From Pseudomonas sp. KBW05 (GTDB lineage Bacteria; Pseudomonadota; Gammaproteobacteria; Pseudomonadales; Pseudomonadaceae): a stretch of DNA of 64,000 nucleotides. The notes below the pieces were generated by a model. That model had not been told where the DNA came from. It worked only from the letters and a program-made list of their open reading frames with translations, and searched no databases. A program made the translations under genes and the position numbers. The DNA lies in assembly GCF_003852405.1 (NCBI RefSeq), contig NZ_QAJM01000014.1:126969-190968 (forward strand). The letters are read 5' to 3'. Shown piece by piece: positions 1 to 64,000 of this stretch (within the stretch, counting starts at the first letter, position 1; each line of letters opens with the position of its first letter).

Positions 1-89
1 GGCTTGAATCCGTGGGCCGCCGTCATGGGCCATCCTTGGCCCAGGACGGCTAACCCGGCGTCCTGCCGGGTTACCCGCGGATTCAAGCC
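1..89. repeat. Three-way-junction palindromic repeat
   Basis: Bases 1-16 pair with 74-89 (one G:U position). Between them sit two further hairpins, 20-31 with 38-49 (one mismatch) and 51-59 with 65-73 (perfect). The unit therefore folds completely into a cruciform or three-way junction with almost no unpaired bases. No convincing gene lies in 1-249. The organisation suggests an interspersed repeat, but no second copy is present in this window, so the family assignment is an inference. The element may extend left of the window. Confidence 0.6.
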
Positions 90-197
90 TGCGTTCGGCC
101 AGCGTGGTTAACGGGGCGCCTAAGATCAAAAGCTGAAGAGCCAGAGCCAGAACTTCGGGTTTTGTCAGGTCTAGTAGTTGTGTAGATACCTGTGGCC

Positions 198-222
198 ATC
201 GCAGGCAAGCCAGCTCCCACAC
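198..222. repeat. Single (unpaired) REP half-site
   Basis: This is one arm of the REP family whose paired form occurs at 7811-7882 (core GCAGGCAAGCCAGCTCCCAC). Here the mate arm is missing. It lies 27 bp beyond the stop codon of the MarR gene. Confidence 0.7.
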
Positions 223-249
223 AAGCCAGCCGCCACATATCTTCTAGGA

Positions 250-684
250 TCAGGACTTTTCCAGATTCGCCAGAATGTGCCCATGCACGCGCATGCACAC
301 CTTCATATCCTCTTCATCCACTCCCACAAACAGCTCATGCCGTAACGCCGTGGCGATGGTTTCGATCTGATCAATCAGCGGGCGAGCGGTGTCGCACAGC
401 AAGATGCGCTTGGCGCGGCGGTCTTCCACCACGGCCTGGCGTTGCACCAGGCCCTGGCTTTCGAGGCTGTCGAGCAAACGCGCCAGCGTTGGCCCTTCGA
501 CGCCAACACTTTGTGCCAACTCACGTTGGGTAGGCGCTTCTTCAAAACGCGCCAGGTGCAACAGCACCAACCAGCGCGCCTGGGACAAGCCCAGCCCCGC
601 CAGGCGGCGATCCAGCTCGGCGCGCCAACCTCGGGACATTTGCGCCAACTGCATGCCAAAACGGTGTTGATCGGTTAACGGCAT
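250..684 (-). CDS. MarR/SlyA-family transcriptional regulator
   Basis: 144-residue winged-helix regulator, the usual length for MarR/SlyA. The order is an N-terminal dimerisation helix, a recognition region around residues 50-80 (QRELAQSVGVEGPTLARLLD), then the wing with the D-R-R-A-K motif at about residues 88-92 that is typical of SlyA-like proteins. Proteins of this family bind short palindromes and respond to aromatic or phenolic ligands or to oxidants; the ligand cannot be read from the sequence. A short dyad sits at 721-731 in its own upstream region, and a canonical SlyA-type box occurs elsewhere in the window at 34368-34379. The gene stands alone, with recQ ending upstream on the same strand. 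Confidence 0.88.
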   Translation of the reverse strand: MPLTDQHRFGMQLAQMSRGWRAELDRRLAGLGLSQARWLVLLHLARFEEAPTQRELAQSVGVEGPTLARLLDSLESQGLVQRQAVVEDRRAKRILLCDTARPLIDQIETIATALRHELFVGVDEEDMKVCMRVHGHILANLEKS

Positions 685-720
685 AAAAAACTCATGATTT
701 AGACTGAAAACAAAGTGTGG

Positions 721-731
721 CTAATTATTAG
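721..731. promoter_or_regulatory. Candidate MarR autoregulatory operator
   Basis: Perfect inverted repeat CTAAT-T-ATTAG, 37 bp upstream of the start codon of the MarR/SlyA-type gene, in an AT-rich stretch. Its size and position suit MarR autorepression, but no binding data can be inferred and the dyad is short. Confidence 0.35.
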
Positions 732-805
732 TCAGCTAAGCATGAGCCCTGCCAGTAGGCAAGAGGTGCTATGTACTGATTCGTTACATTGTCGTAATTG
801 ACGCA

Positions 806-2932
806 CTAAATTTCGAATTCGGACTGCAAAGCGGCTCGAACGCAGTACAAAACACCCTCAGGCACCCGCCCGGTGAACAATGGCGCGATCTCCGCAACCG
901 GCGGCAATTCGCCCTCGCCGTCAAGGAATGCATCCTGGATTTCGCCCAGCAAGTCTTCCGGCAAATCGAGGGCCTGCTCCAGCGACAGCTGTTGCGCGCC
1001 GATGGACTCGGCCAGCAAGGTGTAGACGTTCTTCTCCGAGCATTGCAGTTGCCCGGCGATCTGGATCGGCGTCATGCCCGCACGCGCCAGGCTGATCAGC
1101 TCGTGGCGGATGTCGGCGACTTCCTTCGGCGCTTCGGCCTGGCCGCCGAGGACTTCGAGGAAGGCCTGGCCATAACGCTCCAGCTTGCGCGCACCCACGC
1201 CACTGACCCGGGCCATTTCCGACATGGTTGTCGGCTGCTCGCGCAGCATCTCCAACAAGGTGGAGTCGGGGAAGATAACGTACGGTGGCACGCTGTGTTC
1301 CTGGGCCAGCTTGCGGCGCAGGGTGCGCAAGGCTTCCCATTGCTCGCGCTCTTCGCCACGTACCAGTTGGCTGGCCTGGCTGGTGCTGGTCTTGGCGGTG
1401 GTTTGCGGCTTGAGGTCGCGACGCAGCTCCAGGCTGACTTCGCCCTTGAGCAGCGGCCGGCAGCTGTCGTTCAGGCGCAGGCCGCCATAACCCTCGATGT
1501 CGATGTCCACCAGGCCACGCGCAACCATCTGCCGGAACAGCGAGCGCCATTCGCCTTCGGCGCGGGCCTTGCCGACGCCGTAGACCGAGAGTTTCTCGTG
1601 ACCGAAGCTGCGTACTTTCTCGTTGTCCTTGCCCAGCAACACATCCACCAGGTGGCCGACGCCGTAGCGCTGGCCGGTGCGATAGATGGCCGAAAGGCCC
1701 TGGCGCGCCGGTTCGGTGGCATCCCAGGTCTGCACGCCGTCGGTGCAGTTGTCGCAGTGCCCACAGGGCTCGGGCATGTCTTCGTCGAAATACGCGAGCA
1801 AGGTCTGGCGGCGGCAGCGGGTTTCTTCGCACAACGAGAGCATGGCATCCAGCTTGTGCTGCTCCAGGCGCTTGTGGCGCTCGTCACCTTCGGAGTTTTG
1901 CAGCATCTGCTTGAGCATCACCACGTCTTGCAGGCCGTAGACCATCCACGCATCCGCCGGCAGGCCATCACGGCCGGCGCGGCCGGTTTCCTGGTAATAC
2001 GCCTCAAGGGACTTGGGCAGATCCATGTGCGCCACGAAACGCACGTTGGATTTGTCGATGCCCATGCCAAACGCGATGGTCGCCACCATGATCAGGCCTT
2101 CCTCGTTGAGGAAGCGCTTCTGGTGCGCCGAGCGCGTTTCATTGGGCAGGCCCGCGTGGTAAGGCAGCGCCGGGTAGCCTTGCTCGCAGAGGAACGCGGC
2201 CACTTCATCGACCTTCTTGCGCGACAGGCAATAGACGATACCCGCATCACTGCGCCGCTCCGACAGGAACGCGAGCAACTGCTTGCGCGGCTGCTCCTTG
2301 GGCACGATGCGGTAGAAGATATTCGGCCGGTCGAAACTCGACAGGAACCGCTCGGCGTTCTGCAAATGCAGGCGTTCGACGATTTCTTCACGGGTGCGCT
2401 TGTCGGCGGTGGCGGTCAGCGCGATGCGCGGTACATCGGGGAACAGCTCGGCCAGTTGCCCTAGTTGCAGGTACTCGCGGCGAAAATCGTGACCCCATTG
2501 CGACACGCAGTGGGCCTCGTCAATCGCGAACAGGGCAATTTCCAGGCTCTGCAGGAAGGCCAGCATGCGCGGCTGCACCAGGCGTTCGGGCGCCAGGTAC
2601 AGCATCTTCACTTCGCCGCGCTTGATCCGCGCAGCCAGGTCGCGCTGCTGCTCGGCGCTGAGGGTGGAGTTCAACGAAGCGGCGGCAACACCGAGTTCTT
2701 CGAGGGTCGCGACCTGATCGTCCATCAACGCGATCAGCGGCGACACCACCACCGCCAGGCCATTGCGCAACAGCGCCGGCACCTGGAAGCACAGCGACTT
2801 GCCGCCGCCGGTAGGCATCAATACCAGGGCATCGCCGCCACTGGCCACGCGCTCAATGATCGCACCCTGGCGGCCACGAAAACTGTCGTAGCCGAAGATG
2901 TCCTTGAGGACGCGTTGAGCCTGCTCGAGCAT
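806..2932 (-). CDS. recQ: ATP-dependent DNA helicase RecQ
   Basis: 708-residue 3'-5' superfamily 2 helicase acting in recombinational repair and replication-fork processing. Walker A (MPTGGGKS) and the DEAH box followed by [10 protein letters not shown] are both present. A Q-x-x-GRAGRDG helicase motif VI, a zinc-binding CxxC segment (CGHCDNC) in the RecQ-Ct region and a C-terminal HRDC domain (around [13 protein letters not shown]) follow in order. The reading frame stays open 50 codons further upstream. The start at MLEQAQ is preferred because that is where RecQ homology begins and it gives the usual length. The gene is not in an operon with its neighbours. Confidence 0.95.
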
Positions 2933-3208
2933 GTAAAACTCCAAAATATCGCCGAAATCCCTCTGTACAGGCTGGCCGAAAAAACCCGGCCTCACGGAAA
3001 ATAATCCGTAAGCGAAGTTTTCGCGGGTTGGCGCTTGGCCTGCAGGGGCATCACAAAACGCGGCAGTATACCCGAGCAGCACCTGGCAAAGGGCGCGGCT
3101 GACGAATAGCGATGGCTATCTAAAACCTGGCAAATATGCAGTGTGGCTGGCCTGGGCGCTCAAGAAAGCCTAGAATTCAGCATCGTTTATTCCCAAGGTA
3201 GTCCTTCA

Positions 3209-3796
3209 ATGTCCTTCGCTGAGCAACTAACCCGCCTGCAAGCCTTCCTCGACGCCGATGAGCTGCATGACGAGGCGCTGGACTACGTGGCCGCCCACGG
3301 CTACCTGACCGCCCTGTCCATCTGTTCCGAGGAAGTACCGGATCGTGAGTGGATCGACGCCCTGTTCGCCGAAGAGCCGCACTACGCCGACGCCGCCCAG
3401 CGTGAAGAAATCGAATCCACCCTGATCGCCCTCAAAGCCCACATCGGTCGCCAACTGGCCTCCGACGAGGAATTCGAGCTGCCATGCGACCTCGACCTGG
3501 GCGAAGAGCCGGACGACTCCGACCTGCGCGGCTGGTGCATCGGCTTCATGGAAGGCGTGTTCCTGCGCGAAGCTGCCTGGTTCGAAACCGCCGAGGAAGA
3601 AGTCAGCGAAATGCTGCTGCCGATCATGGTCGGTTCGGGCCTGTTCGACGACCAGCCAGAGTTCGCCGACATCGCCTCCGACGCCAACCTGATGGACGAC
3701 ATGATCGTCCAGATCCCGGAAGCCCTGACCGCCTTGTACCTGCTGTGCAACGCCCCTGACGAAAAACCGGCGATCCTCAAGCCACGTCACCACTGA
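3209..3796 (+). CDS. UPF0149 (YecA/YgfB-like) family protein
   Basis: 195-residue acidic, largely helical protein of the UPF0149 family. Characteristic features are the central stretch DLRGWCIGFMEGVFL and the run of Asp/Glu residues in the linker. Some relatives end in a zinc-binding SEC-C motif; this one does not. The biochemical role is not established. The ATG at 3209 is preferred over an in-frame upstream ATG because family homology begins at MSFAEQL. The following DUF454 gene starts 5 bp after its stop, so the two are probably co-transcribed. Confidence 0.85.
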   Translation: MSFAEQLTRLQAFLDADELHDEALDYVAAHGYLTALSICSEEVPDREWIDALFAEEPHYADAAQREEIESTLIALKAHIGRQLASDEEFELPCDLDLGEEPDDSDLRGWCIGFMEGVFLREAAWFETAEEEVSEMLLPIMVGSGLFDDQPEFADIASDANLMDDMIVQIPEALTALYLLCNAPDEKPAILKPRHH

Positions 3797-3801
3797 GTCG
3801 C

Positions 3802-4200
3802 GTGCCCGTGACACCCATGGGCAACCGCTCGCTGCTCCTGCGTTACGCACTGCTGGCCATCGGCTGGCTGAGCGTAGCGCTGGGGGTGATCGGCATTTTC
3901 CTACCGGTATTGCCAACTACGCCCTTCCTCCTCCTCGCCGCCGCCTGCTTCGCCCGCAGCTCCCCGCGCTTCTACCACTGGCTGGTGGAACACCCGCGCC
4001 TGGGCCCGTGGATTCGCGACTATCTGGACGGCAATGGCATTCCCCTAAAGGGCAAGGTCTACGCCATCGGCTTGATGTGGTTGAGCATCGGGCTGTCCTG
4101 CTACCTGGTGCCGCTGCCGTGGGCACGAGGGTTCATGCTGACCAGCGCCGTACTGGTGACGATCTACATCCTGCGCCAGAAGACCTTGCCGCCACGCTGA
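3802..4200 (+). CDS. YbaN/DUF454 family inner-membrane protein
   Basis: 132-residue small membrane protein. A hydrophobic segment at about residues 12-47 contains the P-V-L-P-T-T-P-F-L-L-L family signature. An amphipathic segment with RLGPWIRDYLDG follows, then two more membrane segments near the C-terminus. Function is unknown in the family. The start is uncertain among GTG 3802, GTG 3808 and ATG 3817; homology does not settle it. It lies 5 bp behind the UPF0149 gene and is likely translated from the same transcript. Confidence 0.8.
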   Translation: MPVTPMGNRSLLLRYALLAIGWLSVALGVIGIFLPVLPTTPFLLLAAACFARSSPRFYHWLVEHPRLGPWIRDYLDGNGIPLKGKVYAIGLMWLSIGLSCYLVPLPWARGFMLTSAVLVTIYILRQKTLPPR

Positions 4201-4319
4201 GAGCCCCCTGCGACATTCCCCCTCACGCGACCTTGGTCGACACTGACTAACCCCCGGCATCATGCGAAACTGCCCCACCGGGCCTGGAATGCCTGGGTGT
4301 TCTTCTGCTCGGAGTTACC

Positions 4320-7300
4320 ATGACGCTGTCCAGCGGGCTGATCGCCGCCGTTGCCCTGGCCTATATGGCCATTATGTTTGCCATCGCCTTCTACGGTGAC
4401 CGCCGCCGTGCGCCGCTGCCGCCACGCGTGCGCGCCTGGGTGTACAGCCTGTCACTGGCGGTCTACTGCACCAGTTGGACCTTCTTTGGTGCTGTCGGCC
4501 AAGCCGCCGAACAGTTGTGGGCGTTTTTACCGATCTACCTGGGACCTGTCCTGCTGCTGGTGTTGGCACCCTGGGTATTGCAAAAGATGATCCTGATCAG
4601 CAAGCAGGAAAACATCACCTCCATTGCCGACTTTATCGCCGCACGCTACGGCAAATCCCAGTCCCTGGCGGTGGTGGTCGCGCTGATCTGCCTGGTCGGC
4701 GTGCTGCCCTACATCGCCCTGCAACTCAAAGGCATCGTGCTCGGCGTGAACCTGCTGATCGGCGCCGGCGCAGACACCACCGGCACCCGCGCCCAGGACA
4801 CGGCGTTGATCGTGTCACTGGTGCTGGCGCTGTTTACCATCGTCTTCGGTACCCGCAACCTCGATGCCACCGAACACCACCGAGGCATGGTGCTGGCGAT
4901 TGCGTTTGAATCGCTGGTCAAGCTGTTCGCCTTTCTCGCCGTCGGCGCGTTTGTGACCTACGGCCTGTACGACGGTTTCGGCGACCTGTTCAACCAGGCG
5001 ATGCTCGCGCCGCGCCTGGAGGAATACTGGAAAGAAACCGTCAACTGGCCGTCGATGGTGGTACAGACCGGCGTGGCCATGATGGCAATCATCTGCCTGC
5101 CGCGGCAGTTCCATGTGACAGTGGTGGAGAACATCGACCCCCAGGACCTGCGTCTGGCCAAATGGGTGTTCCCCGCCTACCTGATCCTCGCCGCACTGTT
5201 CGTCATCCCTATCGCCCTCGGCGGCAAGATGCTGCTGCCCGGCTCGGTGCTGCCAGATTCCTACGTAATCAGCCTGCCGATGGCGGAAGCCCATCCGGCC
5301 CTCGCCGTGCTGGCGTTTATCGGTGGCGCTTCGGCGGCCACCGGCATGGTGATCGTGGCGAGCATCGCCCTGTCCACCATGGTCTCCAATGACATGCTGC
5401 TGCCCTGGCTGTTGCGCCGCTCCAGCGCCGAGCGACCGTTCGAAGTGTTCCGCCACTGGATGCTGTCGGTGCGCCGGGTCAGCATTGTGATCATTCTGTT
5501 GCTGGCCTACGTGAGCTACCGCTTGCTGGGCTCCACGGCGAGCCTGGCGACCATCGGCCAGATCGCCTTCGCCGCCGTGACCCAACTGGCACCCGCCATG
5601 CTCGGCGCGCTGTATTGGAAACAAGCGAACCGGCGCGGCGTATTCGCCGGATTGGCGGCGGGCACTTTCCTGTGGTTCTACACCTTGGTCCTACCGGTGA
5701 CGGCGAAAAGTCTCGGCTGGTCCTTGAGCCTTTTCCCCGGCCTGACGTGGATGCATTCCCACCCGTTTGGCTTGTCGGTGACCTCGCTGACCCTGGGTAC
5801 GGTGTTCTCCCTGGCGGGCAACTTCACCCTGTTCGTCTGGGTGTCGATGCTGTCCCGCACACGGGTGTCCGAGCATTGGCAGGCTGGACGCTTTATTGGC
5901 CAGGAAATCAGCCAGCGGGCCAGTGCGCGTTCGATGTTGTCGGTGCAGATCAGCGACCTGCTGAGCCTGGCGGCGCGCTTTGTCGGTGAAGAGCGCGCCC
6001 AGCAGAGCTTTATCCGTTTCGCCTACCGCCAGGGCAAAGGCTTCAACCCCAACCAGAATGCCGATAACGATTGGATCGCCCACACCGAACGCCTGCTGGC
6101 CGGCGTGCTTGGCGCATCGTCGACACGGGCTGTGGTAAAAGCCGCGATTGAAGGTAGGGAGATGCAGCTGGAGGACGTGGTACGGATCGCCGACGAAGCC
6201 TCCGAGGTGCTGCAATTCAACCGGGCGCTGTTGCAAGGCGCGATTGAAAACATCACCCAGGGCATCAGCGTGGTGGACCAGTCCCTCAAGCTGGTGGCGT
6301 GGAACCGCCGTTACCTGGAGCTGTTCAACTACCCGGAAGGCTTGATCAGCGTCGGCCGGCCGATTGCCGACATCATTCGCTACAACGCCGAGCGCGGCCT
6401 GTGCGGGCCGGGCGAGGCGGAAGTGCATGTGGCGCGCCGCCTGCACTGGATGCGCCAAGGCCGCGCGCACACCTCCGAGCGCTTGTTCCCCAACGGGCGG
6501 GTGATCGAGCTGATCGGCAACCCGATGCCGGGCGGCGGTTTTGTCATGAGTTTCACCGACATCACCGCCTTCCGCGAAGCCGAGCAAGCACTGACCGAGG
6601 CCAACGAAGGCCTGGAACAACGAGTGACCGAGCGCACCCATGAACTGTCGCAGCTGAATGTGGCGCTCACCGACGCCAAAGGCGTGGCCGAGTCCGCCAG
6701 CCAATCGAAGACGCGCTTCCTCGCCGCGGTCAGCCATGACCTGATGCAACCGCTGAACGCTGCACGCCTGTTCTCTGCCGCCCTGTCCCACCAGAACGAC
6801 GGCCTGTCCGGCGAAGCGCGACAATTGGTGCAGCACCTGGACAGCTCGCTGCGCTCCGCCGAAGACCTGATCAGCGACCTGCTGGACATCTCGCGCTTGG
6901 AAAACGGCAAGATCAACCCCCAGCGCCAACCCTTTGCCCTCAATGAACTGTTCGACACCCTAGGCGCCGAATTCAAGGCCCTGGCCCAGGAACAAGGCTT
7001 GCGCTTCCGCCTGCGCGGCAGCCGCCTGCGGGTGGACAGTGACATCAAGTTGCTAAGGCGGATCTTGCAGAACTTTCTCACCAACGCCTTCCGTTATGCC
7101 GACGGCCCGGTGCTGCTTGGCGTACGCCGGCGCAAGGGCGAGTTGTGCCTGGAGGTGTGGGACCGTGGCCCCGGCATTCCGGTGGATAAACAGAAGGTGA
7201 TCTTCGAAGAATTCAAACGCCTGGACAGCCACCAGACCCGCGCCGAAAAAGGCCTGGGCCTGGGCCTGGCGATTGCCGATGGCCTGTGCCGCGTCTTGGG

Positions 7301-7790
7301 CCACCGCTTGAGCGTGCGCTCATGGCCCGGCAAGGGCAGCGTGTTCAGCGTGCGCGTGCCATTGGCGCGCAACCAGGCAAGCCCGCAGGTGAAGAGCACG
7401 CAAGAAAGCGGCTTGCCATTGAGCGGTGCGCAAGTGCTGTGCGTCGATAACGAGGAAAGCATCCTGATCGGCATGCGCAGCCTGTTGAGCCGCTGGGGCT
7501 GCGAGGTGTGGACCGCCACCGACCAGGCGCAATGTGCGGCGCTGTTGGCCGATGGCGTGCGTCCGCAACTGGCCTTGGTGGATTACCACCTGGACCATGG
7601 CGAAACCGGTACCGAGTTGATGGGCTGGCTGCGTGCGCAATTGGCGGAGCCGATCCCCGGCGTGGTGATCAGCGCCGACGGCAGGCCGGAGATGGTGGCC
7701 GAGGTGCATGCGGCGGGGTTGGATTACCTGGCCAAGCCGGTGAAGCCGGCGGCGTTGCGTGCGTTGCTGAGTCGGCATTTGCCGCTGTAG
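4320..7790 (+). CDS. SSS-domain hybrid sensor histidine kinase/response regulator (PA3271-like)
   Basis: 1,156-residue hybrid kinase. Residues ~1-500 form a multi-helix sodium/solute-symporter-type membrane domain. Next come a cytoplasmic linker, a PAS domain (~640-740, LVAWNRRYLELFNYP), a coiled-coil and a DHp helix with the phospho-acceptor His806 (AVSHDLMQP). An HATPase domain carries D-R-G-P-G-I-P and G-L-G-L-G-L-A, and a C-terminal receiver domain has the probable phospho-acceptor Asp1088 (LALVDYHLD). This is the CbrA-like layout plus an attached receiver, so signal and output are probably relayed to a separate regulator that is not next to it. GGAG lies 5 bp ahead of the ATG. The transport-like domain may sense or carry a substrate; which one is unknown. 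Confidence 0.9.
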   Translation: MTLSSGLIAAVALAYMAIMFAIAFYGDRRRAPLPPRVRAWVYSLSLAVYCTSWTFFGAVGQAAEQLWAFLPIYLGPVLLLVLAPWVLQKMILISKQENITSIADFIAARYGKSQSLAVVVALICLVGVLPYIALQLKGIVLGVNLLIGAGADTTGTRAQDTALIVSLVLALFTIVFGTRNLDATEHHRGMVLAIAFESLVKLFAFLAVGAFVTYGLYDGFGDLFNQAMLAPRLEEYWKETVNWPSMVVQTGVAMMAIICLPRQFHVTVVENIDPQDLRLAKWVFPAYLILAALFVIPIALGGKMLLPGSVLPDSYVISLPMAEAHPALAVLAFIGGASAATGMVIVASIALSTMVSNDMLLPWLLRRSSAERPFEVFRHWMLSVRRVSIVIILLLAYVSYRLLGSTASLATIGQIAFAAVTQLAPAMLGALYWKQANRRGVFAGLAAGTFLWFYTLVLPVTAKSLGWSLSLFPGLTWMHSHPFGLSVTSLTLGTVFSLAGNFTLFVWVSMLSRTRVSEHWQAGRFIGQEISQRASARSMLSVQISDLLSLAARFVGEERAQQSFIRFAYRQGKGFNPNQNADNDWIAHTERLLAGVLGASSTRAVVKAAIEGREMQLEDVVRIADEASEVLQFNRALLQGAIENITQGISVVDQSLKLVAWNRRYLELFNYPEGLISVGRPIADIIRYNAERGLCGPGEAEVHVARRLHWMRQGRAHTSERLFPNGRVIELIGNPMPGGGFVMSFTDITAFREAEQALTEANEGLEQRVTERTHELSQLNVALTDAKGVAESASQSKTRFLAAVSHDLMQPLNAARLFSAALSHQNDGLSGEARQLVQHLDSSLRSAEDLISDLLDISRLENGKINPQRQPFALNELFDTLGAEFKALAQEQGLRFRLRGSRLRVDSDIKLLRRILQNFLTNAFRYADGPVLLGVRRRKGELCLEVWDRGPGIPVDKQKVIFEEFKRLDSHQTRAEKGLGLGLAIADGLCRVLGHRLSVRSWPGKGSVFSVRVPLARNQASPQVKSTQESGLPLSGAQVLCVDNEESILIGMRSLLSRWGCEVWTATDQAQCAALLADGVRPQLALVDYHLDHGETGTELMGWLRAQLAEPIPGVVISADGRPEMVAEVHAAGLDYLAKPVKPAALRALLSRHLPL

Positions 7791-7810
7791 GTAGGCTTGG
7801 CACATATCTC

Positions 7811-7882
7811 TGTGGGAGCTGGCTTGCCTGCGATAGCGGTTGGTCAGTCACCACCGCTATCGCAGGCAAGCCAGCTCCCACA
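7811..7882. repeat. Inverted REP pair
   Basis: TGTGGGAGCTGGCTTGCCTGCGAT and its complement separated by about 20 bp form one long hairpin. It lies between the convergent hybrid-kinase gene and rmuC, where it could also act as a bidirectional transcript barrier. It shares arm sequence with the half-site at 198-222. Confidence 0.85.
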
Positions 7883-7896
7883 TTTTTGATCGGTGC

Positions 7897-9390
7897 TTAT
7901 TCAGGAAGGTGCGCAACGCCGTCTGAGTCAGTCATTGCCCGTTCCAGCAGGTCTGCCGGCAGGCTTTTGCTGGCCCGCGCACCCAGCAACCTTAATTGCT
8001 CAGTACGACTGACCAGATTTCCGCGTCCATCTGTCAGCTTGTTCCGCGCCGAGCTGTAAGCCTTATCCAACTGCTGCAGCCGATTGCCCACTTCATCCAG
8101 ATCCTGGATAAACAGCACGAACTTGTCGTACAGCCACCCGGCACGCTCGGCGATTTCCCGCGCGTTCTGGCTTTGCCGCTCCTGCTTCCACAGACTGTCG
8201 ATCACCCGCAGGGTGGCAAGCAACGTGGTCGGGCTGACGATCACGATATGGCGGTCGAACGCCTCCTGGAACAGGTTGGGCTCGGCCTGCAGCGCCGCGG
8301 AAAACGCCGCTTCGATCGGCACGAACAGCAACACGAAATCCAGGCTGTGCAAGCCTTCCAGGCGCTTGTAATCCTTGCCGGCCAGGCCTTTGACGTGATT
8401 ACGCAGGGACAGGACGTGCTGCTTCAACGCCGCCTGGCCGATCACCTCATCATCCGCGCCAACATACTGTTGATAGGCGGTCAGGCTGACTTTGGAGTCG
8501 ACCACCACCTGCTTGTCGCCGGGCAACATGATCAACACGTCCGGCTGGAATCGCTCGCCGTCCGGGCCTTTGAGGCTGACCTGGGTCTGGTACTCGCGGC
8601 CCTTTTCCAGGCCGGCGTGTTCCAGCACGCGCTCAAGGATCAGTTCGCCCCAGTTGCCCTGGGTTTTCTGGCCCTTGAGGGCGCGGGTCAGGTTGGTGGC
8701 TTCGTCGGACAGACGCAGATTCAGTTGTTGTAGGCGTTCGAGCTCCTTGGCCAGGGAAAAGCGCTCGCGGGCTTCATTCTGGTAACTCTCTTCCACGCGT
8801 TTTTCAAAGGACTGGATGCGCTCTTTCAGCGGATCGAGCAACTGTCCCAGGCGCTCCTGGCTGGTTTCGGCAAAGCGTTGTTCACGCTCATCAAAGATCT
8901 TGCCGGCCAGCTCGGCGAACTGCGCCCGCAGTTCATCACGCGAGCCCTGCAGGTCGGTGAGGCGCTGTTGATGGCTGTCCTGTTGCTCGCGCAGCTCAGC
9001 GCGCAGCGAGGCCGACAACGCGTCGAGGCGACGCAGTTCGGTGTCCTTGGCGTTGCGGTCGAGGTTCCAGGCATGGGCGGCGTCGCGGGCGTTGTCGCGG
9101 TCGATCTGCAATAGTTCGACTTCGCGGCGCACGGCAGCCAGGTCGGCTTGCTTGGCAGCATTGGCCTGGCTCAGGTCGCTGATTTCATCGCGGCTCGCAT
9201 CCAACTGGGCAGCCAGGCCTTCCTGGGCCATCTGTGCCGTGGCCAGGCGCTCTTCGAGCAATTCCCAGCCGGTGGTGCGTGCGGTCAAGCGCCGCTGCAA
9301 CTGCCAGCACAGAGCCAGTAGCGGCAATCCAGCGCCAGCGAGGCCCAGGGCAATACCTGTCCAGTCAAAAGCCATAGCCATTTCTGCCAT
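7897..9390 (-). CDS. rmuC: DNA recombination protein RmuC
   Basis: 497-residue RmuC-family protein. An N-terminal membrane anchor (about residues 11-28) is followed by a long coiled-coil (~30-230) and the nuclease-like core with NWGE-L-I-L-E-R-V-L, DVLIMLPGDKQVVVDSKVSL and a DFVLLFVPIEAAF stretch. The D-S-K motif fits a PD-(D/E)xK-type fold. The family limits inversions and rearrangements at repeats. The start is uncertain among the three methionines in the first six residues (9390, 9381, 9375), and no clear ribosome-binding site separates them. It ends 14 bp from a REP pair. Confidence 0.92.
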   Translation of the reverse strand: MAEMAMAFDWTGIALGLAGAGLPLLALCWQLQRRLTARTTGWELLEERLATAQMAQEGLAAQLDASRDEISDLSQANAAKQADLAAVRREVELLQIDRDNARDAAHAWNLDRNAKDTELRRLDALSASLRAELREQQDSHQQRLTDLQGSRDELRAQFAELAGKIFDEREQRFAETSQERLGQLLDPLKERIQSFEKRVEESYQNEARERFSLAKELERLQQLNLRLSDEATNLTRALKGQKTQGNWGELILERVLEHAGLEKGREYQTQVSLKGPDGERFQPDVLIMLPGDKQVVVDSKVSLTAYQQYVGADDEVIGQAALKQHVLSLRNHVKGLAGKDYKRLEGLHSLDFVLLFVPIEAAFSAALQAEPNLFQEAFDRHIVIVSPTTLLATLRVIDSLWKQERQSQNAREIAERAGWLYDKFVLFIQDLDEVGNRLQQLDKAYSSARNKLTDGRGNLVSRTEQLRLLGARASKSLPADLLERAMTDSDGVAHLPE

Positions 9391-9436
9391 CAGCGAAAAA
9401 GAGAGAGGTTAACGGAGCACAGGGCCTGGCGACAGC

Positions 9437-9760
9437 TCAGTCTTCGACCTGGCCCAGTTCACGCTGGGCACGACGATCACCCGCGCGGGCCGCCAGGCGC
9501 AGCAGATCATGGCCGATGCGTCGGTCGCGCGCATTCCCGCATTCGCGGCACATCAATTGGCCCAGGCGGCTCTGGGCGGCCACGACACCGTCACGGGCAG
9601 GCTGCTTGAGCAAGCGCCCGGCAAAGTGTTTGACGTTGGTGTTGTGCCCCAGACGAGGACTGTCGAGCAACCACAAGGCGACTTTCAAGGAGAAGCGCTT
9701 GGGTGCGGTAACAGTTTGGGGGGTATCGGTAACAGAAGGTGATACTGAGCGAAACTTCAT
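9437..9760 (-). CDS. Small Sel1-repeat-like protein
   Basis: 107-residue basic protein. The segments FAGRLLKQPARDGVVAAQSR and HDLLRLAARAGDRRAQREL look like one and a half degenerate Sel1/TPR-type helical hairpins (A-x-x-G-x-x-x-A-Q pattern). A C-R-E-C pair lies between them. The frame is open upstream, but the ATG at 9760 (MKFRSV) gives the compact conserved-looking protein. The upstream extension is Arg/Cys rich and looks non-coding. It starts 46 bp behind rmuC on the same strand. Function unknown. Confidence 0.65.
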   Translation of the reverse strand: MKFRSVSPSVTDTPQTVTAPKRFSLKVALWLLDSPRLGHNTNVKHFAGRLLKQPARDGVVAAQSRLGQLMCRECGNARDRRIGHDLLRLAARAGDRRAQRELGQVED

Positions 9761-9866
9761 AAAGCACTGTGGGACAGAACGGAAGGCGCGCCACTCTACT
9801 CTTTTTTTCGTACAGGTAAAGCTGAAAAAACGTGGCACCCCCGTTCTAGAGCAAGCGCTCGGGACA

Positions 9867-9887
9867 ATCCACAGAAGCTGTGGATAA
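9867..9887. promoter_or_regulatory. Facing DnaA-box dyad
   Basis: A perfect 8-bp inverted repeat (ATCCACAG-aag-CTGTGGAT). The right arm reads TTATCCACAG on the minus strand, an exact DnaA-box consensus, and the left arm differs from it at two positions. It lies about 107 bp upstream of the Sel1-like gene. One dyad is far too little for an origin, so a DnaA-responsive promoter element is the more likely role. Confidence 0.4.
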
Positions 9888-10204
9888 GTCAGTGGACAAC
9901 CCTGCTTAAACTTACGCAAAGGCCCATGCAGCGGGGGCCGCAGTCAAACTGACGATTTTTTCACCAATTAAAAAAAGCGAGATTTTTCATTGACTTAAAT
10001 TTCCATCGTAGGCTAAAGGCATCCCTTCGAAGCAGTTGACAGGTTGGTTACACACATCGCAACTAATGTGCACAAGTACCCATCCGATGGTTATATCGCC
10101 GTTTTTTTTAAAGCATTTGCTCGCAAAAATGTTACCGCCGCCGCGAATCGGCCACTTTTCAAATCCTGGCCGGCTCGCCACACTGCTCCACCGATAGCGC
10201 AACG
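9888..10204. other. Intergenic region without a recognised gene
   Basis: 317 bp, AT-rich in its middle (9950-10010). TTGACT at about 9990 and TTGACA at about 10033 resemble -35 hexamers on the plus strand, but neither has a good -10 at 16-18 bp. No open frame with coding character was found on either strand. Confidence 0.4.
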
Positions 10205-10216
10205 GTGAGTGAGCCG

Positions 10217-10522
10217 ATGAAAGGGATATTGTTGTTCGCCGTGTTGCTACTGGCGATCTGTGCGACATCGTTGGGGATCAATGCAGCGCTACCCTCCCCC
10301 GACGGTGCGTTGTTTGCCATCGCCATTCTGTTGTCAGCCGCCTTTACCGCCGTGAGCCTGTGCATCGAGCTGAGCGACGGCCGGATCAACGACATGCGCG
10401 ACGTGATGAACGTGATCGAGGCCGGCCAATCATTGCGCCTGACCCTGGCGGCCTACGCCCTCGGCTGCTCGCTGGCCGCAGCCGCCACGGTGCTGGTCTA
10501 CCGCAGCCTGCTGGGGGGCTGA
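10217..10522 (+). CDS. Small three-helix membrane protein
   Basis: 101 residues from ATG 10217. A GTG four codons earlier is an alternative start. Three hydrophobic segments are visible at about 3-21, 30-52 and 76-97, with a short charged loop (ELSDGRINDMRD) between the second and third. No known catalytic motif is present. The composition and codon use match the neighbours, so it is likely a real conserved hypothetical protein of the inner membrane. Function unknown. Confidence 0.7.
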   Translation: MKGILLFAVLLLAICATSLGINAALPSPDGALFAIAILLSAAFTAVSLCIELSDGRINDMRDVMNVIEAGQSLRLTLAAYALGCSLAAAATVLVYRSLLGG

Positions 10523-10965
10523 TTGAAGTTTTTTGACTAGCACACTTCCTTTCCTTGTTTCAATCCGTTACTATCCGCGGCGTTAGTACCAAGCTGAAAG
10601 TCAATTCTGGTCGAACAACTCCCCCGAACAACGCGGGATCGACCACCTCGATGGTTTCCAGGTATCACTTGCGACGACACTGCCTTTGCACAAGCGAAGG
10701 GTGACGCGAAGTATTGATACTCTGACCGAACCAACCTGCAAATTGATCAGGATCTTCACCCCGGGCCCAGAACCTTTGCCCCTGTTGTGCTGCCTGCCCT
10801 CCTAAGTACCTACCTGCCAGCCCAAGCGCGCCTAACTTATCAGCGCTTCAAACTGGCTGCTTTGTTCCAGTCGGTTTCTTCGTTCGGTCAATCGTGATCA
10901 ACGTCGCTGGAACGTTTTAATACGGCACGGTTCTTATCCGTGTCATTTGTAGGAACACCAATAAT
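10523..10965. other. Long leader or intergenic region
   Basis: 443 bp between two small plus-strand genes, with no convincing open frame. A short dyad AGTAT-TG-ATACT lies at 10710-10721. A small hairpin (CACGG...CCGTG) sits at about 10927-10943, just before the ribosome-binding region of the next gene. The downstream two-thirds are C-rich on the plus strand. It may be a long 5' untranslated leader of the gene at 10966, but no promoter was found that fixes its start. Confidence 0.35.
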
Positions 10966-11190
10966 ATGAACGCTCAAATCCATACTCAGGATGCCATTCG
11001 CACCCTCACCAACGCTTTTGCACCAATGAACTGCCTGATCATGGCTGCTCGCAAAGGCTGCTTCAGCTTCACCCTGGTCAATGAACATGGCATCGCTCGT
11101 CACAGCGAACGCCTGTACCCCGATCAATACTCCAGCGCAGAACCGCTGCAGGCCGTGATCGAGCGTACCCGTCAGGCACTGACTGCCTGA
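10966..11190 (+). CDS. Conserved small hypothetical protein
   Basis: 74-residue soluble protein with an alpha/beta look: an N-terminal helix, a short beta-hairpin (KGCFSFTLVNEHGIARHSER) and a C-terminal helix (PLQAVIERTRQALTA). No enzyme motif is recognised. It is a complete single-gene unit, preceded by a long leader and followed 23 bp later by a strong intrinsic terminator, which suggests a well-expressed transcript. The length resembles small DUF1652-type Pseudomonas proteins, but the sequence does not clearly match that family. Confidence 0.75.
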   Translation: MNAQIHTQDAIRTLTNAFAPMNCLIMAARKGCFSFTLVNEHGIARHSERLYPDQYSSAEPLQAVIERTRQALTA

Positions 11191-11213
11191 TCGACCCGAG
11201 TCGCTGAAACACA

Positions 11214-11242
11214 AAAACCCTGTTTAAAACACAGGGTTTTTT
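11214..11242 (+). terminator. Intrinsic terminator
   Basis: ACCCTGT...ACAGGGT hairpin followed by a T6 run, with an A-run on the 5' side. It sits 23 bp after the stop of the 74-residue protein gene. The A-run means it may also work on the opposite strand. Confidence 0.85.
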
Positions 11243-11471
11243 ATTGCCTGACGTTTCTGTGATGCGCTTTTTTACTCATTACGAATAGATATAAACGATA
11301 TAACTAAATGAATAAGATGTTTTAAAAACAATCCTTTACATCATGAATATGACACTACACTTCAACTCAAGCGGCATGATCCGCTTCCGGCAAGCCTGAG
11401 ATCCGATCCATTGCTGCCAAGCCCCCTCTCTCAGGCTTCGCCGACCCTTTTCGTCACGGATTGAGGCTTGT

Positions 11472-11954
11472 ATGGGTATCGCTGCCAGCGAATTATGTCG
11501 TTATGTGATCCGGCCGACGTTGATCTACCTGGGCCGCCACAACCCGACTGCCGAAGCCCTGCTGCTGGGCATCGCGGCCAGCCAGTCAGAACTGGGCTCG
11601 GCCTTGCATGACCGGCGCGGCCATGGCCTGTACAGCATCACCGAGCCACGCCATCGCGCCCTGTGGGACGATTACCTGGCGCTGGACCCCGAACGCGCCA
11701 GCCTCGTGCGTGGGCTGGCCAGCCAACACGCCTTCCTCAGCGCACCACAACTTGAGCTCACCGTAAACCTGCGTTACGCCACCGCCATCGCCTGGCTGCT
11801 GGTAGAACAACATCACCCCGCACTGCCACCCCCCGGCGATGTCTTGGCCATGGCGCGTATCTGGAAAGAAATATTTCACCCTCAAGGACGCCTGCGTGAT
11901 TTCACCCAAACCTGGCAAACCTGTGTTTCACCCATGAATCAGGTGGTTTGCTGA
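11472..11954 (+). CDS. Phage-lysozyme-like protein, probably non-catalytic
   Basis: 160 residues with the layout of the small SLT/lysozyme-like proteins found in Pseudomonas prophages: the helix LLLGIAASQSELG, then GHGLYSITEPRHRALWDDYL, then ELTVNLRYATAIAWLLVEQ, and a closing W-K-x-I-F/DFTQTW segment. In the prophage proteins I recall, the first segment carries the catalytic Glu (T/Q-E-S); here the aligned residue is Gln in S-Q-S. No other phage gene is nearby, so it looks like a domesticated remnant with a structural or binding role. The 229 bp upstream are strikingly AT-rich. Homology is judged by pattern only. Confidence 0.6.
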   Translation: MGIAASELCRYVIRPTLIYLGRHNPTAEALLLGIAASQSELGSALHDRRGHGLYSITEPRHRALWDDYLALDPERASLVRGLASQHAFLSAPQLELTVNLRYATAIAWLLVEQHHPALPPPGDVLAMARIWKEIFHPQGRLRDFTQTWQTCVSPMNQVVC

Positions 11955-12100
11955 CCGGGCAATTTGCAAGATTCGTCAAAAACACTGAATTTTGGTCGGA
12001 TTGTCCTACAAAACCGCTCTATCTCCAGCATTCCAGCCTATGGCGCGAACTTAAATTTATTGTTACTTTCCGCAGCGGTGATCACCACGGAGTTCTAATA

Positions 12101-13369
12101 ATGAAAAAAGTAATGCTCAAGACCACACTTAGCCTCGCCGTTGCCATGGCCTCTTCCCAACTGTTCGCAAGCGGCTTTGCCCTCAACGAACAGAGCGTCA
12201 GCGGGATGGGTACCGGTTTCGCAGGTCGCTCTTCTTCTGCCGATGATGCAAGCACTGTCTACGGTAACCCTGCCGGTATGTCGCGCCTCAATGGCCAGCA
12301 AATCACTGGCGGCGTTGCAGCCATTGATGCATCGACCAACATCAAAGATGCGAGCGGTGGCGTCAAAGGCACCAACAAAGGCGACATGGTTCCCTTCACG
12401 GCCGTGCCCTTTGGTTTCTACACCAACAAACTCAACGATCAGTGGGCCATCGGCTTTGGTGTGTATGCACCGTTCGGCTTGGTGACCGACTATGAAAACG
12501 GCTTCCAGGGCCGTGGCTTCGGCAGCAAGAGCGAAGTGAAGGTCATGACCTTCCAGCCGACTGTCAGCTATGCATTCAACGACCGCGTATCCATCGGCTT
12601 CGGTCCGACCATCAACCGGATTTCCGGCGTACTGGAATCGGAAAAAACCATCAGCCCGCTGGCCTCCGACACCAACGTCAAAATCAAGGGCGACGATACC
12701 GCCCTTGGCTTCAACGTCGGCGTACTGGTTCAAGCCACCGATACCACCCGCGTTGGCCTGACCTACCATTCGAAGGTCAAGTACAAGCTTGAAGGTCACA
12801 CCACCGTCAGCGGTCCAGCCGCGACTCAAGCCGTGCTGAAAAACAACCGTTACGACGCGTCGCTGAAAATCGACACGCCGGAATCCTGGGATGCGTCGGT
12901 CACTCAAGACCTGACCGCCGACTGGAAACTGTACGGCGGTGCTACCTGGACCCGCTGGAGCCGCCTGAAAGAAATCACCGTCAACAACGAAGGTGTAACG
13001 GCCGCGTCGGGCATTGGTGCTGCCGCAATCAAGACCATCAGCGAGCCGCAAAACTGGCACGACACCTGGGCCTACGCCGTGGGTACCTCGTACCAGCTGA
13101 CCAAGCAGGTTGTGCTGCGTACCGGCCTGACCTTCGACCAGTCGCCAACCAACAACAAAGACCGTTCGCCGCGTATCCCGACTGGCGACCGTACGATCTT
13201 CAGCGTCGGCCTGGGCTACAAAGTCATGGATAACATGACCGTCGACCTGGCTTATTCCTACCTGCAGGAAGAAGACATCAAGGTCACACGTACCGACGCG
13301 CCGGGCTACCGCGCCAAGTACGAGAACAGTGCCAACGGTTTCGGCCTGGGCATGACTTACACCTTCTGA
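12101..13369 (+). CDS. FadL/OmpP1-type outer-membrane transporter
   Basis: 422-residue outer-membrane beta-barrel for long-chain fatty acids or other hydrophobic compounds. A signal peptide of about 22 residues ends in LFASG. The mature protein begins FALNEQSVSGMGTGFAG, the FadL N-terminal hatch motif, followed by D-D-A-S-T-V-Y-G-N-P-A-G-M. The chain ends in an aromatic residue (MTYTF), as expected for BAM-dependent insertion. GGAG lies 9 bp before ATG 12101; an upstream in-frame ATG would only prefix a non-signal sequence. It is followed by a strong terminator and is transcribed alone. Confidence 0.92.
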   Translation: MKKVMLKTTLSLAVAMASSQLFASGFALNEQSVSGMGTGFAGRSSSADDASTVYGNPAGMSRLNGQQITGGVAAIDASTNIKDASGGVKGTNKGDMVPFTAVPFGFYTNKLNDQWAIGFGVYAPFGLVTDYENGFQGRGFGSKSEVKVMTFQPTVSYAFNDRVSIGFGPTINRISGVLESEKTISPLASDTNVKIKGDDTALGFNVGVLVQATDTTRVGLTYHSKVKYKLEGHTTVSGPAATQAVLKNNRYDASLKIDTPESWDASVTQDLTADWKLYGGATWTRWSRLKEITVNNEGVTAASGIGAAAIKTISEPQNWHDTWAYAVGTSYQLTKQVVLRTGLTFDQSPTNNKDRSPRIPTGDRTIFSVGLGYKVMDNMTVDLAYSYLQEEDIKVTRTDAPGYRAKYENSANGFGLGMTYTF

Positions 13370-13382
13370 TTCAGACCGGTGT

Positions 13383-13421
13383 AAAAAAGCCCCGCTCTCC
13401 TGCAAAGGAGGCGGGGCTTTT
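13383..13421. terminator. Bidirectional terminator between convergent genes
   Basis: A-run, GCCCCGC...GCGGGGC hairpin with inner CTCC/GGAG pairing, and T-run. It serves fadL on the plus strand and glutathione peroxidase on the minus strand. Confidence 0.9.
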
Positions 13422-13434
13422 CAGTGGCTGACAA

Positions 13435-13983
13435 TCAAGGCTTGGAAGCTAGAGCTTTCTCCACAGCCTCGATCAAATCCGGGCTGTCCGGTTTGGTCAG
13501 GCTGGAGAAGTCGGCAATCACCTTGCCTTGACGGTCGACGACGTACTTGTAGAAATTCCACTTCGGCGCGTTGCTCTGCTGCGCCAACACCTTGAACAGG
13601 TGCACCGCATCCGGCCCCTTGACCTTCTGCGGTTCGGTCATGGTAAAGGTCACGCCGTAGTTCACGTAGCAGACCTTGGCGGTCTCCTCGCCGGTCTTGG
13701 CTTCCTGCTTGAAGTCATCGGACGGTACGCCAATCACTTCCAGCCCTTGGTCCTTGTAACGCTGATACAGGGCCTCAAGCCCTTTGAATTGCGGCGCGAA
13801 CCCGCAAAAGCTCGCAGTATTGACGATCACCAGGGGCTTGCCGGCAAAGCGCTGGCACAAGTCGATGGATTCCTTGGCCCGCAGCTTGGGCAATTGGCCC
13901 TCCAGCAACGGCGGGCAACTGGCGGCCATTGCGGCACTGCCAATGGCCATCAGCACGGGTACAGCGAGCCAGCGCATCTGCAT
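13435..13983 (-). CDS. Glutathione peroxidase family protein, exported
   Basis: 182 residues. A cleavable signal peptide (about residues 1-21, ending AAMAAS) precedes a thioredoxin-fold peroxidase domain. The catalytic Cys lies in NTASFCGF, a cysteine rather than selenocysteine form, and the W-N-F-Y-K-Y motif supplies the Trp/Asn partners. It should reduce peroxides in the periplasm. The start at 13983 has AGGAC upstream; a second Met two codons later is possible. Its 5' neighbour on the same strand is the 39-residue peptide gene 34 bp away, so the two may be co-transcribed with the MFS gene. Confidence 0.88.
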
Positions 13984-14017
13984 GTCGTGTGTCCTTGAAT
14001 AGATTCAGGCAACGAAC

Positions 14018-14137
14018 TTAACAGATCGCCATGCCCAGTTGCATCAATGCCAGGCCACCGTGCTGCCAGCCCATCCAGGCCAGCACCATCAGGATCAACC
14101 CCGCCGCGATCAACACCCCCCTTACCGCTTTGCTCAT
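14018..14137 (-). CDS. 39-residue single-span membrane peptide
   Basis: A short frame beginning MSKAVRGVLIAAGLILMVLA. It has a Lys/Arg-containing N-terminus, one strong transmembrane helix (about residues 6-22) and a short tail with W-Q-H-G-G and M-Q-L-G-M. Its ATG overlaps the MFS stop codon by 4 bp (ATGA), a sign of translational coupling. It fits exactly between the MFS and peroxidase genes. It may be an accessory subunit of the transporter, as small membrane peptides are for other pumps. That is inference only. Confidence 0.65.
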   Translation of the reverse strand: MSKAVRGVLIAAGLILMVLAWMGWQHGGLALMQLGMAIC

Positions 14138-15342
14138 GCCGCCTCCATCTGCGCCTGCAAGCGTGCCACCGGCCGCTCGCGCACCGGCCAATTCAGGGCC
14201 GCCGCGAGCAGGCTCAAGAGAATCGCGCCCTGCCAGATCAAATCGTAGTTACCGGTTCGATCATAGACCACCCCGCCCAGCCAGCCGCCAAGGAAGGAGC
14301 CGATCTGATGGAACAGGAACACAATCCCACCGAGCATCGACAGGTTTCGTACACCAAATAACGTCGCCACCGTGCCGTTGGTCAGTGGCACGGTGGACAG
14401 CCACAACAAGCCCATCGCCATGCCGAACAGGTAGGCGCTGACCTGCGTCACCGGCGCCCACAGGAACAACACGATGACCACCGCACGCAACAGGTACAAC
14501 GCCGTCAACAAGCGCGGCTTGGACATGCGCCCGCCGAGCCAGCCGGCGGTGTAGGTGCCGATGATATTGAACAGGCCAATCAACGCCAGCACGGTGGTGC
14601 CGGTGGTTGCCGGCAGGTGCTGATCCACCAGGTAGGCCGGCAGGTGTACGCCGATAAACACCACCTGGAATCCGCAGACGAAAAAGCCGAACGCCAACAG
14701 CCAGAACCCGGAGTGGGAGCAGGCTTCTTTCAACGCTTCACGCAGGGTTTGCTGGCCGGCCATCACCGGCAGCGGCTTGTCCTTGAGCATGCCGACCAGT
14801 GGCAGAATCAGCGCAACCATCAGACCCAACGCCAGCAACGCGGCGGACCAGCCCAACCAACTGATCAACCCCAAGGTGCCCGGCACCATGGCGAACTGGC
14901 CGAACGAACCGGCGGCACTCGCGATGCCCATGGCCATGCTGCGTTTTTCCGGCGCTACGGCACGGCCCACCACACCGAGAATCACCGAGAACGAGGTCCC
15001 AGACAGGCCGATACCAATCAGCAACCCCGCGCTGAGGGACAACGACCACGCAGAATCAGACAAGCCCATCAACACCAGGCCCACGGCGTAGAGCACCCCG
15101 CCGACAAACACCACCTTGGTCGCGCCAAAACGGTCGGCCAACGCGCCGGCAAACGGCTGCGCCAGGCCCCACACCAGGTTCTGCAAGGCGATCGCCAGGG
15201 CAAACGTGCCACGACCCCAGCCGAATTCAGCGCTCATCGGCGCCAGGAACAGGCCGAAGCCATGCCGTACACCCAAGGACAACGCCAGGATCAGCGCACT
15301 CCCTAAAAGGATCCAACCACTGGTGCGCCACATCGAGGTCAT
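14134..15342 (-). CDS. MFS transporter
   Basis: 402-residue major facilitator with 12 predicted helices. Motif A-like sequence GALADRFGATKV follows helix 2, and G-G-R-M-S-K-P-R lies between helices 8 and 9. The overall pattern (long central loop, monocarboxylate/oxalate-type helix spacing) resembles OFA/MCT-type MFS proteins more than drug pumps; the substrate is unknown. GGAG lies 8 bp before ATG 15342. A perfect 16-bp palindrome sits just upstream and a near copy precedes the adjacent marR gene, so this gene is very likely controlled by that regulator. Confidence 0.88.
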   Translation of the reverse strand: MTSMWRTSGWILLGSALILALSLGVRHGFGLFLAPMSAEFGWGRGTFALAIALQNLVWGLAQPFAGALADRFGATKVVFVGGVLYAVGLVLMGLSDSAWSLSLSAGLLIGIGLSGTSFSVILGVVGRAVAPEKRSMAMGIASAAGSFGQFAMVPGTLGLISWLGWSAALLALGLMVALILPLVGMLKDKPLPVMAGQQTLREALKEACSHSGFWLLAFGFFVCGFQVVFIGVHLPAYLVDQHLPATTGTTVLALIGLFNIIGTYTAGWLGGRMSKPRLLTALYLLRAVVIVLFLWAPVTQVSAYLFGMAMGLLWLSTVPLTNGTVATLFGVRNLSMLGGIVFLFHQIGSFLGGWLGGVVYDRTGNYDLIWQGAILLSLLAAALNWPVRERPVARLQAQMEAA

Positions 15343-15358
15343 TTCTTATTCTCCGCTC

Positions 15359-15374
15359 GCGGGTATATACCCGC
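15359..15374. promoter_or_regulatory. MarR operator, perfect 16-bp palindrome
   Basis: GCGGGTATATACCCGC, fully symmetric, 16 bp upstream of the MFS start codon. A close copy lies at 15806-15821 ahead of the MarR gene. Two copies placed at the two promoters of a regulator/transporter pair make an operator role likely. Confidence 0.7.
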
Positions 15375-15396
15375 TTGTATTCGAACAAACCCGCCG

Positions 15397-15801
15397 TCAG
15401 GCGAGTTCGTCCAGCAAGGCCAACAAGGTTTCGCGTTTTTCCGCGCCGAGTTGATCGATCAATTTCTGCTGTGCTGCTTCCCAGGCCGGTAACGCGGCGG
15501 CCAATCGCTCCTCGCCTGCCTCGGTCAACAACACCAGGCGGTTGCGCAGGTCATCACCTTCCACCAACTGCACCAGGCCTTCGCCTTCCAACACCCGCAG
15601 GTTGCGCCCCAGGGTGCTGCGATCCAGGCCCATGGCTTCGGCCAGGCTGGAGATACTCGGCTGATCGAGACGTTGCAGGTTGCACAGCAAGGAATACTGG
15701 GCAACGTTGATCCCGAAGCCGTCGAGAGCGCCGTCGTAGTGCCTGCTGACGCCACGAGCGGCGCGACGCAGGTTGGTGCATAAACATTGGGAGGCAAGCA
15801 T
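15397..15801 (-). CDS. MarR-family regulator of the adjacent MFS transporter
   Basis: 134 residues, short for MarR but with a complete winged helix (SISSLAEAMGLDRSTLGRNL recognition region, then the D-D-x-R-N-R wing). The N-terminus has C-L-C-T-N-L-R-R-A-A-R, placing two cysteines where some MarR proteins sense oxidants. It lies upstream of the MFS gene on the same strand, 54 bp apart, with a matching palindrome in front of each gene. That arrangement points to autorepression and local control of the efflux or uptake gene. Confidence 0.85.
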   Translation of the reverse strand: MLASQCLCTNLRRAARGVSRHYDGALDGFGINVAQYSLLCNLQRLDQPSISSLAEAMGLDRSTLGRNLRVLEGEGLVQLVEGDDLRNRLVLLTEAGEERLAAALPAWEAAQQKLIDQLGAEKRETLLALLDELA

Positions 15802-15805
15802 GGAA

Positions 15806-15821
15806 CGTGTATATACCCGCG
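15806..15821. promoter_or_regulatory. Second MarR operator copy
   Basis: CGTGTATATACCCGCG matches the perfect palindrome at 15359-15374 over its TATATACCCGC half and is imperfect on the other side. It begins 4 bp upstream of the MarR start codon, suited to autorepression. Confidence 0.6.
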
Positions 15822-15843
15822 ATTAAGGAAATGCAAGAAAGTG

Positions 15844-16572
15844 TTACAGCGCCAAGCCGACCAAAACCGCGACTTCCAGCAGCTCCAGCAAGGCACCAGC
15901 GGTGTCGCCCGTGGTGCCGCCCAGGCGCTTGACCATCAGGTGGCGCAGGCCGACAAAGCACAGCGCCGCGAGCAGCACCGCGATCCCACCACTAAAGCCA
16001 CCGATCAGAAGGCACGCCAGGCCGCTGAGGATCAGCACCTGCTGGCCGACAACTCGAGGTAAATGATCCGACAATGCCTGGCCCAATCCACCTGCGCGCA
16101 CGTAACGCGTGGTCAGAAACAGCGCGAGCATCGACGCCCGACCAATCAGCGGCGCGAGGATCAGCGCCGCACCGTTGTGTTGTTCGATCAACGCCACCAG
16201 CGCAGTGAACTTGAGCAGCAGCACCAAACCCAGGGTGACCACGGCAATCGGTCCGCTGCGTGGGTCTTTCATGATGGTGAGGGTGCGCTCGCGGTCGCCG
16301 AAGCCGCCGAGCCAGGCGTCGGCGCTGTCAGCCAGGCCGTCCAGGTGCAGGCCACCACTGAGCAGCACCCAGGCCGTCAACAACAGCGCGGCATGCAGCA
16401 GCAAGGGCGCGCCCATCAACACCGCGTTCAAGCCCCACAGCAGTCCGCCGAACAACAGGCCGACCAGAGGATAAAACAGCAACGAGCGCCCCAGTTCCTG
16501 TGGCTGCGGCATACCCGGCAGGCGAATCGGCAGGCTGCTGAGAAATTGCAGGGCGATCCAGAACGGCAGCAT
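15844..16572 (-). CDS. cobS: Adenosylcobinamide-GDP ribazoletransferase
   Basis: 242-residue inner-membrane enzyme joining adenosylcobinamide-GDP with alpha-ribazole (or its phosphate) to make adenosylcobalamin (phosphate), the last assembly step (also named CobV). Several hydrophobic helices are present, and the family signature lies at about residues 76-108: LHLDGLADSADAW, then the acidic pair before MKDPRSGPIAV. It is the last gene of the cobalamin operon, starting 2 bp after the cobC stop. Its stop lies 22 bp before a MarR operator of the next transcription unit. Confidence 0.93.
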   Translation of the reverse strand: MLPFWIALQFLSSLPIRLPGMPQPQELGRSLLFYPLVGLLFGGLLWGLNAVLMGAPLLLHAALLLTAWVLLSGGLHLDGLADSADAWLGGFGDRERTLTIMKDPRSGPIAVVTLGLVLLLKFTALVALIEQHNGAALILAPLIGRASMLALFLTTRYVRAGGLGQALSDHLPRVVGQQVLILSGLACLLIGGFSGGIAVLLAALCFVGLRHLMVKRLGGTTGDTAGALLELLEVAVLVGLAL

Positions 16573-16574
16573 CG

Positions 16575-17150
16575 TCAGACTCCTTCCTTCAACACGCCAT
16601 CAGCCGCGACGTGCAGGCTGAACAGCGCGCCGTGGCCGACTTCGACATTCAGCAACTGCTCCCGGGGCAACCCGCGTGCCCGCGCCAGCAGCAGGCGCAT
16701 CACGCCGCCATGGCTGACCAACAACACGCGCTCACCGGCATAAGCCTGATGCAAGCGTGCGACGGCGCCGAGAACACGGTCGGAGAAGTCGCTGACCGGC
16801 TCGCCCTCGGGCGGCGTAAAGCTGTAAGGATCTGCCCAGAATAAGCCCAACGCTTCGGCGTCGGTCTCCATCAGTGCCGCCGCGCTTTGCCCTTCCCAAG
16901 CGCCAAAATGCAGCTCTTGCAGATCCTTCTCAAGGCTCACCGGCACCTCGAGTTGCGCACCCAACTCATCGGCAAACCGTGCGCAACGCTGCAACGGCGA
17001 ACTGACCACACGATCCCACGGCCCCTGCGCCACCACTGCGGCACGCATCTGCTCCCAGCCCTTGGCGGTGAGCGCGTCGTCCAGGCTGCCGCGCAGGCCA
17101 CCGCCCAGCTCGGTTTCGCCATGGCGCAGCAGGTCCAGGTGCAGGGTCAT
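16575..17150 (-). CDS. cobC: Alpha-ribazole phosphatase (histidine phosphatase)
   Basis: 191 residues of the histidine phosphatase superfamily, with catalytic LLRHGETE near the N-terminus and the second His in [13 protein letters not shown]. It removes phosphate from alpha-ribazole 5'-phosphate or adenosylcobalamin 5'-phosphate. The frame is open upstream, but the start at 17150 (MTLHLDL) gives the right length and makes a 4-bp overlap with the cobT stop. The substrate assignment rests on operon position between cobT and cobS. Confidence 0.88.
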
Positions 17151-18202
17151 GCCGGGCGATCTGCCACGGCGGCTTCGGCAAATGTCGCCATCTGGCCGTG
17201 CAGGGCACAGGCCAGGCGCAGCAGCGGCACCGCCAGCGCCGCGCCACTGCCTTCGCCCAGGCGCAGGCCAAGCTCCAGCAGCGGTTGCGCGTCGAGGCTT
17301 TGCAGCACATGGCGATGACCCGGCTCGGCGCCCCGATGGCCGAACAGCAGCCATTCGCGGCTTGCCGGGTTCAGGCGCGTGGCCACCAACGCGGCGACCG
17401 TACAGATAAACCCATCCACCAACACCACGATACCTGCCTGGGCACAGGCCAGGTAGGCGCCGACCAGCGCGGCAATTTCAAAACCACCCAGGTTGAACAG
17501 GGTTTGCAGCGCATCACCACGCTGCCCGGCATGCAACGCCAGCGCGCGTTCGATCACCGCCACCTTGTGGCTGACGCCCTCGGCATTCAGCCCGGTGCCC
17601 GGACCTGTCAGGTCGCTGACCTGGCAATCGAGCAACGCACACGCCAGCGCACTGGCGGCGGTGGTGTTGCCGATGCCCATCTCGCCGCCGATAAACAATT
17701 GCGCCCCGCCTTGCAACGCACGCAAGGCACTGTCGCGACCGGCTTGCAGGGCCAGGCGTCCCTGAGCTTCAGTCATCGCCGGGCCGTTGACGAAATTGGC
17801 GGTGCCCGCGCCGATATTCAGGTGACGCACCCCAGGCAAGTCCAGCGTCGGCGTCACGGTGCCCAGATCGACCACTTCCAATTGCGCGCTCAACTGTCGC
17901 GCCAACACGCTGATCGCCGCGCCACCGGTGACAAAGTTATGCAGCATCTGCCCGGTCACTTCCTGGGGAAACGCCGACACGCCCTCCGCCACCACACCGT
18001 GGTCGCCGGCAAAGATCGCGATCCACACCTGCTCCACCGAGGGTTTGACCTGGCCTTGCAAACCCGCCAACTGCACCGCCAACGCCTCCAGCTGGCCGAG
18101 GGAACCGGCGGGCTTGGTCAGTTGCTGCTGGCGTGCCAGGGCCTGTTCGTACGCATTCGCGTCGATTGCCTTACAAGGGTTGAGCCACCAGGTGTCAGTC
18201 AT
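17147..18202 (-). CDS. cobT: Nicotinate-nucleotide--dimethylbenzimidazole phosphoribosyltransferase
   Basis: 351-residue cytoplasmic enzyme that activates the lower ligand by forming alpha-ribazole 5'-phosphate. Family motifs are visible in order: KPAGSLG near residue 30, AGDHGV (about 66), [13 protein letters not shown] (about 173) and the C-terminal [13 protein letters not shown], which carries the catalytic Glu. The ATG at 18202 is chosen over an upstream frame extension because homology starts at MTDTWWLNP and the 4-bp overlap with cobU fits the operon style. It works with BluB, encoded upstream, which makes its substrate. Confidence 0.95.
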
Positions 18203-18720
18203 AACGCAGTACCTTTCAAAGTCAGGGGCAGGCCGGCAACCGTCAGGACAACACGCTGACAACGCTCGGCCAAGGCTTGATGCAGCCATCCGGCTTCATC
18301 CACATAGCGGCGAGTCAATTCGCCCAGCGGCACGACACCCATTCCGGTCTCGTTGCTGACAAAAATGATTTCACCCGGCAGCGTGGCCAGGGTTTCCAGC
18401 AATTCATCGCGTTCCAACGCCAAGCGCTGCGGGTCTTCGAGCATCAGCAGGTTGGTCAGCCACAGGGTCAGGCAGTCGACCAACAGGCAGACGTCGGCGG
18501 CAGCGTTTTCCCGCAGCACCCGGGCGAGTTCGATGGGTTCTTCGATCAGCCCCCAGTGGTCAGGGCGGCGCTGGCGATGCAGGGCGACGCGCTCGTTCAT
18601 CTCGCCGTCCAGGGGTTGGCTGGTGGCGATATAGATGACCGGCAGCGCGCTGTCGCTGGCGAGTTTTTCGGCGAGGCGGCTCTTGCCGGAACGGGCGCCG
18701 CCGAGGATCAGTTGCAGCAT
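18199..18720 (-). CDS. cobU: Adenosylcobinamide kinase/adenosylcobinamide-phosphate guanylyltransferase
   Basis: 173-residue bifunctional enzyme (also named CobP) that phosphorylates and then guanylylates adenosylcobinamide. The P-loop GGARSGKS starts at residue 7. [12 protein letters not shown] forms the Walker-B-like region, and [12 protein letters not shown] is the family motif. It is separated from cobQ by 141 bp containing a REP pair, the only real gap in the operon. It overlaps cobT by 4 bp. Confidence 0.95.
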
Positions 18721-18735
18721 AAAGTCATACCTTCC

Positions 18736-18824
18736 TGTGGGAGCGGGCTTGCTCGCGAAAGCGGTATATCAGTATCAAATGTACTGACTGACCCGCCGCT
18801 TTCGCGAGCAAGCCCGCTCCCACA
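18736..18824. repeat. Inverted REP pair inside the cobalamin operon
   Basis: TGTGGGAGCGGGCTTGCTCG arms in inverted orientation, about 35 bp apart, in the cobQ-cobU gap. As an RNA hairpin it could lower expression of the four downstream genes or protect the upstream message. Neither effect can be read from the sequence. Confidence 0.9.
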
Positions 18825-18861
18825 TTTGGATCGCAGTGCATCAGTTAAAACCCACATGCTG

Positions 18862-20313
18862 TTAAATCCCACACAGCTTGCGCAGCAGCTCGGTATCCAG
18901 ATGGTTCTCCACCAAGTCCGCCAAGCGCTCGATATCGCGCTCGCGCAGCGCGTGGTAATCCACTTCCTGCACATCCTGCAACCCCGCCCAGCGCAACAAG
19001 GCGCTGCACGCTGCCGGCGTTTCAAACAAGCCATGCAGGTACGTACCAAGGATTTGCCCGTCTGCACTTTGCGCGCCGTCACGACGACCGTCATCCAGTA
19101 GCACGGCGGCACTCGACAGGGCATCGCCAGTTGTCACGCCCGCATGGATTTCGTAACCGCTCACTTCGGCGTCTTCCAGCAGCAACCGCCCACGCACATT
19201 ACGCAGTTGCTTCTCCTCCTCCAGCGTGGTGCTGAATGCCAACAACCCCAGGCCCTCACTGGAACCTGCGGGCCCTTCCAAACCGAGCGGGTCGTGCACC
19301 TGCTCGCCGAGCATCTGCAACCCCCCGCAAATCCCCAGCACCTTGCCGCCATAGCGCAAGTGCCGCGCCACGGCGCTGTCCCAGCCATTGGCACGCAGAT
19401 AGGCCAGGTCGCTGCGCACGCTTTTCGAGCCAGGCAGGATGATCAGGTCGGCAGGCGGAATCGGCTGGCCTGGGCCGACGAACTGCAAGTCCACCTGGGG
19501 ATGCAGGCGCAGCGGATCGAAATCGGTGTGATTGCTGATGCGCGGTAGCACCGGCACCACCACTTTGAGCACCTGGGCGGCCTTGTCGATTTGGCGTCGG
19601 TCGATGCCGTCTTCGGCTTCCAGGTGCAGGTCCATCACGTAGGGCAGCACGCCCACCACCGGTTTGCCGGTGCGCGCCTCCAGCCAATCCAGGCCGGGTT
19701 GCAGCAGCGCAATGTCGCCACGGAAACGGTTGATGATGAAGCCTTTGACCCGCGCCTGCTCGGTTGGCGAGAGCAATTCCAGGGTGCCGACCAGATGGGC
19801 AAACACGCCGCCACGATTGATATCGGCGATCAGCAGCACCGGGCAATCCACCGCTTCGGCGAAACCCATGTTGGCGATGTCATTGGCGCGCAGGTTGATC
19901 TCCGCCGGGGAGCCCGCGCCCTCCACCATGACCACCGGATAGGCTTGGCTCAAGCGTGCGTGAGAGGCCAGTACCGCTTGCATGGCGATGGCTTTGTAGT
20001 CGTGATAGGCCACGGCGTTCATGCTGGTCACGGCGCGGCCGTGGATGATGACCTGGGAACCGGTGTCGCTGTTGGGCTTGAGCAGCACCGGGTTCATGTC
20101 GGTGTGCGGCGCCAGGTTGGCAGCCTGGGCCTGCACGGCCTGGGCGCGGCCGATTTCGCCACCTTCGGCGGTCACAGCACTGTTGAGGGCCATGTTCTGC
20201 GGCTTGAACGGCGCCACAGCCACGCCCTGGCGTATCAGCCAGCGGCACAGTGCGGTCACCAGCGTGCTTTTGCCGGCATCGGAGGTGGTGCCTTGCACCA
20301 TCAGCGTACTCAT
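18862..20313 (-). CDS. cobQ: Adenosylcobyric acid synthase (glutamine-hydrolysing)
   Basis: 483-residue amidotransferase that amidates the b, d, e and g side chains of adenosylcobyrinic a,c-diamide. The N-terminal ATPase half starts with the P-loop-like [12 protein letters not shown]. The C-terminal class I glutaminase-like half has the nucleophile Cys in [10 protein letters not shown] and the His in GTYLHGLFE. Length and motif spacing are normal. It overlaps cobD by 4 bp at its 5' end. Confidence 0.95.
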
Positions 20314-21299
20314 GAGGCGTCCTTGTAGGCGGTCAGTGCCGCGTCGAGGCGCTGCCAGTCGGCCTCGGTGTCGGGCAGGCCAAAACGCAGGCTGCTGTCA
20401 TGCACAAACAGGCGCAGCAGAATGCCGCGCTGGGCCATGAATTCATGCAGGCGCTCGGCGTGCGGGGTGATCAGCCATTGGAACAAGGCGCAACCGCCCT
20501 GGGGTTGAAAACCGTGGCGCTCAAGCACGCCGAACAAACGCTCGGCGGCGTCGGCGCAGCGCTTGCGCTGGCGCGTATGCCCGGCCACGTCGAGCAAGCA
20601 TTCCTGGCCCAGCACGCGGGTCGGCCCACTGACCGCCCACGGCCCGACCTGTTCGGCGAGCAGCTTGAGCAACTTGCGCTCGGCCAGCACAAACCCCAGG
20701 CGCACCCCGGCGAGGCCGAAGAATTTGCCAAACGAGCGCAACACGATCAGCCCGACTTGGTGAGCCTGGCTGGCCAGGCTCAGGTGCGGGGTGATGTCCA
20801 TGAACGCTTCATCCACCACCAGCCAGCCGCCGCGTTGGGCCAGGCGCGCATGCCAATCCAGCAGGCGTTCCGGGGTCAAGCTCAGGCCGGTGGGGTTATT
20901 CGGGTTGACCACCACCAGCACGTCGAGGCCGTCGAGGAAGAAATCGACTTCCTGCTCCAGCACTTCGCGCACCACATAACCGGCGCGGCGCCAGGCTTCG
21001 GCGTGTTCGGCATAGCACGGCGACAGCACGCCGACCTTGCCCGCCCGGCGCAAGCGCGGCAGCAACTGGATCGCGGCCTGGGAGCCAGGCACCGGCAACA
21101 CATGCGCGGCGCCGTAATATTCGCTGGCGGCGCGTTCCAGGCCGTCGTCGGTCTCGGGCAAGCGCGCCCAGGCGCGCAGCGGGATCTCGGGGATCGGCCA
21201 GGGCCACGGCGCAAGGCCGCTGGACAGGTCGAGCCAGTCGGCCTCGGCAATCCCGTACTGAATCGCCGCCTTGCGCAGCCGGCCACCGTGCTCAAGCAT
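20310..21299 (-). CDS. cobD: Threonine-phosphate decarboxylase (PLP aminotransferase fold)
   Basis: 329-residue fold-type I PLP enzyme that makes (R)-1-amino-2-propanol phosphate, the linker arm for cobinamide. NPNNPTG lies in the central part, [10 protein letters not shown] is the cofactor-binding Asp segment, and the PLP lysine lies in [12 protein letters not shown]. The gene is called cobC in Pseudomonas nomenclature, which invites confusion with the phosphatase. It overlaps cbiB by 8 bp and cobQ by 4 bp, so translation is probably coupled across all three. Confidence 0.9.
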
Positions 21300-22200
21300 A
21301 GAATTGCGCCCCCGCGCAGAGAATCAGCAACCACAACCATACGCCGCGCTGCACCAGTTGCCAGCCTCGGTCAATAGAATCCGCATCCGCCGCCGGGCCT
21401 TCGCCGAGCTGCGGACGCTGGTGGACTTCGCCGTGATAAATCGCGGCGCCGCCCAGTTCGACACCCAAGGCACCCGCCCCCGCCGCCATCACCGGACCAG
21501 CATTTGGGCTGTCCCAGGTCGGGCCCTGCGTGCGCCAGCATTTCAGCGCCAGGCGGGTTTTGCCCAGCAGCGCGTAGGTCAGCGCCACCAGGCGCGCCGG
21601 AATATAGTTGAGCACGTCGTCGATTTTCGCCGCTGCCCAGCCGAAGCGCTCGAAGCGTTCGTTGCGATAGCCCCACATGGCATCCAGGGTGTTGCTCAGG
21701 CGATAAAGCACCACGCCCGGCACGCCGGCCACCACAAACCAGAACAGCGCGGCGAACACCGCATCGCTGCCGTTCTCCAACACCGATTCGGTGGCGGCAC
21801 GGGCGACTTCGGTGCGGTCCAGCTCACTGGTCTGCCGGCTCACCAGGTAACTTACGCGCTGGCGCGCTTCGTCCAGGTCGTCGCTGCGCAGGGCCTGGGC
21901 CACGGGGATCACGTGTTCGCCAAGGCTGCGCATGCCCAAGGCGCAATACAGCGCCAGGATCTCCAGCACCCAGCCGATATACGGCGCCCACGACAACGCG
22001 GTGGCCAGCAAGGTCAGCGGCACCACGGCGATAAACCACGCGGTCACGCCATGGCTGCGCCAGCCACGGCCACCGGTGTTGAAACGTTGCTCGATGCGCC
22101 CGGCGAAATTACCGAACGCCACCAGCGGATGCCAGCGCTTGGGTTCGCCCAGCAGCGCATCCAGCGCGACAGCGGCGACACACAGCAAGGCCACACTCAT
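21292..22200 (-). CDS. cbiB: Adenosylcobinamide-phosphate synthase (CbiB/CobD family)
   Basis: 302-residue inner-membrane protein attaching the aminopropanol (phosphate) arm to adenosylcobyric acid. The signature [17 protein letters not shown] occurs at about residues 13-29, with multiple hydrophobic helices afterwards. The start at 22200 (MSVALL) creates an ATGA overlap with the bluB stop; the in-frame GTG five codons upstream is less likely. Its product is the substrate of CobU further down the same operon. Confidence 0.93.
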
Positions 22201-22847
22201 TGACTCACTCCCCACACATTTTCATACAACATGTCACTCAGCGGCCGTGGTTCGGTCCAGCCTTCGAGTTGCAGCATCGGTGCCGGATAGAACTCGGCCA
22301 CCGGCCCCAGGCACAGCACGGCCAGGGGTTTGGCGCCGGCGGGCAAGCCCAGCAGGTCGGCCAGGGCCTGGGGCTCGAACAGCGAGACCCAGCCCATGCC
22401 CAGGCCTTCGACGCGGGCGGCCAGCCATAGGTTCTGGATTGCACAGGACAACGAGGCCATGTCCATCTCCGGCAAAGTGCGGCGGCCGAAGATGTGGCGC
22501 TCGCGATCGTCCATCAGTGCCGCCACCAGTACCTCGGCGCAGTCGTGGATGCCTTCGACCTTGAGCTTCATGAAGTCATCGGAGCGTTCGCCCAGCGCTT
22601 CGGCGGTGCGTATGCGTTCTTCTTCCACCAGTTGCTGAATTTGCCCACGCAGTTGACGGTCGCTGATGCGGATGAAGCGCCAGGGTTGCATCAGGCCGAC
22701 ACTCGGCGCCTGGTGGGCGGCCTGGAGCAGGCGGTGGAGCAGTTCGGGGGCCACCGTGCCGCCAGTGAAGTGGCGCATGTCGCGGCGTTCGGCGATGGCG
22801 CGGTAGACGGCGTCGCGGTCGGCTGGGGGGAAGGCGTTGTCGGTCAT
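22197..22847 (-). CDS. bluB: 5,6-dimethylbenzimidazole synthase
   Basis: 216-residue flavin destructase of the nitroreductase fold that breaks down FMNH2 with oxygen to form the lower ligand DMB. RRDMRHF-type residues occur near residue 22 ([11 protein letters not shown]), [14 protein letters not shown] is the FMN-binding segment, and G-M-G-W-V-S-L-F lies near the C-terminus. Having bluB in the operon means the cell can make cobalamin aerobically without exogenous DMB. It overlaps cobB by 4 bp and cbiB by 4 bp. Confidence 0.93.
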
Positions 22848-24235
22848 GGCCTCTTCGCGGGCAAGCCCGCTCCCACATTGGATTGGGTTTCAACTCGGTC
22901 AAGTGTGGGAGCGGGCTTGCTCGCGAAAGCGCCTTCCCGGTCTGGCGCAAACAATGCAGCCACCGCCGCCGGATTCGACGGAAAGTAAAAGTGCACGTAG
23001 GAAGCCGTCATCCGCCCCTGTCGGTAAACCGCCTCGGCGCCACGCCCGCCATTGGGGCTTACGCCACGGGCAATCGGCGTGCATGCGGTGCTGGTCAGGG
23101 AGTGGTGATAGGTATGCCCACGCAGTACACCTTCCGGCAATTCGACATTTTGCAGGGCCAAGGCGGCCAACTTCTTCTGCATCACGGCGTCGCCCGGCAG
23201 CAGGCCGAGCAACTCGGCACGTTGGCCGGCGACATCGGTGAGCGAGTCCAGCAGGTACAACATGCCGCCGCATTCGGCGAGCAACGGTTTACCAGCGGCG
23301 TGATGGGCGCGGATCGCCTCCAGCATCGCGGTGTTTTCCGCCAACGCCTGGTGATGCAATTCCGGGTAGCCGCCCGGCAGATACAGACTGTCGGCGTCAG
23401 GCAATTCACGATCATGGATCGGCGAAAAGAAGTGCAACTCGGCACCCATCGCCCGCAACAGGTCGAGGCTGGCGCCGTAGGTAAAGGCGAAGGCTTCGTC
23501 GCGGGCCACGGCGATGCGCACACCGTCGAGCAGCGGCTCGGCAGCGATCACTTCAGGCGCGGCGAAGGTCACTGGCGGCGGCAAGGCGACTTCGCAACTG
23601 CTGCCCAACGCTTGGGCGGCGGCGTCGAGGCGCACGTCGAGGTCATTCAGTTCGCTGGCCTGCACCAGGCCCAGATGACGACTTGGCAATTCGATGCCCG
23701 TCTCACGGGACAAGGCGCCGTACCAACGCAGGCCTTCGGTGAGGCTGCCTTCGAGCAGTTGCGCATGGCGCAGGGTGCCGACGCGGTTGGCCAGCACGCC
23801 GGCGAACGGCAGGTCCGGCTGATAACGCGCCAAGCCCAAGGCCAACGCGCCAAACGTCTGGGCCATGGCGGTGCCGTCGATCACGCCAAGTACCGGCACG
23901 CCGAAGTGGCGGGCCAGGTCAGCGCTGGAGGGGGTACCGTCGAACAGGCCCATGACGCCTTCGATAAGGATCAGGTCGGCCTCGCCGGCAGCTTCCCACA
24001 ACAGGCGGCGACTTTCCTGCTCGCCCACCATCCACATGTCCAACTGATACACCGGCGCACCGCTGGCGCGCTCGTGGATCATCGGGTCGAGAAAGTCCGG
24101 CCCGCATTTGAACACGCGCACCTTGCGCCCCAGGTTGCGGTGCAAACGGGCCAGCGCTGCGGTGACGGTGGTTTTGCCCTGGCCAGACGCCGGTGCGGCG
24201 ATCAATACGGCCGGGCAATGACGGGGCTGATTCAA
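22844..24235 (-). CDS. cobB: Hydrogenobyrinic/cobyrinic acid a,c-diamide synthase with REP-encoded tail
   Basis: 463-residue glutamine amidotransferase that amidates side chains a and c. The ATPase half begins IAAPASGQGKTT, and the glutaminase-like half has the Cys in LLAECGGMLYL and a TYHHS segment near the end. The family core appears complete by about residue 436. The last ~27 residues (GAFASKPAP...GAGLPAKRP) are translated from the REP pair at 22851-22929, so this tail is recent and probably not functional. The stop still overlaps the bluB start by 4 bp. Confidence 0.92.
   Translation of the reverse strand: MNQPRHCPAVLIAAPASGQGKTTVTAALARLHRNLGRKVRVFKCGPDFLDPMIHERASGAPVYQLDMWMVGEQESRRLLWEAAGEADLILIEGVMGLFDGTPSSADLARHFGVPVLGVIDGTAMAQTFGALALGLARYQPDLPFAGVLANRVGTLRHAQLLEGSLTEGLRWYGALSRETGIELPSRHLGLVQASELNDLDVRLDAAAQALGSSCEVALPPPVTFAAPEVIAAEPLLDGVRIAVARDEAFAFTYGASLDLLRAMGAELHFFSPIHDRELPDADSLYLPGGYPELHHQALAENTAMLEAIRAHHAAGKPLLAECGGMLYLLDSLTDVAGQRAELLGLLPGDAVMQKKLAALALQNVELPEGVLRGHTYHHSLTSTACTPIARGVSPNGGRGAEAVYRQGRMTASYVHFYFPSNPAAVAALFAPDREGAFASKPAPTLDRVETQSNVGAGLPAKRP
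22851..22929. repeat. Inverted REP pair inside the cobB reading frame
   Basis: CGCGGGCAAGCCCGCTCCCACA and TGTGGGAGCGGGCTTGCTCG arms in the reverse relative orientation to the other pairs of the window. The whole element lies within the last codons of cobB, just ahead of the bluB start. Confidence 0.85.
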
Positions 24236-24843
24236 AGTTCGACGCCCTTCTGTGCCTTGATACCGGCCTGGAATGCGTGCTTGAGCATGCCCATTTCGGT
24301 GACGGTGTCGCCCATTTCGATCAATTCAGGCTTGGCGCCACGGCCGGTGACCACCACATGCTGCATCGGCGGACGCGCTTGCAGGTCGCTGAGCACTTGG
24401 TCGAGGTCGAGGTAGCCGTGCTTGAGGGCGATGTTCAGTTCATCAAGGACGACAAGGCCGATGGACGGGTCTTGCAGCAGTTCGCGGGAAACTTCCCACG
24501 CGGCTTCGGCGGCGGCGATGTCGCGCTGGCGGTCCTGGGTTTCCCAGGTGAAGCCTTCGCCCATGACATGGAAGCGCACTTGCTCGGGGAAACGGCGGAA
24601 GAACAGTTCTTCGCCCGTGCTGTTACGCCCCTTGATGAACTGCACCACGCCGCACTGCATACCGTGGCCCATGGCGCGGGCGAGCATGCCGAACGCGGAA
24701 CTGCTTTTGCCTTTGCCGTTGCCGGTCAGCACCAGCAGCAGGCCGCACTCGTTGGGGGAATTGGCGATACGCTCGTCGATCACGGCTTTTTTGCGCAGCA
24801 TGCGCGCCAGGTGGCGTTCGTCGCGGTCGGGGGAATCGGTCAT
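24232..24843 (-). CDS. cobO: Cob(I)yrinic acid a,c-diamide adenosyltransferase
   Basis: 203-residue CobA/CobO-type corrinoid adenosyltransferase. The P-loop is TGNGKGKSSSAFG, followed by RAMGHGM and the V-L-D-E-L-N segment. It adds the upper adenosyl ligand. It is the first gene of the operon, 88 bp downstream of the cobalamin riboswitch. The start at 24843 (MTDSPDRDE) is preferred over a hydrophobic upstream extension that would run into the riboswitch expression platform. Overlap with cobB is 4 bp. Confidence 0.94.
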   Translation of the reverse strand: MTDSPDRDERHLARMLRKKAVIDERIANSPNECGLLLVLTGNGKGKSSSAFGMLARAMGHGMQCGVVQFIKGRNSTGEELFFRRFPEQVRFHVMGEGFTWETQDRQRDIAAAEAAWEVSRELLQDPSIGLVVLDELNIALKHGYLDLDQVLSDLQARPPMQHVVVTGRGAKPELIEMGDTVTEMGMLKHAFQAGIKAQKGVEL

Positions 24844-24930
24844 GGCAGCTCTCCGTTGGGGCTGGACAAAAACGGCGGGCAGGAAAAAGAGAAAACAGAC
24901 AGCCAAGCATCGCCCACCGTGATGCTGTTG

Positions 24931-25141
24931 GATGTTTCAGGCCGGTCTCCGGGCTCATGAGTGGCGCGCTTGCCGACACTGCGCCTTCCCATATCGCGGG
25001 GCGATACAGTGGCAAAAGCAGCGTCTTGACTCATTTACCGTTGCGGGGGCAGCGCCGGAATTGCGGCAGCACTGTGTACAAGTGCGCTCGCTCACCGGCT
25101 TCCCTGTTTCACTCGGTGGACCCGTGGGTCACAGAGCACCT
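24931..25141 (-). promoter_or_regulatory. Cobalamin (B12) riboswitch
   Basis: Reading the minus strand, the conserved elements appear in order: a GGTGC start near 25140, GGGAAGCCGGTGAG, the B12-box region GCTGCCCCCGCAACGGTAA, GCCACTG...GGGAAGGC near 24995, and GAGCCCGGAGACCGGCC near 24945. They match the cobalamin riboswitch consensus. It sits upstream of cobO and should shut down the ten-gene operon when adenosylcobalamin is abundant. The 88 bp after it should hold the expression platform; no classic T-rich terminator is obvious, which favours translational control. Confidence 0.95.
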
Positions 25142-25257
25142 GGAACAAGTCGCGAAGGGTAGAGGGTTGGGGGTGGAGCGTCAATTAAAGCCGGCTTCGC
25201 ACTTGAACCATCGGCCCGCCGCGCGCCTCTACCCTTACAGGTATCCAGGAGAAAACC

Positions 25258-26571
25258 ATGCACAAGACCCGACTTGCCCTACTGATCATGTGCGCAGGCG
25301 CCCTCGCCGCCTGCGGTGAAAGCTCGACTTTGCAAGTGTCTGACGGCACCGGGCCCTCCCCCAAGCTTCCGGAGCCGAACAAGACCCTGATTCCCACGGT
25401 CAACATCGCGCCAGCCATCGGCTGGCCTGAGGGCGCGAAGCCAACTGCCGCTGCGGGCACCCAAGTGGCGGCGTTTGCCGAAGGGCTGGACCACCCGCGC
25501 TGGCTCTATGTACTGCCCAATGGCGACGTGCTGGTCGCAGAAACCAATGCGCCGCCCAAACCCGATGACGCAAAGGGCATTCGTGGCTGGGTGATGGAGA
25601 AGGTCATGGGCCGAGCCGGCGCTGGCGTGCCAAGCCCGAACCGCATCACGCTGCTGCGCGATGCCGACCACGACGGCATCGCCGAGACCCGCACGGTCTT
25701 CCTGGCTGACCTCAATTCGCCGTTCGGCATGGCCCTGGTGGGCAATGACCTGTATGTGGCGGACTCGGACAAGCTGCTGCGCTTCCCCTACCAACCGGGT
25801 GAGACCACGATCAAGGCAGCCGGCACCAAGGTCATCGACCTCCCCGGCGGCAGCATCAACCACCACTGGACGAAAAACGTGGTGGCGAGCAAGGACGGCA
25901 GCAAGCTTTACGTTAGCGTTGGCTCTAACAGCAACGTGGGTGAAAACGGCCTGCAGGCAGAAGAAGGTCGGGCGGCGATCTGGGAAGTGGACCGCGCCAG
26001 CGGCCAGCACCGCATCTTCGCCTCAGGCTTGCGCAACCCCAACGGCATGGCCTGGGAACCCCAAAGCGGCAAGCTGTGGACGGCGGTGAACGAACGCGAT
26101 GAAATCGGCAGCGACCTGGTGCCGGACTACATCACCTCGGTGCAGGATGGCGCCTTCTATGGCTGGCCGTTCAGCTACTACGGGCAGCATGTGGATGTGC
26201 GGGTCAACCCGCAAAACCTCGACCTGGTGGCCAAGGCGATTGCGCCGGACTACGCCGTGGGCCCACATACCGCCTCGCTGGGCCTGACGTTTGCCGAGGG
26301 CAGCAACTTGCCGGCGCCGTTCACGCATGGCGCGTTCATCGGCCAGCATGGCTCATGGAACCGCAAGCCCCACAGTGGTTACAAGGTGATATTCGTGCCG
26401 TTCGAGGCTGGCCAGCCCAAGGGGCAGCCGGTGGATGTGCTGACCGGGTTCCTCGACAAAGACGAGAAAGCCATGGGCCGGCCGGTGGGCGTGGTGGTGG
26501 ATCAGCAAGGCGGGGTGCTGGTGGCAGATGATGTGGGGAATAAGGTGTGGCGGGTTTCGGCGGCCAAGTAA
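25258..26571 (+). CDS. PQQ-type sugar (sorbosone-like) dehydrogenase lipoprotein
   Basis: 437 residues. A lipoprotein signal peptide has lipobox LAAC with Cys19. The rest is a six-bladed beta-propeller of the soluble glucose/L-sorbosone dehydrogenase family: blade motifs [48 protein letters not shown] and [13 protein letters not shown]. The His/Arg/Asn residues of those stretches fit the family's PQQ site. It should oxidise an aldose in the periplasm, though the substrate is unknown. It is transcribed divergently from the cobalamin riboswitch and is a single gene. Confidence 0.85.
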
Positions 26572-26598
26572 TTAGGCTTCAGACCACCACAAACCCCA

Positions 26599-26703
26599 TG
26601 TGGGAGCGGGCTTGCTCGCGAATGCGCCGGATCAGACGACACATCTGTGACTGACACACCGCCTTCGCGAGCAAGCCCCCTCCCACACAAGCCCGCTCCC
26701 ACA
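26599..26703. repeat. REP cluster (pair plus extra half)
   Basis: Two inverted TGTGGGAGCGGGCTTGCTCG-type arms followed directly by a third partial arm (AAGCCCGCTCCCACA). The same three-arm form recurs at 36292-36396. It separates two convergent genes. Confidence 0.85.
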
Positions 26704-26721
26704 TTTGGATCTGTATGCAAT

Positions 26722-27258
26722 TCAGGGATTACGTGCCAGATTCCCTGGCAACACGCGCTTGGCACTCAGGTAAGCATTCTGCCAATACGCCTTGGACAGG
26801 GTATCCAGCTTCACCGTACCGCCGGTTTGCGGCGCGTGCACGAAGCGGCCCTCGCCCACATAGATGCCGGCATGGCTGACCTGGGAGCCTCCGCCTGTAG
26901 CGAAGAACAACAGGTCACCCGTTTGCAGGTTCTGCTCACTGACATCCTGCGCACGCATCACGATCAGCTCGCGGGTGGTACGCGGCAAGGAGATGCCGGC
27001 GGCGTCACGAAACACAAAGCCGATCAGGCCACTGCAATCAAAGCCTGAGTCCGGCGTGTTGCCGCCCCAGCGATAAGGCGTGCCGACCAGGCCCAACGCA
27101 CGAAAGAGCACGTCTTCGGCAGCAGGCGAGAAATTCTGAGTGGCGTAGTTGAACACCGGCTTGGGCTTCACCGCTACGGGAGCGGGCGGTGGACGGCTGG
27201 CGCAGGCGCTGAGCAGCGCGGCGCAGACAATGAGGATCAGGCGGGCCGAGGTCGACAT
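26722..27258 (-). CDS. NlpC/P60 (C40) peptidase lipoprotein, short form
   Basis: 178 residues. Lipobox L-S-A-C places the acylated Cys at 19. After a proline-rich linker, the NlpC/P60 domain has catalytic Cys75 in GFDCSGL, His129 in SHAGIY and the third residue His141 in FVHAP. It should cut gamma-D-Glu/diaminopimelate links in peptidoglycan from the outer membrane (Spr/MepS-like). A close relative lies 145 bp upstream on the same strand, so the two look like a tandem duplication. Confidence 0.92.
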   Translation of the reverse strand: MSTSARLILIVCAALLSACASRPPPAPVAVKPKPVFNYATQNFSPAAEDVLFRALGLVGTPYRWGGNTPDSGFDCSGLIGFVFRDAAGISLPRTTRELIVMRAQDVSEQNLQTGDLLFFATGGGSQVSHAGIYVGEGRFVHAPQTGGTVKLDTLSKAYWQNAYLSAKRVLPGNLARNP

Positions 27259-27402
27259 GTGCAGAACAATCCTGGTCTGGATGCGGCTTTCGCTGCCGAA
27301 CGCTGAAAACCAGAACGCGCAAGCAAAGCTCGCGCGTACGGATTACAACAATATCCAGGGATTCTAGCGCTTACACGTCAAACTTCAAGTATCACTTTAA
27401 GT

Positions 27403-28032
27403 TTACTTGCTAGCGGTAACCGTTGTCGGTGCCATGGCGAGTGCGCGCTTGGCTTCGATAAAGGTTTTGCTCCAGTAGCTGTCGCCCAGGTTGTCGACTC
27501 GAACACCGCCACTGCGACGGCTGCTGGAGTGGATAAACTGGTTATCGCCCAGGTAGATACCGGCATGGCTTACGCGACCACGGCCAGCCGTACTAAAGAA
27601 AAGCAGATCACCTGGCTTGAGGTTGTTGCGCGCGACCAACGGTGCATCCACGTTGATCATCTCGCGAGTGGAGCGTGGCAGGTTCATGCCAGCTTCTTCG
27701 CGAAACAGGTAGCCGATAAAACCGCTGCAGTCGAAACCGGCTTCAGAGGTACCGCCGAATCGGTAACGGGTACCGATCAGGGACATGCCGCGTTCGAGGA
27801 TGCTGTCGGCCAGGACTGGAAGCTGGTAAGGCTTGTTGCCGGAGAAGGCGCCCAGTTCCTTTTCAGTCGCCAGCTCTTCTTCATAAACAGAAGCAGACTG
27901 TGCAGCGACGAATTTTGCCTGATTTTGAACCTGGGGTTTGGGCTGTTCAACCACTTGTTGAGGGTGGGAAGCGCAACCAAACAACAGGGTAACGAGTGCG
28001 AGAGGCACGAGGGGTGCGAAGCGATTTAGCAT
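27403..28032 (-). CDS. NlpC/P60 (C40) peptidase lipoprotein, long form
   Basis: 209 residues from ATG 28032; a GTG two codons upstream is less likely. Lipobox L-F-G-C has Cys20, then a Q/P/K-rich linker and a longer helical spacer (about 40-75). The domain carries catalytic Cys102 (GFDCSGF), His in SHAGIY and a second His in FIHSS. It is a paralogue of the next gene downstream, and both are probably outer-membrane-anchored endopeptidases of cell-wall expansion. A reasonable sigma-70 promoter lies at 28068-28096. Confidence 0.92.
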   Translation of the reverse strand: MLNRFAPLVPLALVTLLFGCASHPQQVVEQPKPQVQNQAKFVAAQSASVYEEELATEKELGAFSGNKPYQLPVLADSILERGMSLIGTRYRFGGTSEAGFDCSGFIGYLFREEAGMNLPRSTREMINVDAPLVARNNLKPGDLLFFSTAGRGRVSHAGIYLGDNQFIHSSSRRSGGVRVDNLGDSYWSKTFIEAKRALAMAPTTVTASK

Positions 28033-28067
28033 GGGCACGACCGTGGCTGATGTGTAAAGAAGTCGAG

Positions 28068-28096
28068 ACTATGCCCTCTATCACATCGATTTGCAA
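28068..28096 (-). promoter_or_regulatory. Candidate sigma-70 promoter
   Basis: On the minus strand TTGCAA (28096-28091), a 17-bp spacer and CATAGT (28073-28068), each matching the consensus at four of six positions. It leaves a leader of roughly 30 bases before the NlpC/P60 start at 28032. Confidence 0.4.
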
Positions 28097-28245
28097 ATTC
28101 AATCGTGATCTATGTGACTTCTTGTTTGGACTATGACATCTAAGCCCTTAACACCCTATACGCGCCTTTTGCGTGGCCAAAGCGGCCCAAACGCAGGTTT
28201 TCTGGCGCCTGGAATTTGCCGAAAGCCCCGAAAACAAAGGGTCGG

Positions 28246-28950
28246 CTACCAGCCGAGGGTTTCCTTGAGGAAGGGAATGGTCAGCTTGCGCTGGGCCTGC
28301 AAGGAGGCCTGATCGAGCTGTTCGAGCAAATCGAACAACGCGCTCATGCTGCGGGTGCCACGAGTGAGGATGAAGTGCCCGACTTCGTCAGTGAGGTGCA
28401 GGCCGCGACGGGATGCACGCAATTGCAGGGCGCGCAGTTTGTCTTCGTCGGAGAGCGGGCGCATCTGGAAGATCAACGCCAGGGTCAGGCGAGACTTGAG
28501 GTCAGCCAGCTTCACCGGCAGCTCGCGCGGCGAGGTAGATGCGGCGATCAGCAAGCGCCGGCCGCTGTCACGCAGGCGGTTGAACAGATGGAACAGCGCC
28601 TCTTCCCACTCCGCCTTGCCGGCAATCGCCTGCAGGTCATCCAGGCAGACCAGCTCGTATTGCTCAAGGTGGTCGAAAATGCCGATGCCACGGTCCATCA
28701 ATTCAGCCAGCGGCAGGTAGACCGCCGCTTCACCCATCTGCTCGAAGCGCAGGCACGCGGCCTGCAATAGGTGAGTACGCCCTACGCCGTGTTTGCCCCA
28801 CAGATAGATCAGGCTTTCGGTCCACCCGGCGTCGGCTTCGCAGAGCCGCTCGACATAGCCGAGTGCAGCGGCATTGGCGCCTGGGTAGTAGTTGATAAAG
28901 GTGGCGTCGTCACGCAGACGCACACCCAAGGGCAGCTGAATCGGTTTCAT
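28246..28950 (-). CDS. hda: DnaA regulatory inactivator Hda
   Basis: 234-residue AAA+ protein that, with the sliding clamp, stimulates ATP hydrolysis on DnaA after initiation. The N-terminus has the clamp-binding motif QLPLGVRL. The P-loop GKHGVGRTHLL carries Arg where most AAA+ proteins have Lys, normal for Hda. Walker B is LVCLDDL, and an arginine-finger/sensor region follows. It stands alone between the NlpC genes and the PerM-type gene. Confidence 0.92.
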   Translation of the reverse strand: MKPIQLPLGVRLRDDATFINYYPGANAAALGYVERLCEADAGWTESLIYLWGKHGVGRTHLLQAACLRFEQMGEAAVYLPLAELMDRGIGIFDHLEQYELVCLDDLQAIAGKAEWEEALFHLFNRLRDSGRRLLIAASTSPRELPVKLADLKSRLTLALIFQMRPLSDEDKLRALQLRASRRGLHLTDEVGHFILTRGTRSMSALFDLLEQLDQASLQAQRKLTIPFLKETLGW

Positions 28951-29108
28951 GCTGACTGAACGGCTCCAAACGAACCGCTAGTGGCCTCTGTGTAAAGTTT
29001 GCAAAGTTTATACCCGTGAAGCCGGGCGCACAATGCAGCAGACCACAAGCAAAATCAAAGGTTTGCGTTAACTTGCCGGTTTTGCGCAAATTGTTTGACA
29101 CCAGAAAC

Positions 29109-29133
29109 AACAAACCCGGCCAGGCCGGGTTTG
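29109..29133 (-). terminator. Terminator of the PerM-type gene
   Basis: ACAAACCCGGCC...GGCCGGGTTTGT hairpin followed, on the minus strand, by a T-rich run (TTGTTTC). It lies 11 bp after the stop of the AI-2E family gene. Confidence 0.8.
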
Positions 29134-29144
29134 TGACACAAGGT

Positions 29145-30218
29145 TTACAGATCGGGATCTTCAACCCCCGTGTACACATCCGAATCCTTGTACAGATCGT
29201 GCACATGGCGCACCAGCACCATGATCACCGCCGCTACCGGCAGTGCCAGCAAGATGCCAGTAAAGCCGAACAACTCGCCACCCGCCAGGATCGCAAAGAT
29301 CACCGCTACAGGGTGCAGGCCGATCCGGTCCCCCACCAGCAGCGGTGTCAGCACCATCCCTTCCAAGGCCTGGCCGACCATAAACACCGCGACAATCCCC
29401 AGCATCGGGTACAGGTCGCCGCCGAACTGGAACAACCCCGCCACCAGCGCCGCGCCGATACCGATCACAAAACCCATGTAAGGCACGATGGCCGCCAGGC
29501 CAGCGATCAGGCCAATCAACAGGCCCAGCTCCAGGCCAATCGCCATCAGACCCGCCGCGTAGATAACCCCCAAGGCCAGCATCACCAGCAACTGCCCACG
29601 CACGAATGCGCCGAGCACTTCATGGCATTCCTCCGCCAGGGAGACAATGCGCTCCTCGCGATTGCGCGGCAGCAGGCTGCGGATCTTGGCCATCATGATG
29701 TCCCAGTCACGCAGCAGGTAGAACGCCACCACCGGGATCAGCACCAGGTTGGTCAACCAGCCGATCAGCGCCAGGCTGGACGCCGTGGCCTGGCTGAGCA
29801 CCATGCCGACAATGTCGGTGGTCTGGCCCATATGCTCGCTGATCGCGGCCTTGACCTTGTCGAACTTCCAGAAGCCATCCGACAACCCCAACTTGGCCTG
29901 GGCCCACGGCATCGCCGTGTGCTGCAACCAATCGAGCATCTGCGGCGCCAGTTCATACAGACGGAACAGCTGCTTGGCCAGCATCGGCACCAGCACCAGC
30001 ACCAGGGCCGTGATGATCAAGGTAAACAGGGCGAACACCGCCACCACGCCCCAGGTACGTGACAAGCCGGCTTTCTCCAGGCGATCCACCACCGGATCAA
30101 ACAGATAGGCCAACAGCAACGCAACCAGGAACGGCGTCAGGATCGAATGCAGCAAAAAAACAAAAGCGCACAGCAGGACGATCCCGCCAATCCACACCCA
30201 ACGACGCGTATCCGCCAT
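29145..30218 (-). CDS. AI-2E family transporter (PerM-like)
   Basis: 357-residue polytopic inner-membrane protein. The first two helices (about 7-35) are followed by a third with a long cytoplasmic or periplasmic helical region, then four C-terminal helices with PYMGFVIGIGAALVAGL and the GDRIGLHPVAVIFAILAGGELFG family signature. Family members include TqsA and Na+/H+ exchangers; the substrate here is unknown. ATG 30218 is chosen because GGAG lies 8 bp upstream; a Met four codons earlier lacks one. The DUF2066 gene 35 bp upstream probably shares the transcript. Confidence 0.88.
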   Translation of the reverse strand: MADTRRWVWIGGIVLLCAFVFLLHSILTPFLVALLLAYLFDPVVDRLEKAGLSRTWGVVAVFALFTLIITALVLVLVPMLAKQLFRLYELAPQMLDWLQHTAMPWAQAKLGLSDGFWKFDKVKAAISEHMGQTTDIVGMVLSQATASSLALIGWLTNLVLIPVVAFYLLRDWDIMMAKIRSLLPRNREERIVSLAEECHEVLGAFVRGQLLVMLALGVIYAAGLMAIGLELGLLIGLIAGLAAIVPYMGFVIGIGAALVAGLFQFGGDLYPMLGIVAVFMVGQALEGMVLTPLLVGDRIGLHPVAVIFAILAGGELFGFTGILLALPVAAVIMVLVRHVHDLYKDSDVYTGVEDPDL

Positions 30219-30253
30219 AAACCACTCCATTGCTTCTATATAAGGAAGAACGT

Positions 30254-31270
30254 TTACCAGTGAAAGCGCAGTTGCGCCTGAGGCTCTGGAGCACCATCAG
30301 CCGCAGCCGGCACTTCCCCCGGCGCAACCTCCTGCAACTTGGCCAGGCTCAACTGGCTGCGCAACTGCTCGGCACTGCCGTTGACCCGGTAAACAATGCG
30401 ACTGCCATCCACCAGCAACGGCTGGCCGCCAAACGGTTCAAGCAGATGCCCCAGGGCGGCGTAGCGCTCCAGTGTCATGCCCTGCACTTCCAGCAGTTGC
30501 TCGGCACTGACGCCCGGCTTGACCGCAAAGCGCGGCGCCAACTTCTGGCTGACGGCCAACATCACCGCATCGGCCACAGCGGCGGTATCGGCCCCTTGGA
30601 CACTGCCCTGCTCGCTCTTGTCGCCCAACCACAACCGCCACTTGGCCTGCCATTGGCTGCCTTCCTGCCGCGCATGCACCGCCAGCAAGGCATCCGCGCC
30701 GTAACGCTCGGAGGCGGCGCGCAGTGGTGTGGCGTCGGCGCTTTCCAGGTTTGGCGCGGTGGCGACCACCTGCTCGTCCAGATCACCCAACGGCAGGCGC
30801 AACGGCAAGCCTCGGTGTTGCGCCGCGCGGCGCAAGGCTTGGGCGACGCTTTGGCCATCGCCCACCAAGCTGCTGCCTTCGGTAGAGTCATTCAGCCACC
30901 AGCCGAGGATCGACGGCCGGTTGCTGCCCCAGATCGACAGGCCGGCGTCACGCAAGGCACGGTCGGTGCTCACCGGGTCAAAATCCACTTGCAGGCTCTC
31001 GGGCGGGCCGGCGTCGTAGCCGTATTGGCTGATGATTTGTTGCGGGTCCTTGCGAATCGCCGCCAGGCCCGGGCCGTCGGCGGCCTTGGCGTCACCGGTG
31101 AGGCGAATCACCAGGGTCTGCACGGCGCGTTGGGTCGCCTGGTCGCGCTCTTGTGGCGACTGGCCGCTGACCGGTTCAAGTACTTGATAGAGGCCATTGA
31201 GGGTTTCGGCATGACTCGCCAGGCTGACCAACGACAAGCAGCCTACAAAGAAGAATTTACACAGACGCAT
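30254..31270 (-). CDS. DUF2066 family exported protein
   Basis: 338 residues. A signal peptide (about 1-21, ending SHAET) is followed by the DUF2066 N-terminal region (YQVLEPVSGQSPQERDQATQ) and a long alpha/beta domain. The C-terminus is Pro/Ala rich. It is periplasmic by prediction and function is unknown. The start at 31270 (MRLCKFF) gives a proper signal peptide, and the open frame upstream would spoil it. It probably heads the unit DUF2066-perM. Confidence 0.82.
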   Translation of the reverse strand: MRLCKFFFVGCLSLVSLASHAETLNGLYQVLEPVSGQSPQERDQATQRAVQTLVIRLTGDAKAADGPGLAAIRKDPQQIISQYGYDAGPPESLQVDFDPVSTDRALRDAGLSIWGSNRPSILGWWLNDSTEGSSLVGDGQSVAQALRRAAQHRGLPLRLPLGDLDEQVVATAPNLESADATPLRAASERYGADALLAVHARQEGSQWQAKWRLWLGDKSEQGSVQGADTAAVADAVMLAVSQKLAPRFAVKPGVSAEQLLEVQGMTLERYAALGHLLEPFGGQPLLVDGSRIVYRVNGSAEQLRSQLSLAKLQEVAPGEVPAAADGAPEPQAQLRFHW

Positions 31271-31438
31271 GAAAGATTCCCGAACGACAAATTTAGCGGC
31301 TGGAACAGACCGCGTGAACTCGGTTGCGCAAGGCTGTGACCACAGCGACCGGTAAAACATTCACAGGGTCTTGGTAAGTTTTCGTACTGTCATAACGATA
31401 GCGGGTTCAAGGCTATACCTTAATACGCACCAAGGCAG
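31271..31438. other. Intergenic region before purM, with candidate small-RNA promoter
   Basis: Between the divergent DUF2066 and purM genes. TTGGTA at 31371-31376 with AACGAT at 31394-31399 (17-bp spacer) is a weak plus-strand promoter candidate pointing at the terminator at 31439-31471. No open frame was found. Confidence 0.25.
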
Positions 31439-31471
31439 AGCCGATTAGCATTTTTTTAATCGGCTTTTTTT
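31439..31471 (+). terminator. Orphan intrinsic terminator upstream of purM
   Basis: AGCCGATTA...TAATCGGCT, 9-bp perfect stem, 9-nt loop, then eight T on the plus strand. On the minus strand no T-run follows, so it acts on plus-strand transcripts. No plus-strand gene ends here: the upstream genes all run the other way. Confidence 0.8.
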
Positions 31472-31626
31472 GCCTATATCGCCCTGCCCGTCGGCCCGAG
31501 GATGGCCGCTGCCCCTCAAGCCTGATAAAATCGCGCGCCTTCGCAGACCGTCAACGGCTGGGCCTTTTACCAAAAGCGCCTGCCCGCTCGGTCGTTACCC
31601 CTGAATCCCCCCTAAAGGCCTGGATC

Positions 31627-32685
31627 ATGAGCAAGCAACCCTCCCTGAGCTACAAGGACGCCGGTGTAGACATCGACGCCGGTGAAGCATTGGTCGAACG
31701 CATCAAGAGCGTCGCCAAGCGCACTGCGCGCCCCGAAGTCATGGGCGGCCTGGGCGGTTTTGGCGCCCTCTGCGAGATCCCGGCCGGCTACAAACAGCCT
31801 GTGCTGGTCTCCGGCACCGACGGCGTGGGCACCAAGCTGCGCCTGGCACTGAACCTGAACAAGCACGACAGCATCGGCATCGACCTGGTTGCCATGTGCG
31901 TAAACGACCTGGTGGTATGCGGCGCCGAGCCGTTGTTCTTCCTGGACTACTACGCCACCGGCAAGCTCAACGTCGAGACCGCTACCCAGGTAGTGACCGG
32001 CATTGGCGCTGGCTGCGAACTGTCGGGTTGCTCCCTGGTCGGCGGCGAAACCGCTGAAATGCCAGGCATGTACGAAGGCGAAGACTACGACCTGGCCGGC
32101 TTCTGCGTCGGCGTTGTAGAAAAAGCCGAGATCATCGACGGCTCCAAGGTTGCCGCCGGTGACGCCCTGCTCGCCCTGCCATCGTCCGGCCCGCACTCCA
32201 ACGGCTACTCGCTGATCCGCAAGATCATCGAAGTGTCCGGCGCCGACATCGAAAACATCCAGCTCGACGGCAAGCCACTGACCGACCTGCTGATGGCCCC
32301 GACCCGCATCTACGTCAAGCCACTGCTCAAGCTCATCAAGGACACCGGTGCTGTCAAAGCCATGGCCCATATCACCGGTGGCGGCCTGCTGGACAACATC
32401 CCGCGCGTCCTGCCAAAAGGCGCCCAGGCAATCGTCGACGTGGCGAGCTGGCAGCGCCCTGCGGTCTTCGACTGGCTGCAAGAGAAAGGCAACGTCAACG
32501 AAACCGAGATGCACCGCGTGCTGAACTGCGGCGTGGGCATGGTCATCTGCGTGGCGCAAGAGCACGTTGAAACCGCGCTGAACGTCCTGCGTGAAGCGGG
32601 CGAGCAGCCTTGGGTCATCGGCCAGATCGCCACCGCACCGGAAGGCGCGGCCCAGGTCGAACTGAAGAACCTCAAGGCTCATTGA
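31627..32685 (+). CDS. purM: Phosphoribosylformylglycinamidine cyclo-ligase (AIR synthetase)
   Basis: 352-residue enzyme of step 5 of purine synthesis, closing the imidazole ring with [15 protein letters not shown] at the N-terminus, [31 protein letters not shown] and the C-terminal [15 protein letters not shown] are all family motifs in order. Length is standard. Its stop overlaps the purN start (TGATG), so the two are translationally coupled. Confidence 0.97.
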
Positions 32686-33335
32686 TGTCCCAGACCTGTG
32701 ATGTCGTGGTGCTGCTCTCCGGCACCGGCAGTAACTTGCAGGCCCTGATCGACAGCACGCGCACCGGCGACAGCCCGGTGCGCATCGCTGCGGTGATCTC
32801 CAACCGCAGCGACGCCTACGGCCTGCAACGCGCCAGGGACGCAGGTATCGACACCCGCTCCCTGGATCACAAGGCTTTCGAGGGCCGCGAGGCCTTCGAT
32901 GCTGCCTTGATCGAACTGATCGACGCCTTCAACCCCAAGCTCGTGGTCCTGGCCGGTTTCATGCGCATCCTCAGCGCTGATTTCGTACGCCACTACGACG
33001 GGCGCCTGCTCAATATCCACCCTTCCCTGCTGCCCAAGTACAAAGGCATGCATACGCACCAGCGGGCGCTCGACGCCGGCGACAGCGAGCATGGCTGCAG
33101 CGTGCACTTCGTCACCGAGGAACTCGATGGCGGGCCTCTGGTCGTACAGGCAGTGGTTCCGGTAGAGTCTGACGACTCGGCGCAGACCCTTGCGCAACGG
33201 GTTCACACCCAGGAACACAGGATTTACCCGTTGGCTGTACGCTGGTTTGCCGAGGGGCGGTTGATTCTTGGTGACCAGGGTGCATTATTGGACGGTCAGT
33301 TACTCGCGGCCAGCGGCCACTTGATTCGAACCTAG
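32685..33335 (+). CDS. purN: Phosphoribosylglycinamide formyltransferase
   Basis: 216-residue enzyme of step 3 of purine synthesis using 10-formyl-tetrahydrofolate. The N-terminal VVLLSGTGSNLQALID, the folate-site LVVLAGFMRIL, the catalytic Asn-His-Asp set seen in LLNIHPSLLPKYKG, and HFVTEELDGGP are present. Start at 32685 shares one base with the purM stop. An upstream in-frame ATG inside purM is rejected. Confidence 0.96.
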   Translation: MSQTCDVVVLLSGTGSNLQALIDSTRTGDSPVRIAAVISNRSDAYGLQRARDAGIDTRSLDHKAFEGREAFDAALIELIDAFNPKLVVLAGFMRILSADFVRHYDGRLLNIHPSLLPKYKGMHTHQRALDAGDSEHGCSVHFVTEELDGGPLVVQAVVPVESDDSAQTLAQRVHTQEHRIYPLAVRWFAEGRLILGDQGALLDGQLLAASGHLIRT

Positions 33336-33343
33336 GAGATTTT

Positions 33344-34057
33344 ATGCGTCGCGCCTTGCTCTTCGCTTTTGCTCTGTTTGCCTTGCCTGCGGTGCAAGCG
33401 GCAGACCTTCACCCTTTCTCCGTCAGCTACACCGCCGACTGGAAACAGTTGCCCATGAGTGGCTCGGCTGAACGCAGCCTGGCCAAGAATGGCGATGGCA
33501 CCTGGACCTTGAACTTCAAGGCTTCGATGATGATCGCCAGCCTTACCGAAACCAGCGTGATCCTGTTTGACAAGGACACCCTGCAACCGAAGAGCTACAC
33601 CTTCGAACGCGGTGGCCTGGGCAAGGCGAAGAAGATCAATCTGGACTTCGATCAAACCGCCAAGAAAGTCACCGGCTTTGAGAACAAAGACCCGGTCAAC
33701 GTAGCGCTGCAAAGCGGCATGCTCGACAAGTCGACCTACCAGTTGGCCCTGCAACGTGATGTGGCCGCCGGCAAGAAAAGCATGAGCTACAACGTGGTGG
33801 AAGGCACCGACGTCGATACCTACGACTTCCGCGTGATTGGCCCGGAAAAGGTCCAGACCAAGGTCGGCTCGATTGACGCGATCAAGGTTGAGCGCGTGCG
33901 TGACCCGACGCAAAGCAAGCGCATTACCCAGATGTGGTTCGCCAAGGACCAGGGCGGTATCCTGGTTGCACTGCGCCAGGTAGAAACCGACGGCAAGGAA
34001 TACAACATCATGCTGCAAGACGGCACCGTTGACGGCAAGGCTGTCAAAGGTAGCTGA
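33344..34057 (+). CDS. DUF3108 family exported protein
   Basis: 237 residues. A signal peptide (about 1-20, cleavage near VQAAD) is followed by an all-beta domain typical of DUF3108 (PFSVSYTADWK...AERSLAKNGDGTWTLNFKA, W-F-A-K-D at about 200). It is periplasmic by prediction and function is unknown. AGGAG lies 6 bp before the ATG, and the gene starts 8 bp after purN, so it likely rides on the purMN transcript. A terminator follows 30 bp later. Confidence 0.85.
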   Translation: MRRALLFAFALFALPAVQAADLHPFSVSYTADWKQLPMSGSAERSLAKNGDGTWTLNFKASMMIASLTETSVILFDKDTLQPKSYTFERGGLGKAKKINLDFDQTAKKVTGFENKDPVNVALQSGMLDKSTYQLALQRDVAAGKKSMSYNVVEGTDVDTYDFRVIGPEKVQTKVGSIDAIKVERVRDPTQSKRITQMWFAKDQGGILVALRQVETDGKEYNIMLQDGTVDGKAVKGS

Positions 34058-34087
34058 TGAGCTGATGAGCTGGTGAACTGAAGAAGA

Positions 34088-34114
34088 GCCTCGCTGAATG
34101 CGGGGCTTTTTTTT
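34088..34114 (+). terminator. Terminator of the purM-purN-DUF3108 unit
   Basis: GCCTCGC-TGAAT-GCGGGGC hairpin (one G:U) followed by eight T. Confidence 0.88.
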
Positions 34115-34145
34115 GCCTGCGGATTTTGTGTTGAAGCTTCTGCCG

Positions 34146-34215
34146 TCTTCGCGAGCAAGCCCGCTCCCACATTTGGAATGCACTCCAAGTGTGGGAGCGG
34201 GCTTGCTCGCGAAGG
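34146..34215. repeat. Inverted REP pair (close-spaced)
   Basis: Two arms of the GAGCAAGCCCGCTCCCAC family in inverted orientation with a short spacer. The arrangement (AAGCCCGCTCCCACA first) is the reverse of most pairs in the window, as at 22851-22929. Confidence 0.88.
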
Positions 34216-34362
34216 CGATGGCAGGGCCGATACAAAGCTCAAGCCTGACCTGAACATGAAACTTCTGTCATAAAACTCCAGCCCCCAAAACACAAACCCC
34301 CAATTCTCAAGGCCTGTAGCACTGTTGCAATTCCTGCAATGAATAGTTGCGCGAAAAGTCGG

Positions 34363-34392
34363 TTTACTTAGCAAGCTAACAAAACATATAAA
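34363..34392 (+). promoter_or_regulatory. Promoter with SlyA-type operator
   Basis: TTTACT (34363-34368), 18-bp spacer, TATAAA (34387-34392). The spacer contains TTAGCAAGCTAA (34368-34379), the perfect 12-bp palindrome known as the SlyA/RovA consensus site. A bound MarR/SlyA protein would block RNA polymerase. The start codon of the 62-residue protein is 50 bp further on. Confidence 0.6.
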
Positions 34393-34442
34393 AGAGGCCT
34401 GCGACGACTTGCCGCAGACCCACCAGAGATTGGAGCAAGCAG

Positions 34443-34631
34443 ATGACTGTAAAAGTAACTGAACGCGACGATGCACATATGTCCCACGAAGCGCTGGGCC
34501 ATGGGATTCACATCTGGGATGTACACCAACAAGACCTGCTGGTCGGCATGTTTCACAACGAGAGTGACGCTCACAATTATAAGAACGAGCTAGAGTCGCT
34601 TGAGATGAAACGTCAGGCAGAGAGCTCCTGA
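34443..34631 (+). CDS. Small acidic hypothetical protein
   Basis: 62 residues, no membrane segment, rich in His, Asp and Glu (HMSHEALGHGIHIWDVHQQD), then a C-terminal charged helix (AHNYKNELESLEMKRQ). It could bind a metal, but no recognised motif supports that. TTGGAG is placed 8 bp before the ATG. Expression seems to be from the promoter at 34363-34392 with a SlyA-type operator, which hints at stress or ligand control. Confidence 0.72.
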   Translation: MTVKVTERDDAHMSHEALGHGIHIWDVHQQDLLVGMFHNESDAHNYKNELESLEMKRQAESS

Positions 34632-34657
34632 GTATTCGTAGAGTTTAGGTACTCCAT

Positions 34658-34790
34658 TGTGGCGAGCGAGCTTGCTCGCGCTGGGCTGCGAAGCGGCCCC
34701 AATAGAATCACCACGCTCTACCAGAAAGAATCGCGGTGTCTGGTTTTGGGGCTGCTACGCAGCCCAGCGCGAGCAAGCTCGCTCGCCACA
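34658..34790. repeat. Long inverted repeat, TGTGGCGAG family
   Basis: TGTGGCGAGCGAGCTTGCTC and its complement form the outer arms, with a second inner pair (CTGGGCTGCGAAGCGGCCCC / GGGGCTGCTACGCAGCCCAG). It is the same two-step architecture as at 51722-51817 and 60278-60371, but with a different arm variant (GCGAGC instead of GGAGC). Confidence 0.88.
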
Positions 34791-34805
34791 CGGACACCCA
34801 TCAAC

Positions 34806-34832
34806 AAAAACCCCGCCTTTTGAGCGGGGTTT
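34806..34832 (-). terminator. Terminator of the DUF2058 gene
   Basis: On the minus strand AAACCCCGC, seven-base loop, GCGGGGTTTTT. It lies 16 bp after the stop codon at 34848. Confidence 0.85.
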
Positions 34833-34847
34833 GTTGTTTCTACAGCC

Positions 34848-35393
34848 TTACCACATCAGATCGTCAGGGATCTGGTAGGCGGCGTACGGATCATCCTCAT
34901 CCGGCACTTGGCTTTCCGTGAGGATGTTGAGCTGCACGATACGCTCTGGCGCACGCTCCTGGATCTTCAGCGCCGCTTCACGCGGGATCACCTCATAACT
35001 GCCACCGTGGTGCACGATCGCCAGGGAGCCGTTGCTCAGCTTGTTGCGCATCAAAGTGTTGACCGACAGGCGCTTGACCTTCTTGTCATCCACAAAGTTG
35101 TAGTAGTCCTCGGTGGTCAGCTTGGGCAGGCGCGAAGTCTCGATCAACTGTTTGACCTGGGCCGTGCGGGCCTTGGCCTCGGCTTTTTCCTGCTGCTGGC
35201 GGTTCAGCTCCTGGTCGCGCTTGACCTTCTCGGCCTGCGCTTCCTGGGCCAGGCGGGCCTGGGTGTCATCGGCCTCGATCTGGCCCTTGTGGACCAGGCG
35301 CTGCTGCTTCTGCTTCTCTTTGCCGACCTGCTTGGCCTGCTTTTGGTTGACCAGACCTGCTTTGAGTAACTGATCGCGAAGGGAAATGCTCAT
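34848..35393 (-). CDS. DUF2058 family protein (YaiL-like)
   Basis: 181 residues. The N-terminal MSISLRDQLLKAGLV is followed by a long, highly charged Lys/Gln/Glu-rich coiled-coil (about 15-80). A small globular domain with TTEDYYNFVDDKKVKRLSVN closes the protein, with the acidic ending D-E-D-D-P-Y-A-A-Y-Q-I-P-D-D. Relatives are annotated as nucleoprotein or polynucleotide-associated proteins, without a defined activity. It ends with its own terminator. Confidence 0.85.
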   Translation of the reverse strand: MSISLRDQLLKAGLVNQKQAKQVGKEKQKQQRLVHKGQIEADDTQARLAQEAQAEKVKRDQELNRQQQEKAEAKARTAQVKQLIETSRLPKLTTEDYYNFVDDKKVKRLSVNTLMRNKLSNGSLAIVHHGGSYEVIPREAALKIQERAPERIVQLNILTESQVPDEDDPYAAYQIPDDLMW

Positions 35394-35418
35394 GGTGCTT
35401 ACTCACTTAGGCAGCCGC

Positions 35419-36252
35419 TCAACCGCAGCTGGACATGTTCTTTTCCTGGCGTTTGGCTTCGCCCCACAGGGCGTCCAACGTTTCGAGGGTGCAATCTTCT
35501 ATGGGTTGATGCGTGTCGCGCAATGCCTGTTCGATAAATCGGAAACGTCGCTCGAACTTGGCATTGGCGCCACGCAGCGCAGTTTCCGGGTCGACCTTGA
35601 GATGGCGGGCCAGGTTGACCGCGGCAAAGAGCAGGTCGCCGACTTCATCAGCGATAGCCGCCGGGTCGTTATCGGCCATGGCTTCGAGCACTTCATCGAG
35701 CTCTTCGCGCACGTTGTCCACTACTGGCAACGCCGACGGCCAGTCAAATCCCACCTGGCTGGCGCGCTTTTGCAGTTTGGCCGCGCGGGACAAGGACGGC
35801 AGTGCTGTAGGAACATCATCCAGTAGGGAGAGCTGCTCCGGCGCGTCGGATTTTTCCGCACGCTCCTCGGCCTTGATCTGCTCCCAACGTTCCTTGACCT
35901 GCTCTTCACTCAGTTGCGGGACATCCAGCGGCGCATACAGGTCGCCAGTGGGAAACACGTGGGGGTGACGACGGATCAGCTTGCGCGTGATGCTGTCGAT
36001 CACCCCGGCGAATTCGAAACGCCCCTCTTCCCGCGCCAGCTGGCTGTAATACACCACCTGGAACAACAGATCGCCCAACTCGCCTTGCAGGTGATCGAAA
36101 TCGCCGCGCTCGATGGCGTCGGCAACTTCATAGGCTTCTTCCAGCGTATGCGGGACGATGGTGGCGTAGGTTTGCTTGATGTCCCACGGGCAGCCGTATT
36201 GCGGGTCGCGCAGGCGGCTCATCAGGTGCAGCAGGTCGTCTAGTGAATACAT
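35419..36252 (-). CDS. mazG: Nucleoside triphosphate pyrophosphohydrolase MazG
   Basis: 277 residues with two MazG all-alpha domains. The first has LRDPQYGCPWDIKQTY and EEAYEVADAIE...ELGDLLFQVVYYSQLA with the E-x-x-E / E-x-x-D magnesium ligands. The second has REELDEVLEAM and DEVGDLLFAAVNLARHL. It hydrolyses NTPs/dNTPs to monophosphates and is linked to the stringent response. It is next to relA, from which it is separated by a REP cluster. Length matches the E. coli enzyme closely. Confidence 0.95.
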   Translation of the reverse strand: MYSLDDLLHLMSRLRDPQYGCPWDIKQTYATIVPHTLEEAYEVADAIERGDFDHLQGELGDLLFQVVYYSQLAREEGRFEFAGVIDSITRKLIRRHPHVFPTGDLYAPLDVPQLSEEQVKERWEQIKAEERAEKSDAPEQLSLLDDVPTALPSLSRAAKLQKRASQVGFDWPSALPVVDNVREELDEVLEAMADNDPAAIADEVGDLLFAAVNLARHLKVDPETALRGANAKFERRFRFIEQALRDTHQPIEDCTLETLDALWGEAKRQEKNMSSCG

Positions 36253-36291
36253 TGATCTCTATCCGCTGAAGTGGGAACGCTGAAGATCAAA

Positions 36292-36396
36292 TGTGGGAGC
36301 GGGCTTGCTCGCGAATGCGTAGTGTCAGCCAATGAATCTGGCACTGACACACCGTATTCGCGAGCAAGCCCGCTCCCACACAAGCCCGCTCCTACA
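36292..36396. repeat. REP cluster between relA and mazG
   Basis: Inverted TGTGGGAGCGGGCTTGCTCG arms about 45 bp apart, followed by a third partial arm. It mirrors the cluster at 26599-26703. Confidence 0.88.
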
Positions 36397-36421
36397 TTTT
36401 AAACCGCGCTCATCCAGCTAA

Positions 36422-38665
36422 TCATGGTGTGCGGTTACGCCGCGTCTCGATGATGTTCGGCAACTGGGAAATCCGCCCCAACAACCGCCCCAACGCGTCC
36501 AACCCCGGAATCTCGATGGTCAGGGACATCAACGCGGTGTTGTCCTCTTTGTTCGAGCGGGTGTTGACCGCCAGCACGTTGATCCGCTCATTGAGCAGCA
36601 CTTGCGACACATCCCGCAGCAAGCCGGAACGGTCGTACGCCCGAATCACAATGTCCACCGGATAGGTGAGCACCGGCACCGGCCCCCAGCTGACCTGGAT
36701 GATGCGCTCCGGCTCACGCCCGCCCAGTTGCAGCACCGAGGCGCAGTCCTGGCGGTGAATGCTCACGCCACGGCCCTGGGTGATGTAGCCGACGATGGCG
36801 TCGCCCGGCAACGGTTGGCAGCAGCCGGCCATTTGCGTCATCAGGTTGCCCACGCCCTGGATCTGGATATCGCCGCGCTTGCCGGGCTTGTAGCCGGTGG
36901 CTTTGCGTGGGATCAGCTCCAGTTGCTCGCTGCCGCGTTCCGGTTCGACCAACTGTTGCGCCAGGTTGACCAGTTGCGCCAAACGCAGGTCGCCGGCACC
37001 GAGGGCGGCGAACATGTCTTCGGCGATCTTCATGTTGGCCTTTTCGGCCAGCTTGTCGAAGTCCACCTGGGGCAGGCCCAGGCGGGCCAGTTCGCGTTCG
37101 AGCAGGGTCTTGCCGGCGGCGACGTTCTGGTCGCGCGCCTGCAACTTGAACCAGTGCACGATCTTTGCCCGCGCCCGCGACGTGGTGATGTAGCCCAGGT
37201 TCGGGTTCAGCCAGTCGCGGCTCGGCGTACCGTGCTTGCTGGTGATGATCTCGACCTGTTCACCGGTTTGCAGGCTGTAGTTGAGCGGCACGATGCGCCC
37301 GTTGATCTTGGCGCCCCGGCAGTTGTGGCCGATCTCGGTGTGTACGCGGTAGGCGAAGTCCAGCGGCGTCGCGCCCTTGGGCAGGTCGATGGCGTGGCCG
37401 TCAGGGGTAAAGATGTAGACCCGGTCCGGCTCGATATCCACGCGCAGCTGTTCGGCGAGGCCGCCGATGTCGCCGAGTTCTTCGTGCCATTCCAGCACTT
37501 GGCGCAGCCAGGAGATTTTCTCTTCGTACTGGTTGGACCCGGCCTTGACGTCGGTGCCCTTGTAACGCCAGTGCGCACATACGCCCAGCTCGGCCTCTTC
37601 GTGCATGGCGTGGGTGCGGATCTGCACTTCCAGCACCTTGCCTTCGGGGCCGATCACGGCAGTGTGCAGCGAGCGGTAGCCGTTCTCCTTGGGGTTGGCG
37701 ATGTAGTCGTCAAACTCCTTGGGAATGTGCCGCCACAGGGTGTGGACGATGCCCAGCGCGGTGTAGCAATCGCGCATTTCCGGCACCAGCACACGCACGG
37801 CGCGCACGTCGTAGATCTGGCTGAAGGCCAGGCCCTTGCGCTGCATTTTGCGCCAGATGGAATAGATGTGTTTGGCGCGGCCGCTGATGTCGGCATCGAC
37901 GCCGGTGGCTTGCAGCTCGGCGCGCAACTGGCCCATCACGTCGCTGATAAAGCGCTCGCGGTCGAGCCGCCGCTCATGCAGCAGCGTGGCGATCTGTTTG
38001 TATTGGTCGGGCTCGAGGTAGCGGAAGGACAAGTCCTCCAGCTCCCACTTGATATGGCCGATACCCAGGCGGTGCGCCAGCGGCGCGTAGATGTCGAAGA
38101 CCTCGCGGGCGACGCGATTGCGCTTTTCGTCGTCGGCGGTCTTCACCGCACGGATCGCGCAGGTGCGTTCGGCCAGCTTGATCAGGGCGACGCGCACGTC
38201 GTCGACCATCGCCACCAGCATCTTGCGCAGGTTCTCGACCTGGCCCTGGGTGCCCAGCACCATCGACTGGCGCGGGCTGAGGCTGGCGCTGATGGCGGCC
38301 ATGCGCAGCACGCCGTCGATCAGCTTGGCCACCACGGCGCCGAAACGCTGGCTGACCAGCGGCAACGCGATATGCCCTTCACGCACGCCGCGATAAAGCA
38401 CGGCGGCGATCAGCGAATCCTGGTCCAGCTTGAGATCGGCCAGGATCTCGGCAATCTCAAGCCCGGTGCGAAAGCTGGAAGTGCCTTCGGCCCACAGGTT
38501 CTTCGCCGCATTGTCTTGCTGCTCAGCCTCACGCGCGAACTCGCAGGCGGCTTTCATTGCTTCACGGTCCAGTGCCGGATCGACACTGATGGCATGGTCC
38601 AGCCATGCCTCCAGGTTGATACTGCCGTCGGTGTTGATCGGCTGGTGTGCTCTCACCTGTACCAT
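36422..38665 (-). CDS. relA: GTP pyrophosphokinase RelA ((p)ppGpp synthetase I)
   Basis: 747 residues. The order is an N-terminal pseudo-hydrolase domain in which the HD motif is absent (AVLYRGVREG in its place), then the synthetase domain (RAKHIYSIWRKM, YDVRAVRVLV, NGYRSLHTAV, EVQIRTHAMH). TGS (about 405-465, ATPLDFAYRVHTEIGH), a zinc-finger-like segment (CCQPLPGDAIVGY) and a C-terminal ACT domain complete it. It makes (p)ppGpp on stalled ribosomes. The start at 38665 (MVQVRAHQP) has a purine-rich stretch upstream. Confidence 0.96.
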   Translation of the reverse strand: MVQVRAHQPINTDGSINLEAWLDHAISVDPALDREAMKAACEFAREAEQQDNAAKNLWAEGTSSFRTGLEIAEILADLKLDQDSLIAAVLYRGVREGHIALPLVSQRFGAVVAKLIDGVLRMAAISASLSPRQSMVLGTQGQVENLRKMLVAMVDDVRVALIKLAERTCAIRAVKTADDEKRNRVAREVFDIYAPLAHRLGIGHIKWELEDLSFRYLEPDQYKQIATLLHERRLDRERFISDVMGQLRAELQATGVDADISGRAKHIYSIWRKMQRKGLAFSQIYDVRAVRVLVPEMRDCYTALGIVHTLWRHIPKEFDDYIANPKENGYRSLHTAVIGPEGKVLEVQIRTHAMHEEAELGVCAHWRYKGTDVKAGSNQYEEKISWLRQVLEWHEELGDIGGLAEQLRVDIEPDRVYIFTPDGHAIDLPKGATPLDFAYRVHTEIGHNCRGAKINGRIVPLNYSLQTGEQVEIITSKHGTPSRDWLNPNLGYITTSRARAKIVHWFKLQARDQNVAAGKTLLERELARLGLPQVDFDKLAEKANMKIAEDMFAALGAGDLRLAQLVNLAQQLVEPERGSEQLELIPRKATGYKPGKRGDIQIQGVGNLMTQMAGCCQPLPGDAIVGYITQGRGVSIHRQDCASVLQLGGREPERIIQVSWGPVPVLTYPVDIVIRAYDRSGLLRDVSQVLLNERINVLAVNTRSNKEDNTALMSLTIEIPGLDALGRLLGRISQLPNIIETRRNRTP

Positions 38666-38787
38666 CTTTCTTACCTTCCCTACGACGCACCTTGGGTGCG
38701 CCAATATCATCGCCGACCTTTTACTGCGAACTCCCTGGCAGGTCACAGGCCCTGGAGAACGCAGGCCAGTCGGATTAAACGGGCATC

Positions 38788-40140
38788 CTAGCCCGCTTCA
38801 AATAACGCCATGGCCTCGACATGCGCGGTTTGCGGAAACATGTCGAGGATCCCGGCACGTTTTAGCCGGTAGCCTTGCTTGACCAACTCAATCGTGTCCC
38901 GCGCCAGCGTCGCCGGGTTGCAGGACACATACACCAGACGCTTGGCTCCCAGGGTGGCAAGCTTGCGCACAACCTCTTGGGCACCGTCACGGGGTGGGTC
39001 CAAGAGTACCGCAGAAAAGCCCTGTTTGGCCCATTCTGCGTCGGTCAAAGGCTGGGACAAATCGGCCTGAAAAAACTGCGCATTATGCAAATTGTTGCTG
39101 ACGGCATTGAGAGCCGCCCGATCCACCATGGTCTGCACACCTTCCACCGCCACCACTTCGCGTACTTGCCGGGCGAGTGGCAGGGCAAAGTTGCCCAGGC
39201 CGCAAAACAGGTCCAGCACCCGCTCATCGGGCTGTGGCGCCAGCCATTCAAGGGCCTGGGCAACCATCGCGGCGTTGACCCCGGCGTTGACTTGCACGAA
39301 GTCCCCTGGACGGTAGGCCAATTCCAGATCCCACTGCTGCAAACGGAAACCCAGCACAGCACCAGCGTCCACCGGCTCCGGCTGGCCCTCGCCATGCAGC
39401 CACAACTGGGCTTCATGGAAAGCGCAAAACTCTTTCAACACCAGCAGGTCCGCTTCCGACAACGGCGCCATATGGCGCAGCAACACGGCGATGGACGTAC
39501 CGCTGAACAGCTCCACATGCCCGAGTGCCTTCGGATTGCTCAAGCGGCGCAGCATGTTCGGCAGGCGCTGCATGATCGGTTGCAAGGCCTGTACCAGCAC
39601 CGGGCAGTCATCGATGGCGACGATGTCCTGGCTGGCGACCGCACGAAAACCTACTTCCAGATGTTTCGCCTTGGCGTCCCAACGCACCGCCACACGGGCA
39701 CGGCGGCGGTAGCCGAACTCTGGCCCGCTCAACGGCGCAGCCCATTCTTGCGGTTCGACACCGGCCACGCGCGACAGTTGCTCGGCGAGCATGCGCTGTT
39801 TCAGGGCAAGCTGTTCGCTATGGGGCAAGTGCTGCACGCTGCAACCGCCACAGCGGCCAACATGCGCGCACGGCGCCGGGCGGCGCAATTCACTGGCCGT
39901 GAACACCCGCTCGGTACGCGCCTCGACCACTTTACCGTGGGCGCCCAACACCCGCGCTTCGACTTCTTCGCCGGCCAGCGCACCATTCACAAACCAGGTG
40001 CGGCCTTCGAAAAACACGATGCCACGGCCGTCATTGGCCAGGCGCTCGATGGTCAGGCGTTGTTTCTTGCCCACGGGAATCTGCGGGGCGCGGCTGCCGC
40101 CCGTCGGTTGGAAGCGCAGGCCTCTCTCGTGCTTGGCCAT
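38788..40140 (-). CDS. rlmD: 23S rRNA (uracil-1939-C5)-methyltransferase
   Basis: 450 residues. An N-terminal TRAM domain (about 25-80) is followed by the [4Fe-4S] cysteine cluster ([10 protein letters not shown] with a further Cys later). The SAM-dependent domain has [16 protein letters not shown] and DPPRDG, and the catalytic Cys is in [14 protein letters not shown]. The gene shares one base with the end of cysM, indicating co-transcription. Other names: rumA, ygcA. Confidence 0.95.
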
Positions 40141-41042
40141 CAGTTGGGTTCGTCGAAAATGCCGGTCGACAAGTAACGGTCGCCTCGGTCACAGATGATC
40201 GCGACGATCACCGCGTTTTCCACTTCCCTGGACAAGCGCAACATGCCCGCGACAGCGCCACCGGAGGACACGCCGCAGAAGATGCCTTCTTCACGGGCCA
40301 GGCGGCGCGTGGTGTCTTCGGCTTCACGCTGGGCCATGTCGATAATGCGGTCCACACGCGTGGCGTTGTAGATCTTCGGCAGATACTCCTCGGGCCAGCG
40401 GCGGATACCGGGGATGGCCGCGCCTTCCATCGGTTGCAGGCCGACGATCTGGATCGCCGGGTTCTGCTCCTTGAGGTAGCGCGAATTGCCCATGATGGTG
40501 CCGGTGGTGCCCATGGAGCTGACGAAATGGGTGATGGTGCCCCCGGTCTGGCGCCAGATTTCCGGGCCAGTGGTGGTGTAGTGCGCCTCGGGGTTGTCGC
40601 CGTTGGCGAACTGGTCCAGCACCTGGCCACGACCTTCGGCGGCCATGCGCTCGGCGAGGTCACGGGCACCTTCCATGCCCTCTTCCTGGGTCACCAGCAC
40701 CAGCTCGGCGCCATAGGCGGTCATCGCCGCCTTGCGCTCGGCGCTGCCGTTGTCGGGCATGATCAGTACCATCTTGTAACCCTTGATCGCGGCAGCCATG
40801 GCCAGGGCGATCCCGGTGTTGCCCGAGGTGGCTTCGATCAAGGTGTCGCCTGGCTTGATCTGCCCGCGCAGCTCGGCGCGGGTGATCATCGACAGCGCCG
40901 GGCGGTCCTTGACGGAGCCAGCCGGGTTGTTCCCTTCGAGCTTGAGCAGCAGGGTATTGCTGGTCTCGCCCGCCATGCGTTGCAAGCGGACCAGGGGCGT
41001 GTTGCCGACGCAATCGGCGATTGTTGGGTACTGCAAGGTCAT
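40140..41042 (-). CDS. cysM: Cysteine synthase B (O-acetylserine sulfhydrylase)
   Basis: 300-residue fold-type II PLP enzyme. The PLP lysine lies in [11 protein letters not shown], the substrate loop is [13 protein letters not shown], and the GTTGTIMG phosphate-binding loop is present. CysM can use thiosulfate as well as sulfide. The start at 41042 (MTLQYPTI) excludes an unrelated upstream extension. It is followed by rlmD in the same unit. Confidence 0.94.
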
Positions 41043-41125
41043 GGCGTATTCGCAATCCAGACTGCGGGGGCGAACATCATACCGGGAAAGGTCGGCGGGC
41101 CATATCACGCAAAGTGTGGTGCTTA

Positions 41126-44100
41126 TTACTGATAGATATAAGCAGCGTCAGCGGCGCCGTTGAAGTTGCCCCACTCACCCTGCGTCAATGCTAGAAGCAA
41201 GCGACTTTCATCGGCTTGACGCCGACGTAAAAGGTCATCAACCAACGTCAGATAGGCGCCCTCGCTCAGCTCTGCGCGGTCGGCTCTATCCGAGGCGGCC
41301 TCCTGCTCTCGATGGTACCTCCCCAACGCGGCGTGAAAGAGCACCTCATACTTCGCTAACAGAAACTGCCTCCAATACTCATGGGTGACCAGCCACCCAG
41401 GCCAGTCCAGCGACGCCTCGTCAGCCAAGATGTTGTTACGCATGGCGGCAACCGTTTCCGGGTCAGGTGTGCCCAAGGTTCGGTCAAGTCGCTGGTCAAA
41501 TCCCAGGGGGAGGTCCAAGGTCTGGGACAATGCAATTCGGTAGGCCAGTACGCGCGTTCCCATCAGCTCCCCCGGCTGATTAGGGTCAGACAAAATGATA
41601 ACGCTCTCGATGGCTGCACACCGGCTTGTGGCCCGAAAACAGTTCAAGAGCGGCATGGCATCCACGCCGCCCCTTGTGCTCAGCTCGAACATCCTGAACT
41701 TGAGTTCCAAATCGTTGAGCGACACCATCCAACCGTTAACACCACGACTCATTTTGTACGGGTGCTCGAACATGATCGTAGCCAGTTGCGCGTTATTGGC
41801 AGCCCCGTCGATCAAGCGCCAGACCCTGCCGGCCAGATCTTCACGCAACGCCCGATACCCCGGTTCGACGAGCTTGGGTTCAGCGGCAAGACACTCGATC
41901 AGGGTGAAAAAACGATTGAAAGCACCACGCCCCTGCAAGTCCTGCCACAGCGCGAGGAGTGACGCTACTTCCCCGACCGCCAGCACAGCGAGCCAACGGT
42001 CGGGGCCGGCCGTGACGGGGACGTTGCGCGGGTGCAATCCGAAATGAATGTCTGCACGCCCCGGCTGCTCCCGATACTGACGAAACATCTGAAGCGTGCC
42101 CTCCGATAAGGGGTTACCGACCAGATCCATGGCTCGATGGACATCCGAAAACAAAAACAGGTCAGAACGGGTGAGTACTTTGATCCGGTTATCCCGCAGG
42201 TCAAACACTTCAAGCCACCTCAAGGTGACGGCACCTTTGGGCAAGCTTTCCAGCTGAGTGTTGCGCAGGTTCAAATAGCGCAGATATTTCAATCGCGACA
42301 GGTCCAGGCGCTGCCCTTGCCGCAGAGGGTTGGAGGACAAATCCAACACGCGCAGTTGCACAAGTTCACTCAGATAAATCACATCACCCAGTTTGAATTT
42401 GAGTCGATTGTTACCAAGGTATAAAGCGGTCAGATGTGGCAACCGGGAAAGCCCCGAGGGCATCTGCGCAAACTGATTGTTGCTCAGGTAAACCCTGGTC
42501 ACGCCCGGAAAGCACCGCAGGAAGCGCTGGGGCAGTTCAGAGAGTTGGTTATTTTTAAGGCTCAGCACCTGCACATGACCAAAATGAGCACCCAACACGG
42601 GCAGATCAGTCAGGTCCAGGCCATCGAGGTTCAGTTCCTTGACCATCGCGGTCCCGTGAGCGGAGGGTTCCTTCGCCCAGCATCTCTTTATTCGCTCAAC
42701 CGCCAACGCCCGTGCATCGCGCGCCTGGCCGCCCGGCGCAACATGAAGCCATTGCGCCAACGCAGCGTTCATGGCTTCACGCTCCCGGTACAGATAGTCA
42801 ATCATTGCATCGCGCTCTCGAGCCGAGTCGCCAGCATCTCTCCATAGCTGCAAAACGTCTTCGTCCGTTCTTGACGGATACAACATGCGCAGGCGAGCGA
42901 CCTGCTGACGCTCCACCGGCCTCAGCCCCCGACCACTCAGCGGGTAACCGATCCGCCCATCCGCCACACGCTGAGGGGGATGGAAATGAGGCCGATGCCC
43001 AATGCCCCGAAAGGTCTCGGCATACTCCCATTTCCTCTGCAGGCGGGAGCAGACCTCTGCCACCAATTCCCCCTCTCCAGCGCCCTCGATGTAACCCAAC
43101 GATTGACGTTCGGCCAGCGGCAGCGCCGCCAACAACACTTCAAGAAGCGGGCCGGTGCTGCCGGTCGGGCTGCGCTTGCCGTTCGCCAAGGGGATATAGA
43201 CCTGGTACTGATTGGATACAGCCACCACGACGCGTTTGAGCAATCCGTCGAAAGGGCCCACGCTGGTACGCAGAAAACCGTCTTTCCACAGTTCCACCCG
43301 CAAATGTGCCGGCCAACCGTCGATCTGCGGCAACGCATGCAGGATCGCTGTGGAGCTGTCCTCATTGGCTGCGGCAGGCAGGCGCACGCTTTCCAGCGCC
43401 CTGGTTTTGCGCAAGTACTCCACCCACCACCGGATCGCTGCATTCAGCGATGCGGGGACTATGCCGTTCTCCAGACTTTTACGCTCGGCCGGTGTGATGT
43501 TGTGCACCAGGTCTTCTGCGACCCGTGTGGTCAATCCGGGGTTAACACGCTGTAGCACTTGCGCCAGTGGGTTAGCAGAATGCTGGCTGCCAGCGCACAA
43601 CGCCTCGAAAAAAAGGTGCTCCATCAGAGGCTTGTCCAACGCGACTTTGGTTTCCAGCACAGTGACCTGATCTGCACGTGCGACGCCTTCGCGCCCCACC
43701 AATGCATCCGCACGATCGGGACCGACTTCACCAAGCAAGCGGTCGAAAAAATCCGCCCCGGCCTCCACGCCCGACATGACCCGTTGGTGCACCCTGAAAC
43801 GCTCGACGGTCTCCACAAGAATGGCCGGAGGGCGCTCATTGCGCACATGCACCCGCCGCAGAATATCTGGGGTAATGCCACTGATCTGCTGGATCTGCGC
43901 GATTGCATCCGGCGACAACGAGCGCGCCAGAGGCCCCAGCCGATAAAACGGCCGTTGCCCCTCCCAGGTCAGCGGGTTCTCCCACTCATGTCGCCAGGCG
44001 CCGGCGCCGTTGTGCGTCAACGCTGGCGCATACGCATCGCTCAACGACGGATGCTGAATGCGCCAAGGCTGTGCAGGATCGGCCTGGGTGACCTGGAAAT

Positions 44101-47065
44101 ATTCGCCTTCGATAAACAGGTAGTGGTCCGAACCCAAGCGGTAAAAACCGAGGGCGTCGGGCACGTTCGCGATACCCAGGGTCTCCACCGCCCGGGCGTA
44201 CTGCGTGATCTCGCGCCGATACGGGTAAAACGAACCATCGAGCGCACGATTGCGCAGCACCTCGTGGGCAATCCGCTCACGCAAATCGGCAATCGCCCGG
44301 CGCGCAGAGAGGCTTAGCTGGTTGCGTTCAGGCTCGGACAATTGGCGCACGACGGCATCATAGAAGCTATCGACACCGGTCAGTATTTCACCGCTGCGCA
44401 GTGAGTGAGGGTCATACGCAGAAAACCGTCCTTGACGATGATCAATCACGACCAGCGTGCGATCCTTGCTGCCCTTGGCAACATAAGGCACTCCGTGCCC
44501 CGCCGGGCTGACGACCAACGCTCGCCCCGTGAAATCACTCACCATCCCTTGGGCGAACACAGCCGCCCAGTTCTGGGTTTGCCGGTCAAAGCTGCGTCCA
44601 TGGTAAAGCCCGTCCACAATGGCCTCTCGGCGCGCTGCCCGACGTGCGGCACGCAACGCCAGGTACAACGCCTGAGGCTGCAACTGCGATTCCAGCAATT
44701 GTGTTTGCTGATGTTCGGATAATGGATGCCCACGCAGCACCTCAAGCAACCGCGCCTGGCTCACGTGCGGGTGCAGCGCCTGCAACTGCGCAACCACGGC
44801 AGGGATGTCACCCTCGGCGCCCAGGCGGTCCGGCAACACACGACGCACCGACGCACTGGCACCTTGCGCCGCCTGGCGGCTGGCGCGGGCAAAGCGCGTG
44901 AGTGCGTCAAACAGATCGACACCCAGTGCCTTGGCCAGCGCCGTCAGATGCTGGCGAATCAACGGCTCGCCGCCTGGAAACTGGCCGGGCAGCAACGCCA
45001 CGATGGCGCTCGGCAAATGCGTCGTGAGGCGACGCGGTGTCGCGTAGGCGAATTGATGGTTTTCCTGCACGGTCACGCTGACAGTTTCGGTCACCGGATG
45101 CGCGGCATCCTTGCTGTAGCACCGTAATTCCAGGCCTTGCGGGTTGATGATGCTCAGGGCCGTACCCGCAGGCCAGTGCTCCAACTGAGTCAGCAGCGGC
45201 GCCATGACTTCAACTGCACCAACGGGCGTGGGGTGCTCAGGGGCAGCGCCATCAGCGACCCACCCGATCAAACGGTCGGTCCTGAACCGGTGCGCTGCCT
45301 CTACCAACGATGCCGAAGGCGTGGCGCCCTCCCACACTTGGTTCAAGGTTTCATGGGTAGTGCCACTGATATCAAGCACGTTCGCCAGCGCCTGGACCGG
45401 CGCGTCCTGTGTACCGAGCATTCTTTCGAGCAAGGGCGGGCCGCTCGGCTGCGGGGTGTCGGGAACGGCACTGCGCAGCTGCGCCAGTTGCTGGTACACA
45501 TGCCGATGGCGACGTAGGGCGGTCTTGGCCAGACGGGTGTGCAATCGACCACTGACCAGCAAGTCCGCCAGGTCCATCAGCCCTTGCAACAGATCGCCAG
45601 GCTCGTCCTGGAGCACCTGGGAACCGCCCCCCACCAGCGACTGTGACAGCGTCACGAACATCCCGAAGGCACGCGCGCGCCCCAAGCCTTTCAAGGCGCC
45701 AGGCACCGGGATCAGCAGCACGTTGAGGAGTTCATTGAGCACGGTCTGAAACAGCTCGATCAGGGTCGGCATGAAACCAGGCGTCGCGTTGGTGAGCTCT
45801 TGCAGGTTGGCTCGGCTGCGCTCGATATAGAGATCGCATAAGGCGACAACCGGCATTTTTTGCACCGAGACGCGTACATAGCCGATGGTCCGCGGGTGAT
45901 CGACCTTGGGAATCGACTGCACCAGTTCATAAACCAGTCGGGCAAAAAAAACGAGGTTTGGCGGGCGAGCCGTGACCTTGGCAAATTGGCTGAGGCGCGC
46001 AGCGTCGCGCAACGACATCATCTGGTACAGCCAATCGACCCGGCCTCTGAGGTAGAACCCATGAAAGGCGACATGGAACTCTTCGCAGGCGGTTCGGGCG
46101 CTGTCATGGTGGCGCAAAGAGCCCCCAGGTCGATTCGGGAAAAAGCTGAATGCCCCCGGGCAACCACTGACCGAAAAAACCAGGTGGGGAATACACAGGT
46201 AATCGCCCGGTGGTGGCGCCACGTATTGTCCGGTCAAGCCTATGGTCTGCGGCAACCAGCTGATGTTGTCCGCACCATGGGGGACAAACAGGCGCATTTC
46301 TTCGGTAATGTTCCAGGCAGTCGCCCCTGCCAGCGCTTGTTTCACTTGATGATATTTGGTGCGATCAACGTGACTGAGCGTGCTGTTTCTCAAGGCTTCG
46401 ATCAACGCGAATTCAAATTCGGCACTGGCCAAGCCCAGGAAGCTGTCACCCAACGCAGCATTGCCGCGCAGCGCATCATTCAATTGCTGTTCGAGTTGCC
46501 CGCCGAGATCGAGCCGACGCACCAGCGCGATGAACTCGCCGGCGGTGGTGTCGATGCCGCTGTCGAGATAACTGGCCTGCGCCAAACCGGTACGGCCCGG
46601 GTAGCTCCAACCGGTCAACCCATCATAGTTGCGACAAGCGGCGTCCCACAGCGTGAGGCTCGCCACTTGTACGACCTCATCTTCACTCGCTGCGCGCCGA
46701 ACACGCGGGGAGGATTGGAGGTAGCGGGTATGGATTTTCGCGACGCTGGGATCGATATCCTGACCCGTCAGCGTTTTAAGCCCCGCACGCAACGCGCCTA
46801 TTGCCTGGTGTTCAAACGCCTGGGTGAATTGGGCAATGGCCCGTTCGACCGCCTGCTGGGCCTCGATCCAGGCCCCTTGCAGGCGCACGTACTCAAGTTT
46901 CTCCTCGTCATTGAAGTTGGCGAGGAAACCGTCGAAGTCTACTCGAATCAAGTCCAGGGCCTGCAAGGCGGCCCACTCTGGGGCCGCCATCAACGGAGAA
47001 TGTTGATTGGCAACGAATTCAGCCAGCGGATCTGGCACTGGCGCACGGGTCAGCGGCTCGGTCAT
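41126..47065 (-). CDS. Giant DUF6543/LRR/NEL-type toxin-like protein with degenerate NEL active site
   Basis: 1,979 residues. Residues ~1-1440 look like the long helical N-terminal region of Pseudomonas 'dermonecrotic toxin'/DUF6543 proteins. About seven leucine-rich repeats follow (~1480-1660; SLKNNQL, YLSNNQF, YLGNNRL, DLSSNPL, NLRNTQL, DLRDNRI and a last variant). The C-terminus (~1690-1979) has the NEL (novel E3 ligase) layout, ending LAYRIALSQTLDLP and HEYWRQFLLAKYE. At the position of the catalytic Cys-x-Asp, counted from the following N-D-L-E segment, it has Gly1775-Val-Asn1777. GGGAG lies 7 bp before the ATG. No secretion or immunity gene is adjacent. The domain call is by pattern. 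Confidence 0.75.
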   Translation of the reverse strand: MTEPLTRAPVPDPLAEFVANQHSPLMAAPEWAALQALDLIRVDFDGFLANFNDEEKLEYVRLQGAWIEAQQAVERAIAQFTQAFEHQAIGALRAGLKTLTGQDIDPSVAKIHTRYLQSSPRVRRAASEDEVVQVASLTLWDAACRNYDGLTGWSYPGRTGLAQASYLDSGIDTTAGEFIALVRRLDLGGQLEQQLNDALRGNAALGDSFLGLASAEFEFALIEALRNSTLSHVDRTKYHQVKQALAGATAWNITEEMRLFVPHGADNISWLPQTIGLTGQYVAPPPGDYLCIPHLVFSVSGCPGAFSFFPNRPGGSLRHHDSARTACEEFHVAFHGFYLRGRVDWLYQMMSLRDAARLSQFAKVTARPPNLVFFARLVYELVQSIPKVDHPRTIGYVRVSVQKMPVVALCDLYIERSRANLQELTNATPGFMPTLIELFQTVLNELLNVLLIPVPGALKGLGRARAFGMFVTLSQSLVGGGSQVLQDEPGDLLQGLMDLADLLVSGRLHTRLAKTALRRHRHVYQQLAQLRSAVPDTPQPSGPPLLERMLGTQDAPVQALANVLDISGTTHETLNQVWEGATPSASLVEAAHRFRTDRLIGWVADGAAPEHPTPVGAVEVMAPLLTQLEHWPAGTALSIINPQGLELRCYSKDAAHPVTETVSVTVQENHQFAYATPRRLTTHLPSAIVALLPGQFPGGEPLIRQHLTALAKALGVDLFDALTRFARASRQAAQGASASVRRVLPDRLGAEGDIPAVVAQLQALHPHVSQARLLEVLRGHPLSEHQQTQLLESQLQPQALYLALRAARRAARREAIVDGLYHGRSFDRQTQNWAAVFAQGMVSDFTGRALVVSPAGHGVPYVAKGSKDRTLVVIDHRQGRFSAYDPHSLRSGEILTGVDSFYDAVVRQLSEPERNQLSLSARRAIADLRERIAHEVLRNRALDGSFYPYRREITQYARAVETLGIANVPDALGFYRLGSDHYLFIEGEYFQVTQADPAQPWRIQHPSLSDAYAPALTHNGAGAWRHEWENPLTWEGQRPFYRLGPLARSLSPDAIAQIQQISGITPDILRRVHVRNERPPAILVETVERFRVHQRVMSGVEAGADFFDRLLGEVGPDRADALVGREGVARADQVTVLETKVALDKPLMEHLFFEALCAGSQHSANPLAQVLQRVNPGLTTRVAEDLVHNITPAERKSLENGIVPASLNAAIRWWVEYLRKTRALESVRLPAAANEDSSTAILHALPQIDGWPAHLRVELWKDGFLRTSVGPFDGLLKRVVVAVSNQYQVYIPLANGKRSPTGSTGPLLEVLLAALPLAERQSLGYIEGAGEGELVAEVCSRLQRKWEYAETFRGIGHRPHFHPPQRVADGRIGYPLSGRGLRPVERQQVARLRMLYPSRTDEDVLQLWRDAGDSARERDAMIDYLYREREAMNAALAQWLHVAPGGQARDARALAVERIKRCWAKEPSAHGTAMVKELNLDGLDLTDLPVLGAHFGHVQVLSLKNNQLSELPQRFLRCFPGVTRVYLSNNQFAQMPSGLSRLPHLTALYLGNNRLKFKLGDVIYLSELVQLRVLDLSSNPLRQGQRLDLSRLKYLRYLNLRNTQLESLPKGAVTLRWLEVFDLRDNRIKVLTRSDLFLFSDVHRAMDLVGNPLSEGTLQMFRQYREQPGRADIHFGLHPRNVPVTAGPDRWLAVLAVGEVASLLALWQDLQGRGAFNRFFTLIECLAAEPKLVEPGYRALREDLAGRVWRLIDGAANNAQLATIMFEHPYKMSRGVNGWMVSLNDLELKFRMFELSTRGGVDAMPLLNCFRATSRCAAIESVIILSDPNQPGELMGTRVLAYRIALSQTLDLPLGFDQRLDRTLGTPDPETVAAMRNNILADEASLDWPGWLVTHEYWRQFLLAKYEVLFHAALGRYHREQEAASDRADRAELSEGAYLTLVDDLLRRRQADESRLLLALTQGEWGNFNGAADAAYIYQ

Positions 47066-47138
47066 TTTTCTGCTCCCAGAAAAAAGATCAGGCTATCCGG
47101 TCGCCGTCAGCCGCTGCGGTAGCTATGTAATGCTGGGG

Positions 47139-47729
47139 TCAGCTGTGGTTTTTTTCGAAGACGGCCGGTCCCATTGCCGCGATCTGCCCTTCGATCAGCG
47201 CGTCAAACGGCTTGAGCAGCGCCTCGAAGCACGTCGGCGCCTCCAGCACCTGCAAGGCTTGCGTTATCGCTTCTATCGTCGATAACGCACCCGGCGCCGG
47301 TGCCTTGCGCAGCCGGTAGCGCGACACAGCGCCCTCGGCCAAGGTCACCCGGGGCAACGCGGCCAGCAGCGGATTGAGGTGCAACATTTTTCGCGCCTTG
47401 CGCCAGGTGCCATCGGGGACCACCAGCAGCAGCGGCTCATCGGACGATGCGTAGGCCTGCAACGGCTGGGCATCATCGGCCGGAAACAACAGCCGCGCCT
47501 GATAGCCGGGCGCGCTCAATAGCGTCGGCAAATCCTCAAACACCTCACCCACCAGCAACTGCGCATTGTTCAATCCGAGCGCCGCCAACCGCGCGGTATT
47601 GAGCGCATGGTTGACCTCGCTCGGATGCTGCAACAGCAACACGCGGGTGCGGCTGTCGAGGCTGGGGATCAGCGCGCACAGGCAGTGGGTGACGGGCCGC
47701 AGGCAACGGGAGCATTGGGGTCTGGACAT
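47139..47729 (-). CDS. tapT: DTW-domain tRNA-uridine aminocarboxypropyltransferase
   Basis: 196 residues. An N-terminal zinc-ribbon-like region has Cys residues in C-S-R-C and C-L-C. The DTW motif appears in VVPDGTWRKARKM, and Y-R-L-R-K and E-A-I lie near the end. Members of this family (E. coli TapT/YfiP) add the aminocarboxypropyl group from SAM to a tRNA uridine (acp3U). Length is slightly short but the motifs are complete. It sits between the giant toxin-like gene and gbuR, all on the minus strand. Confidence 0.85.
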   Translation of the reverse strand: MSRPQCSRCLRPVTHCLCALIPSLDSRTRVLLLQHPSEVNHALNTARLAALGLNNAQLLVGEVFEDLPTLLSAPGYQARLLFPADDAQPLQAYASSDEPLLLVVPDGTWRKARKMLHLNPLLAALPRVTLAEGAVSRYRLRKAPAPGALSTIEAITQALQVLEAPTCFEALLKPFDALIEGQIAAMGPAVFEKNHS

Positions 47730-47733
47730 GTTT

Positions 47734-48627
47734 TCAGGCCTGATTGAGCTGGGTTTTGAGCAGGTCGCGGAACGTCTGGATCAGCGGTTCACGGCTGCGG
47801 CCCCGACGCATGATCATCGAGAACGGCGCCTGGTAGCCGAAGGTCGCCGGCAGCAAGACGCGCAGGTCGCCCTTGTCGGCCCAGGCCTGGGCGTAATGTT
47901 CGGGCAGGTAGCCGATATAAGCGCCGGAAAGCACCAGGATCAGTTGCGCCTCCATGCTTTCCACCGTGGCGGCGCTGTGCTTGAAGCCGTGGCGTGCCAG
48001 CTCCGCCTGGCTCCAGTAACCGCGACCGACCATGCGTTGTTGGGTGATGACTTGTTCGGGAATGCGCCGCTCGTTGAACAGCGGATGGCGGGTGCTGCAA
48101 TACAGCCAGTGCTGTTCGCGGTACAGCGGCATGTAGATCAAGCCGCTCATGCGATTGGAGAAAGCGCCAATAGCCAGATCCAGGCGGTTGTCCTGCACAC
48201 CCAATTGCAATTCATAAGGGCTCATCACCGATAAGTGCAGGTGCACCGCCGGGTGTTCCAGGCTGTAGGCACCAATCACTTCGGCGAACGGCAGGGCCTT
48301 GTCGCTGACGGTGGAATCGAGTACGCCGAGCTTGAGGGTGCCGCGCAGCTCGCCTTTCAACGCGGCGGCGTACTGCTCGAAGCCTTCCAGCTCGCCCAGC
48401 AGGCGCAAGGTCTCTTGATGGAACAGCTCGCCCTTGCTGGTCAGGCTGAACCCACCGCGCCCGCGATGGCACAGCACCAGGCCCAACGCCGACTCCAACT
48501 GGCTCATGTAAGTGCTGATGGCCGACGTGGACAGGTTGAGTTCGTGCTGGGCATTGGCGAACCCCTGGTGCCGCACGACGCTGACGAAGATGCGCAGGAG
48601 TTTCAGGTCGGGCAAGGCGTTGGCCAT
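47734..48627 (-). CDS. gbuR: LysR-type regulator, GbuR-like
   Basis: 297 residues. N-terminal winged helix (LLRIFVSVVRHQGFANAQ, LNLSTSAISTYMSQLE) followed by a periplasmic-binding-like effector domain. It is transcribed divergently from gbuA, and the gene order from here to 53.2 kb matches the P. aeruginosa gbuR-gbuA locus (PA1422-PA1418). It is therefore the likely 4-guanidinobutyrate-responsive activator. The start at 48627 (MANALPDLK) is chosen over a Met seven codons upstream because LysR homology begins there. Confidence 0.85.
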   Translation of the reverse strand: MANALPDLKLLRIFVSVVRHQGFANAQHELNLSTSAISTYMSQLESALGLVLCHRGRGGFSLTSKGELFHQETLRLLGELEGFEQYAAALKGELRGTLKLGVLDSTVSDKALPFAEVIGAYSLEHPAVHLHLSVMSPYELQLGVQDNRLDLAIGAFSNRMSGLIYMPLYREQHWLYCSTRHPLFNERRIPEQVITQQRMVGRGYWSQAELARHGFKHSAATVESMEAQLILVLSGAYIGYLPEHYAQAWADKGDLRVLLPATFGYQAPFSMIMRRGRSREPLIQTFRDLLKTQLNQA

Positions 48628-48653
48628 CGGATCTCCAGATGCATACAAAAACC

Positions 48654-48742
48654 TGTGGGAGCGGGCTTGCTCGCGAAAGCGGTGGATCAGTCACATGACC
48701 TTTGAATGACACACCGCTTTCGCGAGCAAGCCCGCTCCCACA
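48654..48742. repeat. REP pair in the gbuR-gbuA divergent promoter region
   Basis: Inverted TGTGGGAGCGGGCTTGCTCG arms, about 40 bp apart, occupying a third of the 246-bp divergent control region. It starts 27 bp upstream of the gbuR start, so gbuR transcripts must begin inside or beyond it. Confidence 0.9.
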
Positions 48743-48873
48743 TTTGAACGGAGTTTACCTCAGGCATTAGTTTAGAAAAATCTGAACTAAGTATTTGCCC
48801 CTGCCGATTCTTTCGTCACGGGGTATTTCGCAGAATCGGCCTCTAATAAACAAAACAACGATGAGGCACTCCC

Positions 48874-49824
48874 GTGGACAAGATTTTCCACCAACCACTG
48901 GGCGGCAACGAAATGCCGCGCTTTGCCGGCATCGCCACCATGATGCGTCTTCCCCACCTGCAAACCGCCAAGGGCCTGGACGCCGCCTTTATCGGCGTGC
49001 CCCTGGACATCGGCACCTCACTGCGCGCCGGCACCCGCTTCGGGCCGCGTGAAATCCGCGCTGAATCGGTGATGATCCGCCCGTACAACATGGCCACCGG
49101 TGCCGCACCGTTCGACTCGCTGTCCGTGGCCGATATCGGCGACGTGGCGATCAACACCTTCAACCTGCTCGACGCCGTGCGCATCATCGAAGAAGCCTAC
49201 GACGAGATCCTCGAACACGATGTGATCCCGATGACCCTGGGCGGCGACCACACCATCACCCTGCCGATCCTGCGGGCGATCCACAAGAAACACGGCAAGG
49301 TCGGCCTGGTGCACATCGATGCCCACGCCGATGTGAACGACCATATGTTCGGCGAGAAAATCGCCCACGGCACCACCTTCCGCCGCGCCGTGGAAGAAGG
49401 CCTGCTCGATTGCGACCGCGTCGTGCAAATCGGCCTGCGCGCCCAGGGCTATACCGCCGAAGACTTCAACTGGAGCCGCAAACAGGGGTTCCGCGTGGTC
49501 CAGGCCGAAGAGTGCTGGCACCACTCCCTCGCGCCGTTGATGGCCGAAGTGCGCGAAAAGGTCGGTGGCGGCCCGGTGTACCTGAGCTTTGACATCGACG
49601 GCATCGACCCCGCCTGGGCACCCGGCACCGGCACCCCGGAAATCGGCGGGTTGACCACCATCCAGGCCATCGAGATCATTCGCGGCTGCCAGGGCCTCGA
49701 CTTGGTTGGTTGCGATTTGGTAGAAGTTTCACCGCCTTACGACACCACCGGCAACACCTCGCTGCTCGGCGCCAACCTGCTGTACGAGATGCTCTGCGTA
49801 CTGCCTGGCGTGGCGCATCGTTGA
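48874..49824 (+). CDS. gbuA: Guanidinobutyrase (ureohydrolase)
   Basis: 316-residue arginase-fold enzyme that splits 4-guanidinobutyrate to 4-aminobutyrate and urea. The dinuclear Mn site is seen in GGDHTITLP, VHIDAHADVND and SFDIDGIDPAWAPGTGTPE. The sequence is very close to P. aeruginosa GbuA over its whole length, as I recall it (MDK...HQPLGGNEMPRF start). Agmatinase is the alternative annotation. The start is GTG with GAGG about 10 bp upstream. Its TGA overlaps the ATG of the SnoaL-like gene. Confidence 0.9.
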   Translation: MDKIFHQPLGGNEMPRFAGIATMMRLPHLQTAKGLDAAFIGVPLDIGTSLRAGTRFGPREIRAESVMIRPYNMATGAAPFDSLSVADIGDVAINTFNLLDAVRIIEEAYDEILEHDVIPMTLGGDHTITLPILRAIHKKHGKVGLVHIDAHADVNDHMFGEKIAHGTTFRRAVEEGLLDCDRVVQIGLRAQGYTAEDFNWSRKQGFRVVQAEECWHHSLAPLMAEVREKVGGGPVYLSFDIDGIDPAWAPGTGTPEIGGLTTIQAIEIIRGCQGLDLVGCDLVEVSPPYDTTGNTSLLGANLLYEMLCVLPGVAHR

Positions 49825-50246
49825 TGAGCGCCCGCGAAGTGCTGCAAGCCGCCGCCGACCTGGTGGCGGCCTTCGCCCGCAATGACCGCGCCGCCTACTT
49901 CGGCGCGTTCACGGCCGATGCCAGCTTTGTGTTCTACACCCTGCCCCAGCCGCTGCTCAGTCGCGATGCCTACCAGGCCGTGTGGGACAGCTGGCGCCGG
50001 GACGAGGGGTTCGAGGTGCTGTCGTGCACATCGAGCAACGCCTTTGTCAGCCTGCAAGGTGACGTGGCGATTTTTATGCATGACGTGGCCACCGAGCTGC
50101 GCATGCAAGGGGAGCAATTTTTTAGCCAGGAACGCGAGACCATTGTCTTCAAACGACAAGGATCTCGCACAGAACAAAAAGAAGGCCTGTGGCTGGCCTG
50201 TCACGAACATTTGTCCGCTATGCCGGAAGGGCTGCCGCCCCCTTAG
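49824..50246 (+). CDS. SnoaL/DUF4440-like small protein of the gbu cluster
   Basis: 140 residues of the NTF2/SnoaL-like cone fold: an N-terminal helix (VLQAAADLVAAFARND), then FYTLPQPLLSRDAYQAVWDSW and the beta-strands DVAIFMHDVATELRM, ending in W-L-A-C-H-E-H-L-S. The His in the last strand resembles the family's ligand-pocket residue. It is translationally coupled to gbuA and corresponds to PA1420. The role is unknown; possibly binding or isomerising a guanidino compound or a breakdown product. Confidence 0.78.
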   Translation: MSAREVLQAAADLVAAFARNDRAAYFGAFTADASFVFYTLPQPLLSRDAYQAVWDSWRRDEGFEVLSCTSSNAFVSLQGDVAIFMHDVATELRMQGEQFFSQERETIVFKRQGSRTEQKEGLWLACHEHLSAMPEGLPPP

Positions 50247-50267
50247 CCAATGTGATCGGAGCTGATC

Positions 50268-51839
50268 ATGAATAATAAAAACAACGATAAAAGTATTCGC
50301 CAGATAGAAACCAACGGGGTCGAACAGATCCCGGACCATGAACGTACCGCCGGCCCCAAGGATCTGTTTCGCCTGATCTTCGGCGGTGCCAATACCTTTG
50401 CCACCGCCGTGCTGGGTTCCTTTCCTGTGCTGTTCGGTTTGTCGTTCCAGGCCGGGGTCTGGGCGATTGTGCTGGGCGTGCTGGTGGGCGCGCTGATCCT
50501 CGCGCCCATGGGCCTGTTCGGGCCGATCAACGGCACCAACAACGCGGTGTCGTCCGGTGCGCACTTCGGCGTGCACGGGCGGATTGTCGGCTCGTTTCTG
50601 TCGTTGCTGACGGCGATTGCGTTCTTCTCACTGTCGGTGTGGAGTTCAGGCGATGCGCTGGTGGGCGGTGCGAAACGCCTGATCGGCCTGCCGGAAACCG
50701 ACCTGACCCTGGGCTTGGCCTATGGCGTGTTCGCGATCCTAGTGCTGACCGTGTGCATCTACGGCTTTCGCTTCATGCTGTGGGTCAACCGCATCGCGGT
50801 GTGGGCAGCAAGCCTCCTGTTTTTGCTGGGCATCTTCGCCTTTGCGCCAGCGTTCGACAGCCACTTCGCCGGCACTGTTGCCCTCGGCCAGACTGGCTTT
50901 TGGGCGGCGTTTATCGGTGCAGCACTGGTAGCCATGAGCAACCCGATTTCCTTCGGTGCGTTCCTCGGCGACTGGTCGCGCTACATCCCGCGTGAGACGC
51001 CGAAAATGCGCATCATGCTGGCCGTGGTGCTGGCGCAGATCGCTACCCTGATCCCGTTTTTGTTCGGCCTGGCCACCGCGACCATCGTGGCGATCAAGGC
51101 ACCGGACTACATTGCGGCCAACAACTACGTCGGCGGTTTGCTGGCGGTGGCGCCGAGTTGGTTCTTCCTGCCGGTGTGCCTGATCGCGGTAATCGGCGGC
51201 ATGTCCACCGGCACCACGTCGCTGTATGGCACGGGGCTGGACATGTCCAGCGTGTTCCCGCGCCTGCTGTCGCGGGTCAAGGCCACGCTGCTGATCGGGG
51301 TGATGTCGATTGCCTTCATCTTTATCGGACGTTTCGCCGCCAACCTGGTGCAGAGCGTCTCGACCTTCGCCGTGCTGATCATCACTTGCACCACGCCGTG
51401 GATGGTGATGATGATCATCGGCCTGATCGTGCGCCGCGGCTTCTACTGCCCGGATGACTTGCAGGTGTTCACCCGCGGTGAGACCGGTGGCCGCTACTGG
51501 TTCAGCCATGGCTGGAACTGGCGCGGGCTGGGCGCGTGGATACCGAGTGCGTTGGTGGGGCTGTGCTTCGTCAACTTGCCGGGGCAGTTTGTCGGGCCGC
51601 TGGGCAATTTGGCGGATGGCATTGATATCAGCTTGCCGGTGACGTTGGGGCTGGCGTCGGTGGTGTACCTGACCTTGCTGCGCGTTTTTCCTGAGCCGGA
51701 TGCGGTGTATGGCCCCGCCTTTGTGGCGAGGGAGCTTGCTCCCGCTGGGCTGCGCAGCGGCCCCAAAAAAGCCGGCTCCAGCTTCGCTGTCGAGCGGGAG
51801 CAAGCTCCCTCGCCACAACAAGCCTCTTCACCACAATAA
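50268..51839 (+). CDS. NCS1-family permease (PA1419-like) with REP-encoded C-terminus
   Basis: 523 residues, about 12 membrane helices with the NCS1 layout (GANTFATAVLGSFPVLFGLS at helix 1, SNPISFGAFLGDWSRYIP in the middle). It lies in the gbu cluster, so it probably imports a guanidino or nucleobase-like substrate. Family homology ends at about residue 482 (FPEPDAVYGP). The last ~40 residues (AFVARELAPAG...) are translated from the REP element at 51722-51817, so the tail is not ancestral. GGAG precedes the ATG by 7 bp. Confidence 0.85.
   Translation: MNNKNNDKSIRQIETNGVEQIPDHERTAGPKDLFRLIFGGANTFATAVLGSFPVLFGLSFQAGVWAIVLGVLVGALILAPMGLFGPINGTNNAVSSGAHFGVHGRIVGSFLSLLTAIAFFSLSVWSSGDALVGGAKRLIGLPETDLTLGLAYGVFAILVLTVCIYGFRFMLWVNRIAVWAASLLFLLGIFAFAPAFDSHFAGTVALGQTGFWAAFIGAALVAMSNPISFGAFLGDWSRYIPRETPKMRIMLAVVLAQIATLIPFLFGLATATIVAIKAPDYIAANNYVGGLLAVAPSWFFLPVCLIAVIGGMSTGTTSLYGTGLDMSSVFPRLLSRVKATLLIGVMSIAFIFIGRFAANLVQSVSTFAVLIITCTTPWMVMMIIGLIVRRGFYCPDDLQVFTRGETGGRYWFSHGWNWRGLGAWIPSALVGLCFVNLPGQFVGPLGNLADGIDISLPVTLGLASVVYLTLLRVFPEPDAVYGPAFVARELAPAGLRSGPKKAGSSFAVEREQAPSPQQASSPQ
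51722..51817. repeat. TGTGGCGAG-family repeat inside the NCS1 gene
   Basis: Outer arms TGTGGCGAGGGAGCTTGCTC and complement, with an inner GCTGGGCTGCGCAGCGGCCCC pairing only partly with its opposite arm. It lies wholly within the last ~40 codons of the permease gene; the stop follows at 51837. Confidence 0.88.
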
Positions 51840-51862
51840 AAAATAATCGGAGAACCGCCGTC

Positions 51863-53245
51863 ATGGCTTTGGATTTATTCGTCGTACTCATCTACGCCGC
51901 CGGCATGCTCGTGCTCGGCTATTACGGCATGCGCCGCGCCAAGACCCACGAAGATTATCTGGTGGCCGGCCGCAACCTCGGCCCGACCCTGTACATGGGC
52001 ACCATGGCCGCCACGGTGCTGGGCGGCGCTTCTACCGTCGGCACCGTGCGTCTGGGTTATGTGCATGGCATCTCGGGCTTCTGGCTGTGCGCCGCGCTGG
52101 GCGCGGGGATCATTGCGCTGAACCTGTTCCTGGCCAAGCCGCTGTTGAAGCTGAAGATCTTCACCGTCACCCAGGTCCTCGAAAAACGCTACAACCCCAT
52201 GGCGCGCCAAGCCAGCGCAGTGATCATGCTGGCCTACGCCTTGATGATCGGCGTGACCTCGATCCTCGCCATCGGCACCGTGCTGCAAGTGCTGTTTGGC
52301 CTGCCGTTCTGGATCTCGGTACTGCTCGGCGGCGGCGTGGTAGTGGTGTACTCGACCATCGGCGGCATGTGGTCGCTGACCCTCACCGACATCGTGCAAT
52401 TCGTGATCAAGACCGTCGGCCTGATGTTTATCCTGCTGCCGATCTGCCTGTACCGCGTCGGCGGCTGGGATGAGCTGGTGGCCAAGCTGCCGGCGTCGAG
52501 TTTCAGCTTCACCGCGATTGGCTGGGACACGATCATTACCTACTTCATGATCTACTTCTTCGGCATCCTGATCGGCCAGGACATCTGGCAACGGGTGTTC
52601 ACCGCCCGTGACGAAAAGGTCGCCAAGTACGCAGGCACGTTCGCCGGGTTCTACTGCATCCTCTACGGCCTGGCCTGTGCGTTGATCGGCATGGCCGCAC
52701 ACGTGCTGATCCCGGACCTGGACAACGTCAACAACGCGTTTGCCGCCATCGTCAAAGTCTCGCTGCCAGACGGCATCCGTGGCTTGGTGATTGCAGCAGC
52801 ACTCGCCGCGATGATGTCTACCGCCAGCGCCGGTTTGCTCGCGGCCTCCACCGTACTGACCGAAGACCTGCTGCCACGCCTGCGCGGCGGCAAACAGTCG
52901 AGCCTGGCGATCAACCGCTGGTTCACGATGCTGACCGGCATCGCCGTACTGGGCATCGCCCTGGTGGTGAACGACGTGATCAGCGCGCTGACCCTGGCCT
53001 ACAACCTGCTGGTGGGCGGCATGCTGATCCCGCTGATCGGCGCGATCTTCTGGAAGCGCGCGACCACCTCCGGGGCAATCACCTCGATGACGCTGGGCTT
53101 TGTCACGGCGCTGGTGTTCATGCTCAAGGATGGCTTGGATGCGAACACGCCGATCTACTACAGCCTCGCGGTTGGGTTGGTGAGTTTTGTGCTGGTGAGT
53201 GTGTTGTCGCGCAAGCCTGAGGCGGTGACGGCTCGCACGGTTTGA
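51863..53245 (+). CDS. Sodium:solute symporter (SSS family, PA1418-like)
   Basis: 460 residues with 13 predicted helices. It starts MALDLFVVLIYAAGMLVLGYYG and has the SSS signatures YLVAGRNLGPTLYMGTMAATVLGGASTVG near the N-terminus and AAALAAMMSTASAGLLAASTVLTEDL near residue 310. CGGAGAA lies 10 bp upstream. It is the last gene of the gbu unit, followed by a strong terminator. Its 3' 60 bp and terminator recur at 55583-55708 in diverged form, flanking the inserted gene. Confidence 0.9.
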   Translation: MALDLFVVLIYAAGMLVLGYYGMRRAKTHEDYLVAGRNLGPTLYMGTMAATVLGGASTVGTVRLGYVHGISGFWLCAALGAGIIALNLFLAKPLLKLKIFTVTQVLEKRYNPMARQASAVIMLAYALMIGVTSILAIGTVLQVLFGLPFWISVLLGGGVVVVYSTIGGMWSLTLTDIVQFVIKTVGLMFILLPICLYRVGGWDELVAKLPASSFSFTAIGWDTIITYFMIYFFGILIGQDIWQRVFTARDEKVAKYAGTFAGFYCILYGLACALIGMAAHVLIPDLDNVNNAFAAIVKVSLPDGIRGLVIAAALAAMMSTASAGLLAASTVLTEDLLPRLRGGKQSSLAINRWFTMLTGIAVLGIALVVNDVISALTLAYNLLVGGMLIPLIGAIFWKRATTSGAITSMTLGFVTALVFMLKDGLDANTPIYYSLAVGLVSFVLVSVLSRKPEAVTARTV

Positions 53246-53303
53246 TGCAATACAGGGTTTAGAGCGGTTTCTTCAGCGGGCACGACGTCGGATGTCGTGC
53301 CCG
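53186..53303. repeat. Direct repeat copy A (symporter 3' end and terminator)
   Basis: 118 bp covering the last 19 codons of the SSS symporter, its stop and its terminator stem. It aligns without gaps to 55583-55700 with about 16 mismatches (about 86% identity). The mismatches cluster before and just after the stop, while the segment from the GGGTTTAGAG stretch to the terminator is nearly identical. Confidence 0.85.
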
Positions 53304-53310
53304 TTTTTTT
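53277..53310 (+). terminator. Terminator of the gbu unit (copy A)
   Basis: CGGGCACGAC-GTCGGAT-GTCGTGCCCG, 10-bp perfect stem, then seven T. Confidence 0.93.
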
Positions 53311-55582
53311 GTTTCAGTTTGCCTGGATGATTTCCTGAACCAAAGAGGCCCAGACCAAGCCCTGTGTTGTGCCAGCGGCATAAGTGCCCCCAGCTACAAT
53401 TTGGTGATGGGCAGCGTGATGAACGATCGAAAGTCCGTCTGGAGTACCGGGCCTGGCACATTCGATAATTTGCAAATCGCCACTGTCTATTGCCCTTCGG
53501 TACGACGCTGGAAAGTGCCGAGAAACAGCAGCGAGACACGCAGCCAGTATCTGTTCCTTGTACTCCGGCGCCGAGTGGGGCGGAACCTGTCCCCCGGAGA
53601 CAAGAATGCAATCCCCGTCCAAGCGGCAATTCATGACGCCAACCGGCAGATCGTACTGCAGCTTGAGTCCTCGCAGTTCGGCCCCCTCATTGCCAACAGC
53701 ACGCAATCTGAAAAACCAGCCAATGATCGCGACTACTTGTGATTCCTCTATCCCCATGGCGGTAACGACGAAGTGATCTCTGCTCAGCTCCGCAATTTGA
53801 GCCGGACTCAGATGCTGGGGCAGGAACTGAACCCCTGAGTACCGCAAAAGATTCTCTATCCCTTCCTTTAAATGGATAAATTCCAAATCGTAGCCCGATA
53901 CCTCAATAGCTTGACCGATCCCAGAAACACCACAACGCGCCTGTAATTGCTGTGGGCTGATCTCTGCGATCTCACACCCTGGCTTGCCGCTCGGCCACGG
54001 CCTGTTTTCGATGTCACGTTGTTCGCGGATCGCCTCCTCTACGCCAATGGCTTCATCCACATAGGCTCGTACAATCCGTGCCCGCGCAAACTTTGCCAAG
54101 GATGGATTATCGGCCAGAAACTTTTCAAACAGCTCAATGCCTGCGCGATTGCACTCAACGGCCAAATATTGATTCCCTGCAAATAGGTAGTCGTTATGTA
54201 ACGGCTTTGCCGTCGTCTCCGTTGCAGATAGATGGCGCATGTTTACATTCTTATGACTGGCCCCATCGCTCTGCTGATTGCCTCCGTACACCGTGACCTG
54301 ATAGTTCGCCAGACGGAGCATCACCGCTTGAAGCAGACCGTTGATCCCTCGACCGACAATCGACACGCGGGGCGCATCGGTACCAGCTTGTTGAGAGGGG
54401 ATCATCAATGATTGCGCAAGTGTGCGTCGCACAAGACCGTGCAAGGCCGTCAAGCTCAGTTGAACGCAGACGGCATAGTCGAGATCGCAATGGCAGGCCT
54501 CGGAGGTTGACGCCTGGGTCGTCAGCATTGCGGGGTTGCGCCATGTGGAGACACTACAGCCGAGTGCTTGTGTGCGCATCCGAAACGCATCCAGTGTTGT
54601 AGGGCCATAGTCCAATACAACCTGGATGGATTCAGCCATCGCCAGGGCCTGCAAAGCATCATCGCTGAAGACATCCGGTTTGGCGACGCAGACCAGACGA
54701 GCTTGTTTGCACAGGCATTGAATCAGGGTTCGATCAATACGGTGAGCGGATGCATCGTTCAGGGGTAAACAGACGGCCAGTGCATAGGCCCCCTCAAGCG
54801 CCTCGCGCCAGTCCACGAAAAATGACACTCTGCTGTCGGAATCCGGCACTCGACCGTGTCGAACCAGCACCTTGACCCGAACATCGGGATCTCGATCCAG
54901 CAACAGCTTGACCAGCTCTTTACCCACAGCTCCGTATCCCAGTACACAGACATCGCGGGGGATGGAGCCATCGGCCAATGTCAGCCAGTGCGCGATGTAT
55001 GCAGCAACATGCGGCGCGTTGACCCCGGGAGTGCTGACCACTTGGATGCCGTTGGACTCGCACAGATCCAGACGAATCTTATCCAGGCTGGTACCCCTGC
55101 GAACCAGACAGAGCTTTCCAAATGGGTGAGATATACGCCATTGATCAATGACGTCTGCATCAATGGCTTGGTCGCCGACGATGATCGTCGATGGACTCAG
55201 CAGAGCGATCTGTATGAGCAGGGCTTGCTGGGTCAACGTCGGCGCAAGGAACACCAAATTGCTGGGTGCATCGGCCTTCCAGCGCCTTGATACAGGTGCG
55301 ATATGCAGAATGGTTTCGGTTGTGGCAATCAGCGACGCGGCGACTGGCGGAACGGAAGAGAGCATCATAGTTTTGCCTCCAACAATGCTGACTTACGGAT
55401 GCCTCGTGGCGAGGATTTCAATTCTGTTAGGCACTACGGAACTGAACCTACGCTCATCGCTAAAATTAAATAACTCAGCCGATTCTGATAAGCAGGTAGC
55501 CTGATTCCGACACTGGAACGGCAAAAACCAACTGGCATGCGAACGCGCCGACTGACTGGAACCTGGGATCGGAAGGATGATC
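53311..55582. other. Inserted one-gene segment between the two direct repeats
   Basis: About 2.27 kb lying between copy A and copy B of the symporter 3' end. It contains one large minus-strand gene and a 210-bp non-coding stretch at its right side. GC is visibly lower than in the flanks (about 50% in sampled stretches). No integrase, transposase, terminal inverted repeat or target-site duplication other than the 118-bp repeats was seen. The PA1414-type gene follows immediately to the right, as in the PA1414-PA1422 region of P. aeruginosa where other genes (PA1415-PA1417) occupy this place. Confidence 0.6.
53314..55368 (-). CDS. Fused D-2-hydroxyacid-dehydrogenase-like and FAD/D-amino-acid-oxidase-like protein
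   Basis: 684 residues, two redox modules. Residues ~85-260 resemble the NAD-binding half of D-2-hydroxyacid dehydrogenases (GIQVVSTPGVNAPHVAAYIA, then VLGYGAVGKELVKLL with the glycine loop 144-149). The usual catalytic Arg region reads V-A-K-P-D and the downstream Glu/His are not seen, so this half may be inactive. Residues ~334-684 are a DAO-type flavoprotein: FAD loop GRGING at 339-344, RHLSATETTAKPLHNDYLF, and the closing GGTYAAGTTQGL. GGAGG precedes the ATG. It is lower in GC than its neighbours and sits between duplicated symporter ends. Substrate unknown. Confidence 0.75.
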   Translation of the reverse strand: MMLSSVPPVAASLIATTETILHIAPVSRRWKADAPSNLVFLAPTLTQQALLIQIALLSPSTIIVGDQAIDADVIDQWRISHPFGKLCLVRRGTSLDKIRLDLCESNGIQVVSTPGVNAPHVAAYIAHWLTLADGSIPRDVCVLGYGAVGKELVKLLLDRDPDVRVKVLVRHGRVPDSDSRVSFFVDWREALEGAYALAVCLPLNDASAHRIDRTLIQCLCKQARLVCVAKPDVFSDDALQALAMAESIQVVLDYGPTTLDAFRMRTQALGCSVSTWRNPAMLTTQASTSEACHCDLDYAVCVQLSLTALHGLVRRTLAQSLMIPSQQAGTDAPRVSIVGRGINGLLQAVMLRLANYQVTVYGGNQQSDGASHKNVNMRHLSATETTAKPLHNDYLFAGNQYLAVECNRAGIELFEKFLADNPSLAKFARARIVRAYVDEAIGVEEAIREQRDIENRPWPSGKPGCEIAEISPQQLQARCGVSGIGQAIEVSGYDLEFIHLKEGIENLLRYSGVQFLPQHLSPAQIAELSRDHFVVTAMGIEESQVVAIIGWFFRLRAVGNEGAELRGLKLQYDLPVGVMNCRLDGDCILVSGGQVPPHSAPEYKEQILAACLAAVSRHFPASYRRAIDSGDLQIIECARPGTPDGLSIVHHAAHHQIVAGGTYAAGTTQGLVWASLVQEIIQAN

Positions 55583-55700
55583 TTTGTGCTGGTGAGCGTG
55601 CAGTCGCGCAAGCCACAGGCGGTGGTGGCTCGGGTGGTTTGATGTCGCGCAGGGTTTAGAGCGGTTTCTTCAGTGGGCACGACGTCGGATGTCGTGCCCG
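55583..55700. pseudogene. Direct repeat copy B: remnant of a symporter 3' end
   Basis: 118 bp about 86% identical to 53186-53303. In the matching frame it reads FVLVSVQSRKPQAVVARVV then stop, against FVLVSVLSRKPEAVTARTV in the intact symporter, so it is a diverged copy of the gene end and not a copy made recently from copy A. No symporter sequence is found further left than 55583. Either the insertion came in with its own flank, or a second symporter gene was replaced. Confidence 0.75.
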
Positions 55701-55708
55701 TTTTTTTT
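55675..55708 (+). terminator. Terminator copy B
   Basis: GGGCACGAC-GTCGGAT-GTCGTGCCC followed by eight T; same stem and loop as 53277-53310. No plus-strand gene remains in front of it. Confidence 0.9.
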
Positions 55709-55726
55709 GCCTGGCACAAAAACAAA

Positions 55727-55815
55727 TGTGGGAGCGGGCTTGCCCGCGATTGCAGAGTGTCAGCCGACGAAGATGTCGCTGGTTCACCGCTATCGCGGGC
55801 AAGCCCGCTCCCACA
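55727..55815. repeat. Inverted REP pair
   Basis: TGTGGGAGCGGGCTTGCCCGCGAT and its complement, spaced about 40 bp. The arm variant GCCCGCGAT differs from the common GCTCGCGAA type of the window. Confidence 0.9.
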
Positions 55816-55840
55816 TGTTTAATCCCGCTTTGACCTGAGA

Positions 55841-55963
55841 TTATCTGCGACGTGGCCGACGCTGCTCGTCATCGGTACGAATCGGCACCGGTTGCAATGG
55901 CGGTTCGATCAGGCCCAGTGCAACACCGAGGTCATGGAGCCAGTTTTGAATTTTCTCTTTCAT
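55841..55963 (-). CDS. PA1414-family small protein
   Basis: 40 residues starting MKEKIQNWLHDLGVALGLIE, then P-P-L-Q-P-V-P and a basic end R-R-P-R-R-R. This matches the short PA1414 family of Pseudomonas, which in P. aeruginosa is strongly induced at low oxygen and overlaps the locus of the small RNA SicX (as I recall from the literature). A helix followed by a polar, arginine-rich tail suggests membrane-surface or nucleic-acid contact; the function is not known. A GGGGGCAACC leader precedes the ATG. A good ANR-box candidate lies upstream at 56082-56095. Confidence 0.8.
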   Translation of the reverse strand: MKEKIQNWLHDLGVALGLIEPPLQPVPIRTDDEQRRPRRR

Positions 55964-56081
55964 GGTTGCCCCCTTTGAGGGTAATGCTGGCAGGCGCAAA
56001 TTCTGTCGCCGTTTCCTACAGTGATAGTAGCCCTAAGTCCTACGTATTGCATGGACGAAACCACAACGAACTATTACTGAA

Positions 56082-56095
56082 TTGATCTGAATCCT
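56082..56095 (-). promoter_or_regulatory. Candidate ANR/FNR box of the PA1414-type gene
   Basis: On the minus strand AGGAT-TCAG-ATCAA against the consensus TTGAT-N4-ATCAA: right half perfect, left half three of five. A TACTAT -10 element at 56024-56029 would put the transcription start about 71 bp from the box centre, a spacing FNR-type activators can use. It also lies close to the end of the LysR gene. Confidence 0.5.
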
Positions 56096-56105
56096 GACGG
56101 ATCGC

Positions 56106-56999
56106 TCAAGCAATCGCCCGCGCGTCTTGCAGGACTTCGGCCTTGCCCGCTTGCTGCAAGTCGATCCATGCATTGAGGTTAGCGCCGAGCATACCCTTTC
56201 GCCACATCAGCCAGGTGGTGGCAGTGGCAAAATGCCCTGTCAGCGGATGAACGGACACGCTGTCCTTGCCTGGCAGGCTGTCGAGCATGGATTCGGACAT
56301 CAGCGCCACTCCGGAACCGGCTATCACGCAGGCCAGCATGCCCTGATAGGACTCGATCTCGATCGCACGCCCCATGGCTACATGCTCGTGGGAAAACCAC
56401 GTCTCCAGCCGCGTCCGATAGGCACAACTGCGTCGGAACGTGAACACCGAACGCCCCGCGACATCCTGCGGCCCACGCACTGGCGGGTGATCGGCCTCAC
56501 AGATCAATACCAGACGCTCTTCACACAACGGCACACCGTCCAGGGTGGCGATAGTGATCGGGCCGTCCACAAATGCCGCATCCAGGCGACCGGTAATCAA
56601 CCCTTCGAGCAACTCGCCACTGGGCGCCGATTGCACCTGAAGGTTCACCATCGGGTAAGCCTTGTGATAGCCGGCCAACAGTTTTGGCAAGTGCACCGCC
56701 GCCGTGCTGTACATGCTGCCCAGCACAAAGTCGCCCGCCGGTTGCCCGCCCTGCACCGCGCCGTGGGCTTCGTCGTGCAGCGCCAGCAGGCGGCTGCTGT
56801 AGTCCAGCAAGACTTTGCCCGCCGGAGAAAGCTGCAAGCGCTGGCGTTCGCGCACGAACAGCTCGACGCCGAGCTGCTCTTCCATCTGCTTGAGCCGGGT
56901 CGACAGGTTCGATGGCACACGATGCAGGCGCTCGGCCGCACGGGTGATGGAGCCCTCTTCCGCCACGGCCTGGAAAATGCGCAATTGACTGAACTCCAT
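56106..56999 (-). CDS. LysR-family regulator
   Basis: 297 residues. DNA-binding start MEFSQLRIFQAVAEEGSITRAAERLHRVPSNLSTRLKQME, then an effector-binding domain (GDFVLGSMYSTAAVHLPKLL, RLDAAFVDGPI). It is divergent from the MFS gene at 57104 and most likely controls it. ATG 56999 has GGAG...AGGA upstream; a Met four codons earlier is an alternative. The effector is unknown. Confidence 0.9.
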   Translation of the reverse strand: MEFSQLRIFQAVAEEGSITRAAERLHRVPSNLSTRLKQMEEQLGVELFVRERQRLQLSPAGKVLLDYSSRLLALHDEAHGAVQGGQPAGDFVLGSMYSTAAVHLPKLLAGYHKAYPMVNLQVQSAPSGELLEGLITGRLDAAFVDGPITIATLDGVPLCEERLVLICEADHPPVRGPQDVAGRSVFTFRRSCAYRTRLETWFSHEHVAMGRAIEIESYQGMLACVIAGSGVALMSESMLDSLPGKDSVSVHPLTGHFATATTWLMWRKGMLGANLNAWIDLQQAGKAEVLQDARAIA

Positions 57000-57022
57000 T
57001 CCTTTCTCCAAAACTGAACAAG

Positions 57023-57040
57023 TTGCTCACTATTATTCAA
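57023..57040. promoter_or_regulatory. Candidate LysR box
   Basis: TTG-N12-CAA dyad (a T-N11-A type core) in the 104-bp divergent region between the LysR gene and the MFS gene. The match is weak and rests mainly on position. Confidence 0.3.
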
Positions 57041-57103
57041 TTTTACAGAAAGTCAATCCGCTTTAGCCTGAAAGTCATTCGTTGACCCGCAGGAAAACAG
57101 CCC

Positions 57104-58300
57104 ATGTCGCCCCTGATTCGTTTACTCGCCAGCTTTATCGCCCTGATGATGGCCATGGGCATTGGCCGCTTTGCCCTCACCCCGCAAATGCCGCATTTGC
57201 TCGGCGAAGGGCAGATCGACCTGACCGGCGCCGGCCTGATTGCCGCGGCCAACTACCTGGGTTACTTCGTCGGGGCGGTGGATTCGATCTTCGCCCGCAG
57301 CCATCACCACGTGCGCGGCCGGCTCTATGGTGGGCTGTGGTTGTGCGTGCTGCTGACCTTGGCGTCGTACTGGGCCCATGGGTTCTGGTCCCATCTGCTG
57401 TTGCGCTTTGGGACCGGCGTCGCGAGTGCCTGGGCGTTGGTGATGATCACCAGCCTGAGCCAGCCGCTGGCGCTTGCCGCCGGGCGTCCGCGCCTGGGCG
57501 CCCTGGTATTTGCCGGGCCGGGGCTGGGGATTTTTCTCACAGGGGTGCTGGCACTGGGCTCTAACCTGCTAGGCCAGGACTCGGCCACCTTATGGCTGGT
57601 CTATGGGGCGGTGGCGCTGGTGATGCTGCTGGCCGTCCTGCCCTTCCTGCCCCAGCCGACACCGGCCACTGCGGCCACAGTCACTGCGGGCAGCAACCAG
57701 AGCATCGCGCACCTGGGCTGGATCTACTTTTTATTCGGCTTGGGCTACATCATCCCCGCGACCTTTCTGTCGCAGATGGCCAATGCGCAATTCAAAGGCG
57801 CCTGGCAGGCCGATCTGTTCTGGCCGTGTTTTGGCTTGGCGGCAGCGCTGGGCGTAGTCGTCGCCAGCCTGCGCCGTAAGGACCCGAACACCACGCGGCG
57901 CTGGCTGATGACGACATTGTGGCTGCAAGCCGCTGGTGTGTTCGCCTGCCTGCTGGGCAATGCCTGGGGCCTGGCACTGGGCGTGCTGCTGTGTGGCGCG
58001 CCGTTCCTGGCATGCATGCAGTTGGTCATGACGCGACTGCGCGACATCGCCCCCCACGGCTATCAGCGCAGCACCGGTTTGCTCACCGCCAGTTTTGCCA
58101 TCGGCCAGTTGAGCGGGCCGTTGCTGGCGTCGGTGAGTAGCCACCTGAGCGGCGGCCTGCACCCGGCATTGCTGATCGCCGGATGCGGCCTACTCGTGGC
58201 GGGTGTGTTGCTTAGCCAGCCACCAAGGGCACAGGCACGCGAAGCTGTTCACGGCGTGCCAGCACCAGGAAAAACAGCCCACCCAGGAAGCACCCGGTAA
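57104..58300 (+). CDS. YbfB/YjiJ-family MFS transporter
   Basis: 398 residues, 12 predicted helices. The family-typical start MGIGRFALTPQMPHLL is in the first helix region, with NYLGYFVGAVDSI next. The C-terminal ~30 residues (after GVLLSQPP) are hydrophilic and are read through the end of the convergent NCS1 gene, so they probably are an accidental extension. Substrate unknown. Divergent from a LysR regulator. Confidence 0.88.
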   Translation: MSPLIRLLASFIALMMAMGIGRFALTPQMPHLLGEGQIDLTGAGLIAAANYLGYFVGAVDSIFARSHHHVRGRLYGGLWLCVLLTLASYWAHGFWSHLLLRFGTGVASAWALVMITSLSQPLALAAGRPRLGALVFAGPGLGIFLTGVLALGSNLLGQDSATLWLVYGAVALVMLLAVLPFLPQPTPATAATVTAGSNQSIAHLGWIYFLFGLGYIIPATFLSQMANAQFKGAWQADLFWPCFGLAAALGVVVASLRRKDPNTTRRWLMTTLWLQAAGVFACLLGNAWGLALGVLLCGAPFLACMQLVMTRLRDIAPHGYQRSTGLLTASFAIGQLSGPLLASVSSHLSGGLHPALLIAGCGLLVAGVLLSQPPRAQAREAVHGVPAPGKTAHPGSTR

Positions 58301-59654
58301 ACCAGGCGAAGTTGGCCATGCCCTGCAACGCCGGGGTGAAGGTGATTGCGACACCCACCAAAGTGGCCGGCACCAACGCCTTGACCGCCGTCCAGTTCAC
58401 GCCGCCGTCGAAGTAATAGCGCCCGCTGGGGCTGTCATCGAACAACGCGTCCACGTCGATCTTCTGCTTTTTGATCAGGTAGAAATCCACCAGCAGGATG
58501 CCGAACAACGGCCCGATGAATGCGGCGAGGATGTCCAGGGTGTAATGGATCATCAGCGGGTTGTTGAACAGGTTCCACGGAGTGATGAAGATCGACGCCA
58601 CGGCGGCGATCATGCCGCCAGCGCGCCAGCTGATCTTGCTGGGGGCGACGTTGGCGAAATCAAACGCCGGGGAAACAAAGTTGGCGACGATATTGATGCC
58701 GATGGTGGCGGTCACAAAGGCAAAGGCGCCGAGCAGCACGGCCATGCTGTTGTCGATGCGCGACACCGTGGCAATCGGGTCATGGAGCATTTCGCCAAAC
58801 ACCGGCAAGGTGCCCGACACGATCACCACGGTGACCAGCGAGAACGCCAGGAAATTCACCGGCAGCCCCCAGAAATTGCCCCGTCGTACGTCGTGCATGC
58901 TGCGGCAATAACGGCTGAAGTCGCCGAAGTTCAGCGTCGGCCCGGAGAAGTAAGACACCACCAGCGCCGTCGCAACGATCACCTGACCGAACGCCTGCCA
59001 GCCTGACAGTGATTTTTCCGACAGGGTAAAGCTGATATTCGCCCAACCGGCTTTCCACACGATCCAACCGGCCAGGGCAAACATGACCGCATACACCACC
59101 GGCCCCGCCCAATCGATAAAACGCCGGATGGACTCCATGCCAGCCCAGAACACAGCCGCTTGCAGCACCCATAGGCTGAGGAAGCCGAACCAACCAAGGT
59201 AGGACAGGCCCGCGAAATGCGGTTCTGCGTATACCGCCATCTGTGGGAAAAAGCGCAGCACTACGATGATCAGCGCGCTGGAAGCCAGATAGGTCTGAAT
59301 CCCATACCAGGCCACGGCGATCAGGCCGCGAATCACTGCGGGAATATTCGCGCCGAACACCCCAAACGCCAGCCGGCAAATCACCGGGTATGGCACCGCG
59401 GCTTGCTGGCTCGGCTTGGCCACCAGGTTGGCGATCAACTGCACGATGCAGATACCGGCAAGCAAGGCGATCAACACCTGCCAACTGGCCAGGCCCAGCG
59501 CGAACAGGCTGGCGGCAAACACGTAGCCGCCGACGCTGTGCACATCGCTCATCCAGAAGGCGAAGATGTTGTACCAAGTCCACTTTTGCGGCAGTGGGCC
59601 AAGGTCCTCGTTGTACAGGCGTGGGCTGTAGCCTTTGGGCAATTGTTCGGTCAT
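58212..59654 (-). CDS. NCS1-family nucleobase/hydantoin permease
   Basis: 480 residues, 12 helices. The family N-terminus (YNEDLGPLPQKWTWYNIFAFWMSDVHSVGGY) and the middle segment SGPTLNFGDFSRY are present. It imports cytosine, allantoin, uracil or a hydantoin; the substrate cannot be fixed from the motifs. It starts at 59654 (MTEQLPKGY); an upstream open frame gives no homologous sequence. The last 89 bp overlap the convergent MFS gene. It is a different subfamily from the gbu-cluster permease at 50268. Confidence 0.88.
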   Translation of the reverse strand: MTEQLPKGYSPRLYNEDLGPLPQKWTWYNIFAFWMSDVHSVGGYVFAASLFALGLASWQVLIALLAGICIVQLIANLVAKPSQQAAVPYPVICRLAFGVFGANIPAVIRGLIAVAWYGIQTYLASSALIIVVLRFFPQMAVYAEPHFAGLSYLGWFGFLSLWVLQAAVFWAGMESIRRFIDWAGPVVYAVMFALAGWIVWKAGWANISFTLSEKSLSGWQAFGQVIVATALVVSYFSGPTLNFGDFSRYCRSMHDVRRGNFWGLPVNFLAFSLVTVVIVSGTLPVFGEMLHDPIATVSRIDNSMAVLLGAFAFVTATIGINIVANFVSPAFDFANVAPSKISWRAGGMIAAVASIFITPWNLFNNPLMIHYTLDILAAFIGPLFGILLVDFYLIKKQKIDVDALFDDSPSGRYYFDGGVNWTAVKALVPATLVGVAITFTPALQGMANFAWFTGCFLGGLFFLVLARREQLRVPVPLVAG

Positions 59655-59851
59655 CGCTGGGCTCCTCGTCATACCGGCCTGCGCTGCCGTAGCGGTGTGC
59701 ATACGGGAGGCGGCATGGTTTGTATACGAAGCAGTCAGCAGAATGCGTGCCAATGGCACACAATCCCCTTGGAACGGCGCTCCAAAGGCAAGAGTCAGGG
59801 TTTGGGAGCTGGGTGCCGCTCAGCAACGGTGCATGAAAATCCTGTACACAA

Positions 59852-60250
59852 TCATTGCCGCACCCGATGTGCACACAAATATCCAACCGTGCAGCAAGCC
59901 GCCGTCAGGCAGGTGCCCCAGGCCATATCCATTAAGGCCAACCCGGCAGACCAGCCGTGCAGCGTGGCCCAGTTGCTCAAGTCATAGGTGCCATAGGCCA
60001 CCAGGCCCAACAAGGCGCCCAGACGCGCCGCGCGCTGCCAACTGACGCTGGGCAGGACGACGAGTACGACGCAACCGAGGACATACAGGAGATAGAAGAG
60101 TGTGGCGGGCAACAACTGTGGCTGATCAAGCATCAGCGGGCCCAGCAGGGTTTTGTAGGTCGGGCCCATGAGGACGCCGAGCCAGAGGCCGTCGAGCACC
60201 AGAAAGGCGAGCAAGGTACCGAGGTAGGCGAACAACGACTTTTTGGACAT
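59852..60250 (-). CDS. DUF2177 family membrane protein
   Basis: 132 residues with four hydrophobic segments. Family features: the N-terminal LDGLWLGVLMGPTYKTLLGPLM, the VLPSVSWQRAARLGALLGLVAYGTYDLSNWAT centre, and a last helix with D-M-A-W-G-T. Function unknown in the family. It is followed by a 100-bp inverted repeat and then a ribosome-associated-type gene, not an operon partner. Confidence 0.85.
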   Translation of the reverse strand: MSKKSLFAYLGTLLAFLVLDGLWLGVLMGPTYKTLLGPLMLDQPQLLPATLFYLLYVLGCVVLVVLPSVSWQRAARLGALLGLVAYGTYDLSNWATLHGWSAGLALMDMAWGTCLTAACCTVGYLCAHRVRQ

Positions 60251-60277
60251 GACGCACCTCTGTAGGAGACGGCTTTA

Positions 60278-60371
60278 TGTGGCGAGGGAGCTTGCTCCCG
60301 CTGGAGTGCGAAGCGCTCCCAAAATCGTGGGGCCGCTACGCAGCCCAGCGGGAGCAAGCTCCCTCGCCACA
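60278..60371. repeat. TGTGGCGAG-family inverted repeat
   Basis: Outer arms TGTGGCGAGGGAGCTTGCTC and complement with an inner CTGGAGTGCGAAGCGCTCCC / GGGGCCGCTACGCAGCCCAG region, about 94 bp in all. Same family as 34658-34790 and 51722-51817. Confidence 0.9.
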
Positions 60372-60402
60372 ACTAGCCCGTTCCTACAGAGAGAAACTTC
60401 AA

Positions 60403-61239
60403 TCAGCTTAGTTCAATGCGATCCGCGTGAATCACGATCTGGCCCTGCTTATATAGGGCGCCGATGGCCTTCTTGAAGTTGCCCTTGCTCACGCCGAACA
60501 AGTTGCTGATCACCGCCGGGTCGCTCTTGTCGCTGACCGGCAGGCTGCCGTTGTTTTCACGCAACTTGGCAAGGATCTTCGAGTTCAGGCTGGAGGCCGC
60601 TTCCTGGCCCACGGGCTGCAGGCTCAGGCTGATGTTGCCATCGGCGCGGATCTCTTTGATAAAGCCTTTCTCTTCCTTGCCCGGGCGCAGGAACTTGAAC
60701 ACTTCATTCTTGTGGATCAAGCCCCAGTGCTTGTTGTTGATGATCGCCTTGAAGCCCATGTCGGTGGCTTCGGCCACCAGCAGATTGACTTCCTGGCCCA
60801 CCTGGTAATTCGCCGGGGTCTTGTCCAGGTAGCGATCCAGGCGCGCGGTCGCGGTGATGCGCTTGGTGTGCTTGTCGAGGTAGACGTGCACCACGCAATA
60901 TTCACCAGCGGTCATCTGGCGCTTTTCTTCCGAATACGGCAGCAACAGGTCCTTGGGCAAACCCCAATCGAGGAATACACCGATACTGTTGACTTCCACC
61001 ACTTTCAAACTGGCAAACTCGCCCACTTGAACTTTCGGCTTTTCAGTCGTGGCGATAAGTTTGTCATCGCTGTCCAGATAAATAAAAACGTTCAGCCAGT
61101 CTTCATCTTCACTGGGAATATCTTTGGGGATATACCGGTTGGGCAAGAGGATTTCACCGTCTTGCGCGCCGTCCAGATACAGACCAAAGTTAGTGTGTTT
61201 AACCACTTGCAAGCTGTTGTAGCGACCGACCAAAGCCAT
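60403..61239 (-). CDS. CvfB-like S1 RNA-binding protein
   Basis: 278 residues: three S1-like OB-fold units and a C-terminal winged helix. LQVVKHTNFGLYLDGAQDGEILLP and SLKVVEVNSIGVFLDWGLPKDLLLP show the S1 repeats, and ISNLFGVSKGNFKKAIGALYKQGQI is the winged-helix end. In Staphylococcus CvfB affects virulence gene RNA; in pseudomonads the role is unknown. It is a single gene, followed by a REP-type repeat. Confidence 0.88.
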   Translation of the reverse strand: MALVGRYNSLQVVKHTNFGLYLDGAQDGEILLPNRYIPKDIPSEDEDWLNVFIYLDSDDKLIATTEKPKVQVGEFASLKVVEVNSIGVFLDWGLPKDLLLPYSEEKRQMTAGEYCVVHVYLDKHTKRITATARLDRYLDKTPANYQVGQEVNLLVAEATDMGFKAIINNKHWGLIHKNEVFKFLRPGKEEKGFIKEIRADGNISLSLQPVGQEAASSLNSKILAKLRENNGSLPVSDKSDPAVISNLFGVSKGNFKKAIGALYKQGQIVIHADRIELS

Positions 61240-61562
61240 TTTTCAATACCCTCATTACGTGGGCGGCATTCTACCCGAGTTGCGCCCGCCACGCGCGCGC
61301 CCCTGAAAAATCGCGGGCTGGCGTGGCGTGCTGATGGCCCTGCCCCGCTCGTCCGATCGATCGCCTCAATTTTACCGCTACGTACGCCGCCACCAGCCCG
61401 ATGGTTTTGAGTTAAAACAGTAAGTTAGAGGCTTATTTCAAAGATATACCTGGGTTGTTTCCAGGTGCACTGCTTATTCCCGGGGGATATTTGCCAAGCA
61501 ATTGTCAAGTATTTCCTGTACGATGCCTGGCCAAGTTAATTTTCTACAGGTTAGTGGCCGCC
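61240..61562. other. Intergenic region
   Basis: 323 bp. A small hairpin (ACCTGG...CCAGGT) lies at about 61449-61467 and TACGAT near 61518 could be a -10 element for the following small gene, without a good -35. Nothing else recognised. Confidence 0.3.
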
Positions 61563-61742
61563 ATGCGCGTAAAAGCATCCAACAGCAAAGCAAAGCCAGC
61601 TCCCGCCGTTGAAACCAGCGAATCGATCAACAGCCAGATTGCTGCTTTCCTCAAGTCCGGCGGCGAAATCCAGCAAATTGCCAAGGGCGTGAGCGGCCAG
61701 ACTTTCGGCCCGTCCAAGCAGATCAGCCTGGGCAAGAAGTAA
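61563..61742 (+). CDS. Small basic SutA-like protein
   Basis: 59 residues, with Lys/Ala/Pro-rich N-terminus followed by SINSQIAAFLKSGGEIQQIAKGV. That stretch resembles the A-x-x-x-F-L-x-x-G-G-x-x-Q-x-I segment of the Pseudomonas regulator SutA, without its acidic N-terminal half. The relationship is by pattern only. ATG 61563 is preferred; an open frame upstream has no similar content. A perfect 22-bp palindrome lies 25 bp after its stop. Confidence 0.6.
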   Translation: MRVKASNSKAKPAPAVETSESINSQIAAFLKSGGEIQQIAKGVSGQTFGPSKQISLGKK

Positions 61743-61767
61743 TACCGCGCAACACACCTGGTCCCTA

Positions 61768-61789
61768 AGCGCCTTGCCATCAAGGCGCT
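61768..61789. repeat. Perfect palindromic hairpin after the small SutA-like gene
   Basis: AGCGCCTTG-CCAT-CAAGGCGCT, stem 9 bp, no T-run after it on either strand. It is not a normal terminator; mRNA stabilisation or a protein site is possible. Confidence 0.4.
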
Positions 61790-61948
61790 AGGACTAGAGC
61801 CCGCAACACCCTCCCGACACATTCAATCTCGCACCAATCGACGAACGGGGCTCAAACCCAGGCATTCGCCGGTATGCTTGCACACGTCTAGCACGGGCAT
61901 CTTCCCGACTTTTTCAGTTATTGCTCCTCGCTTTTCATGGAGTGACGC

Positions 61949-62671
61949 ATGTTCAAACCCTGCATTTTCCTGCTCACGGCCCTGGTCGCCAGCCCCCTTG
62001 CCGAAGCGCAGATCTTTCAGCGCGAACTGGGCGACTTCGACTTGAAGTTGGGTACCACCCCCAGCCGCAGCATGGCCCAGGGCCTGGTCAAGCCCACCTC
62101 GCCGGGCAGCGATTCATTCCATGGCGGGCTCGACCTGAGCCACGACAGCGGCCTGTATTTCGGCCAGTTCTCACCGAGCATGGGCCTGTCGCCGGACAGC
62201 ACCCTCGAAGTCGACTCCTACCTGGGCTTCAAACACCCCTTCGACCAGACCCTGGGCTACGAAGTCGGCCTGATCCACTACAGCTACCCCAAGCTCAGCC
62301 CCCTCGACAGCCAGGAGTTCTACGGCGGCCTGAACCTGCTGGGCAACCGCTTCGGCGCGTCCTTCAGCAACGACCCGGGCCGCCAGGACAGCACCCTGTT
62401 TGCCGACCTCGGCGGCACGCAACCCTTCGGCATCGGCGTCAGCATGAAGTACACCACTCATCAGTTGGGCAGCCCGGTCGCGGTCGACGGGGGCTCCATC
62501 CGCAGCTTCAGCGATTGGTCGGTGCAATTCTCCCGAGCCTGGATGGGCGTTGACCTGAACCTGATCTACAGCGACTCCAGCCTCAGCGGCGGCGATTGCT
62601 CGGCCTACTCCGGACACAACTCGCAATGCGATGGCCTGTTGACGCTGAAGGCCGCGCGGTCGTTTTATTGA
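61949..62671 (+). CDS. TorF-family putative porin
   Basis: 240 residues. A signal peptide (about 1-20, cleavage near AEAQ) is followed by a beta-barrel with alternating aromatic strands (FHGGLDLSHDSGLYFGQF, EVGLIHYSYPKL, EFYGGLNLLGNRFG) and the C-terminal Phe-Tyr ending. The C-terminal cysteine pair could form a disulphide. Relatives are annotated TorF/Gcw_chp. GGAG lies 5 bp before the ATG. The role is unknown. Confidence 0.8.
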   Translation: MFKPCIFLLTALVASPLAEAQIFQRELGDFDLKLGTTPSRSMAQGLVKPTSPGSDSFHGGLDLSHDSGLYFGQFSPSMGLSPDSTLEVDSYLGFKHPFDQTLGYEVGLIHYSYPKLSPLDSQEFYGGLNLLGNRFGASFSNDPGRQDSTLFADLGGTQPFGIGVSMKYTTHQLGSPVAVDGGSIRSFSDWSVQFSRAWMGVDLNLIYSDSSLSGGDCSAYSGHNSQCDGLLTLKAARSFY

Positions 62672-62737
62672 TGGGCTGAACTGTCGCACCCCGCGCAGGT
62701 TCACATGCACACACCTTCTCTGCGCAAGGACCCGCCC

Positions 62738-63604
62738 ATGCTGCGTCGGCTCAAACTCCTGGTGGTATTGCTGGCCCTCAGCCTGGTGCTCGCTGGCTGC
62801 AACCGTGTCGGCCTGGCCTATCGCAACCTCGATGTGATCATCCCCTGGACCCTCAGCGACTACCTGGACATGAATGCCGGGCAGAAGAGCTGGTTCAACG
62901 ACAACCTCAAGGCACACCTGGCCTGGCACTGCACCACCCAACTGCCGGGCTACGTCGACTGGCTGGACCGCCTGCAACAGATGGCCGACAACCGCGAGGT
63001 CAGCGACGCCGCCCTGCAAGCCCGTACTGCCGAAGCCAAGCAGGCGATCGGTGAAATCGCCCGGCAAATCACCCCGTCGGCCATCGAACTGTTGCAAGGT
63101 CTCGACGACCAGCAGGTGCAGGACATGAACAACGCCCTGGCCAAGGACCTGCGCAAGCGCCAGGACGACTACCTCAAGCCATCATTGGCCGAGCAGATCA
63201 AGGCGCGCGCCGAGCGCATGAGCAAGCGCCTGGACGACTGGATCGGCCCGCTCAGTGCCAGCCAGCAGAGTCGGGTCAACGCCTGGTCCGTCGCGCTGGG
63301 CGAACAGAACCAGGCCTGGGTCGGCAACCGCGCCCGCTGGCAGGCGCATTTCATCGCGGCCGTGCAGCAACGCCACGACGCGGACTTCCCACAGAAAATC
63401 GAGCAACTGCTGGTGGACCGCGAAAGCCTGTGGACCCCGCAATACCGCAGCGCCTACGCACAAACGGAAACCGCAGCGCGCAGCCTGATTGTCGATCTGA
63501 TGGCCGAAAGCACCCCGGCGCAACGCCAGAAACTCACCCGAAAAATCGACAAGGTACGCAGCGATTTCCAGTCGCTCAAATGCCTCAAGAGCACGCCGTC
63601 CTAG
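62738..63604 (+). CDS. DUF6279 family lipoprotein
   Basis: 288 residues. Lipobox L-A-G-C places Cys22 from the start at 62738; an upstream ATG adds 11 residues that spoil the signal. The mature part is helical and charged (NLDVIIPWTLSDYLDMNAGQKSWFNDNLKAHLAWH at the start). Function unknown; the family is common in pseudomonads. Its stop overlaps the convergent copD-like stop by 4 bp. Confidence 0.85.
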   Translation: MLRRLKLLVVLLALSLVLAGCNRVGLAYRNLDVIIPWTLSDYLDMNAGQKSWFNDNLKAHLAWHCTTQLPGYVDWLDRLQQMADNREVSDAALQARTAEAKQAIGEIARQITPSAIELLQGLDDQQVQDMNNALAKDLRKRQDDYLKPSLAEQIKARAERMSKRLDDWIGPLSASQQSRVNAWSVALGEQNQAWVGNRARWQAHFIAAVQQRHDADFPQKIEQLLVDRESLWTPQYRSAYAQTETAARSLIVDLMAESTPAQRQKLTRKIDKVRSDFQSLKCLKSTPS

Positions 63605-64000
63605 CTGGGCGCCAAAGTGCCCAACCACGCGACCAGCCCCAGGATCACCACCCCCGACGCCAACTCCAGGGCGATGCTGCGGCGCAACGCCTTGAGCGCC
63701 ACCCCATGTTCGCCCGCTGCCAGGGACCGTTGCAGCGACGGCGCCAGGTGCACACGATTGAGCGCCGCCAACCCCAGCATCAGGCCGAACAATCCCAACT
63801 TGAAGCACAACAGCAGCCCATACAGCCCAGCCGTGATGCCATCCAGATTCGGCCCGACCACAAACACATAATTGGCCACACCGGTGATAATCAGCACCAG
63901 CACAAACCCGCTGCCGATACGCGCAAACCCTGCCAACGTGCGCGCCAGCGCCTGCACACGCCCGGCCTGCGGCAATGACCGCCTCACCAGCAACAGTCCG
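63601..64000 (-). CDS. CopD-type copper resistance membrane protein (partial)
   Basis: The last ~133 residues are visible; the gene runs off the right edge, and a Met at 63993 is most likely internal. Hydrophobic segments (FARIGSGFVLVLIITGVANYVF, LYGLLLCFKLGLFGLMLGLAALNR, ALELASGVVILGLVAWLGTLAPS) match the C-terminal half of CopD-like proteins, which act in copper import or distribution across the inner membrane. Partner copC is expected outside the window. Confidence 0.75.
   Translation of the reverse strand, partial: GLLLVRRSLPQAGRVQALARTLAGFARIGSGFVLVLIITGVANYVFVVGPNLDGITAGLYGLLLCFKLGLFGLMLGLAALNRVHLAPSLQRSLAAGEHGVALKALRRSIALELASGVVILGLVAWLGTLAPS

Follow-up and report, generated by a model that had tools for sequence, protein, structure and literature searches.

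How did a single gene come to lie between two copies of the 3' end of a neighbouring transporter gene? We address this question for a 64,000-nucleotide stretch of DNA from Pseudomonas sp. KBW05, referred to here as the window, by comparing the locus with its counterparts in other genomes. The evidence leans, slightly, towards the following answer: the slot behind the transporter gene is an integrase-free hotspot served by ordinary recombination, in which the second copy of the gene end is a scar, left by an insertion that was one-sided, and also allows exact loss.

The slot lies between two conserved genes. On its left is the gene for an SSS sodium/solute symporter (51863..53245, plus strand; Pfam SSF, E=4.4e-37), and on its right a ptrR-type LysR regulator (56109..57011, minus strand; NCBIfam NF047711, 467 bits against a cut-off of 400). 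The native right flank (55701..55830, no strand assigned) consists of a short spacer and an inverted repeat that we take to be of the REP type and that has 84 matches in the window's own genome, both strands counted; the conserved stretch at 55841..56108 (likewise without strand) was the right anchor from which the slot was measured. The order symporter then ptrR is kept in the loci fetched, in two sets, except in L066 and L070, where the gene found in the window's slot lies elsewhere, L073 and L113, where the contig ends, and L115 and L175, which gave no ptrR match. DNA of the symporter 3' end had no match in 117 of 399 genomes of the genus, and part of the 282 matching genomes was fetched. 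To the left of the symporter, a REP-like inverted repeat (51720-51839) appears by eye to be read as coding at the end of an NCS1 permease gene, giving about 40 extra residues; in many relatives the permease match stops at residue 483-502.

The earlier note on this DNA had described the last 19 codons of the symporter, its stop and its terminator stem as occurring twice, over 118 bp without gaps and with about 16 differences, and this description holds. Copy A (53186..53303, plus strand) belongs to the intact symporter gene and comprises these codons, the stop and the intrinsic terminator; copy B (55583..55700, plus strand), a worn second symporter 3' end, aligns with A over 118 bp with 0 gaps and exactly 16 mismatches. 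Searching the window's own genome with the 118-bp query yielded two places only at E <= 0.001, the second at 2.8e-34. Both copies are predicted to fold as strong terminator hairpins (-23.8 kcal/mol, z -3.80 in A; -19.7 kcal/mol, z -2.96, and intact, in B). The peptide ends of the two copies differ as had been quoted, and the gene between them is indeed lower in GC (0.554 versus 0.622 in the symporter). The similarity extends about 50 bp further left, to about 53133 / 55532, for a total of 142 of 177 aligned columns. In this extension alone, the symporter part (53133..53185, plus strand) and the left part of B (55532..55582, plus strand) are identical at 33 of 51 bases, scoring above all 5000 shuffles. 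An interval of about 200 bp, said to separate the gene from B, is there at 55369-55582, although its last 51 bp are part of the repeat, and the claim that B keeps the reading frame applies to the last 19 codons but not to the left part, which contains a 1-base gap and an in-frame stop. Because of this gap and this stop codon, we regard B as a fragment of the symporter 3' end that has become worn. The differences between A and B are unevenly spread (left part 18/51, coding tail 10/60, spacer 5/14, terminator 1/44): the left part of B is more diverged than the 118 bp (Fisher p = 0.0029) and marginally more worn than the coding tail alone (p = 0.029). Inside copy B, a 21-codon ATG-to-stop ORF that corresponds to the symporter's last residues is predicted at 55577-55642.

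The gene between the copies, which we call FUS (53314..55368, minus strand), encodes 684 aa, with an N-terminal half that resembles D-2-hydroxyacid dehydrogenases and a DAO-like C-terminal half (Pfam 2-Hacid_dh_C, E=8.4e-9; DAO, E=1.6e-9). No relative was found among solved structures with the single sequence, and a profile of 12 FUS relatives gave three weak matches, phosphoglycerate and erythronate-4-phosphate dehydrogenases, covering the N-terminal half only. Where the solved dehydrogenases have the arginine of the 'AR' motif, which we take to be catalytic, all 12 aligned FUS proteins have a lysine (K230); across 32 FUS rows this position is lysine in 29, asparagine in G140 and glutamate in G004, and it is not covered in G067, where FUS is in pieces. 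PADLOC returned no match for FUS or for the slot amidase described below, and a search of the literature on P. fluorescens for a fusion of dehydrogenase and oxidoreductase found no paper. Between the window and strain K2I15, FUS has a dN of 0.106 and a dS of 0.66, and by such dN/dS figures this two-domain oxidoreductase family, found here only in Pseudomonas and often shortened or absent, appears to be under purifying selection where it is intact and was compared. FUS ORFs of 438-552 aa, missing parts of the C-terminal half, occur in nine distinct strains (L074, L079, L080, L082, L085, L087, L092, L101 and L106) and may represent either decay or a separate short form; together with the pieces in G067, they would suit a long-resident gene that is being reduced where it lies. 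The region upstream of FUS (55369..55531, minus strand) holds a block with two TCRGAATCGG-like words, seen by eye; by the same means the block (55440-55540) recurs upstream of FUS in other carriers, and it was not seen before FUS in P. fragi. It is a possible operator; a consensus scan for a promoter before FUS found none.

FUS was detected (E <= 1e-20) in 24 of the 399 genus genomes, the window's own included, and lies directly behind the same symporter in all 24. Among the named loci with FUS, 11 of 13 have it at the symporter site, the others being P. fragi (L066), where the ORF beside FUS is presumably purA, and P. helleri (L070). A class-wide sample of 274 genomes (E <= 1e-15) returned FUS from the window's own genome only and from 0 of 273 others. 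For 27 loci shared between the FUS and flank trees, 10 of 24 splits are common, against a mean of 0.26 and a maximum of 3 in 2000 label shuffles, and this agreement shows that FUS shares descent within clades. The FUS data reject the flank topology taken as a whole (AU p = 2.4e-5), and FUS dS to other carriers (0.66-1.59) mostly exceeds that of the flanking genes, so that some exchange of FUS is possible; taken together, these results may mean that FUS was also exchanged, that it evolves faster, or that the backbone is wrong. On a flank tree of 47 tips, partly chosen for carrying FUS, its presence requires 14 changes (shuffled mean 14.5; 467 of 1000 shuffles at or below 14), and one gain would need 15 losses; because 14 is no fewer than shuffled, the distribution does not distinguish gains from losses. 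That all 24 carriers hold FUS at this site and that 10 of 24 splits are shared makes an old resident with many losses more likely than a fresh insertion, to judge from these comparisons.

How might such a resident have arrived? In the explanation that we favour, FUS would be an old arrival in the gap between symporter and ptrR, its DNA having joined by homology inside the symporter at one end and elsewhere at the other; alternatively, a circle could have entered by one crossover. The symporter would thereby have kept a full 3' end (A), with a 5'-truncated second 3' end left on the far side of FUS, where, having no job, it would decay. Homology-facilitated illegitimate recombination would be the likeliest way in. 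Of the marks expected from it, a duplicated target is present; the non-homologous join has decayed beyond recognition. Since wear is heavier in B's left part than in the 118 bp, B appears to have been partly overwritten by A or renewed; the younger-looking right 118 bp would then date from a single overwriting or from a renewed duplication. Recombination between A and B would remove FUS exactly and give rise to empty sites. The repeat itself, the empty sites, the other cargo, the worn second ends of further carriers and the common descent of FUS inside clades are observed; one-sided entry, an overwriting of B by A and loss through A x B recombination are what we infer. At 12 loci, at most 241 bp separate the symporter stop from the right anchor; in two of these (G305 and G031) the terminator is not recognisable.

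The strongest competitor, which we nevertheless regard as rather unlikely, is recent acquisition of one gene, by which an empty ancestor resembling genome G302 would have taken FUS from a relative through homology-facilitated illegitimate recombination, B being the recipient's own symporter end and A having come with the donor DNA. On the flank tree the sister of the window is G302 (support 100; dS 0.14-0.25), which is also the nearest genome among those compared. Its site is empty, as this account would have it and as exact loss of FUS would leave it too: one symporter end and one terminator are followed directly by the same spacer and REP-like repeat as stand after B. An empty-site strain whose junction falls within the repeat, of the kind that the earlier note had proposed to look for, thus exists. 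The window's FUS, moreover, is without a close sister in our sample, which would also suit a recent arrival, yet the position that the flanks give it is not rejected (AU p = 0.327). The copies themselves speak against a recipient's B and a donor's A, as A is the more similar of the two to G302, at 164/178 against 140/179 for B. Nor is there a tract of foreign-like divergence in the flanks: compared with G302 in 150-bp steps, they range in identity from 0.85 to 0.99, lowest at 51618-51917, with no clear import boundary, though the step holding the symporter tail (53118-53267) is among the lower ones at 0.907. On a tree of symporter 3' ends, which included only three right copies of other strains, B groups marginally with A and G302, the window's own lineage. 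This grouping would be consistent with recent acquisition and goes against the earlier proposal that B is a paralogue or a relative's allele. As a foreign allele, B would be placed outside this lineage, a position weakly rejected by the AU and KH tests (p = 0.0455 and p = 0.044; SH p = 0.234). The unconstrained search for this tree had not converged, because it ended below three of four constrained trees.

Second symporter ends also occur in other strains. They count in favour of the explanation given above, and they bear on whether a duplication of the symporter, or of its 3' end, came first, with FUS then trapped between the copies and B a decayed duplicate. We think this order of events unlikely. 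At 13 of 38 loci, 12 of them with FUS, the right-junction stretch aligns with the symporter 3' end of the same locus and outscores all 60 shuffles. Counted by strain, worn second ends are present in 11 of 31 distinct FUS strains and were not detected in 20, which counts against our explanation; for this count, strains fetched twice (K2I15/G095, cyclaminis/G286 and PTA-122608/G283) were merged, carriers fetched later, in which no copy was found, were added, and L073 was left out. Among 16 loci tested later, L162 alone exceeded its 40 shuffles, with a margin of half a point, and it was not counted. The remnants vary in extent and wear (94/131 in G197, 50/55 in P. antarctica). The longest right-hand remnant, that of K2I15 (74/111), begins 205 bp before the symporter stop, and its span over more of the symporter would fit an initial duplication. 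So would strain G176 (L088), which has no FUS and in which a tandem duplication, still fresh (78/78), takes in the symporter 3' end with its terminator and some of the REP-like repeat; it implies that such copies arise without cargo. Two complete tandem symporters, named beforehand as the case that would overturn an insertion, were not found when the protein matches at 53 loci were searched for them, and this lack of a complete second symporter tells against an initial duplication. So does the uniform left junction of the carriers: in 31 of 31 FUS loci, the minus-strand ORF nearest to the symporter stop ends 27-97 bp past it.

Direct repeats of the target flank FUS, and its occupancy is scattered on the flank tree. 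Both would also suit a passive, RecA-dependent cassette, in which A x B recombination releases a 2.4-kb FUS circle that re-enters other cells at their symporter 3' ends. Against this stand the descent of FUS within clades and a search of 72,556 plasmid records in which no FUS was found, and we hold it to be very improbable. Hardly more probable is the broader proposition that the symporter 3' end is a recombinase-free landing and exit site used repeatedly by small gene cassettes, at which repeats made from the target would allow exact exit, and RecA re-entry into relatives. If true, such a site would amount to a cassette system without an enzyme of its own.

The slot is not reserved for FUS. 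Other cargo in the same place had been anticipated, and in other species the place is indeed taken by an amidase gene paired with a lipoprotein gene, by a metallo-beta-lactamase-family gene or by a small ORF. At 71 loci, with three strains present twice and the window not counted, the slot holds FUS in 34 (alone or with others), lipoprotein and amidase without FUS in 5, a metallo-beta-lactamase-family gene in 8, a lone lipoprotein fragment in 1 (G247), a small ORF in 1 and no tested gene in 22, counts that are not natural frequencies because carrying FUS was one ground for choosing loci. In Pfam the amidase matches Amidase_2 (1.8e-16) and the L165 slot gene Lactamase_B (1.9e-22); the label 'lipoprotein' was read from the N-terminus, Pfam giving no match. 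In L078, L083, L084, L086 and L161, the Amidase_2 protein lies beside a cysteine-rich lipoprotein-like protein behind the symporter, an arrangement reminiscent of an effector and immunity pair. In the window's slot FUS is the only ORF of at least 150 aa, so the slot contains no integrase gene. The lack of an integrase that the earlier note had remarked on thus holds for the window, and recombination by homology, its alternative, fits better than site-specific integration at a gene 3' end. Such integration, with the recombinase since lost, would account for the full 3' end left of the insert but is scarcely credible, given that no integrase was found among the selected slot ORFs of relatives and that the copies, unlike a short fixed core site, extend over a long stretch, show graded decay and vary in extent from strain to strain.

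If the slot is the integrase-free hotspot that we favour, then one site, empty, occupied or decaying across many species, records gene turnover as a fossil series would, and the scar left by the second symporter end could help to date events. The slot behind the symporter seems to belong to a type of variable site that is already known. Integrase-free hotspots with variable cargo between two conserved genes and rapid turnover were described in 2017 (PMC5635113). The slot resembles these in its variable cargo between conserved genes, in the lack of any integrase among the slot ORFs searched, though a REP-like repeat borders it, and in its rapid turnover; it differs in that it was compared between species, with one genome each, rather than inside a single species, and in that it carries a worn duplicated gene end. 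Such hotspots are defined by raised homologous recombination in the core genes on either side, and by its gene content the slot is a candidate for this class. For type VI secretion effector-immunity modules of Vibrio cholerae, homology-facilitated illegitimate recombination has been proposed (PMC5361080). Common to those modules and the symporter slot are one homologous anchor with one non-homologous join, and a gene added beside a conserved region with older sequence left downstream. Unlike in V. cholerae, the sequence left behind here comes from a transporter gene and includes its terminator, and we reconstruct the event from copies that have decayed.
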